Shown here: positions 1-64,000 of the stretch, one piece after another | Position numbering within the stretch: the stretch's first letter is position 1 | Layout: each line of letters opens with the position of its first letter | Assembly: GCF_000017565.1 (NCBI RefSeq) | Contig: NC_009719.1 | Coordinates: 3,517,001 to 3,581,000 of the forward strand | Direction of reading: 5' to 3' | Length of the DNA: 64,000 nucleotides | DNA from: Parvibaculum lavamentivorans DS-1 | GTDB lineage: Bacteria > Pseudomonadota > Alphaproteobacteria > Parvibaculales > Parvibaculaceae | Program-made: the position numbers and the translations under genes | Notes under the pieces: generated by a model | Told to the model about the DNA's origin: nothing | The model's database searches: none | The model's input: the letters and a program-made list of their open reading frames with translations, nothing else

Positions 1-986
1 CGAAGCAGCAATCGCAGCAAGCGGCCAATGATGTCGATCGCCGTGCCGGGGTCGTTGACGCCGGGCGAAAGGGCGCGCGACGCGATCTCCGCGAGGACGA
101 CTAGGCCGAAACGCGGGTCCGCGTCGAAAGTGCGCAGACCGCCGATCGCGCAGGCCGCGCAGACAAGGGCCGAGAATTTTTCTTCGTCCCAGCCTTTCTC
201 TTCGCCTTCGCCCTTTTCCTCCGGGCGGACAATCCAGACGAGTGGGCGGGCCGGGTCCACGAAGGCGCCCGGCAACGCGCCGAGATAGATATCGACATCG
301 AACTTGCCGGCGGCGGCACTCAGCGCCTGCATGTCTATGTGCTGTATGTAGCCGGTATCCGGCGCGTAGATGGGGACTGCGGCGCCGGGCACGCTTTCCT
401 GTCCGTTTCGCAAAGGCCGCCCGCCCATGAAGGGGTCCCGGGCGCGTTTGTCCATTGTGGCGAACGCAGCCTCTTCGATGCGGCTCGAGGTTTCGTCGAC
501 CCGGCCAAGGCTCGCGAGATGCTGAATCCAGCGCAGAAGCGTGACGACGATAATGACGATAACGCCGAGAGTGACGACGAACAGCATGACCCTGCCCCGC
601 TCGCCATAGAGCTCGGTATTGAGGGCGATGATGCCGACGAGGCTGTAGAGGAACGAACCGATGAACGTCGCCAGCACATTCTGCGTGGTGGTGTCCTGAC
701 GCAGCAGCTTCGTGGCGCGCGGCGTCACATCGCTTGTCGCCGCGCTGTAGGCCGTCACCATGATCGTGAGGGAGAAGGTCGTCACAGCGAGCATGCTGGA
801 GGCGAGAATATTGAGGATCTGATCGACCGCGTCGGAACCGATCTTGCCGGGGAGGTCCCAGGGGATGAGCCATTCCGCGCCGGTGGACAAAAGCGCGGTG
901 GCAACGCCGAGCAAGGCGAACAGCGAGGCACGAAGCCAGAGTTTGCGCGTCAGCCCCAGCAGTATCCAGCGCCATTTTTCGATCAT
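1..986 (-). CDS. DUF2254 family membrane protein (partial, runs off left edge)
   Basis: The reading frame starts at ATG 986 and stays open to the first base, so about 328 N-terminal residues are visible and the C-terminus is missing. The start reads MIEKWRWILLGLTRKLWLRA. Several hydrophobic segments follow in the first 150 residues (for example FALLGVATALL and VMLFVVTLGVIVIIVV), then a soluble part containing LSPGVNDPGTAIDIIGRLL. This layout fits the DUF2254 family of predicted inner-membrane proteins, whose function is not established. The start overlaps the stop of the upstream DUF421 gene as ATGA, so the two are probably co-transcribed and translationally coupled. Confidence 0.8.
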   Translation of the reverse strand, partial: MIEKWRWILLGLTRKLWLRASLFALLGVATALLSTGAEWLIPWDLPGKIGSDAVDQILNILASSMLAVTTFSLTIMVTAYSAATSDVTPRATKLLRQDTTTQNVLATFIGSFLYSLVGIIALNTELYGERGRVMLFVVTLGVIVIIVVTLLRWIQHLASLGRVDETSSRIEEAAFATMDKRARDPFMGGRPLRNGQESVPGAAVPIYAPDTGYIQHIDMQALSAAAGKFDVDIYLGALPGAFVDPARPLVWIVRPEEKGEGEEKGWDEEKFSALVCAACAIGGLRTFDADPRFGLVVLAEIASRALSPGVNDPGTAIDIIGRLLRLLL

Positions 987-1465
987 GCCGCCTTGCCTAT
1001 CACGCTGAGGGAGCCATCCGTTTCGAGAACCACGGCGGCGGCACCGGAAATATCGGCGAGACCATGCTCGCGCAGCGCCGCTTCCACTTCCTCGCGCGTG
1101 ACTCGCTGCCGGCGCAAGGCGCCATCGAGCCAGGCGCCATTGCGGACGAGAAGCGTCGGTTCGCTTTTGACGATGTTCTCGACGGCGGGTGAGCGGACCG
1201 CCAGCCATGTCAGCGCATATTGCAGGAAGACGAGAAGCGCGAGGGCGAGAACCCCTTCCGCGAGCGGCACCGACCGGTTGAGCAGGACTGTCGCCAAGGT
1301 CGAGCCGAGCGCCACCGTCACCACCAGATCGAATGCATTCATCTTGCTGAGCGTGCGCTTGCCCGAGGCGCGCAGGACGAGGACAAGGCTCGCATAGGCC
1401 GCCGTACCGACAAAGAGCACACGCCAAAGGCCGGTCCATGAATCGAACAGCATCGGTTCGTTCAA
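983..1465 (-). CDS. DUF421 (YetF-like) membrane protein
   Basis: This 160-residue protein has about three N-terminal membrane helices (LFVGTAAYASLVLVL, FDLVVTVALGSTLATVLL, VLALALLVFLQYALTWL) and a C-terminal cytoplasmic domain containing EPTLLVRNG and REEVEAALREHGL. This is the standard DUF421/YetF arrangement, and the length is normal for short family members. The conserved motif RASGKRTLSKMNAFD lies after the first helix. The molecular role is unknown. It leads a two-gene unit with the DUF2254 gene (ATGA overlap), and a second DUF421 paralogue lies about 700 bp away on the opposite strand. Confidence 0.85.
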   Translation of the reverse strand: MNEPMLFDSWTGLWRVLFVGTAAYASLVLVLRASGKRTLSKMNAFDLVVTVALGSTLATVLLNRSVPLAEGVLALALLVFLQYALTWLAVRSPAVENIVKSEPTLLVRNGAWLDGALRRQRVTREEVEAALREHGLADISGAAAVVLETDGSLSVIGKAA

Positions 1466-1641
1466 GGCTCGCTCCTCATCTGACGATTACCGGTCCACCC
1501 GGCCCATTAGAGAATAAAATGCGCGGAGAAGCATTATGTTCCATGTGGAAAGGCCCGGCGGAACTTTCCCGCAGGCGGCACGTTCTATGGCGGCTTCTGG
1601 CCCCTCCCTCCCCCTGGCGGCCGGCGCAGGAACACGCAGCC

Positions 1642-2178
1642 ATGCCCCCCGAAAGCCAAATTTCCTCTCACGATAAAGCCCCTGACTGGCGGAGCAGAGC
1701 ATATCCGATCCATGAGGATATGGACGTACAGCGAACGACATGGTGGGTGCAGCGCTGCGGCTGGGTGGCGCTCGGCCTGCTGGTGATTGCGGCGGCGCTC
1801 GGCCTCTTCTCGGAGGGACCGCTCAGCACCGCCAGCACCACGGGCGCCGCAGGCCGGATGGAAGTCAGCTATGACCGCTTCGGCCGGAACGGCGCGGCGA
1901 CACGAATTTCGATTACCGTGCGGGACAATGACGCGCAGGAATTGGCGATCACCCTCAGCAAGCCCATGATGGATGCCTTCGCCGTCGAGACCGTTCATCC
2001 CACACCGCGCGAGGAACGCAGCACGCCGGAGGGGACCGAGTTCGTCTTCGCCTCGACCGGCGGCGGGCCGCTCCGCGTCTATTTCGATGTCCGTCCGGAA
2101 TTAAGCGGCCTGATCCGGAGCGAAATTTCATTGCCTTACGGACCGCCCGCGCGGCTCACACAGTTCACCTATCCCTGA
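1642..2178 (+). CDS. Hypothetical single-pass membrane-anchored protein
   Basis: The frame is open from 1438, but ATG 1642, just after an AGGAAC stretch, is the most reasonable start and gives 178 residues. A cytoplasmic N-terminus of about 35 residues is followed by one helix (WVALGLLVIAAALGLF). The rest is an exported domain rich in beta-strand patterns (MEVSYDRFGRNGAATRISIT, ELAITLSKPMMDAF). I do not recognise the family. It ends 9 bp before the DUF421 gene at 2188, so the pair is probably an operon. Confidence 0.65.
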   Translation: MPPESQISSHDKAPDWRSRAYPIHEDMDVQRTTWWVQRCGWVALGLLVIAAALGLFSEGPLSTASTTGAAGRMEVSYDRFGRNGAATRISITVRDNDAQELAITLSKPMMDAFAVETVHPTPREERSTPEGTEFVFASTGGGPLRVYFDVRPELSGLIRSEISLPYGPPARLTQFTYP

Positions 2179-2187
2179 GAGGCCGAC

Positions 2188-2637
2188 ATGGACGCCATTC
2201 TCCGCGCCGTTGCGATCTATGTGTTTCTCCTCATCATCTTCCGCATTTCGGGACGCCGCACCTTTTCGGAAATCACCACATTCGATTTTGTCCTTCTGCT
2301 GATCATCGGCGAGGCGACGCAACAGGGGCTTCTCGGCGACGATTTTTCGGTGACGAATGCCTTTCTCATCATCTCGACGCTCATCATCATCGATATCGGG
2401 CTGTCGCTGTTCAAACGGTATGTGCCTGCCTCCGGCAAGATCCTCGACGGTGTACCGATGCTGCTGGTGGAAGACGGCGAGCCGCTGCACGAGCGGATGA
2501 AGAAAGCGCGTGTGAACGAATACGACATCATGGAAGCGGCGCGCCGAAGCCAGGGGCTCGAACGGATGGACCAGATCAAATATGCGGTGCTGGAGGTGAG
2601 CGGGACGATCAGCATCGTGCCGAAGCCGAAGGAGTGA
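2188..2637 (+). CDS. DUF421 (YetF-like) membrane protein, second copy
   Basis: This 149-residue protein has three predicted helices in the first 75 residues (AIYVFLLIIFRIS, FDFVLLLIIGEAT, AFLIISTLIIIDIGLSLF) and a YetF-type C-terminal domain with VPMLLVEDGEPL and MEAARRSQGLERMDQIKYAVLE. The motif FRISGRRTFSEITTFDFV matches the DUF421 signature and parallels RASGKRTLSKMNAFD in the minus-strand copy, so the two are diverged paralogues. It follows the anchored hypothetical protein by 9 bp. The role is unknown. Confidence 0.85.
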   Translation: MDAILRAVAIYVFLLIIFRISGRRTFSEITTFDFVLLLIIGEATQQGLLGDDFSVTNAFLIISTLIIIDIGLSLFKRYVPASGKILDGVPMLLVEDGEPLHERMKKARVNEYDIMEAARRSQGLERMDQIKYAVLEVSGTISIVPKPKE

Positions 2638-2649
2638 GGCGGGTGGCTC

Positions 2650-3462
2650 TCAGATCAGCCCGCCCATCGGCGAACTCGGGTCCGCATACAACTTCTTCGG
2701 CATCCGGCCCGCGAGGTAGGCGAGCCTGCCCGCTTCCACCGCGAGCTTCATCGCGCGCGCCATCTTGATCGGGTCCTTGGCTTCCGCGATGGCCGTGTTC
2801 ATCAGCACGCCGTCGACGCCCAATTCCATCGCCACTGCGGCGTCCGACGCCGTGCCGACGCCGGCGTCGACGAGGACGGGGACTTTCGACTGTTCGACGA
2901 TCAGGCGGATGTTGATCGGGTTCTGGATACCGAGGCCGGAGCCGATGGGGGCGGCGAGCGGCATGATCGCGCAGCAGCCCATGTCTTCGAGTTTCTTCGC
3001 CATGATCGGGTCGTCGGTGCAATAGACCATGACCTCGAAGCCATCCTTCAGCAGCGCCTCCGCCGCGCGCAGCGTTTCGATCATGTCGGGGTAGAGCGTC
3101 TTCTGGTCGCCAAGCACTTCGAGCTTCACGAGGTTCCAGCCGCCGGCTTCCCGCGCGAGGCGGAGCGTGCGCACCGCGTCTTCCGCCGTGTAGCATCCCG
3201 CGGTGTTCGGCAGGTAGATCACCTTCTTCGGGTCGATGAAGTCGACAAGCATCGGCTCGTCCGGATTGGTGACGTTCACCCGGCGGACGGCGACGGTGAC
3301 GATCTCGGCGCCTGCCGCTTCGACGGCGGCGGCGTTCTGCGCCAGGTCTTTATATTTGCCGGTGCCGACGATGAGGCGCGACTTCAGCCTGCGCCCGGCG
3401 ACGATGAAGGGATCGTCATCCGTCGCTGCCGGGGTGTCGATACGCGCTGCCACTTCCGTCAC
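2650..3462 (-). CDS. thiG: Thiazole synthase ThiG
   Basis: ThiG condenses deoxyxylulose 5-phosphate, an iminoacetate from glycine or tyrosine, and ThiS thiocarboxylate sulfur to form the thiazole moiety of thiamine. The sequence has the family core [19 protein letters not shown], the Schiff-base lysine region [10 protein letters not shown] (K113 from the start used here) and the C-terminal glycine-rich phosphate site [18 protein letters not shown]. The frame extends to ATG 3504, overlapping thiS. I prefer GTG 3462 because AGGAG lies nine bases upstream (3472-3476), giving 270 residues. It lies directly downstream of thiS. Confidence 0.93.
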
Positions 3463-3487
3463 TTCACTTAACTCCTGTTTGGCCGCG

Positions 3488-3688
3488 TCAGCCGCCGCCG
3501 ACAAAATTCACGATCTCGATGCGGTCACCGTCGCCAAGCGCCACTTCGCCATAGGCGGAGCGCGGCACGATTTCGAGATTGCGCTCGACGGCGATCTTGC
3601 CGGGTTTCAGGCGCAGGCTTTCAATGAGGCCGAGAACCGTCAACGGGCCGTCCATCTCGCGCAATTCGCCGTTCACCGTGAGCTTCAT
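3488..3688 (-). CDS. thiS: Sulfur carrier protein ThiS
   Basis: This is a 66-residue ubiquitin-like sulfur carrier for thiazole synthesis. The beta-grasp fold is recognisable from [21 protein letters not shown] at the start and [12 protein letters not shown] at the end. The C-terminal di-glycine is the residue pair that is adenylated and thiocarboxylated before sulfur transfer to ThiG. It is followed immediately by thiG, as in many proteobacterial thi operons. No thiO or thiE is next to it in this window. Confidence 0.92.
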
Positions 3689-3809
3689 CTGACCGTTAAC
3701 GCCTTTCCAACGGCCGGATAATGGGTGAGCGGGAGCCTCAGTTCAAGGCCGGGGCCGCGCCCCGACGGAAGGTGCCAAGCCCTTCTTTCCACATGCCTTT
3801 TACCGGCCT

Positions 3810-3837
3810 TTTACTGGCGGGGCGACTTGCGTATAAA
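3810..3837 (+). promoter_or_regulatory. Candidate sigma70-type promoter for aroQ-accB-accC
   Basis: TTTACT (3810-3815, 4 of 6 matches to the -35 consensus) and TATAAA (3832-3837, 5 of 6 to the -10) are separated by 16 bp. They lie in the 275-bp gap between the divergent thiS and aroQ genes. Transcription would start near 3844, leaving a leader of about 120 nt before aroQ. This was assigned by eye only. Confidence 0.35.
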
Positions 3838-3963
3838 AGAGACTTCCGAATCGGGGGCGAGCCGGGACGAGGCCGGGTGGCGGGGACCACAATTTCGCCC
3901 TTTTAGAGCCCTTATGTCCCCTTCCGAGATCAGGCGGTCACGCCGGAAAGCCCGTTCGACCCG

Positions 3964-4422
3964 ATGGCCAAACAGAGTTCCAAAGCGGCCGCGAAGCCTG
4001 TCTTCGTGCTCAACGGCCCGAACCTCAACCTGCTGGGCCAGCGGGAGCCGGAAATCTATGGCAGCACGACGCTGGCCGATATCGAGAAGCTGGTGAAGGC
4101 GCGGGCGAAGACACTTGGCCTCACCGTCGATTGCCGTCAGTCGAACCATGAGGGCGAACTGGTGGACTGGATTCAGGAGGCGCGCGGAAGCGCGGCGGGC
4201 CTGATCCTCAATGCGGGCGCCTATTCGCACACATCCATTGCCATTCACGATGCGCTGGCGACGCTCGACATTCCCATTATCGAGGTTCACATCTCGAATA
4301 TCTACAAGCGCGAAAGCTTCCGGCACCATTCCACCGTGTCTTCAGTCGCCACCGGCCTCATCTGCGGCCTCGGCACGATCGGATACGAATTGGCGCTCGA
4401 AGCCGTAAAATCAAAAATCTGA
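3964..4422 (+). CDS. aroQ: 3-dehydroquinate dehydratase, type II
   Basis: The enzyme dehydrates 3-dehydroquinate to 3-dehydroshikimate in the shikimate pathway. At 152 residues it has the normal type II length. It shows the family motifs in order: [20 protein letters not shown] (residues about 13-32, with the active-site loop tyrosine), [29 protein letters not shown] (catalytic histidine region) and [17 protein letters not shown]. It is the first gene of an aroQ-accB-accC unit, a common alphaproteobacterial arrangement, and ends 16 bp before accB. Confidence 0.96.
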
Positions 4423-4438
4423 CCAGGAGTTTGTTCAC

Positions 4439-4948
4439 GTGGCAGCATCAAGACAACCGGCCAGCGACAAACCCGCGAGCGACAAGGGAAGCAAGAAAAG
4501 CGAGATGAGCAAGTCAGGCGTCGATCAGGAACTGATCCGGCAGTTGGCCGCCCTCCTCACGGAGACGGACCTCAGCGAAATCGAGATCGAGACGGATAAT
4601 CTGAAGCTGCGCGTGGCGCGCCAGATCTCGCAGGCCGTCGCGCATGTGCCGGCGCCCGCGCCCTCCGCGCCCGTGGCGGCAGCGGCGCCAACGCCCGCCG
4701 AAGCGGCGTCGCATCCCGGGACCGTAACCTCGCCGATGGTGGGCACGGTCTATCTCGCGCCGGAGCCCGGCGCGCCGGTCTTCATCCAGCCCGGCAGCTC
4801 GGTCACAGAAGGCCAGACCGTCCTCATCATCGAGGCGATGAAGACGATGAACCACATTCCCGCCCCGCGCAGCGGCAAGTTGACCGCGGTTCTTGTCGAA
4901 GACGGGCAGCCGGTCGAGTTCGCCGAAGCACTCTTCATAATCGAATAA
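4439..4948 (+). CDS. accB: Biotin carboxyl carrier protein of acetyl-CoA carboxylase
   Basis: This is the carrier subunit of acetyl-CoA carboxylase, which holds biotin between the carboxylase and transferase reactions at the first step of fatty acid synthesis. It is 169 residues from GTG 4439, which has CAGGAG 10-15 bases upstream; ATG 4505 is an alternative. It has an N-terminal helical region, an Ala/Pro-rich linker (residues about 70-92) and a C-terminal biotinyl domain. The biotinylated lysine is in EAMKTMNHI (K135). It lies between aroQ and accC, 16 bp before accC. Confidence 0.95.
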
Positions 4949-4964
4949 GAGACCGGACCCGCAC

Positions 4965-6308
4965 ATGTTCGAGAAGGTCCTCATTGCAAACCGCGGCGAA
5001 ATCGCGCTGCGCATCCATCGCGCCTGCCGCGAGATGGGCATCAAGACGGTCGCCGTTCATTCGACGGCGGACGCCGACGCGATGCATGTCCGCCTCGCAA
5101 ACGAGAGCGTGTGCATCGGTCCGCCTTCCGCGACCGACAGCTACCTGAACATTCCGGCAATCATCTCCGCCTGCGAGATCACGGGCGCGGATGCGGTTCA
5201 TCCGGGCTATGGCTTCCTGTCGGAGAATGCGAAGTTCGCCGACATCCTGAAGGCGCATGGCATCACCTTCATCGGACCGAGCGGCGACCACATCCGCCTG
5301 ATGGGCGACAAGATCCAGGCGAAGGTGACGGCGAAATCGCTCGGTATTCCCTGCGTGCCCGGCTCGGACGGCGCCATCACCACCGACGAACAGGCCTACA
5401 AGGTTGCCGAGGAAACGGGATATCCCGTGCTCGTAAAGGCGGCGGCAGGCGGCGGCGGGCGCGGCATGAAGGTCGCGCGGTCGCGCGGCGAGCTGTCATC
5501 CGCACTCTCGACCGCGCGCGCGGAAGCGAAAGCCGCCTTCGGCGACGATGCGCTCTACATGGAAAAATATCTCGGCCAGCCGCGCCATATCGAGGTGCAG
5601 GTGATTGCCGACAGCCACGGCAATGTGGCCCATCTCGGCGAGCGCGACTGTTCGCTGCAGCGGCGCCACCAGAAGGTACTGGAAGAAAGCCCCTCGCCCG
5701 CGCTCAACACCGCGCAGCGCGCCGAAATCGGCGGCATCGTCTCGAAGGCGATCAAAGGGCTCGGCTATCTCGGCGTCGGCACGATCGAATTCCTCTATGA
5801 AGACGGTCAGTTCTTCTTCATCGAAATGAATACGCGCCTCCAGGTCGAGCATCCGATCACCGAAGCGGTGACGGGTATCGACATCGTGCGCGAGCAGATC
5901 CGCATCGCGGCCGGCATGGAAATGAGCTTCACCCAGGACGATGTGGAGTTTTCCGGCCACGCGATCGAATGCCGTATCAACGCCGAAGATCCCAAGACCT
6001 TCGCCCCCTCCCCCGGCACCATCAAGGACTTCCACACGCCGGGCGGGCTCGGCGTGCGCGTCGACAGCGCGGTCTATTCCGGCTACCGGATACCGCCTTA
6101 TTATGACAGCCTGATCGGCAAGCTCGTGGTGCATGGGCGCAACCGCAACGAATGCCTGATGCGGCTTCGGCGCTCGCTGCATGAATTCGTCATCGACGGC
6201 ATCAAGACGACCATTCCGCTCTTTCAGGAACTCGTCAACGAGCCCGACTTCATCAATGGCGAATATCATATCCACTGGCTGGAAGACTTTCTGAAAAAGA
6301 ACGCCTGA
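4965..6308 (+). CDS. accC: Biotin carboxylase subunit of acetyl-CoA carboxylase
   Basis: The enzyme uses ATP and bicarbonate to carboxylate the biotin of AccB. At 447 residues it is the usual length. The N-terminal domain starts [20 protein letters not shown]. The ATP-grasp domain contains the glycine-rich loop [14 protein letters not shown] and the metal/biotin region [17 protein letters not shown] biotin carboxylase C-terminal domain follows ([13 protein letters not shown] to the end). It is the last gene of the aroQ-accB-accC unit. Confidence 0.97.
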
Positions 6309-6349
6309 GGTTTCGGAACCGGCGCGATGCTTCGCGCGTATTGGTTTTG

Positions 6350-8320
6350 ATGGACTGGCGTGCACATCCTCGGCTCGCGGTCTTCGCCGTTCTGGCGGTG
6401 ATCGCGGTTGTCCTCTTTATCTTCTGGGACTGGAACTGGTTCCGCCCGATGGTGGAGGCGCGGGTATCCGCCGCGGCAGGACGCGAGGTTCGCATCGGCC
6501 ATTTCGATGTCGATCTTTCATTCACACCCCGTGCCGTTCTCGACGATGTGACCATCGAGAACCCGTCCGGTTTCGGCGAGGAAGAGCCGCTTGGCAGCAT
6601 CGAGCGGCTGAGCGTAAGCCTGCGGGCCGGGCCGGCCCTGCGCGGCCGCATCGTCATTCCGGAAATCCGCCTCGTGAAGCCGGTGGGCAATCTTCGCAGC
6701 AACAGCGAGGGCGTGCGCAACTGGGATTTCGGGACGTCCAGCTCCGGCGAAGGCGGCGCGATGCCGGAGATCGGCGAACTCATCATCGAGGAGGGATCGG
6801 TCCGCTTTGCCGATCCTGAATTGCAGGCGGACTTCACGACCCTCATTCACACCGAAGAAGCCGACGGCGAAGCGATGCTAGTGGCGACGACCGAGGGCAC
6901 CTACAACGGTGCGCCTGTCGAGGCCCGCTTCCGCGGCGGCGCGCTTCTGACGCTGCGCGAGACGGAGCGTCCCTATCCGGTGCACCTTCAGGCGAAAAAC
7001 GGCGATACGCATATTTCGCTGGAGGGCACGCTCGTCAATCCGCTCGAATTTGCGGGTGCGCAACTTGCGCTCGAACTGGAGGGCAAGTCGCTCGACCATC
7101 TCGAACCGATCATCCTTATCCCGCTCGTCTCGACGCCGCCCTACCGGCTGGAAGGCCGCCTCGACTACGCGGAAGGGCGTATCCGTTTCAACGACTTCTC
7201 CGGCCGCGTCGGACAGAGCGACCTCTCCGGCGACTTCGCCGTCGATCCGGGCGAGGAGCGTCCGCAAATCACCGCCGACCTCCGCTCGAAGCGCGTGCTG
7301 CTCGCCGATCTCGGCGGCTTTATCGGTGCCGCGCCCGGCGAGGTGAGCCAGCAGCCGGATATGTCGGAAGAACAGCAGGCCGAGCATGCGAGGTCCGAGG
7401 CAAGCCCGCGGCTCCTCCCCGATGAGCCTTTTGAAATACCCGACATTCGCGCAGCCGATTTCGACGTGCGCTATGAGGCGACGCGGATCGAAGGCGACAA
7501 CATGCCCCTCGATAATCTTGTGACGGTGCTGAAGATCGAGAATGGCAAGGTGACGCTGGAGCCGCTCAATTTCGGCGTCGGCCAGGGCGAGATTTCCAGC
7601 AACATCATGCTGGATGCGCGCGAGGACCCCATGCATGTCACCGCCGACATTGATTTCCGCCGGGTCGATCTCAGCCGCGTGATGGACGCGACAGGCGTGT
7701 TCGAGGGAACCGGCACCATTGGCGGACGTGCCGTTCTCGAAACGAGAGGCAATTCGATTGCTTCCATGCTTGGAAGCGGCGATGGCGAGCTCCGGCTTTT
7801 CATGGCGGGCGGCGACATGAGTGCGCTGCTCGTCGATCTGGCGGGCCTCGACATCGGCAATTCGATCCTGTCTCTGCTCGGCCTGCCGGACCGGACGGCC
7901 ATCCGTTGCATGGTGAGCGACTTCAAGCTGGAGGACGGTCAACTGCTGACACGCGCCCTTTATGTCGATACGGAAAAGGCGAACATTGTCGGCGAAGGCG
8001 CCATCGATCTTGGCGAGGAAACGATCGACTACCAGATCACCACCGAGCCAAAGCAGCCGAGCATCGGCGCGGTGGCCGCACCCATCAATATCGAGGGGAG
8101 GCTCAAGGACCCCGCGATCGGGCCGGACGCCGAGGCACTGGCGGCGCGCGCCGGCACGGCCACCATTCTCGGGGTGCTGCTGACGCCCCTGGCCGCCCTT
8201 CTGCCCACCATCCAGCTCGGCCTCGGCGAGGACAATGAGTGCGTGGAGAGCGTCAACCGGATGGAACGCGAGAGCGAGGCCCTGCCGCGGAACGGAACGG
8301 ACGAACCGGCTGAAAATTGA
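6350..8320 (+). CDS. AsmA family envelope protein
   Basis: This 656-residue protein has an N-terminal membrane anchor ([18 protein letters not shown]) followed by a long periplasmic region typical of the AsmA/TamB-like superfamily. The start shows [21 protein letters not shown] and the C-terminal AsmA-like part [21 protein letters not shown]. Family members are thought to be bridge-like proteins in phospholipid or outer-membrane homeostasis; the substrate here is unknown. ATG 6350 is chosen over an in-frame TTG at 6341. It begins 41 bp after accC on the same strand. Confidence 0.85.
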
Positions 8321-8418
8321 TGCCCCGCCCCTGTAGCGGTATCGCGCGGCGCCGGTCTCCGCTACATTTCGCGCGAGGGGCCGGCCGAGGTGGTATCGCG
8401 AGGAATGGCGACACGAAG

Positions 8419-9069
8419 ATGAGCAACATTGATTCCGATGTGCTGCTCCGCGCCTATGCATATGGCGTCTTTCCGATGGCGGAAGCGCGGGACGATCCGC
8501 AGCTTTACTGGATCGATCCGGAGGCCCGGGGCATCCTGCCGCTCACTGATTTTCACGTGCCGAAGCGGCTGCGGCGGACCATCCGCCAGGCCCCCTTCAC
8601 TGTCAGGATCGATACGGCCTTTCGGGAGGTCATGCTCGGCTGCGCGGAAAACGGGCCGAACCGGAACGGCACCTGGATCAACGACCGCATCATCTCGCTC
8701 TATTGCGACCTGCATGAGCGCGGGCGGGCGCATTCGGTCGAATGCTGGCTGGATGACCGGCTTGTCGGCGGGCTTTATGGCGTATCGCTCGGCGCGGCGT
8801 TTTTCGGCGAGAGCATGTTCAGCCGCGAGACCGATGCGAGCAAGGTGGCGCTGGTCTATCTCGCGGCACGGCTGATCGCGGGCGGATACAAGCTGCTCGA
8901 CACGCAGTTCGTGACGACGCATCTGCAGCAGTTCGGTGCAAAGGAAGTGTCCCGCAACGTCTATCGCTCGATGCTGTTCGAGGCGACGGCGATGACGGCG
9001 GATTTCTACTCGCTGCCGGTCGATGCGCCGCCGGAGGCGGTTTTGCAGTCCGTCACCCAGATGTCGTAG
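8419..9069 (+). CDS. aat: Leucyl/phenylalanyl-tRNA--protein transferase
   Basis: The enzyme adds Leu or Phe from aminoacyl-tRNA to proteins with N-terminal Arg or Lys, marking them for ClpS/ClpAP degradation. From ATG 8419 it is 216 residues. It begins with the family signature [14 protein letters not shown] and contains [37 protein letters not shown] and [15 protein letters not shown]. The frame is open further upstream to 8317, but the Aat domain starts at the chosen site. The last 64 bp overlap the 3' end of the DUF2155 gene on the other strand. Confidence 0.94.
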
Positions 9070-9413
9070 ACAGGGTGCTCGAGGCCGTTCAGGCCGGGGC
9101 TTTCGGCAAACATCCATCCCTCGAAAATCGGCGCCGGCTGAACGCTGTCGTCGTCGCGGTCGATCTGGCGGATTTCGAGGAAAGCGGCCGTCTGCGGCGG
9201 CTCTTCCGGCGGCCGCTTGTCGCAAGCGCGGACGAGAACCTCCAGCGAGCCGAATTGCGCAGGCTCATCCACCTTTACGCTGAAGCTTGTGACGCGCGCG
9301 GTCGTCTTATCGAGGCCGCTGAAGACGGCGACGGGATATTTGTCCGCGAATGCCGGCGCGGCCGAAAGGCAGAGAATGGCCGATGCGGCGGCAAGGCGCG
9401 CGAGGTGGCGCAT
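9006..9413 (-). CDS. DUF2155 family secreted protein
   Basis: This 135-residue protein has a clear signal peptide ([20 protein letters not shown], cleavage near residue 23). The short exported domain has motifs of the alphaproteobacterial DUF2155 family: [40 protein letters not shown], and [20 protein letters not shown] followed by DIWVTDC. Two cysteines in the mature part could form a disulfide. The function is unknown. It lies 3 bp downstream of mlaD, so it is likely part of that envelope/respiration unit. Confidence 0.85.
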
Positions 9414-9416
9414 GTT

Positions 9417-9911
9417 TTACTGGCCGCCCATCGGGTCGGCGGCCGGGCTGCCGCCGGAGGAGTCTCCCCCGCCCTGCGTCGAGAACACGGCCTGGCCGAT
9501 CAGGCTCATCAGGTCGACGGAGCCCTGGGTGAACATGATCTCGCCGCCATCGGCGAGGTATTCCTCGCTGCCGCCCGGCGTGACCGAGATGTAGCTGCCG
9601 CCGAGGAGCCCCTCGCTGGTAATCTTGGCGCTGCTGTCGTCCGGCAGCTTCACGTTCTGTGCGATATCGAGCGTCACGACCGCCTGGAAGGTTTCCGGAT
9701 CGAGGTTCTGGCGCACCACCGTTCCCACCTTGATGCCCGAGACGCGAACATCCGCGCCATTGGCGAGCCCGTCGATGCCGCTGAAGGCGGCATTCACATG
9801 GTAGCCGGCGCTGCCGCGCATGCCGGAGGCGCTGTAGCCGTAAAAGAGGAAGACGGCGGCCACCGCAACGACCAGCGTGCCGATCAGCGTTTCGACGAGA
9901 TTGCTTTGCAT
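9417..9911 (-). CDS. mlaD: Phospholipid transport MCE-domain protein MlaD
   Basis: MlaD is the periplasmic, inner-membrane-anchored lipid-binding subunit of the Mla transporter that maintains outer-membrane lipid asymmetry. From ATG 9911 it is 164 residues: one N-terminal helix (ETLIGTLVVAVAAVFLFYG), then a single MCE domain (YHVNAAFSGIDGLANGADVR, GIKVGTVVRQNLDPETFQAV, SEGLLGGSYISVTPG), then a Gly/Ser-rich tail. The frame stays open far upstream, but that part overlaps the NDUFA12-like gene. mlaE, mlaF and mlaC are not nearby, so the rest of the transporter is presumably elsewhere. Confidence 0.88.
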   Translation of the reverse strand: MQSNLVETLIGTLVVAVAAVFLFYGYSASGMRGSAGYHVNAAFSGIDGLANGADVRVSGIKVGTVVRQNLDPETFQAVVTLDIAQNVKLPDDSSAKITSEGLLGGSYISVTPGGSEEYLADGGEIMFTQGSVDLMSLIGQAVFSTQGGGDSSGGSPAADPMGGQ

Positions 9912-9960
9912 GGCGGTCCCTGAATGATCCTGTATCGGAAATGCCTGGATGGCGGAATGC

Positions 9961-10359
9961 TCACTCCGGCCGCCACGCCTTGTAGTCGCCGGTTGCCTGC
10001 GGGCGGTTCGCGCCCTTGAGGAGGCTGCCTTCCGGCCGGTAGGCGTGCGGTGTGCCGGTGAGGTTCGGCATATGCGGCTTCTGCCACTCGCGCGGCGTGT
10101 AGTCTTCCTCGGTCGGCGGCACATCGAAGGTGTGATGGAGCCAGCCATGCCAGTCCGGCGGCACGCGGGAGGCTTCGGCCGGGCCGTTATAGATGACCCA
10201 GCGGCGGGCATAGCCGCTGATCGCCGCGCCATCCTTCGACTCGTAATAGCGGTTGCCCTGCTCGTCGGTGCCGACGAGGCGGCCCTTTCGCCAGGTATGG
10301 AAGCGGGTGCCCATGGTCTGGCCGTTCCACCAGACGAAGATTTCAGAAAACAAGCCCAT
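9961..10359 (-). CDS. NDUFA12 (B17.2)-like complex I accessory protein
   Basis: This 132-residue protein resembles mitochondrial NDUFA12, an accessory subunit of NADH:ubiquinone oxidoreductase whose bacterial counterparts are characteristic of alphaproteobacteria. Diagnostic stretches are TRFHTWRKGRLVGTDEQGNR, YYESKDGAAISGYARRWVIY, VPPDWHGWLHHTFDVPPTEE and WQKPHMPNLTGTPHAYRPEG. It lies 49 bp upstream of mlaD in the same direction. This pairing is a useful taxonomic marker for alphaproteobacteria. Confidence 0.93.
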   Translation of the reverse strand: MGLFSEIFVWWNGQTMGTRFHTWRKGRLVGTDEQGNRYYESKDGAAISGYARRWVIYNGPAEASRVPPDWHGWLHHTFDVPPTEEDYTPREWQKPHMPNLTGTPHAYRPEGSLLKGANRPQATGDYKAWRPE

Positions 10360-10467
10360 GGACCCTATCCCGCAGAAAACGCATGAAGGCGAATCCGGCC
10401 GTTCCCGGCCGAAGCGCGGGCCGAATATGACACCGAGGAAGGGGATGGTCCAGACCGAAGGACCGGC

Positions 10468-10992
10468 CTATTCGAGCGACCAGGTGGTCTGGGCGGTGGC
10501 CGTGCGGCGGCGCAGGCCGGAGGTATCGTGGATCAGCATGGGCTGGCGGTAAATGTCGCCCGCGACCTCGAATTCGCGCTGGTCTGCCAGCACCCACTGG
10601 ATGCGGTGGAGCAGGCTTGCCGGCGTGACCGGCTTCACCAGCAGATGGGTCGCGCCGATTTCGAAGGCTTCCGTGAGGAGCGAGCGCGAGGCGTGGCCGG
10701 TGAGAACGATGATCGGCGTGAAGCAAAGCGGTTCGTTGCCGACGGTACGGATGCGCGTAATGAAATCGCGGCCGTTCATCGGCTCCATCTCCCAGTCGGT
10801 GATGACCAGATCGATGTCGTAAACCTGCATTTCGGTGAGGCCGTCGGTGCCGTCGCGAGCCTGGCGGATGTTGGTGATGCCGAAAGTGCTCAGCATCGTG
10901 CGGAGCAGGAGGCGCATGCCTCCATTGTCCTCGACCATCAGGATATTGAGCGACTTCAGCTCCTTGCCGAACGCCGTGCTCTTCTCGCCCAC
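10468..10992 (-). CDS. Stand-alone response regulator receiver protein
   Basis: This is a CheY-like receiver domain with a short C-terminal extension, 174 residues from GTG 10992, chosen because GGAG lies about seven bases upstream. The phosphoacceptor is D66 in LVITDWEMEPMNG, the acidic pair is in MVEDNGGMR and the conserved lysine is K120 in LLVKPVTP. The last 45 residues (DQREFEVAGDIYRQ to TTWSLE) are not a DNA-binding domain. No histidine kinase is adjacent. It is 108 bp upstream of the NDUFA12-like gene. The frame is open upstream to 11154, but that part lacks domain features. Confidence 0.85.
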   Translation of the reverse strand: MGEKSTAFGKELKSLNILMVEDNGGMRLLLRTMLSTFGITNIRQARDGTDGLTEMQVYDIDLVITDWEMEPMNGRDFITRIRTVGNEPLCFTPIIVLTGHASRSLLTEAFEIGATHLLVKPVTPASLLHRIQWVLADQREFEVAGDIYRQPMLIHDTSGLRRRTATAQTTWSLE

Positions 10993-11389
10993 GCGACTTC
11001 TCCACCTATTCTGGGTTTTGAACTGAATTGGTAGCAGTCTCCAGGTTTCCGCCCCGTTAATTTTCGATTCGGCCCGTCCCGCTACCGCATCTCGTGTGCT
11101 CCGATGCCCGTCATAGCTACATATTGCGCGTCGTGCTTGACGGGCGCCCGGCATGGTCCCTAGGATTGATCTCCCTTGCGAGGGACGAGGCAGAAGAGAC
11201 AGGCGGGCACCCGAAAAGAGCGGTCAGCTCAGCGACGGAAATCTCAACGGAATCAGCAACTTAGCTTGCCGGTCCCGGGAGATGCGGCGCAACGGATTGC
11301 CATGTCCGGACGGCTGGCAAAATCCATCCGGCCGTCCTTCCGCCCCGCCTCTCGCGAGACGAGCCAGAAGCCGAAAAACCGGGGGCCAG
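10993..11389. other. Gene-free stretch between response regulator and nrdJ
   Basis: This divergent intergenic region of 397 bp holds the candidate nrdJ promoter at 11137-11166, the response-regulator ribosome-binding site, and a long nrdJ leader with two mutually exclusive hairpins (11294-11325 and 11308-11337). I found no convincing small ORF or tRNA. Confidence 0.5.
11137..11166 (+). promoter_or_regulatory. Candidate promoter for nrdJ
   Basis: TTGACG (11137-11142, 5 of 6 to the -35) and TAGGAT (11161-11166, 4 of 6 to the -10) are 18 bp apart. Transcription from here would give an untranslated leader of roughly 215 nt before the nrdJ ATG. Visual assignment only. Confidence 0.3.
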
Positions 11390-14300
11390 ATGCGTATCCA
11401 GCGTTGTTTCACCGTCGAGGGTCAGTCGCCATATGAAGGCATCGCCTTCAGGACGACGGCGAGCGAAATCCGCAATCCCGACGGCTCCGTCGTGTTCCGG
11501 CTGCAGGACATCCAGGTGCCCGCCGAATGGAGCCAGGTGGCCTGCGACGTGCTGGCCCAGAAATATTTCCGCAAGGCGGGCGTCGCCGCCGTGCTGAAGC
11601 GCGTGCCCGAGGCCGGTGTCCCGGCCTTCCTGTGGCGGCAGGAGCCGGATCATGAGGCGCTCGAGGCGCTGCGGCCGGAAGATCGTTTCGGCCCCGAGAT
11701 GGACGCGAGGCAGGTCTTCGACCGGCTGGCCGGCACATGGACCTATTGGGGCTGGAAGGGCGGCTATTTCGACAGCGAGGCCGACGCGCAGGCCTTTTTC
11801 GACGAGCACCGTTTCATGCTGGCGGCGCAGATTGCCGCGCCCAACTCCCCGCAATGGTTCAATACCGGCCTTCACTGGGCCTATGGCATCGACGGCCCGG
11901 CCCAGGGCCATTGGCGCACCGACCCCGCCACCGGCGAAACCGCGCGCACGGCCACGGCCTACGAATATCCGCAGCCCCATGCCTGCTTCATCCAGAGCGT
12001 GAACGACGATCTCGTGAACGAGAACGGCATCATGGATCTCTGGGTCCGCGAGGCGCGGCTCTTCAAATATGGCTCCGGCACCGGCTCCAACTTCTCGGAT
12101 CTGCGCGGCGAGGACGAAAAGCTTTCGGGCGGCGGCAAGTCGTCGGGCCTGATGAGCTTCCTCAAGATCGGCGACCGGGCGGCCGGCGCGATCAAATCCG
12201 GCGGCACGACGCGCCGTGCGGCGAAAATGGTGATCGTCGATATCGACCACCCGGATGTCGAGGACTTCATCAACTGGAAGGTGAAGGAAGAACAGAAGGT
12301 GGCGGCGCTCGTCACCGGCTCGAAGATCAACCAGAAACACCTCAACGCCATTATGCGCGCCTGCGTGAATTGCGAGGCGGATGGCGACGCCTGTTTCGAC
12401 CCGAAGAAGAACCCCGCCCTCAAACGCGAAGTGCTGGCGGCGCGCAAGGCGCATGTGCCGGAAAACTATGTGCAGCGCGTGATCCAGTTCGCAAAGCAGG
12501 GCTACGACGAAATCGACTTCCGGGTCTACGACACGGATTGGGACTCCGAGGCCTATCTCACCGTCTCGGGCCAGAACTCGAACAACACCGTTCGCGTCAC
12601 GGATGATTTCCTGCGCGCGGTGGAAGAGGATGCGGAGTGGTCGCTGAAAAGCCGCCTCACCGGCGAGGCCACGAAGACCCTGCCCGCCCGCGAACTCTGG
12701 GAGCAGGTCGGCCATGCCGCATGGGCGAGCGCCGATCCGGGCATCCAGTATCACACCACCATCAACGACTGGCATACCTGCCCCGCTTCCGGGCCGATCC
12801 GCGCCAGCAATCCGTGCTCGGAATATATGTTCCTCGACGACACGGCCTGCAACCTCGCCTCGATCAACCTGATGCAGTTCCGCGACGCCGATGGCCGTTT
12901 CGATGTCGAGGCGTTTGAGCATGCCGTAAAGCTTCTCACCATCGTGCTGGAAATTTCCGTCCTGATGGCGCAGTTCCCGAGCCGGGAAATCGCGGAGCGG
13001 AGTTTCCGCTACCGCACGCTCGGCCTCGGCTTCGCCAATATCGGCGGCCTGCTCATGTCCTGCGGCCTTGCCTACGATTCAGCCGAAGCGCGCGCACTCG
13101 CGGGCGCGATCAGCGCCATCATGACCGGCGTTTCCTATGCGACCTCCGCCCAGATGGCGAAGGAACTCGGCGCCTTCGAAGGCTATGCGGAAAATTCCGC
13201 TCACATGCTGCGGGTGATGCGCAACCATGCGCGCGCCGCGCATGGCTACAATGGCGGCTATGAAGACCTCAGCGTCTATCCGCTCGCGCTCGACGCAGCA
13301 AACTGCCCGCAAGCCGATCTCGTCGATCACGCCCGCGCCTCCTGGGATCTCGCGGTCTCGATGGGCGAACGCTACGGCTATCGCAATGCGCAGGCGACCG
13401 TCATCGCGCCCACAGGCACGATCGGCCTTGTCATGGATTGCGACACAACCGGCATCGAGCCCGATTTCGCGCTGGTGAAATTCAAGAAGCTCGCGGGCGG
13501 CGGCTATTTCAAGATCATCAACCGCGCCGTGCCGCAGGCGCTCCGCACGCTCGGCTATGACGCTGCCGCCATCGAGCGGATCGTCAATTATGCCGTCGGT
13601 TTCGGAACGCTCGCCAATGCGCCGGGCGTGAGCCATGAACGCTTGCGGGAGCTCGGCTTCACGCAGGAAAAGATCAACATCGTCGAAGAGGCACTCGCCG
13701 GTGCTTTCGACATCCGCTTCGTCTTCAACAAGTGGCAGCTTGGCGAGGAATTCTGCACCGATGTGCTCGGCCTCGATGCCGATGCAATGGACGATCTCGA
13801 TTTCGACCTCCTCGCCGCCATCGGCTTCACCAAGCAGGAGATCGACGCCGCCAACCTTCATGTCTGCGGTGCGATGACGCTTGAAGGCGCGCCGGGCCTG
13901 AAGGACGAACACCTTCCCGTCTTCGATTGCGCCAATCCCTGCGGCCGCATCGGCAAACGCTATCTCTCGGTCGAAAGCCATATCCGCATGATGGCGGCGG
14001 CGCAGCCTTTCATCTCGGGCGCCATCTCCAAGACCATCAACATGGCCAATGCGGCAACGGTCGAGGATTGCAAGGAAAGCTACATGCTGTCCTGGAAGCT
14101 CGGCCTGAAGGCGAATGCGCTTTACCGCGACGGCTCGAAGCTGTCACAGCCGCTCAACTCGCAGCTTCTCGAAGATGAAGCCGATGACGAAGCGGAAGAA
14201 AGTGCCGTCGAAACGCTGATGGCGCAGGCGCCGCAGGAACGCGCCCGCGTGGTCGCGGAGCGCAGCGTGGCGCAGCTTGTCGAACAGGTGAAGTCGGCGG

Positions 14301-15124
14301 AGCAGAAGCGCGAGAAGCTTCCCGACCGCCGCAAGGGCTATACGCAGAAGGCGCTGGTCGGCGGCCACAAGGTCTATCTCCGCACCGGCGAATATGATGA
14401 CGGCAAGATCGGCGAAATCTTCATCGACATGCACAAGGAGGGCGCCGCCTTCCGCTCGCTGATGAACAATTTCGCCATCGCGATTTCGCTCGGCCTCCAA
14501 TATGGCGTGCCGCTGGAGGAATATGTCGAGGCCTTCACCTTCACGCGCTTCGAGCCGGCGGGCCTTGTCCAGGGCAATGACCGGATCAAGAATGCGACCT
14601 CGATCCTCGATTATGTCTTCCGCGAACTCGCCGTCTCCTATCTCGGCCGCTCCGATCTCGGCCATGTCGATCCGAAGGAATTCGCCTTCGACGCCATGGG
14701 CGACGGTGCCGACGAAGGCAAGGCACCTGCCCTCCCCGCCTCCGCCGTGGTAAGCCCCGGCTACACGCGCAATGCGCAGATGGGGAACCTTTATCTCGTG
14801 CGCGGCGGCGCGGCGGCTACGGCCCGCGCCGACACGGCGGAAGCCGTCGCCGCGCCCGCGGTCCGCGAGCAGACGGTGAAAGCCGAAGTCATGGCCGCCG
14901 GCGCCTTGATGCGCGCCGGCTCGTCCGAAAGCTTCGCGGCAGTTGCCGTCGGCGCCGTATCGTCAGGGGGCGGATCATCCGGCGGCGGCATCAGCCGCGC
15001 CGCCGAAGCCCGCATGAAAGGCTATGAAGGCGAAGCCTGCAGCGAATGCGGCAACTTCACGATGGTCAGGAACGGGACGTGTTTGAAGTGCGATACGTGC
15101 GGCGGGACCAGCGGGTGTAGCTGA
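11390..15124 (+). CDS. nrdJ: Vitamin B12-dependent (class II) ribonucleoside-diphosphate reductase
   Basis: The enzyme reduces ribonucleotides to deoxyribonucleotides using adenosylcobalamin to generate the thiyl radical. From ATG 11390 it is 1244 residues, the size of the large alphaproteobacterial NrdJ. The catalytic barrel contains [47 protein letters not shown] (active-site cysteine region) and [20 protein letters not shown]. The C-terminus has a low-complexity Ala/Gly/Ser linker and a four-cysteine tail ([16 protein letters not shown]) that probably regenerates the active-site disulfide. The frame is open upstream to 11153, but homology to the family begins at the chosen ATG. Confidence 0.95.
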
Positions 15125-15586
15125 GGGGAAACTCCCTAACCAAACACGTCATGGCCCGGCTTGTCCGGGTCATGACGCCGAAGAACAAGAGCCTCGCGAA
15201 AATAAACTTGTCCCCACCCATTTCTCCGTCCCCATATTGAAGTGATCTCGCTCCGCGAAGGGCGCGTCCGGACGGCCGGTAGCGTGGAGAGGGAGCGGCG
15301 TCCTGCGGTGTGCGGAGTAACGTACCGTGCATCCCGGGAGGATCTGATTGTGGAGCGGACACTACGATCCGCAAGCGGCCGGCCGATAAAAGCCGGAGCA
15401 CCGTTGGGTTATGGGTGGCAGGTTCAAGAATCGCCGTGCGCGGAGCGTCGGAGGAGGACGCATCCCGCCAATATAAACAAACAAAGGCGGCGTCGCCGCT
15501 GCTCCGCGCAACCTTCTTTTCCTGAAGGCCGCAGATGAAAGCAAAACTCCGGAGGCGCGTGCCTCGCGGGGCTGTTCGTGCTTGCC
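15125..15586. other. Gene-free stretch after nrdJ with palindrome and hairpin-rich segment
   Basis: The 462 bp between nrdJ and the convergent ATP-grasp gene carry no recognisable protein. ORFs present in several frames are Arg/Ser-rich and look spurious. Near the nrdJ end is a 31-bp palindrome (15147-15177). Between about 15240 and 15440 there are several short stems: CTCCGCG with CGTGGAG, GCGGA with TCCGC, and CCGGC with GCCGG. This suggests a structured RNA or a decayed element. Confidence 0.5.
15147..15177. repeat. 31-bp inverted repeat downstream of nrdJ
   Basis: The 13-nt arms CGTCATGGCCCGG and CCGGGTCATGACG, separated by CTTGT, are complementary at 12 of 13 positions, the exception being a possible G-U pair. 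The hairpin is very stable but no T-run follows it on either strand, so it may be a REP-like intergenic palindrome or a transcript-stabilising 3' hairpin rather than a classical terminator. It lies 22 bp after the nrdJ stop codon. Confidence 0.6.
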
Positions 15587-16537
15587 CTATCCCGCCTCCC
15601 TCAGCGTCCGCTCGGCCAGCACCTGCGCCGCCACGCCCCAGGCATCGAACTGCGCCATGCGCTCCTCGCGCGACACTTCCTTGCGGCCTTCCTCGGCGAG
15701 CTTCGATGAAAAGTGCCAGGTATTCCCGCCGGGATTTGCTTCGAGAATATAGAGGCGGCCGGTCCGCTCTTCGCGGATGATGTCCAGACCCTGCAGCGGA
15801 ATGCGCGGCATCGCTTCCGCCGCGCGGCGGGCAAAGGCAAGCACTTCGGGATCGGCATCGAGCGTACAGGTGAAATGCGGGTCGACATTCGAGGCGAAGG
15901 AGGCGCGCAGCAGTTCCTCGTCCGGGACACCCAGTTGCGGCCGCGGGCCCTTGGCGCGATAGATCATCGACATGATCGGCGCGCCGAACAGCGTCAGCAC
16001 GCGGTAGCTCCAGGGGTGGTCGCCGGTATCGATGAATTGCTGCACGAGAAGCGGTGCCTCATGCGCCGCATGGCCGGGCGGAAAGGCGACGGGCGCACGC
16101 TCCGCCACGCGCTCCGTCCGCATCAGGAAGACGGCATCGCCGTTCGACATCGCGCGGACAGCCGTCGGCTTGACGATGACATGGCTGCCCCAGACCGCCG
16201 GGTCCAGCCGCCGTCCGAGGGCGTAAACCGCCGTTCTCGGCACCGGCAGCCCGGCCTCGGCGAATTTGCGCATCTGCTCGAATTTGGGCACCGGGAAGCC
16301 GTGATAGAGGCGCCCGCGCGGCGGCCGGAACCTTCCCGGCAGGGTCATGCAGACGCTCAGCGTCGGTCGCTGCCACAGCTCCGCGGGCAGGCTCGCCTCG
16401 CCGGCGCCGGCATCGACCACCCGGACGTCGATTTCCGGCGCCAGAACCGCCATCCGCTCCGCGATCTCGACAAAGTCGCGCGGCTCCTGGGCGTAAGGCC
16501 GGTTGATGAGGATCAGATTGCGGGTCTTGGCGGGCAT
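15587..16537 (-). CDS. ATP-grasp domain protein
   Basis: From ATG 16537 this is 316 residues; a TTG at 16615 is possible but adds no recognisable sequence. The pattern is that of ATP-grasp ligases (RimK/glutathione-synthetase-like). An N-terminal pre-ATP-grasp half is followed by the lysine strand WGSHVIVKPTAVRAMSNGDA, the mobile ATP-binding element APLLVQQFIDTG, and the metal-binding end LDIIREERTGRLYILEANPG with GNTWHFSS. The substrate is not predictable. It is divergent from the fasciclin gene, with a 36-bp inverted repeat between them. Confidence 0.75.
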   Translation of the reverse strand: MPAKTRNLILINRPYAQEPRDFVEIAERMAVLAPEIDVRVVDAGAGEASLPAELWQRPTLSVCMTLPGRFRPPRGRLYHGFPVPKFEQMRKFAEAGLPVPRTAVYALGRRLDPAVWGSHVIVKPTAVRAMSNGDAVFLMRTERVAERAPVAFPPGHAAHEAPLLVQQFIDTGDHPWSYRVLTLFGAPIMSMIYRAKGPRPQLGVPDEELLRASFASNVDPHFTCTLDADPEVLAFARRAAEAMPRIPLQGLDIIREERTGRLYILEANPGGNTWHFSSKLAEEGRKEVSREERMAQFDAWGVAAQVLAERTLREAG

Positions 16538-16656
16538 GGCGCGGGAAGTATAAGCGGCGCCTGCTCTCGCCGTGCTTTCGTTGCGGCCGGAATGGAGGAA
16601 TTTCGAAAAAGGCAATCTGCCAGTGCCCCTTTATGCCCCCTGCGGGGCGCGGCCCT

Positions 16657-16692
16657 ACAGTGATTATGTCGCATTCCGGTCAAAATCACTGT
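16657..16692. promoter_or_regulatory. Inverted repeat in the ATP-grasp/fasciclin divergent promoter region
   Basis: ACAGTGATT (16657-16665) and AATCACTGT (16684-16692) are perfect 9-bp inverted arms separated by 18 bp. The site lies 119 bp upstream of the ATP-grasp start and 40 bp upstream of the fasciclin gene. It could be an operator for a dimeric regulator. This is inference from symmetry and position only. Confidence 0.3.
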
Positions 16693-16732
16693 CTAGATAG
16701 ACTGGCCGTGGGGCCGTGAAACGAAAGGCAGA

Positions 16733-17266
16733 ATGATGAAGAGAACCGGTCTATTCCTGGCAGCCGTGGCGATCAGCGCCCTCAGCGCCGCTCCCGCCTT
16801 CGCCGCCAATATCTATGAAACGCTGAAAGGCAATCCGCAGTTCTCCACGCTGACGAAGATCATCGAGGCGAACGATCTCAAGTTCCGTTATACGGAAGGC
16901 AACATCACCGTCTTCGCGCCGACCGACGAGGCGCTCGCCAATCAGCCGGGCGGTGTCGACGACATGCTCACCGGCGATAATCCGAGCAACAAGGAGAACG
17001 CGCGCGCGCTTCTTCTCTACAGCATCGTCAGCGGCCGCCACACGCCCGCTTCGCTCAGCGGCAAGGTCACGGAAGCGACGACCCTCCAGCGCGGCAAGGT
17101 GACGATCGACGGCACGCAGAGCCCGATCCATTACGGCCATTCCCAGTTCGGCGCCAATGTCTCGGGCGAGGCCATCGAGGCCTCCAACGGCATCATCATC
17201 CCGATCGACGCACTGCCCATCCCGGTCTTCGACGATGGAACGCCTGCGGCACAGCCGATTCAATAA
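16733..17266 (+). CDS. Secreted fasciclin (FAS1) domain protein
   Basis: This 177-residue protein has a signal peptide ([20 protein letters not shown], cleavage near residue 25) and one FAS1 domain. The domain shows the family H1 motif FTVFAPTDEA-like sequence (NITVFAPTDEALANQPGGVD), LLLYSIVSGRHTP and GANVSGEAIEASNGIIIPID near the C-terminus. FAS1 domains mediate adhesion in secreted or surface proteins; the partner here is unknown. The gene stands alone and is followed by a strong hairpin terminator 20 bp past its stop. Confidence 0.9.
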   Translation: MMKRTGLFLAAVAISALSAAPAFAANIYETLKGNPQFSTLTKIIEANDLKFRYTEGNITVFAPTDEALANQPGGVDDMLTGDNPSNKENARALLLYSIVSGRHTPASLSGKVTEATTLQRGKVTIDGTQSPIHYGHSQFGANVSGEAIEASNGIIIPIDALPIPVFDDGTPAAQPIQ

Positions 17267-17286
17267 AGTTTTGGTATCTCATATGC

Positions 17287-17318
17287 AAAAAGGGAAGGCA
17301 TTGAGCCTTCCCTTTTTT
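17287..17318. terminator. Rho-independent terminator after the fasciclin gene
   Basis: GGGAAGGC (17292-17299) and GCCTTCCC (17305-17312) pair around the loop ATTGA. The stem is extended by A-T pairs, with a T-run after it on the plus strand and an A-run before it, so it can act in both directions. It lies between the convergent fasciclin and aspS genes. Confidence 0.85.
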
Positions 17319-17340
17319 CTTTCGCATCTATCCTCGCTTG

Positions 17341-17360
17341 AAAAGGAAGGTCAGCCTTCC
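17341..17360 (-). terminator. Terminator-like hairpin overlapping the aspS stop codon
   Basis: On the minus strand a GGAAGG arm and a CCTTCC arm, each flanked by A or T runs, pair around a loop containing the aspS TGA (17351-17353), and the strand continues CCTTCCTTTTC. The last codons of aspS (Lys-Lys-Lys-Glu-Gly) form the 5' arm. A second terminator (17287-17318) lies about 25 bp further on. Confidence 0.5.
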
Positions 17361-19174
17361 TTTTTCTTTTCCAGCGGCGGGACGACGCGGATGTGGAGTT
17401 CCTTGAGCTGTTTCGGCTCGACCTCGGACGGCGCCTGCATCAGAAGATCCTGCGCCTGCTGGTTCATCGGGAACATCGTCACTTCACGGAGGTTCTCCAC
17501 GCCCGCGAGCAGCATTACCATCCGGTCGATGCCGGGCGCGAGGCCGCCATGCGGCGGGGCGCCATATTTGAAGGCGTTCAGCATGCCGCCGAACTTCGTC
17601 TCGACCACGGACTTGTCGTAGCCCGCGATCTCGAAGGCCTTGTACATGACATCCGGCTTATGATTGCGGATGGCGCCGGAGGAAAGCTCGACGCCGTTGC
17701 AGACGATGTCGTACTGAAACGCCGTCATGCCCAGGATCTCGTCGGCATTGTCCTTGTCGAGCTTGAGGAACTTGTCGAGCGGATAGTTCGGCATCGAGAA
17801 CGGATTATGCGAGAAGTCGATCTTCTTCTCGTCCTCGTTCCATTCGAACATCGGGAAGTCGACGATCCAGCAGAACTTGAAAATATCCTCTTCGATCAGC
17901 CCGAGCTCCGTGCCGACACGGGTTCGCGCAAGACCGGCAAAGCTCGCCGTTTTGGCCGGCACGCCGGCAACGAAGAAAACCGCGTCGCCCGCCTTCAGCC
18001 CAAGCTGCGTGCGGATCGCTTCGGTGCGTTCTGGGCCGATATTCTTCGCCACGGGCCCCGCGCCTTCCAGCGCACCGCCCTCCTCGCGGAAAAAGATGTA
18101 GCCGAGGCCCGGCTGGCCTTCACCCTGCGCCCATGAATTCATGCGGTCGCAGAAGGCGCGGTTGCCGCCGCCCGGCGCCGGGATCGCCCAGACCTCGACC
18201 TTGGAGTCCTTTTCGATCAGTCCCGCGAAGACCTTGAAGCCCGAACCGCGAAAATGATCGGTGACGCTCTCCATGACGATCGGATTGCGCAGATCCGGCT
18301 TGTCGGAGCCGTATTTGCGGATCGCTTCCGCATAAGGGATGCGCGTGAACGGATAGGACGAGACCTTCTTGCCTTCCGCGAATTTCTCGAACAGACCGTG
18401 CAACACCGGCTCTATGGCGGCGAAGACATCGTCCTGCGTCACGAAGCTCATCTCGACATCGAGCTGATAGAATTCGCCAGGCGAGCGGTCGGCGCGCGCA
18501 TCCTCGTCGCGGAAGCAGGGCGCGATCTGGAAGTAGCGGTCGAAGCCCGCCACCATGATGAGCTGCTTGAACTGCTGCGGCGCCTGCGGCAGTGCATAGA
18601 ACTTGCCGGGATGCATGCGCGACGGCACCAGGAAGTCGCGCGCGCCTTCCGGGCTCGACGCGGTCAGGATCGGCGTCTGGAATTCGTTGAACCCCACCTC
18701 CGTCATGCGGCGTCGGATATCGGCGATGATCTTCGAGCGGAGCAATATATTCCTGTGCAGCGTCTCGCGGCGCAGGTCGAGGAAGCGGTATGTGAGACGA
18801 ATGTCTTCCGGATAGTCAGGCTCGCCAAATACCGGCAGCGGCAGGTCCTGCGCTTCGGACAGCACTTCCATCGAGGAAACGGCAATCTCGATATCCCCGG
18901 TCGGCAGGTTCGCGTTTATGGTCTCGGCGGACCGGGCGACGACCTTGCCCTCGATCGCGACGACATATTCCGCGCGCAGCTTTTCCGCCAGGGCAAATGC
19001 CTCCGCCCGGTCCGGGTCGAAGACGAGCTGGGTCAGCCCGTAATTGTCCCGCAGGTCGATGAAAAGGAGGCCGCCATGGTCGCGCTTGCGATGGACCCAG
19101 CCAGCGAGACGCACCGTCTCCCCCACATGCGACTTGCGAAGCTCGCCACTGGTGTGGCTGCGAAAACTGCTCAT
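17351..19174 (-). CDS. aspS: Aspartyl-tRNA synthetase
   Basis: This is a class IIb aminoacyl-tRNA synthetase charging tRNA(Asp), possibly also tRNA(Asn). At 607 residues it is the bacterial type. It has an N-terminal anticodon-binding OB domain ([20 protein letters not shown]), a catalytic core with motif 2 ([20 protein letters not shown]) and an inserted GAD domain (residues about 310-420). Class II motif 3 is at the end ([20 protein letters not shown]). It is the last standard core gene before the polysaccharide island. Its final codons form part of a hairpin. Confidence 0.97.
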
Positions 19175-19426
19175 GTCATAAAGCCTTGAGAATCCAGCAC
19201 GAATCGGCGTGATGTAAACAAAATCTCTACACCGTGCCGAGGCGAAAAGCGCATTTATTGGGGGGGCTTGTCAAGGGGCGGACATATGGAGGCTCGCGGC
19301 CCCGGCAGATGGCCATGGCGGACAGAGAACGGGGCGGTTCAGTGTGGAAAAAGCCATGCGGTGTTTGTAGGCTAGCGGCCAAGCTCTCGGGGGAAGCCGC
19401 TGGAAAATCCGATCAAATCCGGACAT

Positions 19427-20614
19427 GTGACGGAGTTGGATGGCATGCGTGGCATCGCATGTGGCGTCGTCGTGCTCCTCCATACGATTTTCGGAATCAT
19501 CCCCTTCGCAAGCGACTCGGCAGGCGGCGCAATTCAGACTGCCCTCCAGCCTTTCATGGTGGGGGGCGTTGACCTCTTCTTCGTTCTGTCGGGCTTTTTG
19601 ATCGGCGGCATCCTTATCGACAACAAGGGGGCCAGCAACTTCTTTCGCGCTTTCTGGACGCGGCGTATCGCCCGGATATTTCCCGTCTATTTCCTGCTCT
19701 TCTTCAGCTTTGTCGGCATTCTGGCGGTGCGCCCCTATATAGATGCGCCCTGGCTGGATATTTGGCTCCTCAAGGAGCAGCTGGCCTTGTGGACCTACGC
19801 AACCTTCACTCAAAATTTCGCCATGGCGCTCGCCAGCTCGGGGGGCCCGCGCTGGATCGGCATAACCTGGTCGCTCGCGGTGGAGGAACAGTTCTATCTT
19901 CTTCTTCCGCCGCTGGTCTATCTGTTGGCCCGGCGGTCTCTGGTGGGGCTGGCGGTTTGCGGCATTGTGGCTGCACCGATCATCAGGAGCCTTCTGTGGA
20001 CGGAGCAGAGCTGGTTTGCCTCATATGTTCTCCTGCCCGGGCGGATGGACACTCTCATGTTCGGCGTGCTGGCCACCTGCATCGTCCGCTCGCCCCTGGC
20101 ACTCGACATTGCCAGGCGCATGCGCACGAAACTTGACGTGATTGCCGCCATTCTGGCTGCAAGCGTGGCCTTCGGCATCTTCGATCTCATTGCCGAACAT
20201 ATTCAGCATCGCCAGCTCGAGCTGTTCGTGCGGACTCTCAGATATTCGGCGCTCGCAGCTTTTTACGGGATCGCCGTTCTCAGAATATTTCTGGTCGCGG
20301 AGGGCCCGTACAGACGTATTTTACGGAATCCTCTTCTCGTTCATATCGGCCTGATCTCATATGCCTTCTACATGTACCATCAGGCCGTCAATGGCCTGGC
20401 CCATGGCTACTTCTTCGGTCAGGCGCCGCGCATATCGTCACTTGCAGAATTTCTTCTCGCGCTTTCCGTCCTCGCCGTTGCCTATACGCTTTCGCGAATT
20501 TCGATGACATTCATGGAACGGCCCATCCGGCGCCGTGGACAACAAGTCAAATACCGCCGCCCTGCAGCGCCTCAACCCGTCGCACCACCCGCGCCGGCCC
20601 CGGAACGGATTTGA
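19427..20614 (+). CDS. Acyltransferase 3 (OafA-like) membrane protein
   Basis: This 395-residue multi-pass protein belongs to the acyltransferase_3 family, which O-acylates surface sugars. The family start ELDGMRGIACGVVVLLHTIF contains the conserved His after the first helix. VDLFFVLSGFLIGGIL, FWTRRIARIFPVYF (the R-x-x-R-I-x-P motif) and ITWSLAVEEQFYLLLPPLVY are all present. About ten helices are predicted. No ATG fits; GTG 19427 is used, and a short in-frame extension to 19376 offers only non-standard starts. It opens the plus-strand half of the polysaccharide island. A weak GCCCGG/CCGGGC hairpin follows at 20628-20652. Confidence 0.88.
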   Translation: MTELDGMRGIACGVVVLLHTIFGIIPFASDSAGGAIQTALQPFMVGGVDLFFVLSGFLIGGILIDNKGASNFFRAFWTRRIARIFPVYFLLFFSFVGILAVRPYIDAPWLDIWLLKEQLALWTYATFTQNFAMALASSGGPRWIGITWSLAVEEQFYLLLPPLVYLLARRSLVGLAVCGIVAAPIIRSLLWTEQSWFASYVLLPGRMDTLMFGVLATCIVRSPLALDIARRMRTKLDVIAAILAASVAFGIFDLIAEHIQHRQLELFVRTLRYSALAAFYGIAVLRIFLVAEGPYRRILRNPLLVHIGLISYAFYMYHQAVNGLAHGYFFGQAPRISSLAEFLLALSVLAVAYTLSRISMTFMERPIRRRGQQVKYRRPAAPQPVAPPAPAPERI

Positions 20615-20744
20615 TGGCAATGAACCGGCCCGGCGCTGCCCCTGAACCGGGCATTTTCATATCCATCGCGAATCTCTCTGCCTGCCGTTACCCTCTACCA
20701 CCCCTGCTTCATCCCTTCCTCATTCCTGCGACAGGCGGCGCTTG

Positions 20745-22589
20745 ATGGCCTATCAGAACTCCGGAACCCATCTGAGACAGCATTCCAATTTGGGCAGGTA
20801 TGCACTGATCCTGCTTCTGGTTGTTCTGATACCGAACGCCGTATTGCTGTCGGGCGTTTTCCAGTTGTTCCCGCCCATCGGGTGGGTCGACCCAGGCATC
20901 TACACGGGATACTTCTGGGACCTCAACCAGCGCATCGAACGTTACGGCGCAAACTACTTTTCGATGAGGCTTCCGTTCACCGTCGTCGGATTTCTCGTCC
21001 ACAGCATCTTTGCACCTGAAGTCGCCGCGAAGGTTTTTGCGGTCTTGTTCAATTCTCTAGCGGCCATATCCCTCTGCCTGCTCGTTGCCGGGCGTGCCGG
21101 TATCGTTGCAGGCGTCGCCGCTGCCTGGACGTTGACCCTAAATCCGGTATGGGTTGCCACGATCAGCCGCACTTATGTGGACGGACCTGCAATCGCCTAT
21201 ACGCTGACCGCTCTCGCTGTTCTTTTCACCCCCAGGACAGGGCGGCAGCGCGTAGTCGCGCTTGTCGCTGGCGGCGGCGTCGCTGCGGCGGCGGTCTATA
21301 CCCACCCCATCACAGTTCTGTTGTTCGGCTGCGCGATTGCAGCGGATATATTTCTCAACAGGCCCAAACTTGCTTCGCTCCTGAAGGAAGGAGCATGGAT
21401 CTTGACTGGCGTCGCGGCGGCGACCGCGATCCTCGGGCTGGTGAGCGTTTCCTTCGGTGGCAATTTTCTGTTCGTCCTCGCGGATCCCTATGCCTTTGAG
21501 CGAACGTTCAGCGGCTTCGGAGCCAATTACCAATATGCTCTGTCCAGCTGGGTTCCCAATGCCTATCGGCTTCTGCCCGTCCCTGTTCTACTGGCGTTCG
21601 GAATCTCCTTGCTTGTATTCCTCAAGAGAACGCACCCATCCTTCTGGCTGGCGGCAATCGGCGTTGCCATGTCGGGCGGCATGGCAATGTTCCTTCTCGT
21701 CCTCGATTTCATTATCGGTGGCGCCACGCTCCAATCGTCGTTCTATTCGAGCTATCTCGTGGCTGGCCTGGCGATCATTGCCGGTGCCGCGGCCGGCTTG
21801 GCGTTTGACCACGCAAATCCGCGTTTGCGGTATCTGACTCTTTCGGGAATTGCCGCGGCTGCGATCACAATTGCGGTCTTCAGCTACGCAGAATTGGCCT
21901 GGGCGATGGTGGACATGCACAGGGGATTCATCTGGATTGCCCTTTTTGGCGCCTCCATTCTGGCATGCAGTCTACTTTTTTGTTCGCCGCGTATCATGGA
22001 GGGCTCGTCCCGGCATTCAATCGCCCCGAGATCCGGGTTCGTTTTACTTGCATCCGTCATCGTCCTCTGCGGTTTTTTCAACACGGACACCAGAAGAATT
22101 TTTGTCATACCATCCGGTTTGGACTACGTGACAAGCTACCGGTCGACCATTGCCGTATCCGGCTTCGTCGATCGCCTCATCAGCAACAATGAAAGACTTT
22201 TCTTCTGGTATGACCGTGATGAACTCACCCTGGCGGATCGCCCGCTCGGCGCATATGGCGTGTACGAATTGCGTTTCAGCGACAAACGCTTTTTCCTTAA
22301 TTATTGGGACAGCCTGACTGCGGTCTGGCTTTGGGACCGGAGTTCGCTCGGCTGGACCATGCCGGAACTTAAACCCGCTGAGCTCGAGCGGCTGCAGCAG
22401 CACTCCATTCCCGCGATGATCTTCACACTCTGCCTTGATGCCGCAAAGTGCTATAAGTCAGCAGCAACCCTGACCAGTCACGGCTACCGGGTCACTGAAG
22501 TAGATCGCCTGCTTGTTGGCGATACAGGATACACACCCTTCTGGGTGGTTGCTTTCCGGGCAGAACCAGCCGGAGACGGCGAGATGTGA
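20745..22589 (+). CDS. Multi-pass membrane protein, GT-C (GT39/ArnT-like) glycosyltransferase candidate
   Basis: This 614-residue protein has about eleven predicted helices in its first 430 residues, then a C-terminal extracytoplasmic domain of about 180 residues (from NTDTRRIFVIPSGLDYVTSY). An acidic first loop (FPPIGWVDPGIYTGYFWDLN) followed by NYFSMRLPFTVVGF resembles lipid-linked-sugar transferases of the GT-C fold, which use polyprenyl-phosphate sugars on the periplasmic side. Substrate and acceptor are unknown. It lies between the acyltransferase and rfbC. Base composition is visibly less GC-rich than in core genes. Confidence 0.6.
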   Translation: MAYQNSGTHLRQHSNLGRYALILLLVVLIPNAVLLSGVFQLFPPIGWVDPGIYTGYFWDLNQRIERYGANYFSMRLPFTVVGFLVHSIFAPEVAAKVFAVLFNSLAAISLCLLVAGRAGIVAGVAAAWTLTLNPVWVATISRTYVDGPAIAYTLTALAVLFTPRTGRQRVVALVAGGGVAAAAVYTHPITVLLFGCAIAADIFLNRPKLASLLKEGAWILTGVAAATAILGLVSVSFGGNFLFVLADPYAFERTFSGFGANYQYALSSWVPNAYRLLPVPVLLAFGISLLVFLKRTHPSFWLAAIGVAMSGGMAMFLLVLDFIIGGATLQSSFYSSYLVAGLAIIAGAAAGLAFDHANPRLRYLTLSGIAAAAITIAVFSYAELAWAMVDMHRGFIWIALFGASILACSLLFCSPRIMEGSSRHSIAPRSGFVLLASVIVLCGFFNTDTRRIFVIPSGLDYVTSYRSTIAVSGFVDRLISNNERLFFWYDRDELTLADRPLGAYGVYELRFSDKRFFLNYWDSLTAVWLWDRSSLGWTMPELKPAELERLQQHSIPAMIFTLCLDAAKCYKSAATLTSHGYRVTEVDRLLVGDTGYTPFWVVAFRAEPAGDGEM

Positions 22590-22734
22590 GGCTCAATATT
22601 TCACTGTCCAGTCTGGATCTGTTGATTGCAGCCACAGAGTCGATTTGGGATAAAGTCAACGGATAAGAGGATGCTTGTTCTCGTCGACGCTCACCCCATC
22701 TGTACACCGCGCAAAATTCGGATCGCCATTTTTC

Positions 22735-23304
22735 ATGATCGAGATTCACTCAACGTCCATACCGGAAGTGAAAGTGATGACGTCTTCCCGTGCCATAGAC
22801 GGCCGGGGCTTTTTTGCCGAGACCTATTCGCGGCGCGATTTTATCGAAATTGGAATCACCGCAGATTTCGTGCAAGACAATGAATCCTGGAACTCCGCTG
22901 CGGGCACGATACGTGGCCTCCATTTCCAGCGTCCGGATTTCGCGCAAGCGAAGCTCGTGAGGGTGCTGTCCGGTGCAATTCTCGACGTCGCGGTGGATAT
23001 TCGGGTCGGCTCGCCTACTTACGCCCAGCACGTAGCCCTGGAGCTCGATGCCGCCGACAACAAGCAGATTTTCATTCCCCGCGGCTTTGCGCATGGCTTC
23101 TGCACATTGGCACCTGCTACCCACGTAACTTATAAGGTCGATGCTTACTATTCCGAGGCCCACGAATCGGGCTTGCTGTGGAATGACCCAAATCTGGCCA
23201 TTAAATGGCCGGTGGATTCGGCAGCGGCAATACTTTCCGAAAAAGATGCGGACCTGCCAGGATTTGCCGCCTTTGAAAGTCCTTTCATGTTTGAAGCAGC
23301 TTGA
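22735..23304 (+). CDS. rfbC: dTDP-4-dehydrorhamnose 3,5-epimerase
   Basis: The enzyme epimerises C3 and C5 of dTDP-4-keto-6-deoxyglucose, giving the L-rhamno precursor. From ATG 22735 it is 189 residues. Cupin-fold RmlC motifs are RGFFAETYSRRDF, FVQDNESWNSAAGTIRGLHF (catalytic His near the end), QAKLVRVLSGAILDVAVDIR, QIFIPRGFAHGFCTL and a YKVDAYYSEAHESGLLWNDP segment. It is upstream of rfbB in an rfbC-rfbB-(rfbD remnant)-rfbA array. Since rfbD is broken, its product may feed a reductase encoded elsewhere or be unused. Confidence 0.93.
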   Translation: MIEIHSTSIPEVKVMTSSRAIDGRGFFAETYSRRDFIEIGITADFVQDNESWNSAAGTIRGLHFQRPDFAQAKLVRVLSGAILDVAVDIRVGSPTYAQHVALELDAADNKQIFIPRGFAHGFCTLAPATHVTYKVDAYYSEAHESGLLWNDPNLAIKWPVDSAAAILSEKDADLPGFAAFESPFMFEAA

Positions 23305-23357
23305 ATAAGCGGCTATTTATACGTGAGGACTGAGGCGAGCTCCTGGGAGAGGGCTAG

Positions 23358-24428
23358 ATGCGCGTTATAGTTACAGGCGGCGCTGGGTTCATCGGATCTG
23401 CGGTTATCCGGCTTTTAATCAACGAAACCGAACATGAAGTGCTCAACCTCGACTGCCTGACTTATGCCAGCGATCAGGCCGCCCTCTCTTCCGTCTGCGA
23501 ACATCCGCGTTACAGGTTTTCCCATACAGATATCCGCAAGCCTGACGCACTCAGGAGGGTCTTTCGAGATTATCGCCCCCATCTCGTGATGCATCTGGCG
23601 GCAGAGTCGCATGTTGATCGCTCCATTGATGCGCCTGCGGATTTTATCGAAACTAATGTAGTCGGTACGGTCAATCTTCTTGAGACTGCGCGAAGCTACT
23701 GGTCTTCTCTCGATGGAGCGGAGAAGCGCGCTTTTCGGTTCCACCACGTGTCGACCGACGAGGTCTATGGAAGCCTGGGAGCAGAAGGCTACTTCACCGA
23801 AGAAACGGCCTACGCTCCTAATTCCCCCTACTCAGCATCGAAGGCCGCATCGGATCATATGGTGCGCGCATGGCATGCGACCTATGGCATACCTGTAGTA
23901 ACGAGCAACTGCTCAAACAATTTCGGCCCCCATCAGTTTCCGGAAAAACTGATCCCGTTGACCATCATCAACGCCATTGAGGGCAAGAGCCTGCCGGTAT
24001 ACGGCAACGGCATGAATATTCGTGACTGGCTGTTCGTCGAGGATCATGCGCGCGCGCTCATGACGATAGCTCTACGCGGGCGCGTCGGTGAAACTTACAA
24101 TGTCGGCGGCGACGCCGAACGCACCAACATAGAAGTAGTTCGCTCCATCTGCAGCCTTCTGGACGAGATTTTGCCTCACTCATCGTTTCGTCCCCATGAA
24201 AACCTGATCCGGTTCGTTGCCGACCGGCCAGGCCACGATATGCGTTACGCGATAGACACATCGAAAATCCGGCGCGAGTTGGGTTGGCAGCCGGTCGAAA
24301 GCTTTGAAAGCGGATTGAGAAAGACTGTTGAATGGTACATCGACAACAGAGCCATCTGGACGCGGTTGCTTCTCGACCGCTACCAAGGTGAACGGCTAGG
24401 CCTTATGGGCGCCCGTCAGGCGATATGA
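23358..24428 (+). CDS. rfbB: dTDP-glucose 4,6-dehydratase
   Basis: The enzyme converts dTDP-glucose to dTDP-4-keto-6-deoxyglucose, the branch point for rhamnose and amino sugars. At 356 residues it is an extended SDR. It shows the NAD-binding [34 protein letters not shown], the catalytic [27 protein letters not shown] (Y-x-x-x-K) and [20 protein letters not shown]-type ribosome-binding site lies 8-12 bases before ATG 23358. The stop is followed at once by the rfbD remnant. Confidence 0.96.
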
Positions 24429-24434
24429 CACAGA

Positions 24435-24783
24435 AATCCGAGCTGCGCGGCAGATATTGCAGAGGGGCTTCTTGTTGTAATGAAACGCGGTATGGGAGAC
24501 CTCGCCTTCGGGGGCGAGCCGCCATGGGGTGTTTAGCACTTCAACAGTGTGCAGAAGCGATATTGAAGGAAGCGGCGGCACGTGTAATGCCTCAGCGAAC
24601 CGTAAATCCATCAGAACGGCCGACTACCCAACTGCGTCGATCCGGCCCGCAAATGTCGCGCTTGATTGCACACAGGTCGGTAATGTTTTCGGCTTTGTGC
24701 TGCGGCCGTGGCAAGAAGGTCTTGGCGAGGTACTGGACCAACTTCTGTCCGGCAATCTCGCAAAAAGCGGGTACATGAAATGA
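24435..24783 (+). pseudogene. rfbD: rfbD (dTDP-4-dehydrorhamnose reductase) remnant
   Basis: Only the C-terminal third of RfbD can be traced, spread over three frames. The first frame (24435 to about 24530) reads CAADIAEGLLVVMKRGMGDL and then stops. A second (about 24538-24612) reads CAEAILKEAAARVMPQRTVN. A third (about 24612-24783) reads IRTADYPTASIRPANVALDC and then [15 protein letters not shown]. These match, in order, the ADIA, FAEAIF and ADYPTPA-RPANS-LD blocks of RfbD. The NAD-binding N-terminal two thirds is absent. The terminal TGA overlaps the rfbA start, preserving the ancestral coupling. At least two frameshifts plus a 5' deletion make it non-functional. Confidence 0.85.
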
Positions 24784-25682
24784 AGGGAATAATACTGGCT
24801 GGCGGAAGCGGCACCCGCCTCTACCCGATAACGCGTGCCGTGTCCAAACAGTTGCTGCCGGTTTACGACAAGCCGATGATCTATTACCCGCTCACAACAC
24901 TGATGCTTGCTGGCAGCCGGGACATCCTCGTCATAACTACACCGCATGACGCCGCTGCCTTCCAAAATCTCCTAGGAGATGGAAATCAGTGGGGCATTTC
25001 GATTTCCTACGCTGTGCAGCCGAACCCCGAAGGCCTGGCGCAGGCATTCCTTATCGGCCGGCATTTCATCGCCGGGGAGAGATGTGCCCTGGTTCTCGGC
25101 GACAACATATTCTACGGCAACGGGCTCTCCGGCATCCTCCAACGCGCCGCTTCCCGGAAGAACGGCGCCACGGTGTTCGGCTACTGGGTCGCCGACCCTG
25201 AACGATATGGAGTCGTGGAGTTTGACCGGGACGGAAACGCGATTTCAATCGAAGAGAAACCGAAGAGGCCCAAATCACCCTACGCGGTCACCGGTCTTTA
25301 TTTTTACGACGAGCAGGTGGTCGATATGGCCGCGGAAATTCGACCTTCAGCACGAGGCGAGCTGGAGATTACCACGCTCAACAATATGTACCTGGATCGA
25401 GGATGCCTGACAGTGGAAATCCTGGGTCGTGGTTTCACGTGGCTCGACACAGGCACTCACCAGACATTGCTGCAGGCGAGCCAATTTGTCGAAACGATCG
25501 AAGAGCGCCAGAACCTCAAGATCGGCAGTCCCGATGAGGTTGCCTACCGTCTTAAGTATATCGATGCGGATCAACTTATTGCCCTTGCCGCGAGCTGCGG
25601 TAACAACGGGTACAGTAATTACCTCAAGCTGCTTACCCGAGAAGAGTATCAGCCTCCGGCGCCGGGCGCAGGAAGGGCATAG
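24780..25682 (+). CDS. rfbA: Glucose-1-phosphate thymidylyltransferase
   Basis: The enzyme makes dTDP-glucose from dTTP and glucose 1-phosphate, the entry to all dTDP-deoxysugars. At 300 residues it has typical RmlA motifs: [17 protein letters not shown] (nucleotide loop), [50 protein letters not shown] and [16 protein letters not shown]. The frame is open further upstream, but ATG 24780 matches the family N-terminus and overlaps the terminal TGA of the rfbD remnant. Confidence 0.96.
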
Positions 25683-25757
25683 ACTGGAGTATCTTTTCCG
25701 GTTCCGAACCTCGCCACACTCGCTAAACTCCTATGGATAGAGTGCTCTAAACCGGAC

Positions 25758-26723
25758 ATGTATTTAGCAGGAGCCGCCTTGAGCAACGAACCCTTCACGA
25801 TCAGTGCAGTAGTCCCTGTCTATGGCTGCCGGGATTGCCTGGAGGAACTTTGTGTCCAGCTCGAGCGCAACTTGTCTATCCTCACCGACCAGTACGAAAT
25901 CATCCTTGTTGACGATAGAAGTCCGGATAACTGGTGGCAGATTCTGCCAGAATTACAGAAGCGCCATGCTTCACTCAAAGCCGTTCGCCTCAGCCGCAAC
26001 TACGGACAGCAAGTAGCCATAACGGCGGGTCTTGCCGCAGCGAAGGGTGACTACACGGTCGTGATGGATTGCGATCTTCAGGATCCGCCGGATCTCATTC
26101 CCACTCTATTCGCAAAGCTTCGGGAAGGTCATGACCTCGTACTCGCCCGCCGGGTATCCCGAAGCCACTCGCCGTTCAGACAACTTGCTGCACGTATATT
26201 CGTTGCAATTTCGCGCATGCTCACCAACGAGAAGATCGACGGCAGCTACGGCTCCTTTTCTCTTCTGTCGAGAAAGGTCGTCGACAGCTTTCTGCTATTT
26301 GAAGAAAGGGAGCGCTACTATCTGAGCATCATCCGCTGCCTCGGCTTCAATGTAGGAACAGTAGACTTCCTTCACCGGAGCCGGCATTCAGGCAGCAGCA
26401 GCTACGGCCTGCGACACCTCTTCCGAATCGGAATCAACGGTATCCTCCTCCAGGCGACCGTCGCGCTTCACTGGATCGTCGGATTCGGTTTCTTCATCGC
26501 AATCAGCGGCACTGCTACAGCGGCATATCTTGTGTGGCGACAGCTGTTCCAAGCAAGCATACCCGGATGGACAAGCCTCATCGTGCTTATGCTTTTGTGC
26601 ACAGGCGTAATCCTTATTAGTTTGGGATTCGTAGGATTATATATCGGCAAGATATTCGAGCAGACGCGAGGCCGACCGCTCTACGTCGTCGATTCCGTCG
26701 AAGAAAGGCGGCTTTCATGGTGA
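25758..26723 (+). CDS. GT2 glycosyltransferase, polyprenyl-phosphate sugar synthase type (GtrB/DPM1-like)
   Basis: This 321-residue protein has an N-terminal GT-A domain (ISAVVPVYGCRDCLEELCVQ, EIILVDDRSPD and MDCDLQDPPDLIPTL, where the DxD-type acidic cluster binds nucleotide-sugar and metal). Two C-terminal helices follow (VGFGFFIAISGTATAAYLVW and IVLMLLCTGVILISLGFVGL), ending GKIFEQTRGRPLYVV. This layout is typical of enzymes that transfer a sugar to undecaprenyl phosphate. The start could be ATG 25758 or TTG 25779. It overlaps the next methyltransferase gene by 7 bp. Confidence 0.9.
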   Translation: MYLAGAALSNEPFTISAVVPVYGCRDCLEELCVQLERNLSILTDQYEIILVDDRSPDNWWQILPELQKRHASLKAVRLSRNYGQQVAITAGLAAAKGDYTVVMDCDLQDPPDLIPTLFAKLREGHDLVLARRVSRSHSPFRQLAARIFVAISRMLTNEKIDGSYGSFSLLSRKVVDSFLLFEERERYYLSIIRCLGFNVGTVDFLHRSRHSGSSSYGLRHLFRIGINGILLQATVALHWIVGFGFFIAISGTATAAYLVWRQLFQASIPGWTSLIVLMLLCTGVILISLGFVGLYIGKIFEQTRGRPLYVVDSVEERRLSW

Positions 26724-27364
26724 AAGAAAGCGGCACCGACTCTCACACCACCATTCTTGCGGAAGTTGCGGACTACTATTCCGGCAAACTCGCGGAACAT
26801 GGAGAAACGCCCCAGGGGGTGGACTGGAACGGCGAGGCCGGTCAGGTGTTGAGGTTCGAACAACTTAGCAAGGTGGTCGCTTCCGGCCCCGCTTTTTCTG
26901 TCAATGATCTCGGTGCTGGCTACGGCGCACTTTTTTCCTATCTCGATACTCGCTACGCCGATGTCAGCTATTTCGGGTACGACGTTTCCGAAAGTATGGT
27001 GATGGCTGCGCGCAGGCAGTTTGGCCATGCCCGAAATGCCACCTTCTCGGTTTCCTCGACACCTCAAACATCTGCCGACTATGGCATGGCGAGTGGCATC
27101 TTCAATGTCAGGCTCGGTCGCGCCGATGCAGAATGGCGCAGCTATATAGAACAGACGCTCGATCAGCTTCACAGGACCAGCAGACTGGGATTTTCCTTCA
27201 ACTGCCTCACCTCATACTCGGATAAGGACAAGATGCGTCCCCACCTCTACTACGCGGATCCGTGCGAGCTTTTCGATATCTGCAAGAAAAAATACTCCCG
27301 GCAAGTGGCTCTCTTGCATGATTACGGACTCTACGAATTCACAATTCTGGTGAGGAAACTCTAA
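26717..27364 (+). CDS. SAM-dependent methyltransferase (class I)
   Basis: This 215-residue protein has the class I methyltransferase motif I as SVNDLGAGYGALFSYLDTRY, an acidic strand YFGYDVSESMVMAARRQF, and GMASGIFNVRL at the motif IV position. The last third (MRPHLYYADPCELFDICKKK) is typical of small methyltransferases in polysaccharide clusters. The target is unknown. It overlaps the GT2 gene by 7 bp and the downstream acetyltransferase gene by 1 bp, so the three are translationally coupled. Confidence 0.75.
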   Translation: MVKESGTDSHTTILAEVADYYSGKLAEHGETPQGVDWNGEAGQVLRFEQLSKVVASGPAFSVNDLGAGYGALFSYLDTRYADVSYFGYDVSESMVMAARRQFGHARNATFSVSSTPQTSADYGMASGIFNVRLGRADAEWRSYIEQTLDQLHRTSRLGFSFNCLTSYSDKDKMRPHLYYADPCELFDICKKKYSRQVALLHDYGLYEFTILVRKL

Positions 27365-28029
27365 TGACAAAACCGCTGGTCATTTTCGGCGCCGGCGACA
27401 TTGCCCAACTGGCGCACTACTATTTTTCGACAGATTCAGCACATGAAGTTGTCGCTTTCAGCGTGGATGCCGCCCATATCGATCAGGACAATTTTTGCGG
27501 CCTCCCCGTGGTCCCGTTTGAAGAGGTAACTGACGCCTTCCCGCCCCGGGAGCACGATTTTTTTGTCGCCCTGAGCTATTCCAAGCTCAACCAGCTACGA
27601 AAAGACAAATATTTGGCCGCAAAAGCCGCTGGATACAATATTGCAAGCTACATAAGTTCCCGCGCATCGGTGCTTAACCAAGGCAAGATCGGCGAAAATT
27701 GCTTCATCCTGGAAGACAACACCATCCAGCCCTTTGTTACCATCGGCAACAATGTGACCCTGTGGAGTGGAAATCACATTGGCCATCATTCCGTGATCTC
27801 CGATCACTGCTTTATCGCTTCCCATGTTGTGGTTTCCGGGGGTGTCGAAATCGGGGAACGCAGCTTTATTGGCGTGAACGCCACGCTTCGCGATCACATA
27901 AAAATCGGTGAGTGCTGTGTAATCGGCGCAGGCGCCATCATTCTCGCCGATGCAGAAGCGGAAGGCGTTTATGTCGGCCAAGGCACGGAGCGCGCGAAGA
28001 TTCCCAGCAGCAGGCTTCGAAAGATATGA
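27364..28029 (+). CDS. PglD/NeuD-like sugar O- or N-acyltransferase
   Basis: This 221-residue protein has a Rossmann-like N-terminal half (PLVIFGAGDIAQLAHYYF) that binds nucleotide sugar in this family. The C-terminal left-handed beta-helix of hexapeptide repeats reads IGNNVTLWSGNHIGHHSVIS, DHCFIASHVVVSGGVEIG and FIGVNATLRDHIKIG. The His pair in GHHSVISDH corresponds to the catalytic base region of PglD. PglD and VioB-type enzymes N-acetylate 4-amino-4,6-dideoxy sugars, so with WecE in this island dTDP-Fuc4N is an attractive substrate. That assignment is inference. Confidence 0.8.
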   Translation: MTKPLVIFGAGDIAQLAHYYFSTDSAHEVVAFSVDAAHIDQDNFCGLPVVPFEEVTDAFPPREHDFFVALSYSKLNQLRKDKYLAAKAAGYNIASYISSRASVLNQGKIGENCFILEDNTIQPFVTIGNNVTLWSGNHIGHHSVISDHCFIASHVVVSGGVEIGERSFIGVNATLRDHIKIGECCVIGAGAIILADAEAEGVYVGQGTERAKIPSSRLRKI

Positions 28030-28136
28030 AACGGCCGATATATTTCTGAAGCAGAGCGGGCGCGTTAGAGATTAATCCGACCGCAAATATATTAAACTCA
28101 CGTCGCTGATCGTCGAACAACACACCCCCATTCGGC

Positions 28137-28835
28137 CTACCGCCGGCCGGCTGCTTTCATATATTGGCCGGCAGAACTACCACAATTGAATAGCAGATCG
28201 ACGATTGAAACGGTGTGCACGAAATCACCCCAAAGCTGAGGATACTCGGGATAACCGCTGTAATCGAACCAGGTGACGCCGATACCTTTGCGGCGAAAAA
28301 CCTCCTCGTCGAGATACTCCCTCGCTGCAGGACCGGAGATATATTCAGAGGCACCGGCTTGTTCGCAGAGACTGGCAAGTCGTTCGGTTTGCCCCTGGAC
28401 CAGTTCATAGTCCGAGGAGTTTGTGATTGTTGTGCAAACTCCAAGGTAGCGACAGATGGCTTCAAGCAGATCGCGGTTGAGGATGGAAAGATGCGAATAG
28501 CGCTTCTCCAGATAGAAAGGAGATAACCATTCCGTCACCTCGGCAAAAAAGGGCGCTCGCTTGTAGTTGGATGAGATGCTCTTCCAGTGCCCTTCAGGCC
28601 AGTCCACTCCATCGATTTCCGTCTCGCAAATCTTCTGATGGTACTTTCCCTTGACCTTGACAGGAACCGTAAGCCACATCAGCCCTTGCGGAGTTTTGAT
28701 CTGGTTTCGGTTCCGCCAGTCGCGCCGCGTGTATTGCATGTCGTCGTAGAGAATGAACTCGTCCACCGACGCAATGAGATCGAAATAGCCCTTCCAAGGG
28801 ATGTAGTTCGACTGGAGTATCGCAACTTTCTTCAT
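28137..28835 (-). CDS. WbqC family protein
   Basis: This 232-residue protein begins [20 protein letters not shown] and continues [20 protein letters not shown] and [20 protein letters not shown], the signature of the WbqC-like family found in O-antigen and other surface-sugar clusters. The C-terminal part has [20 protein letters not shown] and [12 protein letters not shown]. The biochemical role is not firmly known. Its ATG overlaps the stop of the upstream GT-C-like gene (ATGA), so the two are co-expressed. Confidence 0.88.
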
Positions 28836-30391
28836 TGTCTGTTCTGCTTAGAGGCGTAAATCCTGTATGCGGGGTTCTCCGAGTAGCCTTCCAGCAAGAC
28901 ATAGTTTTTCTCGACGTATTCTGCAATCAATGCGTGCGACCGGCTATAGCGCAACTCGTCGCGACCATCGAGCGGCAGGTCATAAATCAATACGAAGCCG
29001 GGATTTGCAGCTTCGATACGCGCAATTTCTCTCCGTTGGAAAGCATCGTCACGCGTGGCAAATGCATAGACTTCCCAAACGGGAGCTTTCTTCTCGAACG
29101 CCGCATAAGCGCCGGGCCAGAAGGGCGCTACGAAGAAGGTGCGCGCAGGAGCCGCGTATTGTTCGTTCAAGCTGTTAAGCAGCTTCATATCTCTGTCTAC
29201 GCTTGGCGGAAGCTTCAGCCGGTCACCTAGCAGCTCAACCTCTGCGCACTCTTTCCCCGGCCGGCAGTCCCACCCGGGATGCCGCCCCAACATCACGACA
29301 ATACTGAGTAGGCATATGAATCCAGCGCACGCCATTCTTTTCGCAGGCCTTTGCATTGCAATCCCGCCCAGTGCAGCCAACAAAACCGGATACAGAGCTT
29401 GGGACAAGTGAGGAATGTCCGCGCGCAGGGAGACAGCATGCGCATACGGCAAGCCAAGCGCTGCACAGGAGACCCATAGTGCCGGCACGTGTTTGTGTTT
29501 GTAGCGGAGCCATAAAATCCACGGAATCCCCACAACGGCCCAAACAAACACGGCAAGAAAGACAAGGCCAATTATCGTTTTGTCGCCAAACGAAACTCGC
29601 CACGGCCAAGGTATGTTGACCGGAATTATTGCTGCGCCGCCAGTTAGCAGAAACACAATGCTCTGCCAGAAAGCTTCCGTGAAGCCGGGCTGCATAACCA
29701 TGAGAATTAACACAGGCGCGTATCCGGCAGCGATCCCTGCCGACAGCGCCGATATGCTTTTAAGAAGACCCGGCCCGCTGCGTTCGAGCCACAAATAACC
29801 CAATATGAGTGCGCTTGCCGTGAGGCCGTAGACTCCGTGGTTTTTTCCAAAGACCGCCACGATTCCCACGGTCAGTCCCGCAATAAAGTACCGCCGAAGA
29901 TCGGCGCGTTGCACGAGCCACGTGAAAACAAAAATCAGTGCGAGTAATGCCGTGATGTCGAAATATTTATGCCTAGGAAACATCCATATGACGAGCGTAA
30001 TTGCCGCTATGAGTATGAAGAACCGGTCCTCTTTCTTTGTAACCGTTCCCAGTGCCAATAACCCGAAGAACAAGCCGATGGCCTGGATCGCCGCCCCTGC
30101 GATCCGTAAGGCAAGAAGGCCCGCGTCATCCAATACAAGCATGATCGCGGCGGACCAATAATATCGTCCTGGATCGTATGCGAAGAAGTCGAGAACCGGC
30201 ACCTCACCCAACATGGTGCGTTGGACGCCGTACCATAAAAACCCTTCGTCCCAGAGGTCGAGACCGATATCTCTCTGCCAGGCATAAAATGCAAATGCGC
30301 ACCCCGCAGCGACAAGCGCTGTCACGGCTAAATAATTATTCCCCAGTGCCAAAAACTTTTTTATCAACGCTGCCCCCCCGCCGCGCGCCAT
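28832..30391 (-). CDS. Multi-pass membrane protein, second GT-C-like glycosyltransferase candidate
   Basis: From ATG 30391 this is 519 residues. It has about ten helices and a C-terminal soluble part of about 120 residues. The first extracytoplasmic loop carries an acidic pair in [18 protein letters not shown], then [17 protein letters not shown], as in GT39/GT-C-fold polyprenyl-phosphate-sugar transferases. The frame stays open to 30541, but that would overlap the sulfotransferase gene. It lies between the sulfotransferase and WbqC genes. Confidence 0.6.
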
Positions 30392-30416
30392 TGGAAAATC
30401 AAGATTGATAATCAGG

Positions 30417-31511
30417 TTATAACTTGAACCGATGCCTAATCTCGATCCTGTCGAGGCGTCTCCGAAGATTTTCTGCGTATTCCTTTTTGAGAATCGGTTC
30501 GCATACAAGAAGAGTTTTAATTCCCCATACACGACGGGCATGGTTGAGCTTCTCTCCCATCAGCCCTTTCAAAGATCGTTCTATTTTTCGACCGAGATAG
30601 GATTTCTCTGGGTCGTTCTTCTGAATGCTGAGTCTGCGCCTCTTGCTCGTTTCTGAGAAAATTCTGCAATATTGGTCGAATTCATTTCTGACTTCGTCCA
30701 GCGTTCGAAGGAATATCTCCTCAGAGCCTGTCTTCCGGGCCAGCCCTTGAAAGGCATAATGGCTTTTCTCGACCCATCTCAGCAACGGCGTCGGAACATC
30801 TGCCTCGTTTAACGTTGCTGTGTTGTTTTTCAGCTCCTTGCTGACAAATTCATTCAGATCCTTTTCTGCGTCCTCCGTTAGTCGAGAAAACGGAATGGTC
30901 AGTTCAGCACCTATCTGCCGCACGACGGAACGCCAATCCGCAAGCAGGGCGTCGTAGTAGACGAAACTTCTATTCAGTCCGCGTGACGAAAACTCCGCAT
31001 CAAGAGTGTGCCGAAGCCACAGAAGCAACCCCTCATTGAGGCTCATCCCGTCTCGACGGCGAAGTGAGATCGCAACCTCCATCGGCTCGCGCAAAGACAG
31101 AATAACGGAGGTTTGAACTCCCAGGCTTTTCAAGGTCTGCAGCCAAAGAGGTAGAAAGCGGCACATTCTTGGATCTTTGACAGCAAATAGTAGGGCGCTT
31201 CCAAACTCATCCTCAACTATGCGGGCCAATTTAATCGAGAAAGGTTCAGCGGCTGCTCCTGAAGACCAAGTGCTGTCAAACTGGCTCCAGTCATTCCACT
31301 CGCTTCCAGCCGCTGCCAGCAGGTTTTCATGAAAATGGTAGAGTTTGGCAGATTCCCAGTAACCGCGGCGATTCCATTCGTTGCCCCTTATGAGCGTGTT
31401 TGGCGCTGTAACGCCTAACGCGGAGAGGACCCCCGTCAACGCGGACGTACCGCTGCGGTGCATCCCCAAGACCAGTATTGCCCGCCGTGCAGCTTGTCCG
31501 TTCTGATCCAT
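30417..31511 (-). CDS. Sulfotransferase family protein
   Basis: From ATG 31511 this is 364 residues; GGGGAG lies about eight bases upstream, although the frame is open to 31697. The N-terminal AILVLGMHRSGTSALTGVLS matches the PAPS 5'-phosphosulfate-binding loop of the sulfotransferase superfamily. VKDPRMCRFLPLWLQTLKS and SLREPMEVAISLRRRDG match the 3'-phosphate-binding region. It probably sulfates a surface glycan. It heads a minus-strand unit with the GT-C-like and WbqC genes, divergent from the HTTM fusion gene. Confidence 0.82.
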   Translation of the reverse strand: MDQNGQAARRAILVLGMHRSGTSALTGVLSALGVTAPNTLIRGNEWNRRGYWESAKLYHFHENLLAAAGSEWNDWSQFDSTWSSGAAAEPFSIKLARIVEDEFGSALLFAVKDPRMCRFLPLWLQTLKSLGVQTSVILSLREPMEVAISLRRRDGMSLNEGLLLWLRHTLDAEFSSRGLNRSFVYYDALLADWRSVVRQIGAELTIPFSRLTEDAEKDLNEFVSKELKNNTATLNEADVPTPLLRWVEKSHYAFQGLARKTGSEEIFLRTLDEVRNEFDQYCRIFSETSKRRRLSIQKNDPEKSYLGRKIERSLKGLMGEKLNHARRVWGIKTLLVCEPILKKEYAENLRRRLDRIEIRHRFKL

Positions 31512-31731
31512 TAAAACGCGCTCCCCATCTAGCATTATCGGTGTCCTGTGAGCCCCATGCCGGCCTGCCCGTTCCGGAATTTGATCCTTCCAATAGACCA
31601 AAAGAGGATACTGACTTCGACGATGGCGGTTAACCCGTCGCGGCAATCCTGCCATATCCGCTGTATAGAAATGGCTCACAGCTTCCATTTTGTCCAAATT
31701 TCAGTAAACCTCGAAGCAGAGATGAGAAAGA

Positions 31732-34284
31732 ATGGTGACAACGGAAGGGTTCCTAATGATACCGGGCTTCACCGATATTGGACCACAAACGGAGTTCCTG
31801 ATTTTCTGGTCTCTCCTCCTCCTGTCCTTTGCGATTTCCGCGAGGTCAAGGTGGCTATCGGGGAGGATGGGTCGCGCCATGGCGACGCTAGCGGGCTGGG
31901 TCAGAAAAAGGCACGCACTTCCCGAACACGAAATTGACCACGATCTCCGAAAACTAGACATCGCCCGGATCGCGATAGGCGCTTTCGCCACCGGACGATA
32001 CGGCCTCATCCTTTCCCTCGCGCTGTCGAATGGCTCCTACGACATCGTGCTTGTTGCCGGAGTTGCGACTGGTTTGTCGCTACTGGTGATGCTGGGTGTG
32101 GCAACACCGGTGGCACTTCTCTTGTTAATGAGCTCGGCCAACATTCTGATCGACAACGCGCTCGGGGCGTCGACGCTCGGTACCATGGTATTGTCCATCG
32201 CGCTTCTGCTTTTTCTCTTAGCGCCCGCCGGCCGCACACTTTCCATCGACAGTCTCCTCCACAAAGGCAACGGCACCTTCGCATGGGGAGTCGATGCAAT
32301 GTATCGCTTCTTCGGTTCGGTTTCCGCCGACCGAATTCTGATTGCCAAGCTCGCTGCCCTGCTCGCCTATTATTGTCTTTGCCTCTATTCGATCAGCTGG
32401 CACATTCATGATGAGGCGTGGACCTCAGGCCTTGTCATTAACTGGGTCCTCCTGTCACCGGCCTCCAATCCACATTTTGTCGATCTCGCATGGGACGCTT
32501 ATCAAGCGGCACCATGGTTTTTCGTGAATTTCTGCCGCCTCGCGATTGTCGGCATGGCATTCTGGTATGTGCTGCTCCTGCCAGGCCTCTTTCTCGGGGC
32601 CATAGTTCGCTATTTCATCATCTTGTGGGGCATCGCCTTCTTCCTGATCAGCACCTTCGTCCTGCCGCTCAGCTATCTGGGCTGGTACGAGTTGATCTTC
32701 TGGTTCGCGGTCTTTGCGACAGGACCAGTCTTCGGAAGTAATGAGACCAAGAAGCTTTCCGTACTGTTCGACGACCGTTGCAATCTGTGCGACCGGACAG
32801 TGAAGACGCTTTCTTGGTTCGACATCTTTGGTCGGCTTGTCTTTATGCCCATTCACCGAAACATGGTGACGGCGGAAAAGTTCGGTGTTTCGTTGGAGGA
32901 AGGGCTTACCGATCTCGTCGGGATTGAGGAAGCGACTGGTAAAAGATATGATGGCTACCGGCTCTACGAAACCGTCGCTGCACGAGTTTTTCTTCTCTGG
33001 CCTGCGTGGCCTGTCCTCTGGCTCGGTCGTAAGCTATGGATCGGTCCTGCCGTTTATCGTTTCATCGCCGACCGCCGCACTCGGCTTTTTGGTGTCTGCG
33101 AGTTTTCTACAATTCCCGACAAGTTTTCTCGTTTTGGACATTCCAAGAATATTGATCCGCAGTCTGGTGCGCCGGCATATTCAGCGGCCATTCACGCCGT
33201 GCTGGTCACCCTTGTCGTCCTTTCGACGGCTTTCTTGCTGCGTCTGCCAACATTCACTACCGCAGCCGATGAAATTGCTCCCGGCCGGTGGGCGGCATCA
33301 GCCTTCGGCGCGGCCCCTCTCGGTTTCGGGATTGGAAAAATCAATGTCTTCAACGAAAGCGACCTCGCGCTTTTTACACTACGGTTTTCGGCGACGATGC
33401 AGCCGTCGCTGGATATGCCGGAGGGCAATGTTTTGACCAAGCCTCTGTCGTCCCCTCATCTCTTCAACATGAGCGATCGGCAGCGGTATTTCATCATCAA
33501 ACACGCCCGGCGAATGTCACGTATGAACCTGGGCTGCGACATGGACTTCTGGCGCGATGTATCACCCATGTACGTGGAATCTCTTTTGACTGCGGTCCAG
33601 GTTGTTCCCTACGCGGACTTGGTCGTAACAATCGGCAAGGTATCATGGCCATCCGCGAAAGACCTGGAGAGCTATACGGCCTTGTCGCCCGATGTCTATG
33701 ACCTCTGCCACGGGCGCATTGATATCGAGACCGGCAATCTAATAAGCCTTGAGTTCGATCAGAATGGAGTAGATCGCGCGCTGCGTCGCATGGAATTGCC
33801 TGAGTTTCTCAAATCGGACTCAGTTCTTGTGGCTCTCAACTATCCATGTCTTGCAGACGCCGGATGGCTGAACACGTTGATCGACACCGACGGGGAGTTA
33901 TTAAGGCAGTCCGAATTTGTGGCTTCATCAAGGGAGCTGCTGGTTTCGCGCTATGGCGAGTTTCAGATTAACTGCCTATTCAGAACCATTGCCATCATGC
34001 AGGCCCAGCCGGACCTCGATTTATATATACAAAGGAACGCCTCCCCTTCGCTCTGCCAAGCGGGAGTCGCGCTTGTGGAAGCGCTCGCCGAAGCGGCGAC
34101 TCCCGATAAAAATTTGTACGAAAGCGTCGGAGCACTTCGTACCTCCGCCCTTGAGGCACAGGAACGCGGAGAAACGAATCTTTGCATCAGGTCTGCCGCT
34201 TCCGCAAGGCAACTCTATTTCGAACATATACTCAAGCCAGAGAGCTACAACGTCTGGCAGCAGCGTACCGCGAATAGCCGGTAG
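31732..34284 (+). CDS. HTTM (VKGC-like) membrane domain - DCC/DUF393 thiol-redox domain fusion protein
   Basis: This 850-residue protein has three parts. Residues about 70-335 are multi-helical and resemble the HTTM domain of vitamin K-dependent carboxylase-like proteins (KLDIARIAIGAFATGRYGLI, APAGRTLSIDSLL, YSISWHIHDEAWTSGLVINW). Residues about 342-460 are a DCC/DUF393 thioredoxin-like domain with KLSVLFDDRCNLCDRTV, where C350 and C353 form CxxC. After another helix (about 485-505) comes a C-terminal domain of about 340 residues that I do not recognise, probably extracytoplasmic. ATG 31732 is used; ATG 31756 also has a good GGAAGGG site. It ends 31 bp before the PhyH-type gene. Confidence 0.75.
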   Translation: MVTTEGFLMIPGFTDIGPQTEFLIFWSLLLLSFAISARSRWLSGRMGRAMATLAGWVRKRHALPEHEIDHDLRKLDIARIAIGAFATGRYGLILSLALSNGSYDIVLVAGVATGLSLLVMLGVATPVALLLLMSSANILIDNALGASTLGTMVLSIALLLFLLAPAGRTLSIDSLLHKGNGTFAWGVDAMYRFFGSVSADRILIAKLAALLAYYCLCLYSISWHIHDEAWTSGLVINWVLLSPASNPHFVDLAWDAYQAAPWFFVNFCRLAIVGMAFWYVLLLPGLFLGAIVRYFIILWGIAFFLISTFVLPLSYLGWYELIFWFAVFATGPVFGSNETKKLSVLFDDRCNLCDRTVKTLSWFDIFGRLVFMPIHRNMVTAEKFGVSLEEGLTDLVGIEEATGKRYDGYRLYETVAARVFLLWPAWPVLWLGRKLWIGPAVYRFIADRRTRLFGVCEFSTIPDKFSRFGHSKNIDPQSGAPAYSAAIHAVLVTLVVLSTAFLLRLPTFTTAADEIAPGRWAASAFGAAPLGFGIGKINVFNESDLALFTLRFSATMQPSLDMPEGNVLTKPLSSPHLFNMSDRQRYFIIKHARRMSRMNLGCDMDFWRDVSPMYVESLLTAVQVVPYADLVVTIGKVSWPSAKDLESYTALSPDVYDLCHGRIDIETGNLISLEFDQNGVDRALRRMELPEFLKSDSVLVALNYPCLADAGWLNTLIDTDGELLRQSEFVASSRELLVSRYGEFQINCLFRTIAIMQAQPDLDLYIQRNASPSLCQAGVALVEALAEAATPDKNLYESVGALRTSALEAQERGETNLCIRSAASARQLYFEHILKPESYNVWQQRTANSR

Positions 34285-34315
34285 AATCCGATACACCGGC
34301 TTTCAGAAAGGGAAC

Positions 34316-35140
34316 ATGTCAGAGACATCACACTACGGTGTAAAAGAGCAGACACTTTCCGTGACGGCCATCGACCGGGCGATCGAGCAGCTCAGACTTC
34401 TTGGCTATGCCGTTCTAGACGGATCCTATAGCAGGGCAGAACTCACCCAACTACAGGAGGCGTTTTGCGCCGCGAGAAGGAAGATGGAGGAGCACTTCGG
34501 TGGCAAAGACTCACTTGAGAAAATAGACGAACATAACACGATCCGGATACCGATGATGTATGAGCGTGTCTTTCTCGATCTCGCGCTCAATCAAGCCATT
34601 ATCGAGCTGTGCCGTCGCATGATCGGAGATTACTTTATTCTCAATCAGCAGAATGGCATATCGAATCCAGGCAATTCGACGCGCTATAATCAAGGAGCGT
34701 TTCACCGCGATCTGCCTTACCAACACTTTGTTTCGGATCGGCCGCTGGCGATTAATGCGTTGTTTTGCCTCGATGACTTCACGACGGAAAATGGCGCGAC
34801 CTACGTCCTGCCTGGAAGCCACAAACAGTCCGCCTACCCTTCAGATGCGACGGTAGACGCGCTCAAGGTCCAAATTCCCGCTCCTGCCGGCAGTTTTATC
34901 ATTCTCGACTGCATGCTTTATCATTCAGGTGGGGTCAACAGGACCGATCGCGAAAGACGTGCTGTCAATCACGTCTATTCGATCCCTATGCTCAAACAGC
35001 AGATAGACCTGCCTGCGGCATTGGGTGACACATTCAGCGACGATCCCGGCGTCCGTCAGCTTCTCGGTTACGACTCAACTGTCCCGCTGGATGTTGCCGC
35101 GTACTATAGGTCGCGTACGAAAAAGAAAGAGTTCAGCTAG
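34316..35140 (+). CDS. Phytanoyl-CoA dioxygenase (PhyH) family Fe(II)/2-oxoglutarate oxygenase
   Basis: From ATG 34316 (GAAAGGGAAC upstream) this is 274 residues. The facial triad is visible: His and Asp in NQGAFHRDLPYQHF and the distal His in CMLYHSGGVNR, followed by the 2-oxoglutarate-binding Arg in RERRAVNHVYS. PhyH-like enzymes hydroxylate varied small molecules or sugars; the substrate here is unknown. It directly follows the HTTM-DCC fusion gene, and its last 8 bp overlap the convergent beta-propeller gene. Confidence 0.87.
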   Translation: MSETSHYGVKEQTLSVTAIDRAIEQLRLLGYAVLDGSYSRAELTQLQEAFCAARRKMEEHFGGKDSLEKIDEHNTIRIPMMYERVFLDLALNQAIIELCRRMIGDYFILNQQNGISNPGNSTRYNQGAFHRDLPYQHFVSDRPLAINALFCLDDFTTENGATYVLPGSHKQSAYPSDATVDALKVQIPAPAGSFIILDCMLYHSGGVNRTDRERRAVNHVYSIPMLKQQIDLPAALGDTFSDDPGVRQLLGYDSTVPLDVAAYYRSRTKKKEFS

Positions 35141-36074
35141 TTTCCAGGACGGCTAGACCGAACCCGGTCCGACCATATCCGTTGCCGTTATATAGCATGT
35201 AGCGACGGCCGTGGTGATCAAAGACACATGGATAAGTCTGTTCACGATCATCCCAATCATCCGGACTGCCCGTCCACGCAATTCGTTCATCTTGACGCTG
35301 CCACGTCGCACCTTCGTCATCTGATATTGCAAAACCCAATTCATACCCCGGCCGCCGCCGCGCATACCACATAGACCAAATTCCATCGGCCTCCGCGACG
35401 ACGCTAGGTCTGGACACCGCAAATTCTTGCGGGTCCTCAGCACCTTTCAACGGAATAGCCACCTTCCCGATAGCGGACCAGGAAAATCCATCGGAGGATT
35501 TCGCTTCCTTGATTACATGCTTCATCTCAAGGCCCACCTCTCCCCATGCGAGATGGCTGCCGTACCACATTCGATACTCCGAGCCACTACGCATGACCCA
35601 TGGATAGCCGAGCGTAAAAGGATCGACGGCGGAACGACCGATGACCGGGACAATTTCCCGGCGGCGAAAAACTGCGTCACCCGTCCGGGGAGCGGTGGCG
35701 ATTCCGATGAAGTTTGAAAAAGGTACCGACACCCCGACCGACCAGCCGAGATAGTAAGCAATTAGTTCGTTGTCCTTCTCGATCACACAACCAACCGAAA
35801 CTCCATCAGCGTCGAAAGCCCCTCGCATACCCGGTCCGAGGAGAGGCCCTTTCGGGGCTGACTCTCTCTGGAAACCTTCACCGTCGAGCGAGAGTGTGAC
35901 GCTGGCTAGCGACGACCTGCTCGTTGCATCCCGGACTGAGAAGTACACATCGATCAGGCCGTCACTTCTCACCAATGCCGTCGGATAGCTTGCGTGGCTT
36001 TGCCACCATGGCGCTGAAGCCTCTGGAGCAATCACACGCCCCAACCTGCGCCAGACCTGCTTCTTTTTGTCCAT
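35133..36074 (-). CDS. Five-bladed beta-propeller (glycosidase-like) protein
   Basis: From ATG 36074 this is 313 residues without a signal peptide. Repeated strand motifs resemble the GH43/GH32-type propeller: WWQSHASYPTALVRSDGLID, RMWYGSHLAWGEVGLEMKHV, SRPSVVAEADGIWSMWYARR, and DWDDREQTYPCVFDHHGRRY followed by MLYNGNGYG. Acidic residues near blades could be catalytic, but I cannot confirm a glycosidase triad. Such proteins occur in polysaccharide clusters as sugar-binding or processing factors. The gene is single and minus-strand between PhyH and a methyltransferase. Confidence 0.6.
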   Translation of the reverse strand: MDKKKQVWRRLGRVIAPEASAPWWQSHASYPTALVRSDGLIDVYFSVRDATSRSSLASVTLSLDGEGFQRESAPKGPLLGPGMRGAFDADGVSVGCVIEKDNELIAYYLGWSVGVSVPFSNFIGIATAPRTGDAVFRRREIVPVIGRSAVDPFTLGYPWVMRSGSEYRMWYGSHLAWGEVGLEMKHVIKEAKSSDGFSWSAIGKVAIPLKGAEDPQEFAVSRPSVVAEADGIWSMWYARRRPGYELGFAISDDEGATWQRQDERIAWTGSPDDWDDREQTYPCVFDHHGRRYMLYNGNGYGRTGFGLAVLETS

Positions 36075-36257
36075 CGTCGTTTCTTTGTATGGGACCGCCG
36101 CCTGGGCGCTATTGAACGGGTACGCGCGCCGAATAACCGTCGATTCACGACGATAGCCTTCTTGGCCCTTGTCTGGAACTATGTCACACAACAAAGTTGC
36201 GAACAGCGCAGAATTACGGCGACAGCTTTTCGAGCCAGATAGCGGGGTTTTCGACGG

Positions 36258-37409
36258 ATGCAGAGAAGCGAATCTTGCCCATCATGCGACGGTAACGACT
36301 GGCTGCCCTTGCCCGGCTGGTCGCGTTCCGCAATGCTTTCCGACGGACGTTTTCTCGAAGCCCAACTCAACAAGGAACATTGCCGTGACTGTCGCCTTGT
36401 GCGGCATGTAAGCCCACCATCGAAGGACCAGCTTGAGGCCATCTTCAAAGAAGGATACGAGCTCTATGCACATCCGGCCGGCGACAGTTTCGAAATGCAA
36501 CGGCAGAGAAGATATGCGGACTGGATTCTGGCGCTGATCGGCGCGCGGCCTGTCGAAACTGTTTTTGAGATTGGAGCAGGCAATGGCTCGTTTTTGACAG
36601 AGCTCCATCGCCGAATGCCTGACTGGCGGCTCAAGGGCCTCGAACCCTCACCGATCGCCGCCGGCCATGCCCGCGAATCTGGCTTCGACATCCAGACCGG
36701 CTTGCTTCAGGACATCGACGTATCCGGTGCTGATGCGGACATAGTTCTCGCAATCAATGTCGTCGAGCATGCGCACGATCCGACGGCATTTCTCTCTCAT
36801 GCAGTGACTGCCGTTGCGGACAACGGATGCCTTATCGTCGTCTGTCCGGACGGTGAGCGCCCATCGTCAGAGCTTCTGGTTTATGACCATCTGCACTCCT
36901 TCACTGCGCTTGCCATTGACAACATCGCAAGAAAGGCGGGGTTAACGATCACCCAGCGCGTTATCGCACCGGTCTCTCTAGGCCCGTTCCAAGCTCTTCT
37001 ACTGCGAAGGTCAAGCGAAGCAGACGAATCTGCGCGCATTGGTGCGCCTGCCCAAGGTCTTTATGAATGGAGATATCGCTTTCTGCTGGCGTGGCATCAG
37101 CTCGATTCCGCACTTGTTCAACGTATCGAGTCGGCAGGTGGAAATGTTTGGGCATTTGGAGGCGGTGAAAGCGCACAGATGCTTCGCACCTATGCACCAG
37201 AAACATGGTCCCGTGTCGCGGGAGTTCTTTCGGACGTGCCAGGCTCCTTTGATCGGCAGCCGGTCCGCATTTATGGTCCTTCCACTGACGGACAACCACG
37301 CACTCTTCTTCTCGCCGTCCGGCCGGAGATTCAGGGCGCCGTCGCAAACCGGCTCACACATGATGGAAACAAAGTCGTTCAATGGGATGACCTAATACTC
37401 GGCGGCTGA
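36258..37409 (+). CDS. Zinc-ribbon SAM-dependent methyltransferase (sugar C-methyltransferase type)
   Basis: This 383-residue protein has three parts: an N-terminal Cys motif (CPSCDG and later CRDCRLVRHV, a zinc ribbon), a class I methyltransferase core (VFEIGAGNGSFLTELHRRMP and VLAINVVEHAHDPTAFL), and a C-terminal Rossmann-like domain (GGNVWAFGGGESAQMLRTYA). This three-part plan is shared with deoxysugar C-methyltransferases such as the TylC3/NovU group, so a nucleotide-linked keto-deoxysugar is a likely substrate. It is an isolated plus-strand gene in the island. Confidence 0.75.
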   Translation: MQRSESCPSCDGNDWLPLPGWSRSAMLSDGRFLEAQLNKEHCRDCRLVRHVSPPSKDQLEAIFKEGYELYAHPAGDSFEMQRQRRYADWILALIGARPVETVFEIGAGNGSFLTELHRRMPDWRLKGLEPSPIAAGHARESGFDIQTGLLQDIDVSGADADIVLAINVVEHAHDPTAFLSHAVTAVADNGCLIVVCPDGERPSSELLVYDHLHSFTALAIDNIARKAGLTITQRVIAPVSLGPFQALLLRRSSEADESARIGAPAQGLYEWRYRFLLAWHQLDSALVQRIESAGGNVWAFGGGESAQMLRTYAPETWSRVAGVLSDVPGSFDRQPVRIYGPSTDGQPRTLLLAVRPEIQGAVANRLTHDGNKVVQWDDLILGG

Positions 37410-37425
37410 TCCCACGTCAGTATTA

Positions 37426-38353
37426 TCACTCACAGCCAGCGCGAGTTGTCCTTTTCATGACAACATAGAGCGGCCGTCGCTTGGTCTGTTCGTATACTTG
37501 GCCTGCGAGCACACCCATAACTAAAACTGCCCCCGCCAACAGCAAGCCATAAAGTGCCGCCAGCGGTTTCCAGAACAAGTCCCCGGCGCCGGCTGCCAGC
37601 CCCCCCGAACAATAGGAGCGCCGTCACGCCCATCCCTATGGCACAGGCTGCCAGCAAACGTCTCAACGACTGAGAGTAGAACAACACACCCTGAAAGGAA
37701 TGCCGGAGAAGGCTCCCGAACCGGTAGCTGGATTGTCCGATCTCACGTTTGTGCCTCTTGTAATCCGCATCGACGCCGTCAAAGCCTAACCAGTAGAGGA
37801 TGAAGAGGTAATGCCTGTTTGGTTCAGTAAATCGCAGATAGGCGTCCACGGTGGGACGGGATAGCAATGTGAAAGTCCCATAGCGCGGATCGATTGCGCG
37901 TCCGGAAATCATTCTAAGGAACGCGAAATATAACTTGCCGGCCGCCATGCGCATCATCGACTGATGCTCTTCATCGCGCCTGCCGTAGACAAGTGCGGCT
38001 CCAGTTTGTGCCTTGTCCCAGAGAATCGGTATCGCTTCAGGCGGGTCCTGAAGATCAGCGTCCATGACGATGACCTTTTCGCCGCGACTCTCGGCCAGTC
38101 CTGCGGCAATGGCGATCGCCTGCCCGAAATTACGGCTGAGTCTGATGCCCGCGACATGAGTATCCTGACGGGCAAGGTCTACTATCCCCCTCCAGCCATT
38201 ATCCGGACACCCGTCGTCGACCAGAATTATTTCATAGGAAACGGACATCGTCGCGAGAATGCGCGTAAGGCGCTGGTGCAACTCGCTAAGGGCGGCGCCG
38301 CATTTGTAAACCGGCAGGACAACGGAAAGATCTATTTGCGATTTGGTGCTCAT
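37426..38353 (-). pseudogene. GT2 polyprenyl-phosphate glycosyltransferase, frameshifted at a G7 tract
   Basis: The first 250 residues are a normal GtrB-like GT2 (LSVVLPVYKCGAALSELHQR, EIILVDDGCPDNGW, VMDADLQDPPEAIPILWD). The frame then leaves family sequence at a run of seven Gs on the coding strand (37600-37606) and ends in an Arg/Gly-rich tail at 37430. With six Gs it would continue LFGGLAAGAGDLFWKPLAAL through a second helix to GQVYEQTKRRPLYVVMKRTT and stop at 37426, which is the family's normal C-terminus. It may be a phase-variable gene, a recent mutation or a sequencing error. It is downstream of wecE. Confidence 0.8.
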
Positions 38354-38396
38354 CAGGCGTCGGTCCGCCGGGGGCGATCACTGGATAAGGAATACA

Positions 38397-39533
38397 TCAA
38401 ACCGGCAATCGCTCCACGGATTGAATAACCCTGCTGACATCATCTGGCGACAACTGCAGATGCAGTGGCAAACGGACCAGCCGGGCCGAAATTTCGTCGG
38501 TCACGGTCATCTCCCCACAACTCCGTCCAAACCTGAGGCCTGCGGGTGCAGAATGCAATGGGACATAATGAATGACTGCATTGATCCCGTCCCGCACGCC
38601 TAACTGGTCGAGCCAGATCTCGCGGTGCTTGGCCGTGGGAGCCAGGATGTAGAAAATATGACCGTTATGCGCGCAATGGTCTGGCGGATTGGGAATCGAC
38701 AGCTTGCCCGTTTCCTGCAGAGGTCTGAAGGCGTCGTGATAGGCCTGCCAGAGTGCAAGCCTTTGATCTGTTGCCTGGCGGCCCACCTCAAGCTGAGCAT
38801 ACAGGAATGCGCTCGTAATCTCGCTTGGCAAAAACGACGATCCGACATCCACCCAATTATACTTGTTGACGATGCCACGCTTGTATTTGACGCGATTTGT
38901 TCCCTTTTCCCACAGTATCTCTCCGCGATCGATGAATTTAGAGTCGTTAATCATCAATGCTCCGCCTTCACCCGAAACTATGTTTTTTGTTTCGTGAAAA
39001 CTGAAGGCGCTGAGATGGCCGAACGATCCGAGTGGCTTGCCACGATAATCTGCATAGAGACCTTGCGCGGCGTCCTCTATGACAATCAGGTCGTATCGCC
39101 TGGCGATCTCCAGAATGGCGTCCATCTCACATCCAACGCCAGCGTAATGAACCACCATGATCGCTTTGGTTCGGGAGGTGATGGCCTGCTCTATCAAGGT
39201 CTCGTCGATATTCAGCGTATCGCGTCTAATATCTACAAAAACCGGAACGGCTCCACGCAGCACCACAGCATTGGCAGTACTGGTGAAGGTGTAGGACGGC
39301 ATGATGACTTCGTCGCCGACATGTAGATCCGCGAGCAGGGCGGACATTTCCAGAGCATCGGTACAAGATGGAGTGAGGAAACATGCCGAACTGCCGATGT
39401 GATCAACCAGATAGGAACTGCACAGTGAGGTATATTTTCCGTTGCCGGAAATATGCTGGCTTCTGATGGCGTCCTCAATGTACTCCATCTCGCGCCCGAG
39501 CACCGAAGCGACGTTAAATGGAACTACGGCCAT
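38397..39533 (-). CDS. wecE: dTDP-4-amino-4,6-dideoxygalactose transaminase
   Basis: This is a PLP enzyme of the DegT/DnrJ family that aminates dTDP-4-keto-6-deoxyglucose to dTDP-Fuc4N. From ATG 39533 it is 378 residues. It tracks WecE/RffA closely: MAVVPFNVASVLGREMEYIE, CFLTPSCTDALEMSALLADL, HVGDEVIMPSYTFTSTANAV, VHYAGVGCEMDAI, and the PLP lysine K183 in FSFHETKN. The C-terminal VIHYVPLHSAPAGLRFG is also family-like. It would draw on RfbA/RfbB made from the plus-strand unit about 15 kb away. Confidence 0.9.
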   Translation of the reverse strand: MAVVPFNVASVLGREMEYIEDAIRSQHISGNGKYTSLCSSYLVDHIGSSACFLTPSCTDALEMSALLADLHVGDEVIMPSYTFTSTANAVVLRGAVPVFVDIRRDTLNIDETLIEQAITSRTKAIMVVHYAGVGCEMDAILEIARRYDLIVIEDAAQGLYADYRGKPLGSFGHLSAFSFHETKNIVSGEGGALMINDSKFIDRGEILWEKGTNRVKYKRGIVNKYNWVDVGSSFLPSEITSAFLYAQLEVGRQATDQRLALWQAYHDAFRPLQETGKLSIPNPPDHCAHNGHIFYILAPTAKHREIWLDQLGVRDGINAVIHYVPLHSAPAGLRFGRSCGEMTVTDEISARLVRLPLHLQLSPDDVSRVIQSVERLPV

Positions 39534-39641
39534 CGCGCTCCGTCCCGGCACCACGCACCGATTGTCTGTGTCTTCCTCATGCACTTCCCCAAATGCATCC
39601 CCCGGCGGATGCGACCGACATTGCGCGATTCGTATCATATT

Positions 39642-40256
39642 TCAGGAGCGTATTTGCATGATCCAGTAAGTATACGGAATCCATGCCCGTTCTTTGAGCC
39701 ACCCAGTCACGTCCCCAAAATGGCGCCGCGCCAGCTCTGTGTATCCCTCCGGACTACGGATGCTCTTTCCCCGGTCCTGCCCAACGATGAACCGCGCCAG
39801 CGGATTCTGGCCGGGCACGAAGGTACCGTCCACCGTGATGATACGCCCCCCCGGTTTCAGCCCGGAAGCGAAGGCATCAAATAATTCGTCGACTTCCGGG
39901 TCATCCAAATGGTGAAGGAGGCCCGTCGCCAAGATAAGATCGAAGGTACCAAATTTCGCGAGCGCTGCCTTGTCCAGAAGACTGGCCTGAAATTGCCCTC
40001 TCTCTCCCCACCTGTTGCGGGCCTTCTCGATATAGGGCTCGCTTATGTCAAATCCGAGATATTGTACATCCGGCATTACCGATAGAATGTCAGCCGTGCC
40101 GCAGCCGACATCCAGCACTCGTTCACCTGGCCGGGCCTTGATGAATTCGCGTTGCATCCATACCCGATTCCGGCGCGCGCCCATCAAGGTCTGCGCAAAA
40201 TCATAAACCGTCGGGTTTGAAAGGATGGCAAGAATGCCTGACGTATCCTGGGCCAT
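39642..40256 (-). CDS. SAM-dependent methyltransferase (class I)
   Basis: This 204-residue protein has a typical motif I (RVLDVGCGTADILSVM), the acidic residue of motif II in YLGFDISEPYIEKARNRW and motif IV/V in FDLILATGLLHHLDDPEVDE. The middle GLKPGGRIITVDGTFVPGQN is standard for small-molecule methyltransferases. The target is unknown. It lies between wecE and another methyltransferase gene in the same minus-strand unit, with 10 bp to the upstream gene. Confidence 0.82.
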   Translation of the reverse strand: MAQDTSGILAILSNPTVYDFAQTLMGARRNRVWMQREFIKARPGERVLDVGCGTADILSVMPDVQYLGFDISEPYIEKARNRWGERGQFQASLLDKAALAKFGTFDLILATGLLHHLDDPEVDELFDAFASGLKPGGRIITVDGTFVPGQNPLARFIVGQDRGKSIRSPEGYTELARRHFGDVTGWLKERAWIPYTYWIMQIRS

Positions 40257-40266
40257 TAAGTTTCTT

Positions 40267-41223
40267 TCAAAGTTTCCTAGCGACCACCACGCGGCTCCCG
40301 CCGGCCGGCCAACGAATTCCCCTCTCCGTCATTGCCACCTCGGCTGTAGTGATGATCGCAAGCAACGAATTTATCAAAGGTGAAATTTCGAATTCCTGGC
40401 GCGCGATCTCGCGCGGGTCGCGGGTGTCCGGCGCGCCGCGAGAGAGGACACGACTCAGTGCCATAACAGGAAGGAGGCCCACGGTATAACTTGTTGAAAA
40501 GACGACGCTGAAACCGGCCCGTTCGAGCTTTTCTTCCATTTCACCGCGGCGATAACGGCGTTCGTGATGTGCCACCTCGTCCGAGGCGCTCCATAACGAT
40601 GGATGCTGGGGCACGGTAGCCAGAAAAGTGCCTCCTCTCACCAACGACTTCGCTATCTCCGCCATTACATGTTCGTCTTCCGCTATATGTTCTAGCACAT
40701 CGAAGGCGCCTGCTAGGTCGAAGCTATCTTTGAAGGGAATCCGCCGTGCATCGAGCTGCATCAGTTCGACATTGCCCGGCAGACGCTGCCGAGCAAGATG
40801 CAATCCGCGAGGATGGATTTCAGTACCCAGTATGCGGTCCCAACGGCGCGATAAGGCAAGCGCAGCAATGACATTGCCCGATCCGCAGCCGATTTCAAGA
40901 AAGCGTCGCGCGTCCGGCGCGTATTTTCTTGCAAGCGCAACGATAAGGCGACGGCGGGCGGCGAACCAGAAATGACCGAGCTCGGCGAGGGAAAGATAAT
41001 CGAAATCGGCGGGATCAAATCCAGAGATCGTATTCGCAAGGTCCGGAGCAGCTAGCGCAATACCATCATCAAATGTCAATGCATGGCTGCAGGCATCACA
41101 GGTCCATCCGGGAGGCCAGCAGAGTGCGGATGCATCAAGGGGCTCGGCTGCGCCGCACCCGGGACACAAGCGGAAACCATGCGGCCATGCACCGGTAGAT
41201 GGACTTTCTAAAATGGCCGTCAT
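40267..41223 (-). CDS. SAM-dependent methyltransferase with N-terminal Cys motif
   Basis: This 318-residue protein starts with a possible zinc ribbon (LCPGCGAAEPL and WTCDACSHAL). The class I methyltransferase domain has RFLEIGCGSGNVIAALALS, motif II ILGTEIHPRGLHLARQRLPG and AGAFDVLEHIAEDEHVM. The C-terminal third contains a hydrophobic stretch (YTVGLLPVMALSRVL) as in several methyltransferases of glycan clusters. The substrate is unknown. It follows the EamA-like gene by 56 bp. Confidence 0.82.
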   Translation of the reverse strand: MTAILESPSTGAWPHGFRLCPGCGAAEPLDASALCWPPGWTCDACSHALTFDDGIALAAPDLANTISGFDPADFDYLSLAELGHFWFAARRRLIVALARKYAPDARRFLEIGCGSGNVIAALALSRRWDRILGTEIHPRGLHLARQRLPGNVELMQLDARRIPFKDSFDLAGAFDVLEHIAEDEHVMAEIAKSLVRGGTFLATVPQHPSLWSASDEVAHHERRYRRGEMEEKLERAGFSVVFSTSYTVGLLPVMALSRVLSRGAPDTRDPREIARQEFEISPLINSLLAIITTAEVAMTERGIRWPAGGSRVVVARKL

Positions 41224-41279
41224 TTCCCTTCCCCCTGTCGCCCCTCCTCCGCGGAAACATCGTTCAGACGGATACTATA

Positions 41280-41660
41280 TTATTTCGAGAGCGCCGACAG
41301 CGTTACGCCCATTACGATCAAGGTCAGGCCCGCCGCCTGCATCATCGGTATGCGTTCTCCGAAACAAACCACAGCGCCAATTGGCACCAGAACAAAGGAA
41401 AGGGCCATTAGCGGATAGGCGTAGGAAAGCCCCAGCTTGTCGATAGCAAGCATGTAGGCAATACTGGCTAGGAAGGCACCGGCCAACCCTGTCAGCACCC
41501 ATGGATCCGTCAGCATACCGAAGATATAACCGAGACGTCCCGCGTCCGGTGCATCGGTTCCATGAAAACCGGACCGCCACTTCATGATGAGCTGGCCATA
41601 AAGCGACAGGCCCAGCGTGGCCGTAATCCAAAGCATTCGATCCATATGCACTATTTCCAT
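41280..41660 (-). CDS. Small EamA/ArnE-like four-helix membrane protein
   Basis: This 126-residue protein has four hydrophobic helices: ILWIT-type first helix (MLWITATLGLSLYGQLIM), WVLTGLAGAFLASIAYMLAI, AYPLMALSFVLVPIGAVVCF and MMQAAGLTLIVMGVTLSAL. Length and pattern match half-size EamA/SMR-type proteins such as ArnE/ArnF, which flip undecaprenyl-phosphate-amino sugar. In this island it is the best candidate flippase for the lipid-linked sugar made by the GT2 enzymes. It is the first gene of the minus-strand right-hand unit. ATG 41645 is an alternative start. Confidence 0.75.
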   Translation of the reverse strand: MEIVHMDRMLWITATLGLSLYGQLIMKWRSGFHGTDAPDAGRLGYIFGMLTDPWVLTGLAGAFLASIAYMLAIDKLGLSYAYPLMALSFVLVPIGAVVCFGERIPMMQAAGLTLIVMGVTLSALSK

Positions 41661-41965
41661 CCCGACGAACCGGTCTACAGCGTGCCTTTTCGAGGGTAGC
41701 TTTTATCCATTGCCGCCCGCGCAGGACAAGCCGACCCAGCTCATTTAGTGGTCTAGATTTCCAGCTGGCGCAAGAAATAATCCTTCATCTTCCGCTCCCC
41801 TGAACCGACGATACGGGAGAGATAAAGCTCTCCCTCATGTCGTACCCACTTGAAAAAAAGAAGGCTTTACTTAATGTCCGGACGCGATATCGGCACCCTT
41901 GGCTCCGCCCCTATTCGGACGGCATGCCCGCGACAGACGCCACGGGATCGGCTATAGAGCTTTTC
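41661..41965. other. Gene-free stretch at the island/rnd junction
   Basis: The 305 bp between the island's first minus-strand gene and rnd contain no recognisable gene. The rnd frame is open back to 41837 but lacks family homology there. A perfect hairpin, GGGAGAG/CTCTCCC with loop ATAAAG (41815-41834), lies about 130 bp before rnd. No T-run follows, so it is not an obvious terminator. I see no tRNA, IS end or attachment-site repeat. Confidence 0.5.
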
Positions 41966-43120
41966 ATGGAAATCATTACGACGAATGAGGCCTTGAGGGC
42001 CGCCTGCGACCGGCTCTCCACAGCCGGCTTTGTCACGGTCGATACCGAATTCATGCGGGACGCGACCTTTTGGCCGATTCTCTGCCTGATCCAGCTGGCG
42101 GGACCGAGCGACGAACTTATCGTTGATCCCTTGGCCCCCGATCTTGACCTCGCCCCCTTCTATGCGCTGATGAAGAATCGGAACGTGGTTAAGGTTTTTC
42201 ACGCCGCGCGGCAGGACATCGAAATCTTCTGCCATGAGGGCAAGGCGATCCCCGACCCCCTGTTCGATACACAGGTCGCGGCTATGGTTTGCGGTTTCGG
42301 GGATTCCGTCGGCTACGAAACACTGGTCCGCAAGCTTGCCGGCGGCAGTGTCGACAAGTCATCGCGCTTTACGGACTGGTCGCGGCGGCCGCTTTCCGAC
42401 AAGCAGCTTCAATACGCGATGGCCGACGTCACCTATCTCCGCACTATTTACGAGGTACTGGCGAAGCGACTGACCCATACGAAGCGTGCCCATTGGGTGG
42501 CCGAGGAAATGGCGGTACTCCAGGATCCCGAAACCTATGCGATGCGGCCGGAGAATGCATGGAAGCGCGTCAAGGCCCGATTCCGCGGCCAGCGTGGTCT
42601 CGCGGTGCTTGTCGAGGTGGCGGCGTGGCGCGAACGTCAGGCACAAGAGCGCGACCTCCCGCGCTCACGCGTGATGAAAGATGACGCTCTGGCAGAAATC
42701 GCGACGCAAATCCCGCGCACAATCTCTGACCTCGATGGGCTTCGCGCCGTCCCGAAGGGCTTCTCAAACAGCCGCTCGGCGGCAAGCTTGATGGAAGCCG
42801 TCGAGCGCGGTCTCGCCATGAAGGAAGAGGATATTCCGGTCGTTGAGGGGCCGGAACCTCTGCCCCCCGGCATCGGCCCGTTGGTCGAACTCCTCAAGGT
42901 TCTCCTCAAGATCAAATGTGAAGAGCACGACGTTGCGCAAAAGCTCGTAGCCAATGTCGCAGACCTCGAACTCATTGCCGCTCATTCGGAAGCAGATGTA
43001 GGGGCGCTCAAGGGCTGGCGGCGGGAACTCTTCGGTGAAGACGCGCTACGCCTTAAGCGCGGAGAACTTGCCATCGGCGTCAAGGGTAAGCGGATCGTGC
43101 TGATCGAGACGAAGCGATAG
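41966..43120 (+). CDS. rnd: Ribonuclease D
   Basis: This is a 3'-5' exoribonuclease of the DEDD superfamily that matures tRNA and other small RNAs. From ATG 41966 it is 384 residues. The catalytic acids are in [11 protein letters not shown] (D and E), [13 protein letters not shown] and [20 protein letters not shown]. Two HRDC-type helical domains follow ([20 protein letters not shown] and onward). It is the first core gene to the right of the polysaccharide island. From memory, rnd is often next to aspS in alphaproteobacteria, which fits insertion of the island between them. Confidence 0.94.
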
Positions 43121-43164
43121 CGTTCCCCTTCTGACTGCCGCCCCACAAAGCCACAGGCGCCCCC

Positions 43165-44661
43165 TCACTTCCCCACCCGTATATCACCCTTCCGACCTAT
43201 TGCCCGGCCGAGTGCCGCGAGGCGCTTCACGACAATTTCCCCGACCAGCGCCTCATATTTTTTTGGCACCACCAGCGTGATTGTGTTCTTGCCAATTTCG
43301 AAGCAGGTCTTCGGGAGCATGCCGAGCGTTGCGCCGGAAAGCGTGAAGGCAAGCCGGAGCGCGAGGCCCAACACCAGCGCGCGTTCATGGTCCCGTTCCG
43401 TGATGATCCCCGAGAGATTGCCAAGAAGTTCGGGCTCGCCCTTACCCTCGTGCCGGTGATAGCCAACGCGCGCGAGGAAAAGCCGTCCAGCGTGATCGAT
43501 GCCGGAAAATGGCGCCAGCAATATCTGTGTCATCGCGTGGTGGGCGCGGTAGTCGGGATGCACGTACCAGCCGATATCGGCGAGAATGCAGGCAGCATGG
43601 CGCAGTCTAGCTTCCGCCGGCGTTTCTCCGAAAACATCGTCGGCGAAAAGCGGCGCCGTCCATTTGTTGAACTCATTCCCGTGCTGCGGAAAGCGCGCCA
43701 GCCGCCCGGCAAGGTCCCGGCAGCCGGCGAGCAGTGGGTCCTTGGCCTGCTCCTTCTTGTCCAGCCGGTCAAAGAGGATGCCCTCGCGAAGCCCGTAAGC
43801 TGAGATGATGACTTCCTTCGCTTTCAAAACTGCAATCAGCTTGTCGAGCACGAGCGCACCGAAAGGAAGGGCTTCCACGCGCCTTTCCGACACATCGGGA
43901 ATTTGGGCCAGCGATTTCGGTCCAAGTTTCTCGATCACTTTCGAGATGTCGGTCGCATCGCGCGCCGGAATTACATATTGATGCAGCACATGGATCGGGT
44001 AGCTGCGCTGCGCCATATGGATGCGCGCCAGATTTCGCCAGACGCCGCCGACCGCATAGAAGGGCCTGCCCTGGAATTCCTTCAGCCAGTCCTGCTCGCC
44101 CAGCGCACGGTCGACTACCGCCTCGGCTTCCGCAAGGCTGCCATGCGCGAGATCGATCAGCCGGAGCGGGCCTAGCGGCAATGTAGCCCCCGTTCCCGAC
44201 TTTCCGCCTGAAACGGGAACGAGCTCCAGGCTGCCACCGCCGAGATCACCCACGAGGCCATCCGCCTCCGGTATGCCGGAAAGTACGCCTTGGGCGGATA
44301 TGCGCGCCTCATCGGCGCCCGACAGGAGCTCAATCTTGAAGCCACAAATCTTCTCTGCCCGGGCCAAAAACTCGGCCCCGTCTTCCGCGTCGCGCACCGC
44401 CGCCGTTGCCGCGACTACGAGGTGTGGCACACCTATCTGTTCCCGCAAGGCCATAAAGCGGCGCAGCCCGTCCAGTGCCCGGTCGATGCCTTTGGGGTCG
44501 AGGCGGCCCGTAGAGGCCAGCGACCTGCCGAGGCCCGCCATCACCTTTTCATTGAAGACGAGTACGGGGCTTCGTTCGGCACTCGCGTAGACGACGAGAC
44601 GAACAGAATTCGAGCCGAGATCGACGATCCCGAACCTGCCACCTTGCTTTGCGCGGCTCAC
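43165..44661 (-). CDS. ppx: Exopolyphosphatase (Ppx/GppA family)
   Basis: The enzyme hydrolyses terminal phosphate from inorganic polyphosphate (or pppGpp in some members). At 498 residues it has the ASKHA-fold motifs FGIVDLGSNSVRLVVYASAE and LVGDLGGGSLELVPVSGGKS, with the catalytic Glu in the GADEARISAQGVLSGIPEAD segment. A C-terminal HD-like helical region follows (DIGWYVHPDYRAHHAMTQIL). It lies 33 bp downstream of ppk1, so the two form an operon, presumably under the Pho-box-like site upstream of ppk1. Confidence 0.94.
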   Translation of the reverse strand: MSRAKQGGRFGIVDLGSNSVRLVVYASAERSPVLVFNEKVMAGLGRSLASTGRLDPKGIDRALDGLRRFMALREQIGVPHLVVAATAAVRDAEDGAEFLARAEKICGFKIELLSGADEARISAQGVLSGIPEADGLVGDLGGGSLELVPVSGGKSGTGATLPLGPLRLIDLAHGSLAEAEAVVDRALGEQDWLKEFQGRPFYAVGGVWRNLARIHMAQRSYPIHVLHQYVIPARDATDISKVIEKLGPKSLAQIPDVSERRVEALPFGALVLDKLIAVLKAKEVIISAYGLREGILFDRLDKKEQAKDPLLAGCRDLAGRLARFPQHGNEFNKWTAPLFADDVFGETPAEARLRHAACILADIGWYVHPDYRAHHAMTQILLAPFSGIDHAGRLFLARVGYHRHEGKGEPELLGNLSGIITERDHERALVLGLALRLAFTLSGATLGMLPKTCFEIGKNTITLVVPKKYEALVGEIVVKRLAALGRAIGRKGDIRVGK

Positions 44662-44694
44662 AGCACCTCCTCCGCCGTTTGCCGCAAGCTATCC

Positions 44695-46902
44695 TTACGC
44701 AGACTTGATGTCGAACTTGGGCGGAAGATTTTTCTTGAGGGAGGTGCCACGCCCGGAAAGGCTCGCATTGTTCATGAAATAGGTGTGCGCGTTGAAAGGC
44801 TCGTCCCCTTCGCGCACGGCGATTCGCCGGTACGACCCGTCCGGCTGCAGTTCGTAACTCTGCTGGTTGTCCTTCAGGTTGGCAACCATGATCTGGTCCA
44901 TGACCTGGTCATGAACCGTCGGGTTCAGGATGGGGACAAGTATCTCGACACGCCGGTCGAGGTTACGCGGCATCCAGTCGGCGGACGCGATATAGACCTT
45001 TGCCTGGTCGTTCGGCAGTCCGTAACCGTTACCGAAGCAAACGATGCGCGAATGCTCGAGGAAGCGGCCGATGATGCTCTTCACCCGAATGTTTTCCGAA
45101 AGCCCCGGAACGCCGGGACGCAGGCAACAAATGCCGCGCACCACCAGCTCGATATGGACGCCAGCCTGACTTGCCCTGTAGAGCGTATCGATGATCTGCG
45201 CATCCACAAGCGAGTTCAGCTTCGCCCATATCGCAGCCGGGCGGCCGGCGCGCGCGTGTTCGATCTCTGCCTCGATGTCGGACAAGAGGCGTGAGCGCAT
45301 GTTGAGCGGCGACACAGCGAGAAGTTCGAGGTCCTTCGGTTCGGCATAGCCCGTGATGTAGTTGAAGACCTGATAGGCATCGTGCGCGAGGCGCGGATCG
45401 CAGGTGAACATCGAGCAGTCGGTGTAGATCTTCGCCGTTACCGCGTGGTAATTGCCGGTGCCGAAGTGAACATAGGAGCGCAATGCGCCGCCTTCTCTGC
45501 GCACGACAAGCGAAATCTTGGCGTGGGTCTTCAGTTCGATAAAACCAAACACCACTTGCACGCCCGCGCGTTCAAGGTTCCGCGCCCAGACGATGTTGGC
45601 CGCCTCGTCGAAGCGTGCCTTCAGCTCCACCAGCGCCGTCACCGACTTGCCGGCCTCTGCCGCCTCGATCAGCGCCTGCACGATAGGGCTGTCCTTCGAG
45701 GTGCGGTAGAGCGTCTGTTTGATCGCCACGACATCGGGATCGGCCGCTGCCTGCCGGATGAACTGCACCACCACGTCGAAAGACTCGTAAGGATGATGGA
45801 CGATGATGTCCTTGGAGCGGATCGCCGCAAAACAGTCGCCGCCGTGGTCGCGGATGCGTTCCGGGAAGCGCGCATTATAGGGCGGGAACTTCAGGTCCGA
45901 TCGGTCATCGACGATAAGCTGGCTCGTTTGCGCGAGACCAAGCAGGCCTTGTACCGAGACAAGCTCACGCTCCGTCACGCCAAGCTCGTGCACCACGAAC
46001 TGGCGGAGCGAATCCGGTGTGCGCGCCTCGATCTTCAACCGGATCACGCTGCCACGACGGCGGCGCTTCAGGGCGCTTTCGAAAAAGCGAACCAGGTCTT
46101 CGGCTTCTTCCTCGATTTCAATGTCACTATCGCGCAACAGGCGAAAGGCGCCCTGCCCGATCACCGTATAGCCGGGGAAGAGACGGTCGAGAAACAGGCC
46201 GATCATGTTTTCGAGGCTGATAAAACGGATGCCCTCTTCCCTGTCGCTCGCAGGCAGCCGGATGAAGCGTTTCACCTGTGTCGGAACAGGCAACAGCGCA
46301 TCCATCAGCTTGCCGTCGGAAACGCGGCGCAGTTGCAACGCCAGCGCAAAGCCGAGATTGGGAATGAACGGAAAAGGATGCGCCGGGTCGATCGCCAGCG
46401 GCGTCAGCACTGGAAAGACCTGCTCGAGAAAGCGTGTCTCCAGCCAGGCGAATTCATCCGGTGTGACCTCATCCGGCTCCAGCACGAAAATGCCAGCCGC
46501 GCGCATCTCTATACAAAGCGCGACCCACTGGCGCTGCTGCTGGCCCATCAGGTCATTCGCCATTGTGTTCACAAGGTCGAGCTGCTGGGCGGGCGTGCAG
46601 CCGTCCTGGCTAAGGGTCGTCACCCCGGCGCTCACCTGGCCCCTCAGGCCGGCCACGCGGACCATGTAGAACTCATCAAGGTTCGATGCCGAAATCGACA
46701 GGAAGCGAAGCCGCTCCAGAAGCGGGTGATTGGTATTCTGCGCCTCTTCCAGCACACGCCGGTTGAAAGCGAGCCACGAGGCTTCCCGATTGATGAAGCG
46801 GTCCGGGCTATGCGCGCCGATCAGCGGTCCTCCGGCAGGTAGGGGCAGCGAGGGCTCCTCGGCCAAAGGTTCTGTGGCATGGCTGTTCGGCGCGGTGGTC
46901 AT
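44695..46902 (-). CDS. ppk1: Polyphosphate kinase 1
   Basis: The enzyme reversibly polymerises the gamma-phosphate of ATP into polyphosphate at the inner membrane. At 735 residues it is the usual length. It has the N-terminal domain ([20 protein letters not shown]), the head domain, and PLD-like catalytic domains with the phospho-histidine in [20 protein letters not shown] and [20 protein letters not shown]. It precedes ppx. A three-unit Pho-box-like array lies 51-79 bp upstream of the start, suggesting phosphate-starvation control. Confidence 0.96.
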
Positions 46903-46952
46903 GAGATCACTTCTGCAAGAAACGGAGTAAGCCTCTGCTATCGCTTAAGTTT

Positions 46953-46981
46953 ATGTCAAACACATGACTGAGTCATGACTG
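46953..46981 (-). promoter_or_regulatory. Triple Pho-box-like array upstream of ppk1
   Basis: Read on the minus strand, CAGTCAT, CAGTCAT and TTGACAT occur at exact 11-bp spacing, separated by GACT and GTGT (46975-46981, 46964-46970, 46953-46959). PhoB boxes are 7-bp CTGTCAT-like units with 4-bp AT-rich spacers, so this is close to a Pho box plus one extra half-site. It ends 50 bases before the ppk1 ATG. Confidence 0.5.
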
Positions 46982-47039
46982 CGAAGCAAAAGGAAGCGAA
47001 GGCTGGGCGATTTTCGGTCAAAATGCCCAGGAGGCAGGG

Positions 47040-47441
47040 ATGGGCAGGATTCCAGGGCTTTTCCTTCAGTTGCTGGTCGTTCTTCACGCAGGGTTGCTGC
47101 TCTGGGCGTTGACCGGGCTCATGGAGCTGGTGTTGCCCACTGTCCCATGGCCGCGCGTTGCCAATCCGCTCCTTCCCCGCCCCATGCTCCTCGCCCACTG
47201 GTTCTCGGTGCTGGCTGCCTCTCTCGCCTTTCTGGCCGGCTATACCGCGGGCTGGCGCCACACGCCCTTGGCCGTGGCGTTGGGCTATGGCGCCATGGCC
47301 ATAGTCTGCTTCGTCGAGACGACGCAGTTTCTCGTCCATGACGGTCGCTGGCTCGCCATGGCGCTCGAATACGCGGCCTATCTGGGAATCGGCATATTTT
47401 TGTTCCGCGCATCTCCAGCGCGGAAGCGGTTCGGAGGCTAG
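47040..47441 (+). CDS. Small four-helix membrane protein of unknown function
   Basis: This 133-residue protein has four hydrophobic segments: GLFLQLLVVLHAGLLLWALT, LLAHWFSVLAASLAFLAGYT, LAVALGYGAMAIVCFVETTQ and WLAMALEYAAYLGIGIFLF. A CAGGAGGCAGGG stretch directly precedes ATG 47040. I do not recognise the family. The last 4 bp overlap the convergent Hda-like gene. It is divergent from ppk1. Confidence 0.65.
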   Translation: MGRIPGLFLQLLVVLHAGLLLWALTGLMELVLPTVPWPRVANPLLPRPMLLAHWFSVLAASLAFLAGYTAGWRHTPLAVALGYGAMAIVCFVETTQFLVHDGRWLAMALEYAAYLGIGIFLFRASPARKRFGG

Positions 47442-48118
47442 AACTTCATCTCGTCCTGCGTCCCGAGGATTTCGGCGGCGAGCGGCACGGTGATCGGGCG
47501 CTTGCCTGAAAGCGAGGCGCGGTCGAGTTCCGCCACAGCATCGCGGGCGGCCCTTACCGAACGCTCGATCCGCGCGGCAAGCCAGGCGATCACGGCGGGG
47601 GCGACCCGAAGCTGACGGTCGTCGAAGAGCTTCACGAGGATGCCCGCCAGCAGCGCATCGTCGGGCGGGCCTAATTCCGCCTGTGGAACCGCCTTCAGCC
47701 GCGAGGCAAGGTCCGGCAGCGCCAGTGGCAGGCGGGACAGCGGCACACGGGCGGTAATGAGAAGGAAGGCACCCTCCTCCCGCACCAGATTGACGAGATG
47801 GAAAAGGGCCCGCTCGGCAGCCGCATCTGGCGCTGCAAGGTCTTCGAGGATGATCGTTCGCGCCGCCACCAGCGCCGGGACATCCGCCCCTGCCAGCGCT
47901 GACGGCGCCAGCGACACGGCGCCAGCCGCATTCCGCCAGACTTCGGCGAGATGGGTCTTGCCGCTTCCCTCCGGCCCCGAGAGCGCCACCACGCGGTCCG
48001 GCCAGTCCGGCCAGGCATCGATCAGCGCCACGGCGGCCTCGTTTGGCGGCGCAACGAGAAAATCCTCACGGCCGAAGGCCGGCCGGTGCCCGAGTTCAAA
48101 AGCGAGCTGGCGAGGCAT
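47438..48118 (-). CDS. hdaA: DnaA-like AAA+ protein, probable regulatory inactivator HdaA
   Basis: From ATG 48118 this is 226 residues. A longer in-frame opening to 48814 only shadows the upstream permease gene. It starts with the clamp-binding-like MPRQLAFELGHRPAFGREDF. Walker A is SGPEGSGKTHLAEVW and Walker B ARTIILEDLAAPDAAA. LASRLKAV is in the arginine-finger region. The C-terminal part resembles the DnaA lid. Hda with the beta clamp promotes hydrolysis of DnaA-ATP to prevent re-initiation. It follows the AI-2E permease gene with 2 bp between them. Confidence 0.85.
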   Translation of the reverse strand: MPRQLAFELGHRPAFGREDFLVAPPNEAAVALIDAWPDWPDRVVALSGPEGSGKTHLAEVWRNAAGAVSLAPSALAGADVPALVAARTIILEDLAAPDAAAERALFHLVNLVREEGAFLLITARVPLSRLPLALPDLASRLKAVPQAELGPPDDALLAGILVKLFDDRQLRVAPAVIAWLAARIERSVRAARDAVAELDRASLSGKRPITVPLAAEILGTQDEMKF

Positions 48119-48120
48119 CT

Positions 48121-49218
48121 TCAGCTGTCGGTATCGCGCGGCGGGATGACGCGGCCAGACGATGTTCCGAGATAGAGCTGGCTCTTGCGGTATTGCGCGA
48201 CGCCGAAACGCGCGAGCACACCGAGGGCAGCGGCAATCGGCAGCGCAAGCAACGCCCCGACGAAGCCGAAGAGGGCGGCAAAGGCAAAGATCGCGAACAT
48301 CACCCATACCGGATGAAGCTTCACCCGGTCCCCAACGAGCTTCGGCGACAGAAAATTCCCTTCGATGAACTGGCCGATGGCGAAGACACCAATCACCATG
48401 CCGACCTGCACGAAATCGGTGCCGAACTGGAATAGGGCCAGCGCCAGCCCGACCACGAAACCGAGAATGGTCCCGAGATAGGGAATGAAGCTGATAATGC
48501 CGGCAACAATGCCGACAATAAGCCCGAAACGAAGGCCGACCAGCGTCAGGCCTACCGCATAAATCGTACCGAGCACCAGGCAGACAATCACCTGGCCGCG
48601 GATGAAGCCTGCCAGCACCTCGTTGATCTCGCGTGCAAGACGCCGGATTGTCTCGGCATGGTCCCGCGGCAGCAATGCGTCGACGCGCTCCACCATACGG
48701 TCCCAATCGAGCAGCAGATAAAATGCAACGACCGGCGTCACGACGATCAGCGAGAGAAGTGCGACTATCTGCAGACCCTGCGATCCCACCGAAGTGAGGA
48801 TATTCACCAGCCAATCAAGCGAGCCGCCGAGGCTCTGCCTGATCGCCTGCTCGACATCCTGTCCCTCGACCCCGAGAAGCCGTCCCAGACGGCCATCACC
48901 AATCGTCAGCAGCCATTCCTGCCCCCGGCGCATCAGCGCCGGAAAGATTTCGACAAGCGCGATCAGCTGATTGTAGAGAACCGGCACGAGTACGATGAGC
49001 ATCACGATAGCAAGGAGCAGGAAGACGATCGTGATCATCCCCGTTGCCGCCAGTCGCGACAGTCCATAGCTTTCAAGCTTATCGGCCAGCGGGTCCAGGA
49101 AATAGGCGATCGCCATGCCCGCCACGAAAGGCAACAGTATGCCCTTGAGCAGCCACAGGCCCGCGACGAAAAGCGCGATGAAAAGCGCCCAGATGATCGC
49201 CTGCCGCTGAATGGTCAT
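48121..49218 (-). CDS. AI-2E family (PerM-like) permease
   Basis: This 365-residue protein has about eight helices, including ALFIALFVAGLWLLKGILLP, MITIVFLLLAIVMLIVLVPV and GLTLVGLRFGLIVGIVAGII. The conserved family segment FIEGNFLSPKLVGDRVKLHP is followed by VWVMFAIFAFAALFGFVGAL. Members transport varied small molecules; true AI-2 export cannot be assumed. It sits between the DUF2066 and hdaA genes on the minus strand. A permease immediately upstream of hda is a recurring alphaproteobacterial pairing in my memory. Confidence 0.88.
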   Translation of the reverse strand: MTIQRQAIIWALFIALFVAGLWLLKGILLPFVAGMAIAYFLDPLADKLESYGLSRLAATGMITIVFLLLAIVMLIVLVPVLYNQLIALVEIFPALMRRGQEWLLTIGDGRLGRLLGVEGQDVEQAIRQSLGGSLDWLVNILTSVGSQGLQIVALLSLIVVTPVVAFYLLLDWDRMVERVDALLPRDHAETIRRLAREINEVLAGFIRGQVIVCLVLGTIYAVGLTLVGLRFGLIVGIVAGIISFIPYLGTILGFVVGLALALFQFGTDFVQVGMVIGVFAIGQFIEGNFLSPKLVGDRVKLHPVWVMFAIFAFAALFGFVGALLALPIAAALGVLARFGVAQYRKSQLYLGTSSGRVIPPRDTDS

Positions 49219-49238
49219 GGCCTCTATTCTCCGCTCGT

Positions 49239-50357
49239 CTATTGCCTAACGCCAAGACGCCAACGCGGCGTCCGCCCCGTTGAGCCGTCCGCCGGCGCGC
49301 CGGTCTCGGCAACGGCGTCAGTCAGGGTCACGTTCTGCTGCGCCAAAGACAGAGCCAGCATTTCGGCCGTGCCCTTGTGCGAGATACGGATTTCCGCGCC
49401 GCGCGAGGAGATACCCGCCACTTCCATGTTCTGCACCAGCGGCGTCGAGGTGAGCCCCTTGCGGATCGTCTCCCACTCATTGAGGTTCATGAATATCGCC
49501 TGCGCCGCCAGGGTCGAGAGCCGTCCGTCCCGGACGATGATCTGACGCTTCCAGGCGACTGCGAGCGCATTCAGCATATCGGCGGCTGCCGCCTGCATCG
49601 TCGCGGCCTCGTCCCGGCCTTCCCTGGCATAGGTGCCGCTGACCGGCTCGCTGGCGGCCGGCCCGCCGATCCGCCTTACGGTCACCTTCAGCGTCTCGCC
49701 CTCGACCGTGGCTTCCGCCACCACGGTTTCGCTGGTCCCGTAATTGGCGGCCAGCGACGCCAGCGCAGCTTCTTCGCCAGTCGAGGCCTGCTCGGCAGAA
49801 AGGGAATTGATTTCCATGATGTCGCCGAGCGGCAGAATAAGGGGCGTCAGTTCGTCTGCCGGTTCAAGCGCGGCCCAGGCTTCGCGCCACGCATTCTGTT
49901 CTTCCCACAGCAGCTTGCGCCCGTCGCGGTTCAGCACCGCGAGCAGAAGCGCCGGCCTCGCTTGCGTTTCCCCGAAGGGGACATTGGCGCCCCGCAGAAG
50001 CCGGCGCACGGCCTCCGGCTGGAAGCTGACGATCATCTCGGCGATATAGCGGGTCGAACTCGTCTTCTCGCTCGCAACCTGAAAGCCGCGCACCGCGCGC
50101 TGGGCGGTTGCGTCGTCGACGGGGGGCAGCGACGCCCAATCCTCGGGCAGCGTCAGCTTCATCATCATTTCCGTCAGGGCGAGGCGCTGGCCCTCGGCCT
50201 GCGCGGCGGTGCGGGCGGCAGTCGCGCTCTCGGCGGTCTTGTCGACATGGATGCCCCGCACGGTAAAGACATCCGCAGCGGCGGCGGGCTGGGCGAAAAA
50301 ACCTGCGACCGCGAAAACCACGGCCGCCGCGCGCCAAAGCCTGAAGTCAGCAAACAT
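49239..50357 (-). CDS. DUF2066 family exported protein
   Basis: From ATG 50357 (AGGGCC five bases upstream) this is 372 residues. A signal peptide (LWRAAAVVFAVAGFFAQPAA, cleavage about residue 27) is followed by the DUF2066 core: FTVRGIHVDKTAESATAART, EGQRLALTEMMMKLTLPEDW, RYIAEMIVSFQPEAVRRLLR and ALLLAVLNRDGRKLLWEEQN. Function is unknown; the domain is periplasmic by prediction. It precedes the AI-2E family permease by 20 bp and is divergent from purM. Confidence 0.85.
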   Translation of the reverse strand: MFADFRLWRAAAVVFAVAGFFAQPAAAADVFTVRGIHVDKTAESATAARTAAQAEGQRLALTEMMMKLTLPEDWASLPPVDDATAQRAVRGFQVASEKTSSTRYIAEMIVSFQPEAVRRLLRGANVPFGETQARPALLLAVLNRDGRKLLWEEQNAWREAWAALEPADELTPLILPLGDIMEINSLSAEQASTGEEAALASLAANYGTSETVVAEATVEGETLKVTVRRIGGPAASEPVSGTYAREGRDEAATMQAAAADMLNALAVAWKRQIIVRDGRLSTLAAQAIFMNLNEWETIRKGLTSTPLVQNMEVAGISSRGAEIRISHKGTAEMLALSLAQQNVTLTDAVAETGAPADGSTGRTPRWRLGVRQ

Positions 50358-50550
50358 TGATAGGCCCTTGATCTGTCTCGATAATCCATGCCCCGGCAAA
50401 TCGCCGCACCGCACACTATAACATCGGCGAAGGTCCGCGAAGGCGGGCGACACGCAATTTTCGGCTTTCTCTTGCACCCGGGGAGAATTTCAGGTGATTT
50501 GAGCGCCCGTCAGCCCCTTGAGTCTTCAGAGAGAGCGACCAGAAACCGAC

Positions 50551-51642
50551 ATGGCCCCCACGCCCCCCAAGGACCGCCCCAACCGCTATACCTACGCACA
50601 GGCGGGGGTCGATATCGACGCCGGCAACGAGCTGGTCCGGATGATCGGACCGCTGGCGGCCTCCACGAAGCGGCCCGGTTCGGATGCGGCGCTGGGTGGA
50701 TTCGGCGGGTTGTTCGATCTGGCCGCCTGCGGCTTCAAGGATCCGGTTCTGGTCGCCGCCAATGACGGCGTCGGCACCAAGCTCAAGGTCGCGATCGAGG
50801 CTGACCGCCACGACACTGTCGGCATCGATCTCGTGGCCATGTCCGTCAACGACCTTGTGGTGCAGGGCGCGGAGCCCCTCTTCTTTCTCGACTATTACGC
50901 GACGGGCAAGCTGCATGTCGATGTCGCGCGCGATGTGGTCGCCGGCATCGCCGAAGGCTGCCGCCAGGCGGGCTGCGCGCTGATCGGCGGCGAGACGGCC
51001 GAGATGCCCGGCATGTATGCGAAGGGCGATTATGACCTTGCGGGCTTTGCTGTCGGCGCCGTCGAGCGCGACGGTGTCCTGCCGCGCGGCGATGTCGCCC
51101 CCGGCGACGTGCTGCTCGGCCTCGCCTCCTCCGGCTTTCATTCCAACGGCTTTTCGCTCGTTCGCCGGATCGTCGAGGACAATCGCATTTCCTACTCCGC
51201 GCCCTTCCCCGGCGGCGACGGCGCCAGCATCGGCGAAGTCCTGCTCGCACCGACGCGCATCTATGTGAAGGCGATGCTGAAGACGATCCGCGAGACCGCT
51301 GCGGTGAAGGCGGTGGCGCATATCACCGGCGGCGGTTTCGTCGAGAACATTCCGCGCGTGCTGCCGGAAGGCATCAATGTCGAGATCGACGGCGCCTCAT
51401 GGACCATGCCGCCTGTCTTCCGCTGGCTGATGGAACTCGGCGGCATCGACGACACGGAGATGGGCCGCACATTCAATTGCGGCATCGGCATGGTTGTGGT
51501 GGTCCGCGAGGATCAGGCGCTCGAAGTTTCGGACGCGCTGGCGGAGGCTGGTGAAACGGTTTTCCGCATCGGCCGTCTCATCGAGACTGTGCCCGGCGCG
51601 GCGCGCGTTGCTGTGAAGGGCGCGCTCGGGTCCGGCAAGTGA
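50551..51642 (+). CDS. purM: Phosphoribosylformylglycinamidine cyclo-ligase
   Basis: The enzyme makes AIR from FGAM with ATP in purine synthesis (AIR synthetase). From ATG 50551 it is 363 residues. It has the N-terminal ATP-binding strand [69 protein letters not shown] and [20 protein letters not shown]. It overlaps purN by 4 bp, the usual alphaproteobacterial purMN operon. Confidence 0.97.
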
Positions 51643-52283
51643 GGATCGGCATTCTCATCTCGGGCCGGGGCTCGAACCTCAAGGCCCTGATCGACACCTG
51701 CGCCGAACCCGGCTTTCGCGGACGTATTGCTCTCGTCATTTCCAATCGCCCCGGGGCGCCTGGCCTTGCCATTGCCGAGGCGGCTGGCATCCCGACGCTC
51801 GTCATCGATCACAAGGAATATGCAAGCCGCACGACTTTCGATGCGGAACTCGATCAGGCGCTCCGCAAGGCGGGTGTCGAACTCATCTGCAATGCCGGGT
51901 TCATGCGCATCCTCACGGATGAATTCGTCGAGAAGTGGCGCGACCGGCAGATCAACATCCACCCCTCGATCCTTCCCGCGTTCAAGGGCATGCATGTCCA
52001 TCAGCGCGCGCTCGACGCGGGCGTGAAGATCACCGGCTGCACGGTCCATTTCGTGCGCGCCGAAATGGATGAGGGCCCCATCGTCGCGCAGGCCGCCGTG
52101 CCGGTCCTGCCGGGCGACACCGCGGAAACGCTCGCCGCGCGCGTACTCGAAGCCGAACACAAGCTTTATCCGCTGGCGCTGCGCCTCATTGTCGATGGCC
52201 GCGCCCGCGTCGCCGGCGAACAGGTCGTGATCGACTATGATGGCGAGACACTGGCGGGGCCGTTATTCGTGCCTGCGGTTTAG
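51639..52283 (+). CDS. purN: Phosphoribosylglycinamide formyltransferase
   Basis: The enzyme transfers a formyl group from 10-formyl-THF to GAR in purine synthesis. It is 214 residues from GTG 51639, overlapping the purM stop. It shows [20 protein letters not shown], the catalytic Asn-His region [20 protein letters not shown] and the catalytic Asp in [17 protein letters not shown]. It is followed by a strong bidirectional terminator 8 bp after the stop. Confidence 0.96.
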
Positions 52284-52291
52284 GCCAAACA

Positions 52292-52322
52292 AAAAAGCCC
52301 CGCTCATCAAGCGGGGCTTTTC
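52292..52322. terminator. Bidirectional terminator between purN and ndk
   Basis: AAGCCCCGCT (52296-52305) and AGCGGGGCTT (52311-52320) pair perfectly around the loop CATCA, flanked by an A-run on one side and a T-run on the other. It serves the convergent purMN and ndk genes. Confidence 0.9.
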
Positions 52323-52343
52323 CGTATTCAACAGCCGATAAAA

Positions 52344-52766
52344 TCAGCCGACGATTTCTTCGTCCTTGAAGAAGTACTTGATCTCTTCGGCGGCCGTTTC
52401 CGGGGCGTCGGAACCGTGGACCGAGTTCGCCTCGATCGATTCCGCGAAATCCTTGCGGATCGTGCCGGCATCGGCATTGGCCGGGTTGGTGGCGCCCATG
52501 ATCTCGCGGTTCTTCGCGACGGCGTTCTCGCCTTCCAGCACCTGGACGACGACCGGGCCGGAAATCATGAAGGAGACGAGATCGTTGAAGAAGGGGCGCT
52601 CCTTGTGGACGGCATAGAAGCCTTCCGCCTGGGCCTTGGTCATGTGGATGCGCTTGGAGGCGACCACACGCAGGCCCGCGCTTTCGAAGCGGTCGATGAT
52701 CTTGCCGGTGAGATTACGCCGGGTCGCGTCCGGCTTGATGATCGAGAATGTGCGTTCGAGAGCCAT
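52344..52766 (-). CDS. ndk: Nucleoside diphosphate kinase
   Basis: The enzyme transfers phosphate between nucleoside di- and triphosphates. From ATG 52766 it is 140 residues, the usual length. It has [40 protein letters not shown] and the phospho-histidine in [17 protein letters not shown]. The frame is open to 52835, but the family start is [14 protein letters not shown]. It is monocistronic and convergent with purN. Confidence 0.97.
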
Positions 52767-52860
52767 CGGGGCTTCCTGTATCTGAAGGGTCAGGGAATTG
52801 GCGCGGTTTATAGCGGGGGTTGGTGACGCGGGCAACAGGGGGTGCTAAAAGCCCGCCATC

Positions 52861-54774
52861 ATGCTGCATATCAACGATCTGACCTTCCGAATGGAGGGGC
52901 GCCTGCTCCTCGACCATGTCACCGCCGCCGTGCCCCCCGGGCAACGGACGGGCTTTGTCGGCCGTAACGGTACCGGTAAATCGACGCTGCTGAAGCTCAT
53001 CACGGGCGAATATACGCCCGAGACGGGCGGTATCAGCTTTCCGAAAAGCTGGCGCATCGGCATGGTCCGGCAAGAAGTGCTGGCCGGTCCGACGTCGCTT
53101 CTCGACACGGTGCTTGCCGCCGATCTCGAGCGGTCATCGCTGCTCGCCGAAGCGGAGACGGCGAGCGACCCTCACCGGATTGCCGAGATCCATACGAGGC
53201 TGGCCGATATGGGCGCCCATGCGGCCCCTGCCCGCGCGGCCACCATTCTTTCCGGTCTCGGCTTCGACGAGGCGGCGCAGGCGCGGCCTTGCTCGGATTT
53301 CTCGGGCGGCTGGCGGATGCGCGTGGCTCTTGCGGCGGTGCTCTTTTCGGAGCCCGACCTGCTGCTGCTCGACGAGCCGACCAACTATCTCGATCTCGAA
53401 GGCACGATCTGGCTTGAGGACTATCTGCGGTCCTATCCCTATACCGTGCTCATCGTCAGCCATGACCGCGACCTCCTGAACAATGTCGCGCAGAACATCC
53501 TGCATCTCGAACACAAGAAGCTCACGGTCTATAGCGGCAATTACGACCGCTTCGACCGGACGCGGCGCGAAAAGCTGATGCTGCAGCTTTCGATGAAGAA
53601 GAAGCAGGACGATGCGCGCCGCCACATGGAGAGCTTCATCGAACGCTTCAAGGCGAAGGCGTCGAAGGCACGCCAGGCGCAGAGCCGCATGAAGGCGCTC
53701 GCGAAGATGGAACCCATCGCCGACATATTGAACGAGCGCGTGCTGCCGTTCCGTTTTCCGGCGCCAGACAAGCCGCTCGCCTCGCCGATCATCCGGCTAG
53801 AACATGCGAGCGTCGGATACGAGCCCGGCAAGCCGGTGCTGAAGGATCTCGATCTCCGCATCGACCAGGACGACCGCATCGCGCTTCTCGGTGCGAACGG
53901 CAACGGCAAGTCGACATTTGCGAAACTGCTATGCGACCGGTTGCAGGTGACGGGCGGACACAAATACGATTCAAAGAAGCTGCGTATCGCTTATTTCGCG
54001 CAGCATCAGCTCGACGAACTCAATATGGGCGATACGCCTTACGAGCATTTCCGCGAGCTGAAACCGGATGCGACGCAGGCACAAGTGCGCGCCATTGCAG
54101 GCTCCTACGGGTTCGGCGCGGACAAGGCGGATACGAAAGTCGAGAAGCTTTCAGGCGGCGAGAAGGCACGCCTTTTGTTCGCCATCGCGACTTTTCACAA
54201 GCCGCACATGATCATCCTCGACGAACCGACGAACCATCTGGACGTCGACAGCCGCGAGGCGCTGGTCATGGCGATCAACGAATATGACGGCGCTTTCATT
54301 CTGATTTCGCATGACCGGCATCTTGTCGAAACATGCGCGGATCGTTTGTGGCTTGTCGCGGACGGAACCGTTGCGCCTTATGATGGCGATCTCAACGACT
54401 ACCGGAAATGGCTGCTCGATCCGGCGCGGCGCATCAAACCCCTGGTCGCGGAAGACGAAGAAGGAGAGGCCGCGCCTGCGCCGGCACCTCGCCCATCGAA
54501 CGACAAGAAGGAAGCACGACGCCTTGCCGCGCAGAAGCGCGAGCAGATGGCGCCGTTAAAGAAAAAAGCTCAGGCCGCCGAGCAAGAGGTTGCGCGCATT
54601 CAGAAAATCATCGAAACGCTGACCGCGAAACTTGGCGATCCGAAGGTCGCCGGAGACCCCGGAGCGAGCGCCGCGACGGCGAAGGAACGGGCCGATGCGA
54701 TGAAGGCGCTGGCGCGGGCGGAGGAGGCCTGGCTGGAGGCAAGCTCGGCCTATGAGGAGGCGATGGCGGACTAA
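52861..54774 (+). CDS. ABC-F family ATPase (Uup/YheS-like)
   Basis: This 637-residue protein has two ABC domains and no membrane segments, as in ABC-F translation-associated ATPases. First domain: Walker A GFVGRNGTGKSTLLKL, signature SDFSGGWRMRVALA, Walker B LLLLDEPTNYLDLE. The linker helices (about 225-285) are Lys/Arg-rich. Second domain: LLGANGNGKSTFAKLL, KLSGGEKARLLFA and MIILDEPTNHLDVD. The C-terminal charged coiled coil (about 545-637) is Uup/YheS-like. Starting at ATG 52861, it is divergent from ndk with 94 bp between. Confidence 0.92.
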   Translation: MLHINDLTFRMEGRLLLDHVTAAVPPGQRTGFVGRNGTGKSTLLKLITGEYTPETGGISFPKSWRIGMVRQEVLAGPTSLLDTVLAADLERSSLLAEAETASDPHRIAEIHTRLADMGAHAAPARAATILSGLGFDEAAQARPCSDFSGGWRMRVALAAVLFSEPDLLLLDEPTNYLDLEGTIWLEDYLRSYPYTVLIVSHDRDLLNNVAQNILHLEHKKLTVYSGNYDRFDRTRREKLMLQLSMKKKQDDARRHMESFIERFKAKASKARQAQSRMKALAKMEPIADILNERVLPFRFPAPDKPLASPIIRLEHASVGYEPGKPVLKDLDLRIDQDDRIALLGANGNGKSTFAKLLCDRLQVTGGHKYDSKKLRIAYFAQHQLDELNMGDTPYEHFRELKPDATQAQVRAIAGSYGFGADKADTKVEKLSGGEKARLLFAIATFHKPHMIILDEPTNHLDVDSREALVMAINEYDGAFILISHDRHLVETCADRLWLVADGTVAPYDGDLNDYRKWLLDPARRIKPLVAEDEEGEAAPAPAPRPSNDKKEARRLAAQKREQMAPLKKKAQAAEQEVARIQKIIETLTAKLGDPKVAGDPGASAATAKERADAMKALARAEEAWLEASSAYEEAMAD

Positions 54775-54847
54775 AACGGGCCGACTGTCACTCAACCGTC
54801 ATGAAACCGTCATCGAGTGATTTTTACCGAATCCGGGTACGCAAAAA

Positions 54848-54888
54848 CGGCCTCCGCCGGGCACCGGAAAGTGCCCGAACGGAGGCCG
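54848..54888 (-). terminator. Long hairpin terminator for the MBL-fold hydrolase gene
   Basis: CGGCCTCCG (54848-54856) pairs with CGGAGGCCG (54880-54888), enclosing a second stem CGGGCAC/GTGCCCG with loop CGGAAA. On the minus strand the hairpin is followed by a run of five Ts. It also closes the gap to the convergent ABC-F gene. Confidence 0.75.
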
Positions 54889-54914
54889 AAAAAAACTAAT
54901 CCCCGGTTTGCGGC

Positions 54915-55850
54915 CTACTCCGTTTCGGCGGCGCCGGTGAAGCCTTCCGCGAGCACCCCCGATTCGATCAATTCACCGACGATTTCGCCGTCATGGCCGG
55001 GCACGATGGCGATCTCCGGTTCAGCCTCATTGAGCTTTTTCAGCGCCGCGAGCTGCCCGAAGACGGCGGTGCGGTCTTCCTCCAGGAAAAATTGCGTGAC
55101 GAGACGGGCGCGCTCCCGCTGGGTCACGATGTTGCGGTAGTGCCAGGCGACGTCGCCGATGAAGAGCATTTCAGAACCGTCAGCACGCTGAACATAAACC
55201 ATCTGGCTGCCCGGCGAATGCCCCGGCGCCTTGATGAGCACGACACCCGGCGCGACCACCTTGTATTTCTCGTAAACAAGCGGTTCATAGGCGGAGAGCG
55301 CGCCGTCCGGGAACTTCGCGGGCACGCTGAGTTCCGGGTTTTCGACCTGTTCCTGCGTCAACTGCATCGCGGGCAGGACTGCCGGCAGATCGGGATGCAC
55401 GGTAAGGCCGCCGATATGGTCCATATGCTCATGCGTGATGACGATGAGCGAAGCCGTCTGCATCGCCCGCTCCATGCGTGCATAAGCCTCCGCATCGAAG
55501 CCGACGAGATTGTCGCCGCCCAGTTCGGCATTGAGCGCGGTGTCGATGATGATGCTGCTTTCCGGCGTCACCAGCCGGTATGAGAAGACGGGCAGATCGC
55601 GTTGCGACCAGCCGTCACCCGCCACGATCGCCGTTGCGGGGAAGCTGAAAGCGCCGACGCGCTCCACTTCGACGGTTGCGGGCTTGTCGCCGGGAACGGC
55701 GGCGACCATGCGGCGCACTTCATTGATGTCGAGGGCGTAGGCCGCGTCGGACGGCATCCGGCTTTCGACGATGAACCAGTAATAAGCGGCACCAAGGATG
55801 GCGACGAGCACCGCCAAGGCGACGAGACTTCTCTTGAGCCAGACAGACAT
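54915..55850 (-). CDS. MBL-fold metallo-hydrolase, membrane-anchored
   Basis: This 311-residue protein has an N-terminal helix (LVALAVLVAILGAAYYWFIV) serving as signal or anchor, then a metallo-beta-lactamase domain. Metal ligands are in VITHEHMDHIGGL (HxHxDH), PGHSPGSQMVYV, the Asp of LFIGDVAWHYRNI and IVPGHDGEIV. Substrate is unknown; lactonases and other hydrolases share this pattern. ATG 55850 is the first in-frame start. It is followed by the long hairpin terminator. Confidence 0.85.
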   Translation of the reverse strand: MSVWLKRSLVALAVLVAILGAAYYWFIVESRMPSDAAYALDINEVRRMVAAVPGDKPATVEVERVGAFSFPATAIVAGDGWSQRDLPVFSYRLVTPESSIIIDTALNAELGGDNLVGFDAEAYARMERAMQTASLIVITHEHMDHIGGLTVHPDLPAVLPAMQLTQEQVENPELSVPAKFPDGALSAYEPLVYEKYKVVAPGVVLIKAPGHSPGSQMVYVQRADGSEMLFIGDVAWHYRNIVTQRERARLVTQFFLEEDRTAVFGQLAALKKLNEAEPEIAIVPGHDGEIVGELIESGVLAEGFTGAAETE

Positions 55851-55949
55851 GTATTTCCCCCCAGTTTTTTGCAGCCGCGATAATGATCCCCGGCCTGGCC
55901 GGGATCAATCCACGAACCCCGTATGCGGACTATGCCTTTTTGCAGAGCC

Positions 55950-56399
55950 TCACGCCTTCTTTTCCCACCGGCCTTCCGGGCTTTGCTGCCAATAGGTGGC
56001 GTCGTGCCCTTCCGCCTTCAGCGTTTTCCAGTGTTCGCGCGCGGCGGCGAGCGCCGCTTCGTCGCGGCCGTCGAACATCAGCACGCAGCGCTCATAGGGG
56101 CCGATATTGCCGGGGGCAGCGCCATCGACAAGGAAGAGGACGTTGGCGTTGTTCGGGTTTTCGTCATCGACGGTCAGAAAGACGGGCTCCAGCGCGGCGG
56201 GGCCGTCATCCAGCGTTCCGTGCGGCAGAAAGCTGTCGTCGCTGTAGGTCCAGAGGACATTGTTGAGCGCGTCGAGCCGCTCCGGACCGCCAGCCCTGAC
56301 AATCGCGCGCCAGCCGCGCTCCAGCGAACGCTCCAGCAATTGCGGCAGCACCTGTTCCAGAGGCGCGTTCTGCAAATGGTAGAACAGAACCTCCGTCAC
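55950..56399 (-). CDS. holC: DNA polymerase III subunit chi
   Basis: Chi is a clamp-loader accessory that contacts SSB. The 149-residue sequence matches the family: MTEVLFYHLQNAPLEQVLPQ, RGWRAIVRAGGPERLDALNN, LWTYSDDSFLPHG, FLTVDDENPNNANVLFLVDG and CVLMFDGRDEAALAAAREHW. It begins 11 bp after pepA; pepA-holC is a common proteobacterial gene pair. Confidence 0.93.
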   Translation of the reverse strand: MTEVLFYHLQNAPLEQVLPQLLERSLERGWRAIVRAGGPERLDALNNVLWTYSDDSFLPHGTLDDGPAALEPVFLTVDDENPNNANVLFLVDGAAPGNIGPYERCVLMFDGRDEAALAAAREHWKTLKAEGHDATYWQQSPEGRWEKKA

Positions 56400-56410
56400 G
56401 ATGCGTTCCC

Positions 56411-57904
56411 TCAGCCTTCGTAATTATCCGCCACAAGACGATTGAGAAGGCGCACGCCCCAGCCCGAGCCCCAGCTCTGGTTCGTCGCCGTCTGCGGCGA
56501 TGCCATGGCCGTGCCCGCGATATCGAGATGGGCCCATGTGACCTTGTTGACGAAACGCTGAAGAAACTGCGCCGCCGTGATCGAGCCGCCATCGCGGCCG
56601 CCGACGTTTTTCATGTCGGCAAAGCGCGAGTCGATCATCTTGTCGTAGGCGGGGCCCATCGGCAGGCGCCAGACCTTTTCACCTTCGACCTCACCGGCCT
56701 CCGACAATTGCTTCGAGAGCTTGTCGTCATTGGAGAAGAGGCCCGCATATTCCTTGCCGAGCGCCACCATGATGGCGCCGGTGAGCGTTGCCAGGTCGAT
56801 CATGAATTTCGGCTTGAAGCGGCTTTGCGTGTACCAGAGCGCGTCGGCCAGCACGAGGCGGCCTTCAGCATCGGTGTTGATGACTTCGATGGTCTGGCCG
56901 GACATGGAGGTCACGATGTCGCCCGGCCGCTGCGCCTTGCCATCCGGCATGTTCTCGACGAGACCGATGACGCCGACGACATTGACCTTCGCCTTGCGCG
57001 CCGCCAGCGCATGCATCAGGCCGGTGACGCAGGCGGCGCCGCCCATGTCGCCCTTCATGTCTTCCATGCCGGCGGCAGGCTTCAGCGAGATGCCGCCGGT
57101 GTCGAAGCAAACGCCCTTGCCGACAAAGGCGACCGGCTTCTCGCCCGGCTTGCCGCCATTCCAGCGCATCACGACCATCTGGCTTTCATGCTGGCTGCCA
57201 TAGCCGACGCCGAGCAGCGAGCCCATGCCGAGTTTCTTCATCTGCGCTTCGCCGAGCACTTCGACCTTGACGCCGAGCTTGGAAAGGGCGCGGGCGCGCT
57301 TGGCGAATTCACCGGGAAAGAGAATGTTTGCAGGCTCGTTGACGAGATCGCGCGTGAGGAACATGCCTTCCGCGACTTTGGACAGCGGCGCGTAATCCTT
57401 GCGCGCGGAAGCGGCGGCGCGCGTCATCACGGTGAGCGTTTTCAAACCGCTCTTGTCGTCGCCTTCCTTTTTCTTCGTCTTGTATTTATCGAAACGGTAG
57501 GAGCGCAACCTGGCGCCGAGAGCGACGCGGGCCGCGGCCTCGCCTGCCGGGAGCTTCGGTCCCGAAATACCGTCGAGCACGATCGACAGCGCCGTTTCCT
57601 TCGTCTTCTCCAGACGCCCCGCCAATTCGCCGCCAGCCTTTTCGAGGCTTGCCGCCGACAGGTCCGCCGACTTGCCGAGCCCGGCGAGAAGCACACGGCC
57701 CGCGCTCACGCCCTGCGGCCCGACAACCTCCAGCACGCTGCCCGCCTTGCCGGTAAAGCCTGCCGCCTTCATCGCCCGCTTGAGCGCGCCGCCGAGCTTG
57801 CCGTCGAGATCGGCGGCGATGCCCCGCAGCGTCGCACCCTCGGTGACGAGGACGGCGAGCGCGCCGGGCTTGGCGAGCGAGATGTCGGCGAACGTAATAT
57901 TCAT
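56411..57904 (-). CDS. pepA: Leucyl (cytosol) aminopeptidase
   Basis: This is an M17 metallopeptidase removing N-terminal residues from peptides. From ATG 57904 it is 497 residues. It has a variable N-terminal domain and a catalytic domain with [20 protein letters not shown] (K263 and the first metal Asp), [20 protein letters not shown] and the signature NTDAEGRL (343-350). [20 protein letters not shown] precedes the catalytic core. The frame is open upstream to 58039, but that part is not family sequence. A 15-bp tandem repeat lies just upstream of the ribosome-binding site. Confidence 0.96.
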
Positions 57905-58216
57905 AGCGGGACCTTTCTGATCCTGTCCGGTCTGATCCTGTCCGGCCCTCATTCGGCCTGAACAAGTGCGATTCGGTGAGCCAGGTGCAACTCGAGCCGT
58001 CGACGCGCCTTTCCCCGGCTGGCGAAATGGGATAACCATTTCCTACGGTGCGTCCGGCAATTACGGCGCGTATCCTAACTGAATCGGAGCGGAGGGAAAG
58101 CCACCCTTTGCGGCCGCGGCGCGGAAGCCACCGGATAATCGAAGACCGGACAATCAACGCGAGGGACTGCCCGGCATGCGCCAAGACGAAAGACCTGCGC
58201 GAGAGCACCCGGCCCG
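57905..58216. other. Divergent pepA/lptF intergenic region
   Basis: The 312 bp hold no recognisable gene. Near pepA is a 15-bp tandem duplication (57917-57931 and 57932-57946). In the middle is a perfect hairpin/palindrome, GAAATGG and CCATTTC around GATAA (58024-58042). Nearer lptF, ACCGGATAATC and ACCGGACAATC recur 15 bp apart (58130-58155). These are candidate regulatory sites by position only. Confidence 0.5.
57917..57946. repeat. 15-bp tandem repeat in the pepA leader
   Basis: CTGATCCTGTCCGGT (57917-57931) and CTGATCCTGTCCGGC (57932-57946) lie head to tail 13 bp upstream of the pepA ATG, so the repeat would be in the pepA mRNA leader. Confidence 0.7.
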
Positions 58217-59383
58217 ATGCTGAAGAGCCTGTCACGCTATCTGTTTTTCCAGACACTCGGCCCCTTCGTCGTCGCGAGCGTCGTGCTGAGCGGCATCATC
58301 TGGCTTACGCAGGCGCTGCGGATGCTCGACGTCCTCATCACGCAAGGACAGACGCTTCTCACCTTTTTCGAGCTGACGGTGCTGGCGCTGCCAAGCACGC
58401 TGATGATCGTGCTGCCGATTTCGCTTTTTTGCGCCGTGCTCTACTCCCTTCACAAGCTTATCAGCGACAGCGAAATCGTCGTGATGTTTGCAGCCGGCGT
58501 CAGCCGCTGGGTGGTTGCGCTGCCGCTGCTGGCGATCGCGATGGGCACCTCCGTCATCATTCTCGCGTTCAGCATCTATATCGCGCCGGCCGGGATGCGC
58601 GAGTTGAAGAGCCGCCTGGTCGAAATCCGCAGCGACGTCGCCACCGCGATGATCCGCGAGGGCACATTCTCCAATCCGGCGACCGGCCTAACAGTATTCG
58701 TGCGCGAACGCGCCGCCGACGGAACCACCTATGGCGTGCTGGTGCATGACGGGCGCATTCCATCCGCGCCGGTTACCTACATGGCGGAGACGGGGAGCCT
58801 TGTCAGGGGACCGAACGGGCCGCTGCTCGTCATGTTCAACGGAAACATCCAGCGCGCATCGCGCAGCGGCACGGAAACAAGCGCCGCGACATTTCTCTAC
58901 TTCGACAAATATACCTACGACCTTTCGCAATACATGGAAGACGAGCCGACGCTTTCATATGAAGGGCGCGAGCGGTATTTCCACGAGCTGGTCAACCCGG
59001 CCAGCGACGATCTTTACGGCCAGCAGAACCGCGACAAGCTTCTCGCCGACGCGCATGAAAGGCTGGTGGAAGGCTTCTATCCCGTGATGCTGACGCTGAT
59101 CGGGCTTGCGGCACTGCTGCCGGCGCCTTTCAACCGGCGCGGATATGCCTCGCGAATGGCGACGGCGGCGGCCATGGCGCTTACGGTTCGCATCCTCGGC
59201 TTCGCGCTTTCCAACGCGGTAGGGAACAATCTCGCGCTGGCGCCGCTCATGTATATCCTTCCCATAGCGGTCTGCGGCATATGCCTTGCCGTGATCGCGG
59301 GGGTCCGGTTCGACATTCTGTGGCGCAGGCTTTCACGCCGCATCCTGTCGGGGCGCGCAGGGCAGAGCGGGGCCGCGCGATGA
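58217..59383 (+). CDS. lptF: LPS export ABC transporter permease LptF
   Basis: LptF is one of two permeases that, with LptB, extract LPS from the inner membrane and push it to LptC/A. The 388-residue protein has the family N-terminus LSRYLFFQTLGPFVVASVVL and SGIIWLTQALRMLDVLI. A periplasmic jellyroll-like domain spans residues about 125-275, with the last three helices near the C-terminus. The conserved cytoplasmic segment LPISLFCAVLYSLHKLISDS is present. It overlaps lptG (ATGA). Confidence 0.93.
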   Translation: MLKSLSRYLFFQTLGPFVVASVVLSGIIWLTQALRMLDVLITQGQTLLTFFELTVLALPSTLMIVLPISLFCAVLYSLHKLISDSEIVVMFAAGVSRWVVALPLLAIAMGTSVIILAFSIYIAPAGMRELKSRLVEIRSDVATAMIREGTFSNPATGLTVFVRERAADGTTYGVLVHDGRIPSAPVTYMAETGSLVRGPNGPLLVMFNGNIQRASRSGTETSAATFLYFDKYTYDLSQYMEDEPTLSYEGRERYFHELVNPASDDLYGQQNRDKLLADAHERLVEGFYPVMLTLIGLAALLPAPFNRRGYASRMATAAAMALTVRILGFALSNAVGNNLALAPLMYILPIAVCGICLAVIAGVRFDILWRRLSRRILSGRAGQSGAAR

Positions 59384-60471
59384 ACCTTTCATGGACCCTT
59401 TCGCGCTATCTCGGCCGTCAGTTTCTGGGCGTCGTCCTGCTCACGTTCGGCGTGTTCATCGTTCTCATCTTCATGATCGAGCTTGTCGAGCTTCTGCGGC
59501 GCAGCGCGGACAAGCCCGACGTGACATTCGGGCTTGTGGTGACCATCGCGCTGATGGAGGTGCCCCGGATCGGCGCGCAAACGCTGCCCTTTGCCGTTCT
59601 CTTCGGGGGCATGGCCGCGTTTTTGCGGCTGAGCCGGAACAATGAACTCGTGGTTGCGCGCGCGGCCGGTGTTTCGGTGTGGCAATTCATTGCGCCGGCG
59701 CTGGCGGTGGCGTTCGTCATCGGCGCTTTCGTCACCACCGTTTTCAACCCCGTATCGGCGACGCTGACGACGCGGGCCGAGCAGCTCGAATCCAAATATC
59801 TTTCGCGGCAGGCAAGCTTTGTCGCGGTTTCGGCAAACGGGCTGTGGCTCCGGCAAGCGGATTCGACCGGGCAATCGGTCGTCCACGCCCTGCGCATGGA
59901 TGACGGGTTCCGGCTGCGGCGGGTTACCATTTTTCTCTACGACCAGGGCAACCGCTTCAGCGGCCGCATCGACGCGGCGACGGCCCGTCTGCGACCGGGC
60001 TATTGGGAGCTTGCCGATGTCTGGGTCATGATGGATGGCGAGCAGTCCCGCAAATACGACACCTACCGGCAGGAAACGTCGCTGACGCAAAAGCAGATCG
60101 AGGAGAGCTTCGCGCGCGAGGAATCCATTTCCTTCTGGGAACTGCCGCATTTCATCGCCACGGCCGAAGCGGCCGGCTTTTCGGCCCGCCGGTATCAGAT
60201 TTATTTCCACCAGCTTCTGGCCACGCCTGCCCTGCTCTGCACCATGGTGCTGATCGCCGCGGCCTTCTCGCTGCGGGTGACGCGGATGGGGGGGCTGCTG
60301 CAAATGGTCCTTGGCGGCATATTCTCTGGCTTTTTGATCTATTTCCTCGGCAATCTGGCTATCGCGCTGGGCCTGTCCGGCATCCTGCCGGCGGCGCTTG
60401 CCGCCTGGGCTCCATCGCTCGTGGCGACACTTTTGGGACTTGCGGTTCTCTTTCACCTCGAAGACGGTTAG
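59380..60471 (+). CDS. lptG: LPS export ABC transporter permease LptG
   Basis: This is the partner permease of LptF. From ATG 59380 it is 363 residues. It has LSRYLGRQFLGVVLLTFGVF, MIELVELLRRSADKP, the conserved TLPFAVLFGGMAAFLRLSRN and ELVVARAAGVSVWQFIAPAL. A periplasmic domain and three C-terminal helices follow. The longer frame (to 59281) overlaps lptF and is not family sequence. It is the middle gene of lptF-lptG-lptD-surA. Confidence 0.94.
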   Translation: MNLSWTLSRYLGRQFLGVVLLTFGVFIVLIFMIELVELLRRSADKPDVTFGLVVTIALMEVPRIGAQTLPFAVLFGGMAAFLRLSRNNELVVARAAGVSVWQFIAPALAVAFVIGAFVTTVFNPVSATLTTRAEQLESKYLSRQASFVAVSANGLWLRQADSTGQSVVHALRMDDGFRLRRVTIFLYDQGNRFSGRIDAATARLRPGYWELADVWVMMDGEQSRKYDTYRQETSLTQKQIEESFAREESISFWELPHFIATAEAAGFSARRYQIYFHQLLATPALLCTMVLIAAAFSLRVTRMGGLLQMVLGGIFSGFLIYFLGNLAIALGLSGILPAALAAWAPSLVATLLGLAVLFHLEDG

Positions 60472-60553
60472 AAATCAGGGTGCGGGGCCCGGATACAGGG
60501 CGATTCTGGATGTGGCCGGGGGGCGAGATTTGCACTTGAGTGAGGGGCTCTGG

Positions 60554-62761
60554 ATGGGTTTGGGCAAGGGGCGCGGCATCCTGTGGCCGATAGCTGTGCT
60601 TATAGCGGTCACGCTGGCCGGGGGGCCGGCCCGCGCGCAAGAGCCCGCCCCCGCCCGGCAGCAAGCCTTTCCCGAATCCGGCGAAGTGCTGATGCAGGCC
60701 GACCAGCTTTCCTATGACAGGGATGCACGCGTGGTGACGGCGAGCGGCCATGTGGAGCTTGCCTATGGCGAGCGGGTGCTGCTTGCCGACCGCGTCACCT
60801 ATAACGAGACGACCGGCGTCGTGACCGCGGACGGCAATGTGTCGCTGCTCGACCCGCAAGGCGACGTGGCCTTTGCCGACCACCTGGTGCTGCGCAATGA
60901 AATGCGCGACGGCGTGATCCAGACACTGCGCGTGCTGCTGAGCGACAATTCGCGGCTTGCGGGCCATGACGTGGTGCGCAGCGGCGGCAACATGACGACG
61001 CTCCACCGGGGCGTCTACAGCCCGTGCGACATCTGCGAGAAAAAAGGACAGACGACGCCGATCTGGCAGATCAAGGCCTTCCGCGTCATCCACAACAAGG
61101 AGAAGCAGAGGATTATCTATGAAGACGCCTTCATGGAGTTCTTCGGCGTTCCCGTTTTTTATGTTCCCTATTTCTCGCAGCCTGACCCGACCGTGAAGCG
61201 GCAGTCGGGTTTTCTCACGCCTTCCTTCGGTAGCTCTTCGGATCTCGGGCAGCAGGTGGAAATTCCCTATTACTGGGCGATCGCGCCGGACAAGGACGCG
61301 ACGATCTCGCCGCGCTTCACGAGCAAGGAAGGCACGGTCTATCAGGGCGAATACCGGCAGCGCTTCGAGAGCGGCCAGTTCGAGATGTTCGGCACGGCCA
61401 CCTGGCCGCGCAACCAGCAAGTGGGCACGCCGGCGGAAAACGACTTTCGCGGCAGCTTGTTCGGTCAGGGCGATTTCACGCTCGATGAAAACTGGCGCTG
61501 GGGCTTTCGCTCCGAGCTCGCTTCGGACGACACCTATCTGCGCCGCTACGACCTGTCGTCGGCGACCGACCTGATCAGCAATGTGAACACGACCTATATA
61601 GACGGGCGCAACAGCTTCACGGCGGACGCCTATTATTTCCGCGGCCTGCTGGCGGCGGACGACACGGCGACCACGCCCTGGGTCGCGCCGCTGATGCAAT
61701 ATGAGTATTCCTATCCAGATCAGGTCGCCGGCGGGCGCATCGGCTTTTCGGCCAATGCCATGGTGCTGCAACGCCGCGAAGGCGCGAAGTCGCGCCGGGT
61801 ATCAAGCTCCGTCAGATGGGACCGCCGGGAGACATCCGCGAGCGGCTTCGTCTATCGCCTGTTCGGCAGCCTGCGCGGCGATGTCTATTCGGTCGAAGAC
61901 GTGCCGAACCCCGCCTTTCCGGCCGCGACCTTCGACAGCTCGACGATCACCCGGGCATTGCCGACCATCGGCACGGAATGGAGCTATCCTCTCGTCCGCT
62001 CAGAGAGCGGCCTGAGGCAGGTGCTGGAGCCGATCGCGCAGCTCATCTATTCGCCCAATGTCGGCAATACCGAGGAAATACCGAACGAGGATTCGCTGAG
62101 CTTCGAGTTCGACGATACCAACCTCTTTTCGGAAGACCGCTTCGTCGGCTTCGACCGCTGGGAAACGGGGGCGCGGGCCAATCTCGGCGTCCGTTACTCG
62201 GTTTACACGCAGGGAGGCGGCCAGGCGAACGTGCTGTTTGGCCAGAGCTTTCGAGTGAACAATAATGACAGCGTAGCCGCATCGACCGGGCTGCAGGACG
62301 ATACATCGGATTATGTCGGCCGGGTCATGGTTGCGCCTTCCGATGATTTTCTGCTGGTCTACCGCTTCCGGCTCGACGACGAGAACTACAAGATCCGGCG
62401 CAACGAACTCAACTTCCTCGGCCGGTTCGGCCCGTTGACCGGCGATATCGGCTATGCGTATTTTGCGCCGGACCAGTCCCTGACCTTCCAGGCGCGCGAA
62501 GAGGCCTATATCGGCAGCGTGCTGAGGCTCGACCGGTATTGGCGGGTATTCGGCCAGACGCGGCGGGATATCGAAAACGACCGCACGGTGGCAAACAGGC
62601 TCGGAGTAGGCTACGGAGATGAATGCCTCGATGTCTCGCTCGGCCTGTATCAGTCGTTTTACCGGGACAGGGACATAGAACCGGAAAATTCGGTGATCCT
62701 TCAGATTACCTTCAAGACGCTGGGAAGCGCCCAGGTCTCGGGCTCCGCCGGCTCGAACTAA
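60554..62761 (+). CDS. lptD: LPS-assembly outer membrane protein LptD
   Basis: LptD is the outer-membrane barrel that, with LptE, inserts LPS at the cell surface. From ATG 60554 (GAGGGG upstream) it is 735 residues. It has a signal peptide (LWPIAVLIAVTLAGGPARAQ), an N-terminal OstA/LptA-like domain (LMQADQLSYDRDARVVTASG, YNETTGVVTADGNVSLLD) and then the barrel (FGVPVFYVPYFSQPDP and onward). CDICEKK contains the first cysteines. It follows lptG and precedes surA, whose product chaperones LptD folding. Confidence 0.94.
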   Translation: MGLGKGRGILWPIAVLIAVTLAGGPARAQEPAPARQQAFPESGEVLMQADQLSYDRDARVVTASGHVELAYGERVLLADRVTYNETTGVVTADGNVSLLDPQGDVAFADHLVLRNEMRDGVIQTLRVLLSDNSRLAGHDVVRSGGNMTTLHRGVYSPCDICEKKGQTTPIWQIKAFRVIHNKEKQRIIYEDAFMEFFGVPVFYVPYFSQPDPTVKRQSGFLTPSFGSSSDLGQQVEIPYYWAIAPDKDATISPRFTSKEGTVYQGEYRQRFESGQFEMFGTATWPRNQQVGTPAENDFRGSLFGQGDFTLDENWRWGFRSELASDDTYLRRYDLSSATDLISNVNTTYIDGRNSFTADAYYFRGLLAADDTATTPWVAPLMQYEYSYPDQVAGGRIGFSANAMVLQRREGAKSRRVSSSVRWDRRETSASGFVYRLFGSLRGDVYSVEDVPNPAFPAATFDSSTITRALPTIGTEWSYPLVRSESGLRQVLEPIAQLIYSPNVGNTEEIPNEDSLSFEFDDTNLFSEDRFVGFDRWETGARANLGVRYSVYTQGGGQANVLFGQSFRVNNNDSVAASTGLQDDTSDYVGRVMVAPSDDFLLVYRFRLDDENYKIRRNELNFLGRFGPLTGDIGYAYFAPDQSLTFQAREEAYIGSVLRLDRYWRVFGQTRRDIENDRTVANRLGVGYGDECLDVSLGLYQSFYRDRDIEPENSVILQITFKTLGSAQVSGSAGSN

Positions 62762-62901
62762 AATGGCCGGACGGCGAGCCAACCGATTGAAAAAACAGGC
62801 GGTTTTGCTTCCGTCTCTCGGTTGATTAGGGTCCTGTTTCAAGTATTCTGTCGGCCGGGCGCCGGCAGGTGGCGTGCCCGAAGGCACAGAAGAAAGACGC
62901 T

Positions 62902-64000
62902 ATGAAGTCAGCAGACATTTTCGTGAGTGCGGTCTCCCGGGGCGGACGCCGGATATTCCGGCTCGTGGCGGGGACAGCCTTCATCTTTCTGGCCGGCCTT
63001 GCGGTGACGCCCGCGGACATGCCGCTGGCGCAGAACGCTCCCTCGAATACGCAGGGCATTGCCGCCGTCGTGAACGATCGCATCATCTCGTCCTACGATC
63101 TCGACCAGCGCGTGAAGCTCGTCATGCTGAGCTCCGGCATTCCCGATACGCCCGAAAACATCTCGCGTATCCGCGGGCAGGTTCTGAGATCGCTGGTCGA
63201 CGAGTATCTGCAACAGCAGGAAGCCGCGCGGCTCAACATCGAGGTTCAGCAGGAAGAGATCGACAGCGCGCTTCAGCGCATCGCGCAGCGCGCCAACATG
63301 TCGGTCGACCAGATCGAGGCTTTCCTGAAGGATGGCGGCGTATCGCGGGCGGCGCTCGAGGCGCAGATCCGCAGCGACATCGCATGGAACCGCGTCATCC
63401 AGCAGCAGTTCGGTCCGTCGGTGACGGTGGGCGATGTGGAAATCGACGAAGTGCTGCGCAGGCTGGAGGAAGAGTCCGACCAGCCCCGCTATCTCGTCTC
63501 CGAAATTCTCATCACCTTCGACAGCCCGCAACATGCCGAGGAAATAGCCGGCGGTGCACAGCGGCTGGTCGAGCAGATCAGGCAGGGCGCGCCGTTCGAG
63601 GCGGTGGCGCATCAGTTCAGCCAATCGGCTTCGGCGGCAAATGGCGGCGAAATCGGCTGGGTGCATGCCAGCCAGCTTCCCGAAGGCGTCGGCTCGGTTG
63701 TCGCGAAGATGCAGCCGGGGATGGTGTCCGATCCCATCCGCACGCTGAACGGCTTCTATATCATGCAGTTGAAGGCGATGCAGACGGGCTCGGGCGCGGA
63801 CCCGATGCGCGACCAGTATTCGCTCATGCAGGTTCTGCTGCCGCTGACGCCCGACGCGGAGCCGCAGGCGGTGAGCAGGCGGGCGCGGGAGGCCGAGGAG
63901 TTTCGCCGGCAGACAAATTCCTGCGACGATGCGGCGAGGAACATCACCAAATATCTGAGCGGCGCGGCGAGCCCGAAGCGGGATGTCATCGCCGGACAGC
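62902..64000 (+). CDS. surA: Periplasmic chaperone/PPIase SurA (partial, runs off right edge)
   Basis: The frame from ATG 62902 is open to the window end, giving 366 residues. An N-terminal membrane or signal segment (LVAGTAFIFLAGLAVT) precedes the SurA N-domain (IAAVVNDRIISSYDLDQRVK, RSLVDEYLQQQEAARLNIEV) and a parvulin PPIase domain (YLVSEILITFDSPQHAEEIA, FSQSASAANGGEIGWVHASQ, IRTLNGFYIMQL). SurA delivers outer-membrane proteins, including LptD, to the BAM complex. This is the standard lptD-surA pair; pdxA/rsmA would be expected beyond the edge. Confidence 0.93.
   Translation, partial: MKSADIFVSAVSRGGRRIFRLVAGTAFIFLAGLAVTPADMPLAQNAPSNTQGIAAVVNDRIISSYDLDQRVKLVMLSSGIPDTPENISRIRGQVLRSLVDEYLQQQEAARLNIEVQQEEIDSALQRIAQRANMSVDQIEAFLKDGGVSRAALEAQIRSDIAWNRVIQQQFGPSVTVGDVEIDEVLRRLEEESDQPRYLVSEILITFDSPQHAEEIAGGAQRLVEQIRQGAPFEAVAHQFSQSASAANGGEIGWVHASQLPEGVGSVVAKMQPGMVSDPIRTLNGFYIMQLKAMQTGSGADPMRDQYSLMQVLLPLTPDAEPQAVSRRAREAEEFRRQTNSCDDAARNITKYLSGAASPKRDVIAGQ

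What the first reader, a model, noticed from the sequence alone, without database searches (positions are those of the whole stretch)
31732..34284. HTTM - DCC/DUF393 - unknown domain fusion inside a glycan island
A vitamin K carboxylase-like membrane domain is joined to a CxxC thiol-redox domain and a C-terminal region of about 340 residues that I do not recognise. Eukaryotic VKGC depends on vitamin K redox cycling, so a built-in thiol-redox partner is suggestive. The next gene is a PhyH oxygenase. Together they could be a membrane redox system that modifies a surface sugar, lipid or peptide.
Basis: partly seen in the sequence, partly recalled or inferred. Interest (0 to 1): 0.7.

Follow-up and report, generated by a model that had tools for sequence, protein, structure and literature searches.

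The report
Carboxylase-fold membrane protein with redox insert
A bacterial surface-sugar gene island carries a membrane protein built on the fold of the human vitamin-K-dependent carboxylase, but its invariant catalytic lysine is replaced by an invariant histidine and a redox domain is inserted on the cytoplasmic side, so it is probably a new kind of surface-sugar modifying enzyme rather than a vitamin K carboxylase.

Summary
The gene is real. It encodes 850 aa from the listed ATG, or more likely 842 aa from an ATG at 31756. The DCC domain is certain. The HTTM call is right in substance but invisible to Pfam: profile-profile alignment to 35 true HTTM proteins gives E=2e-8 (controls 0.3-0.8), and the first thirteen Foldseek PDB hits of the AF2 model are all human GGCX. 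Two facts change the reading. (1) The lysine invariant in all 35 HTTM proteins (taken as GGCX K218) is an invariant histidine, H224, in all 19 aligned family members, so membership in the carboxylases fails. (2) Charge bias puts H224 and the C-terminal domain in the periplasm and the DCC domain in the cytoplasmic TM8-TM9 loop, so the CxxC is not on the catalytic face. The protein belongs to a rare family (2 of 386 alphaproteobacterial genomes), usually inside a portable dTDP-amino-sugar cassette (WbqC, GT2, methyltransferase, NeuD, propeller protein, WecE, sometimes PhyH) that also exists without it, so it is an accessory. Residues 507-850 match no known fold. Best reading: a periplasm-facing, possibly quinone-linked, tailoring enzyme for a lipid-linked or O-antigen sugar. 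The chemistry is unproven.

The parts
31756..34284 (+).
   Evidence: ORF; start by Shine-Dalgarno GGAAGGG and by homologue start
31909..32721 (+). HTTM-like membrane domain, residues 60-330 (TM2-TM8 of the model)
   Evidence: hhalign to 35 HTTM proteins E 2.2e-8; Foldseek PDB ranks 1-13 all GGCX
32401..32403 (+). codon of H224, invariant His at the position of the HTTM-invariant Lys
32761..33093 (+). DCC1-like (DUF393) domain, residues 344-454; CxxC C350/C353 at 32779-32790; placed in the cytoplasmic TM8-TM9 loop
   Evidence: Pfam PF04134 E 2.5e-17; invariant Cys; charge bias
33184..33237 (+). TM9, residues 485-502
   Evidence: AF2 helix 485-502 and hydrophobicity peak
33250..34281 (+). C-terminal periplasmic domain, residues 507-850; 507-660 shared by the whole family, 660-850 only in long forms (tandemly duplicated in Bosea L008)
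   Evidence: alignment A3; no fold match
34316..35140 (+). PhyH-family Fe/2OG oxygenase, 31 nt downstream
   Evidence: Pfam PF05721 E 7e-22; next door also in Rhizobium L004
22720..25682 (+). rfbC, rfbB, rfbA: dTDP-4-keto-6-deoxyhexose supply
   Evidence: Pfam
25758..26723 (+). GT2 with C-terminal TM helices (probably a polyprenyl-phosphate sugar transferase)
   Evidence: Pfam PF00535; TM helices read from the sequence, inference
26717..27364 (+). cassette methyltransferase, 50-65% identical across most loci
27364..28029 (+). NeuD/PglB/VioB-type sugar acyltransferase of the cassette
   Evidence: NCBIfam TIGR03570 above cut-off
28137..28835 (-). WbqC-like protein of the cassette
   Evidence: Pfam PF08889 E 1e-84
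35133..36194 (-). propeller-like cassette protein (weak GINT1_N/DUF4185 similarity, below cut-offs)
38397..39638 (-). WecE-type aminotransferase (dTDP-4-amino-4,6-dideoxygalactose)
   Evidence: NCBIfam NF008687 559.6 bits, cut-off 375
39642..41223 (-). two further cassette methyltransferases

Best explanation
An inner-membrane tailoring enzyme of the HTTM/DoxX superfamily, optional to a portable 4-amino-4,6-dideoxysugar O-antigen-type cassette. Shown by computation: a GGCX-like membrane fold; an invariant His (H224) replacing the HTTM-invariant Lys; a DCC thioredoxin-type domain inserted between TM8 and TM9; charge-based topology that puts DCC in the cytoplasm and the His face plus the C-terminal domain in the periplasm; conserved location in glycan cassettes. 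Inferred: the pocket behind H224 holds a quinol or another isoprenoid such as an undecaprenyl-phosphate sugar; H224 acts as acid/base on the periplasmic side; the substrate is a lipid-linked or newly polymerised sugar carrying the cassette's amino-deoxyhexose; the cytoplasmic CxxC takes or supplies electrons from the cytosolic thiol pool, or acts as a redox switch; the C-terminal domain binds the acceptor, as the propeptide-binding domain does in GGCX; PhyH, where present, hydroxylates the same sugar or its acyl group in the cytoplasm.
For: HTTM relationship: hhalign E 2.2e-8 over 231 columns with negative controls at 0.32-0.84; Foldseek PDB ranks 1-13 all GGCX. H224 invariant 19/19 against Lys 35/35 in HTTM, aligned in two profile alignments with overlapping HTTM sets. 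Charge-bias topology in 19 family members, agreeing with GGCX's nine TMs, luminal Cap after K217/K218 and luminal C-terminal domain (PMC12589487). C350, C353, C456 invariant. DoxX similarity of the first four TMs, E 4e-10; DoxX/DoxD relatives are quinone-linked (own knowledge). Cassette linkage: of 24 loci, 14 have the NeuD homologue, 12 the 26717 methyltransferase, 11 WbqC and 6 PhyH within the fetched flanks, in Alpha- and Gammaproteobacteria, Bacteroidia and one MAG labelled Thermoflexus. One locus is in Rhizobium johnstonii 3841 (L016) and by position probably lies in its RL0813-RL0826 LPS cluster, genes of which are needed for root colonisation (PMC11103875).
Against: No substrate, quinone or product is known. 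The cassette also occurs without this protein (G134, G175, G367 and a partial case in G094), so the function is optional. Seven of 24 loci show no cassette marker other than at most a GT2 or methyltransferase within the fetched flank. The C-terminal domain shows no similarity to the HTTM/VKGC C-terminus. Topology rests on charge bias, not experiment. GGCX structural matches have E 0.009-0.07 on a medium-confidence model (pLDDT 78).
Confidence: 0.42

Rival explanations
1. A vitamin K/menaquinone-dependent carboxylase-type enzyme whose DCC domain recycles the quinone, as VKOR does for GGCX.
For: GGCX fold; quinone-linked relatives; CxxC domain in the same chain.
Against: The catalytic Lys of the family is His in all 19 family members and Lys in all 35 HTTM proteins. 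The HTTM FH motif reads FF (alignment). CxxC faces the cytoplasm, away from the active face. No GGCX-like peptide-binding domain by sequence. No candidate Glu-rich peptide substrate was noticed in the ORFs of 22-44 kb (not systematically searched).
Confidence: 0.06
2. A transmembrane thiol relay (DsbD or ScsB-like in logic): cytosolic DCC passes electrons through the membrane domain to the periplasm, where they reduce cysteines of the C-terminal domain or of a partner.
For: Cytosolic CxxC, membrane domain and periplasmic domain with Cys602/Cys659 in one chain; C217 in TM5 in 17 of 19.
Against: C217, C602 and C659 are absent in the two Bacteroidota members while CxxC stays, so there is no family-wide cysteine path across the membrane; the glycan cassette context is not explained.
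Confidence: 0.15
3. Not an enzyme on the sugar but an assembly, flipping or maturation factor for the glycan machinery, comparable to LMF1 for lipases, with DCC as a redox sensor.
For: Optional presence beside otherwise complete cassettes; LMF1 relatives of HTTM are maturation factors (own knowledge).
Against: No profile similarity to LMF1 (E 0.27), which keeps the Lys; strict conservation of H224, W230, G233, E320 and CxxC looks catalytic.
Confidence: 0.22
4. A cargo or lysogenic-conversion gene that alters the O-antigen to block phage, with selection by phage rather than by the cassette's own chemistry.
For: One homologue sits beside phage tail-fibre genes in an IMG/VR contig (L027); low-GC island and patchy distribution.
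Against: Only one such locus; most loci are chromosomal or plasmid glycan clusters. This concerns why it is kept, not what it does, and is compatible with the best explanation.
Confidence: 0.1

Closest known systems
GGCX, vitamin K-dependent gamma-carboxylase (HTTM, PF05090; PDB 9wf3, 9l21, 9bux and others)
   Same: Membrane fold; TM5 ending in the catalytic position followed by a long Cap loop; nine TMs with a large C-terminal domain on the same (luminal/periplasmic) face.
   Different: Lys replaced by an invariant His; FH motif reads FF; DCC inserted in the TM8-TM9 loop; unrelated C-terminal domain by sequence; below Pfam detection.
DCC1-like/DUF393 thiol-disulfide oxidoreductase (PF04134)
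   Same: Clear member domain: DxxCxxC and the late conserved Cys (C456).
   Different: Usually a stand-alone protein of about 130-200 aa; here an insertion in a cytoplasmic membrane-protein loop.
DoxX family
   Same: First four TMs align at E 4e-10.
   Different: DoxX is a 140-aa four-TM protein; here there are further TMs, DCC and a periplasmic domain.
LMF1 lipase maturation factor (PF06762)
   Same: Multi-TM protein with a C-terminal domain, itself weakly similar to HTTM.
   Different: No profile match to this family; LMF1 keeps the Lys.
RefSeq DUF393 domain-containing protein WP_145924249.1 (Rhizobium sp. N731 plasmid)
   Same: Full-length homologue, 51.5% identity, PhyH next door.
   Different: Annotated only by its DCC domain; no function described in what I could search.

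Membership tests
HTTM / vitamin K-dependent carboxylase | Pfam PF05090 profile match | tested here: not met
   No match for the window protein or the 18 aligned homologues at E<=1; 15 genomes searched whole, none matched at the family gene
HTTM / vitamin K-dependent carboxylase | HTTM membrane fold | tested here: met
   hhalign E 2.2e-8, 231 columns, controls 0.32-0.84; Foldseek ranks 1-13 GGCX
HTTM / vitamin K-dependent carboxylase | Active-site Lys (GGCX K218) at the end of TM5 | tested here: not met
   His in 19/19; Lys in 35/35 HTTM proteins
HTTM / vitamin K-dependent carboxylase | Propeptide-binding C-terminal domain | tested here: not met
   No similarity, E 0.25-0.27; no fold match
HTTM / vitamin K-dependent carboxylase | Carboxylation driven by quinol epoxidation | not testable with these tools
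   Needs biochemistry
DCC1-like (DUF393) | Profile match and DxxCxxC motif | tested here: met
   PF04134 E 2.5e-17, 19/19 family members; C350/C353 invariant
DCC1-like (DUF393) | Thiol-disulfide oxidoreductase activity | not testable with these tools
   Needs biochemistry
LMF1 | PF06762 profile / profile-profile similarity | tested here: not met
   hhalign E 0.27 N-term, 0.51 C-term
DoxX/HTTM superfamily | DoxX-type four-TM core | tested here: met
   hhalign E 4e-10 over 119 columns; the DoxX set had been picked by this family's own profile, so the value is optimistic
PhyH Fe/2OG oxygenase (neighbour) | PF05721 match with HxD...H | tested here: met
   E 6.8e-22; HRD and distal H read from the sequence

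The most novel reading that the evidence does not exclude
A new enzyme class on the vitamin K carboxylase fold: His instead of Lys as the base, a periplasmic glycan or polyprenyl-linked sugar instead of a peptide as substrate, and electrons supplied across the membrane from a cytosolic thioredoxin-type domain built into the TM8-TM9 loop.
Probability: 0.17. Interest if true: 0.8.

Novelty: new variant of a known kind. Interest (0 to 1): 0.5.

Why it matters
GGCX is the only HTTM enzyme whose chemistry is understood in detail (own knowledge). A natural family with the same fold, an invariant Lys-to-His swap, a redox domain on the opposite membrane face and a glycan instead of a peptide context would show what else the fold can do. 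One homologue is in Rhizobium johnstonii 3841, where deletion followed by LPS analysis can be done now. The work also exposes a family that current profiles label only DUF393.

Tried and rejected
Pfam, NCBIfam and PHROGs on the whole protein: only DCC. Sequence profile against PDB: nothing credible (none; citrate synthase at E 0.017, ignored as chance). LMF1 membership: rejected. C-terminal domain as a VKGC C-terminus or any known fold: no support. Standard HTTM proteins fused to DCC: none of 35 HTTM proteins carries DxxCxxC; two long DCC frames in Bacteroidota were mechanical ORFs, not fusions. Paralogue in the same genome: none. Literature for HTTM with DCC or WbqC: nothing useful. The exact RL locus number of the 3841 homologue could not be confirmed. 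Viral structure library: one hit of note, a giant-virus protein, not followed.

Full report
Observation. The ORF at 31732-34284 is real. The start is probably 31756 (residue 9): GGAAGGG precedes it and the Rhizobium homologue starts close to there. Pfam finds DCC1-like at residues 344-454 with E 2.5e-17 and nothing else. PhyH follows 31 nt downstream. The surroundings are a dTDP-amino-sugar glycan island, rfbC-rfbB-rfbA, WecE, NeuD-type acyltransferase, WbqC, GT2s and methyltransferases, with GC 53-58% between about 20 and 44 kb against 62-65% outside.

Is the N-terminus HTTM? Pfam says no, also for all homologues. I collected homologues (alignment A3) and separate true HTTM proteins. Profile-profile alignment gave E 3e-7, then 2.2e-8 over 231 columns with 35 HTTM proteins. 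Unrelated polytopic proteins and reversed profiles gave 0.32-0.84. AF2 (pLDDT 78, pTM 0.74) followed by Foldseek against PDB returned human GGCX structures at ranks 1-13, probability 0.98-1.00, E 0.009-0.07. The first four TMs also align to DoxX, E 4e-10 (the DoxX set had been picked by this family's profile, so the value is optimistic), and HTTM itself aligns to DoxX at 2.5e-6, so the proper frame is an HTTM/DoxX superfamily. LMF1 does not match.

The active site. In all 35 HTTM proteins the residue near the end of TM5 is Lys, which I take as GGCX K218 (the pair K217/K218 and the Cap loop from D220 are described in PMC12589487). Both profile alignments place H224 of this family opposite it. 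H224 is invariant in 19/19 family members, as are W230, G233, F303 and E320. A second HTTM motif, FH in TM7, reads FF. So this is an HTTM-fold family with a consistently different active site.

Topology. The AF2 helices and the K+R/D+E counts of each loop in 19 family members agree on one topology: basic loop 39-67 and loop 166-199 in the cytoplasm, the acidic Cap 224-260 in the periplasm, R293 in the cytoplasm, the DCC loop 331-483 (including RRTR) in the cytoplasm, TM9 at 485-502, and the C-terminal domain in the periplasm. This matches GGCX, where the C-terminal domain is luminal. DCC is thus an insertion between TM8 and TM9 on the face opposite the HTTM active site. C350, C353 and C456 are invariant. 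C217 (TM5), C602 and C659 are missing in the two Bacteroidota members, so a cysteine relay across the membrane is not conserved.

C-terminal region. Residues 507-660 are shared by the whole family. Residues 660-850 occur only in long forms (window, Rhizobium L004, Bosea L007 and L008, a gammaproteobacterial MAG L010), and this module is repeated in tandem in Bosea L008 and as an apparently frameshifted second copy in L007. A separate AF2 model (pLDDT 70) finds no credible PDB match.

Distribution and context. Strong matches occur in 2 of 386 alphaproteobacterial genomes, and only in the centre genome G557 itself among 197 Bacteroidota; all are fused to DCC. Across 24 homologous loci the fetched flanks contain the NeuD homologue in 14, the 26717-type methyltransferase in 12, WbqC in 11 and PhyH in 6 (PhyH). 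Some Rhizobium and Neorhizobium loci are near-copies, and L002 and L015 encode the same protein, so these are not independent counts. Gene order GT2 - methyltransferase - HTTM/DCC - NeuD - propeller protein is kept in the alphaproteobacterial MAG L015 and in Pseudomonas alcaligenes L021, and nearly so in Cellvibrio L014. The cassette also occurs without the protein in G134, G367 and G175 and partly in G094, so it is an accessory step. The R. johnstonii 3841 locus (L016, 863.5-885.0 kb of the chromosome) probably lies in the LPS cluster RL0813-RL0826, several genes of which are needed for root colonisation (PMC11103875). This assignment is by approximate position only and the protein itself is not named there.

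Mechanism. Shown by computation: fold, Lys-to-His swap, topology by charge bias, conserved CxxC, glycan-cassette linkage, accessory nature. Inferred: an inner-membrane tailoring enzyme acting from the periplasmic face on a lipid-linked or nascent sugar, H224 as acid/base, possibly with a quinol, the cytosolic CxxC as electron entry or redox switch, the C-terminal domain for acceptor binding. I put this at 0.42. A vitamin K carboxylase in the strict sense is unlikely (0.06).

Novelty. The parts are known kinds; the combination with the Lys-to-His swap and the cytosolic DCC insertion was not found described in the papers searched, which is limited evidence. I rate it a new variant of a known kind.

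Noticed in passing
L027:2227-4344 (IMG/VR contig IMGVR_UViG_2896564473_000001): A homologue of the HTTM-DCC protein lies next to phage tail-fibre genes (PHROGs tail families), as a lysogenic-conversion gene acting on O-antigen might.
   Followed up: partly
L008:10013-13009 and L007:9992-13072 (Bosea): The cysteine-containing C-terminal module of the long forms is tandemly duplicated in L008; in L007 the second copy appears frameshifted.
   Followed up: partly
window 26717-28835 and cassette homologues: WbqC, the 215-aa methyltransferase and the NeuD-like acyltransferase are mostly 50-75% identical across Alpha- and Gammaproteobacteria, Bacteroidia and a Thermoflexus-labelled MAG, which suggests a widely transferred cassette of unknown product.
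   Followed up: partly
BFVD A0A5K0UBG6 (Yasminevirus), hit: A giant-virus protein annotated as a desaturase (822 aa) matches part of the AF2 model with Foldseek probability 1.00 (E 0.028, 298 columns), so it may contain an HTTM-like domain.
   Followed up: no
window 30417-31697 (-): Divergent sulfotransferase-like gene (Pfam scores just below cut-off) between the glycosyltransferases and the HTTM-DCC gene; no homologue in the other fetched loci.
   Followed up: no
window 20000-44000: Low-GC glycan island (53-58% against 62-65%) without a tRNA gene in the window.
   Followed up: partly
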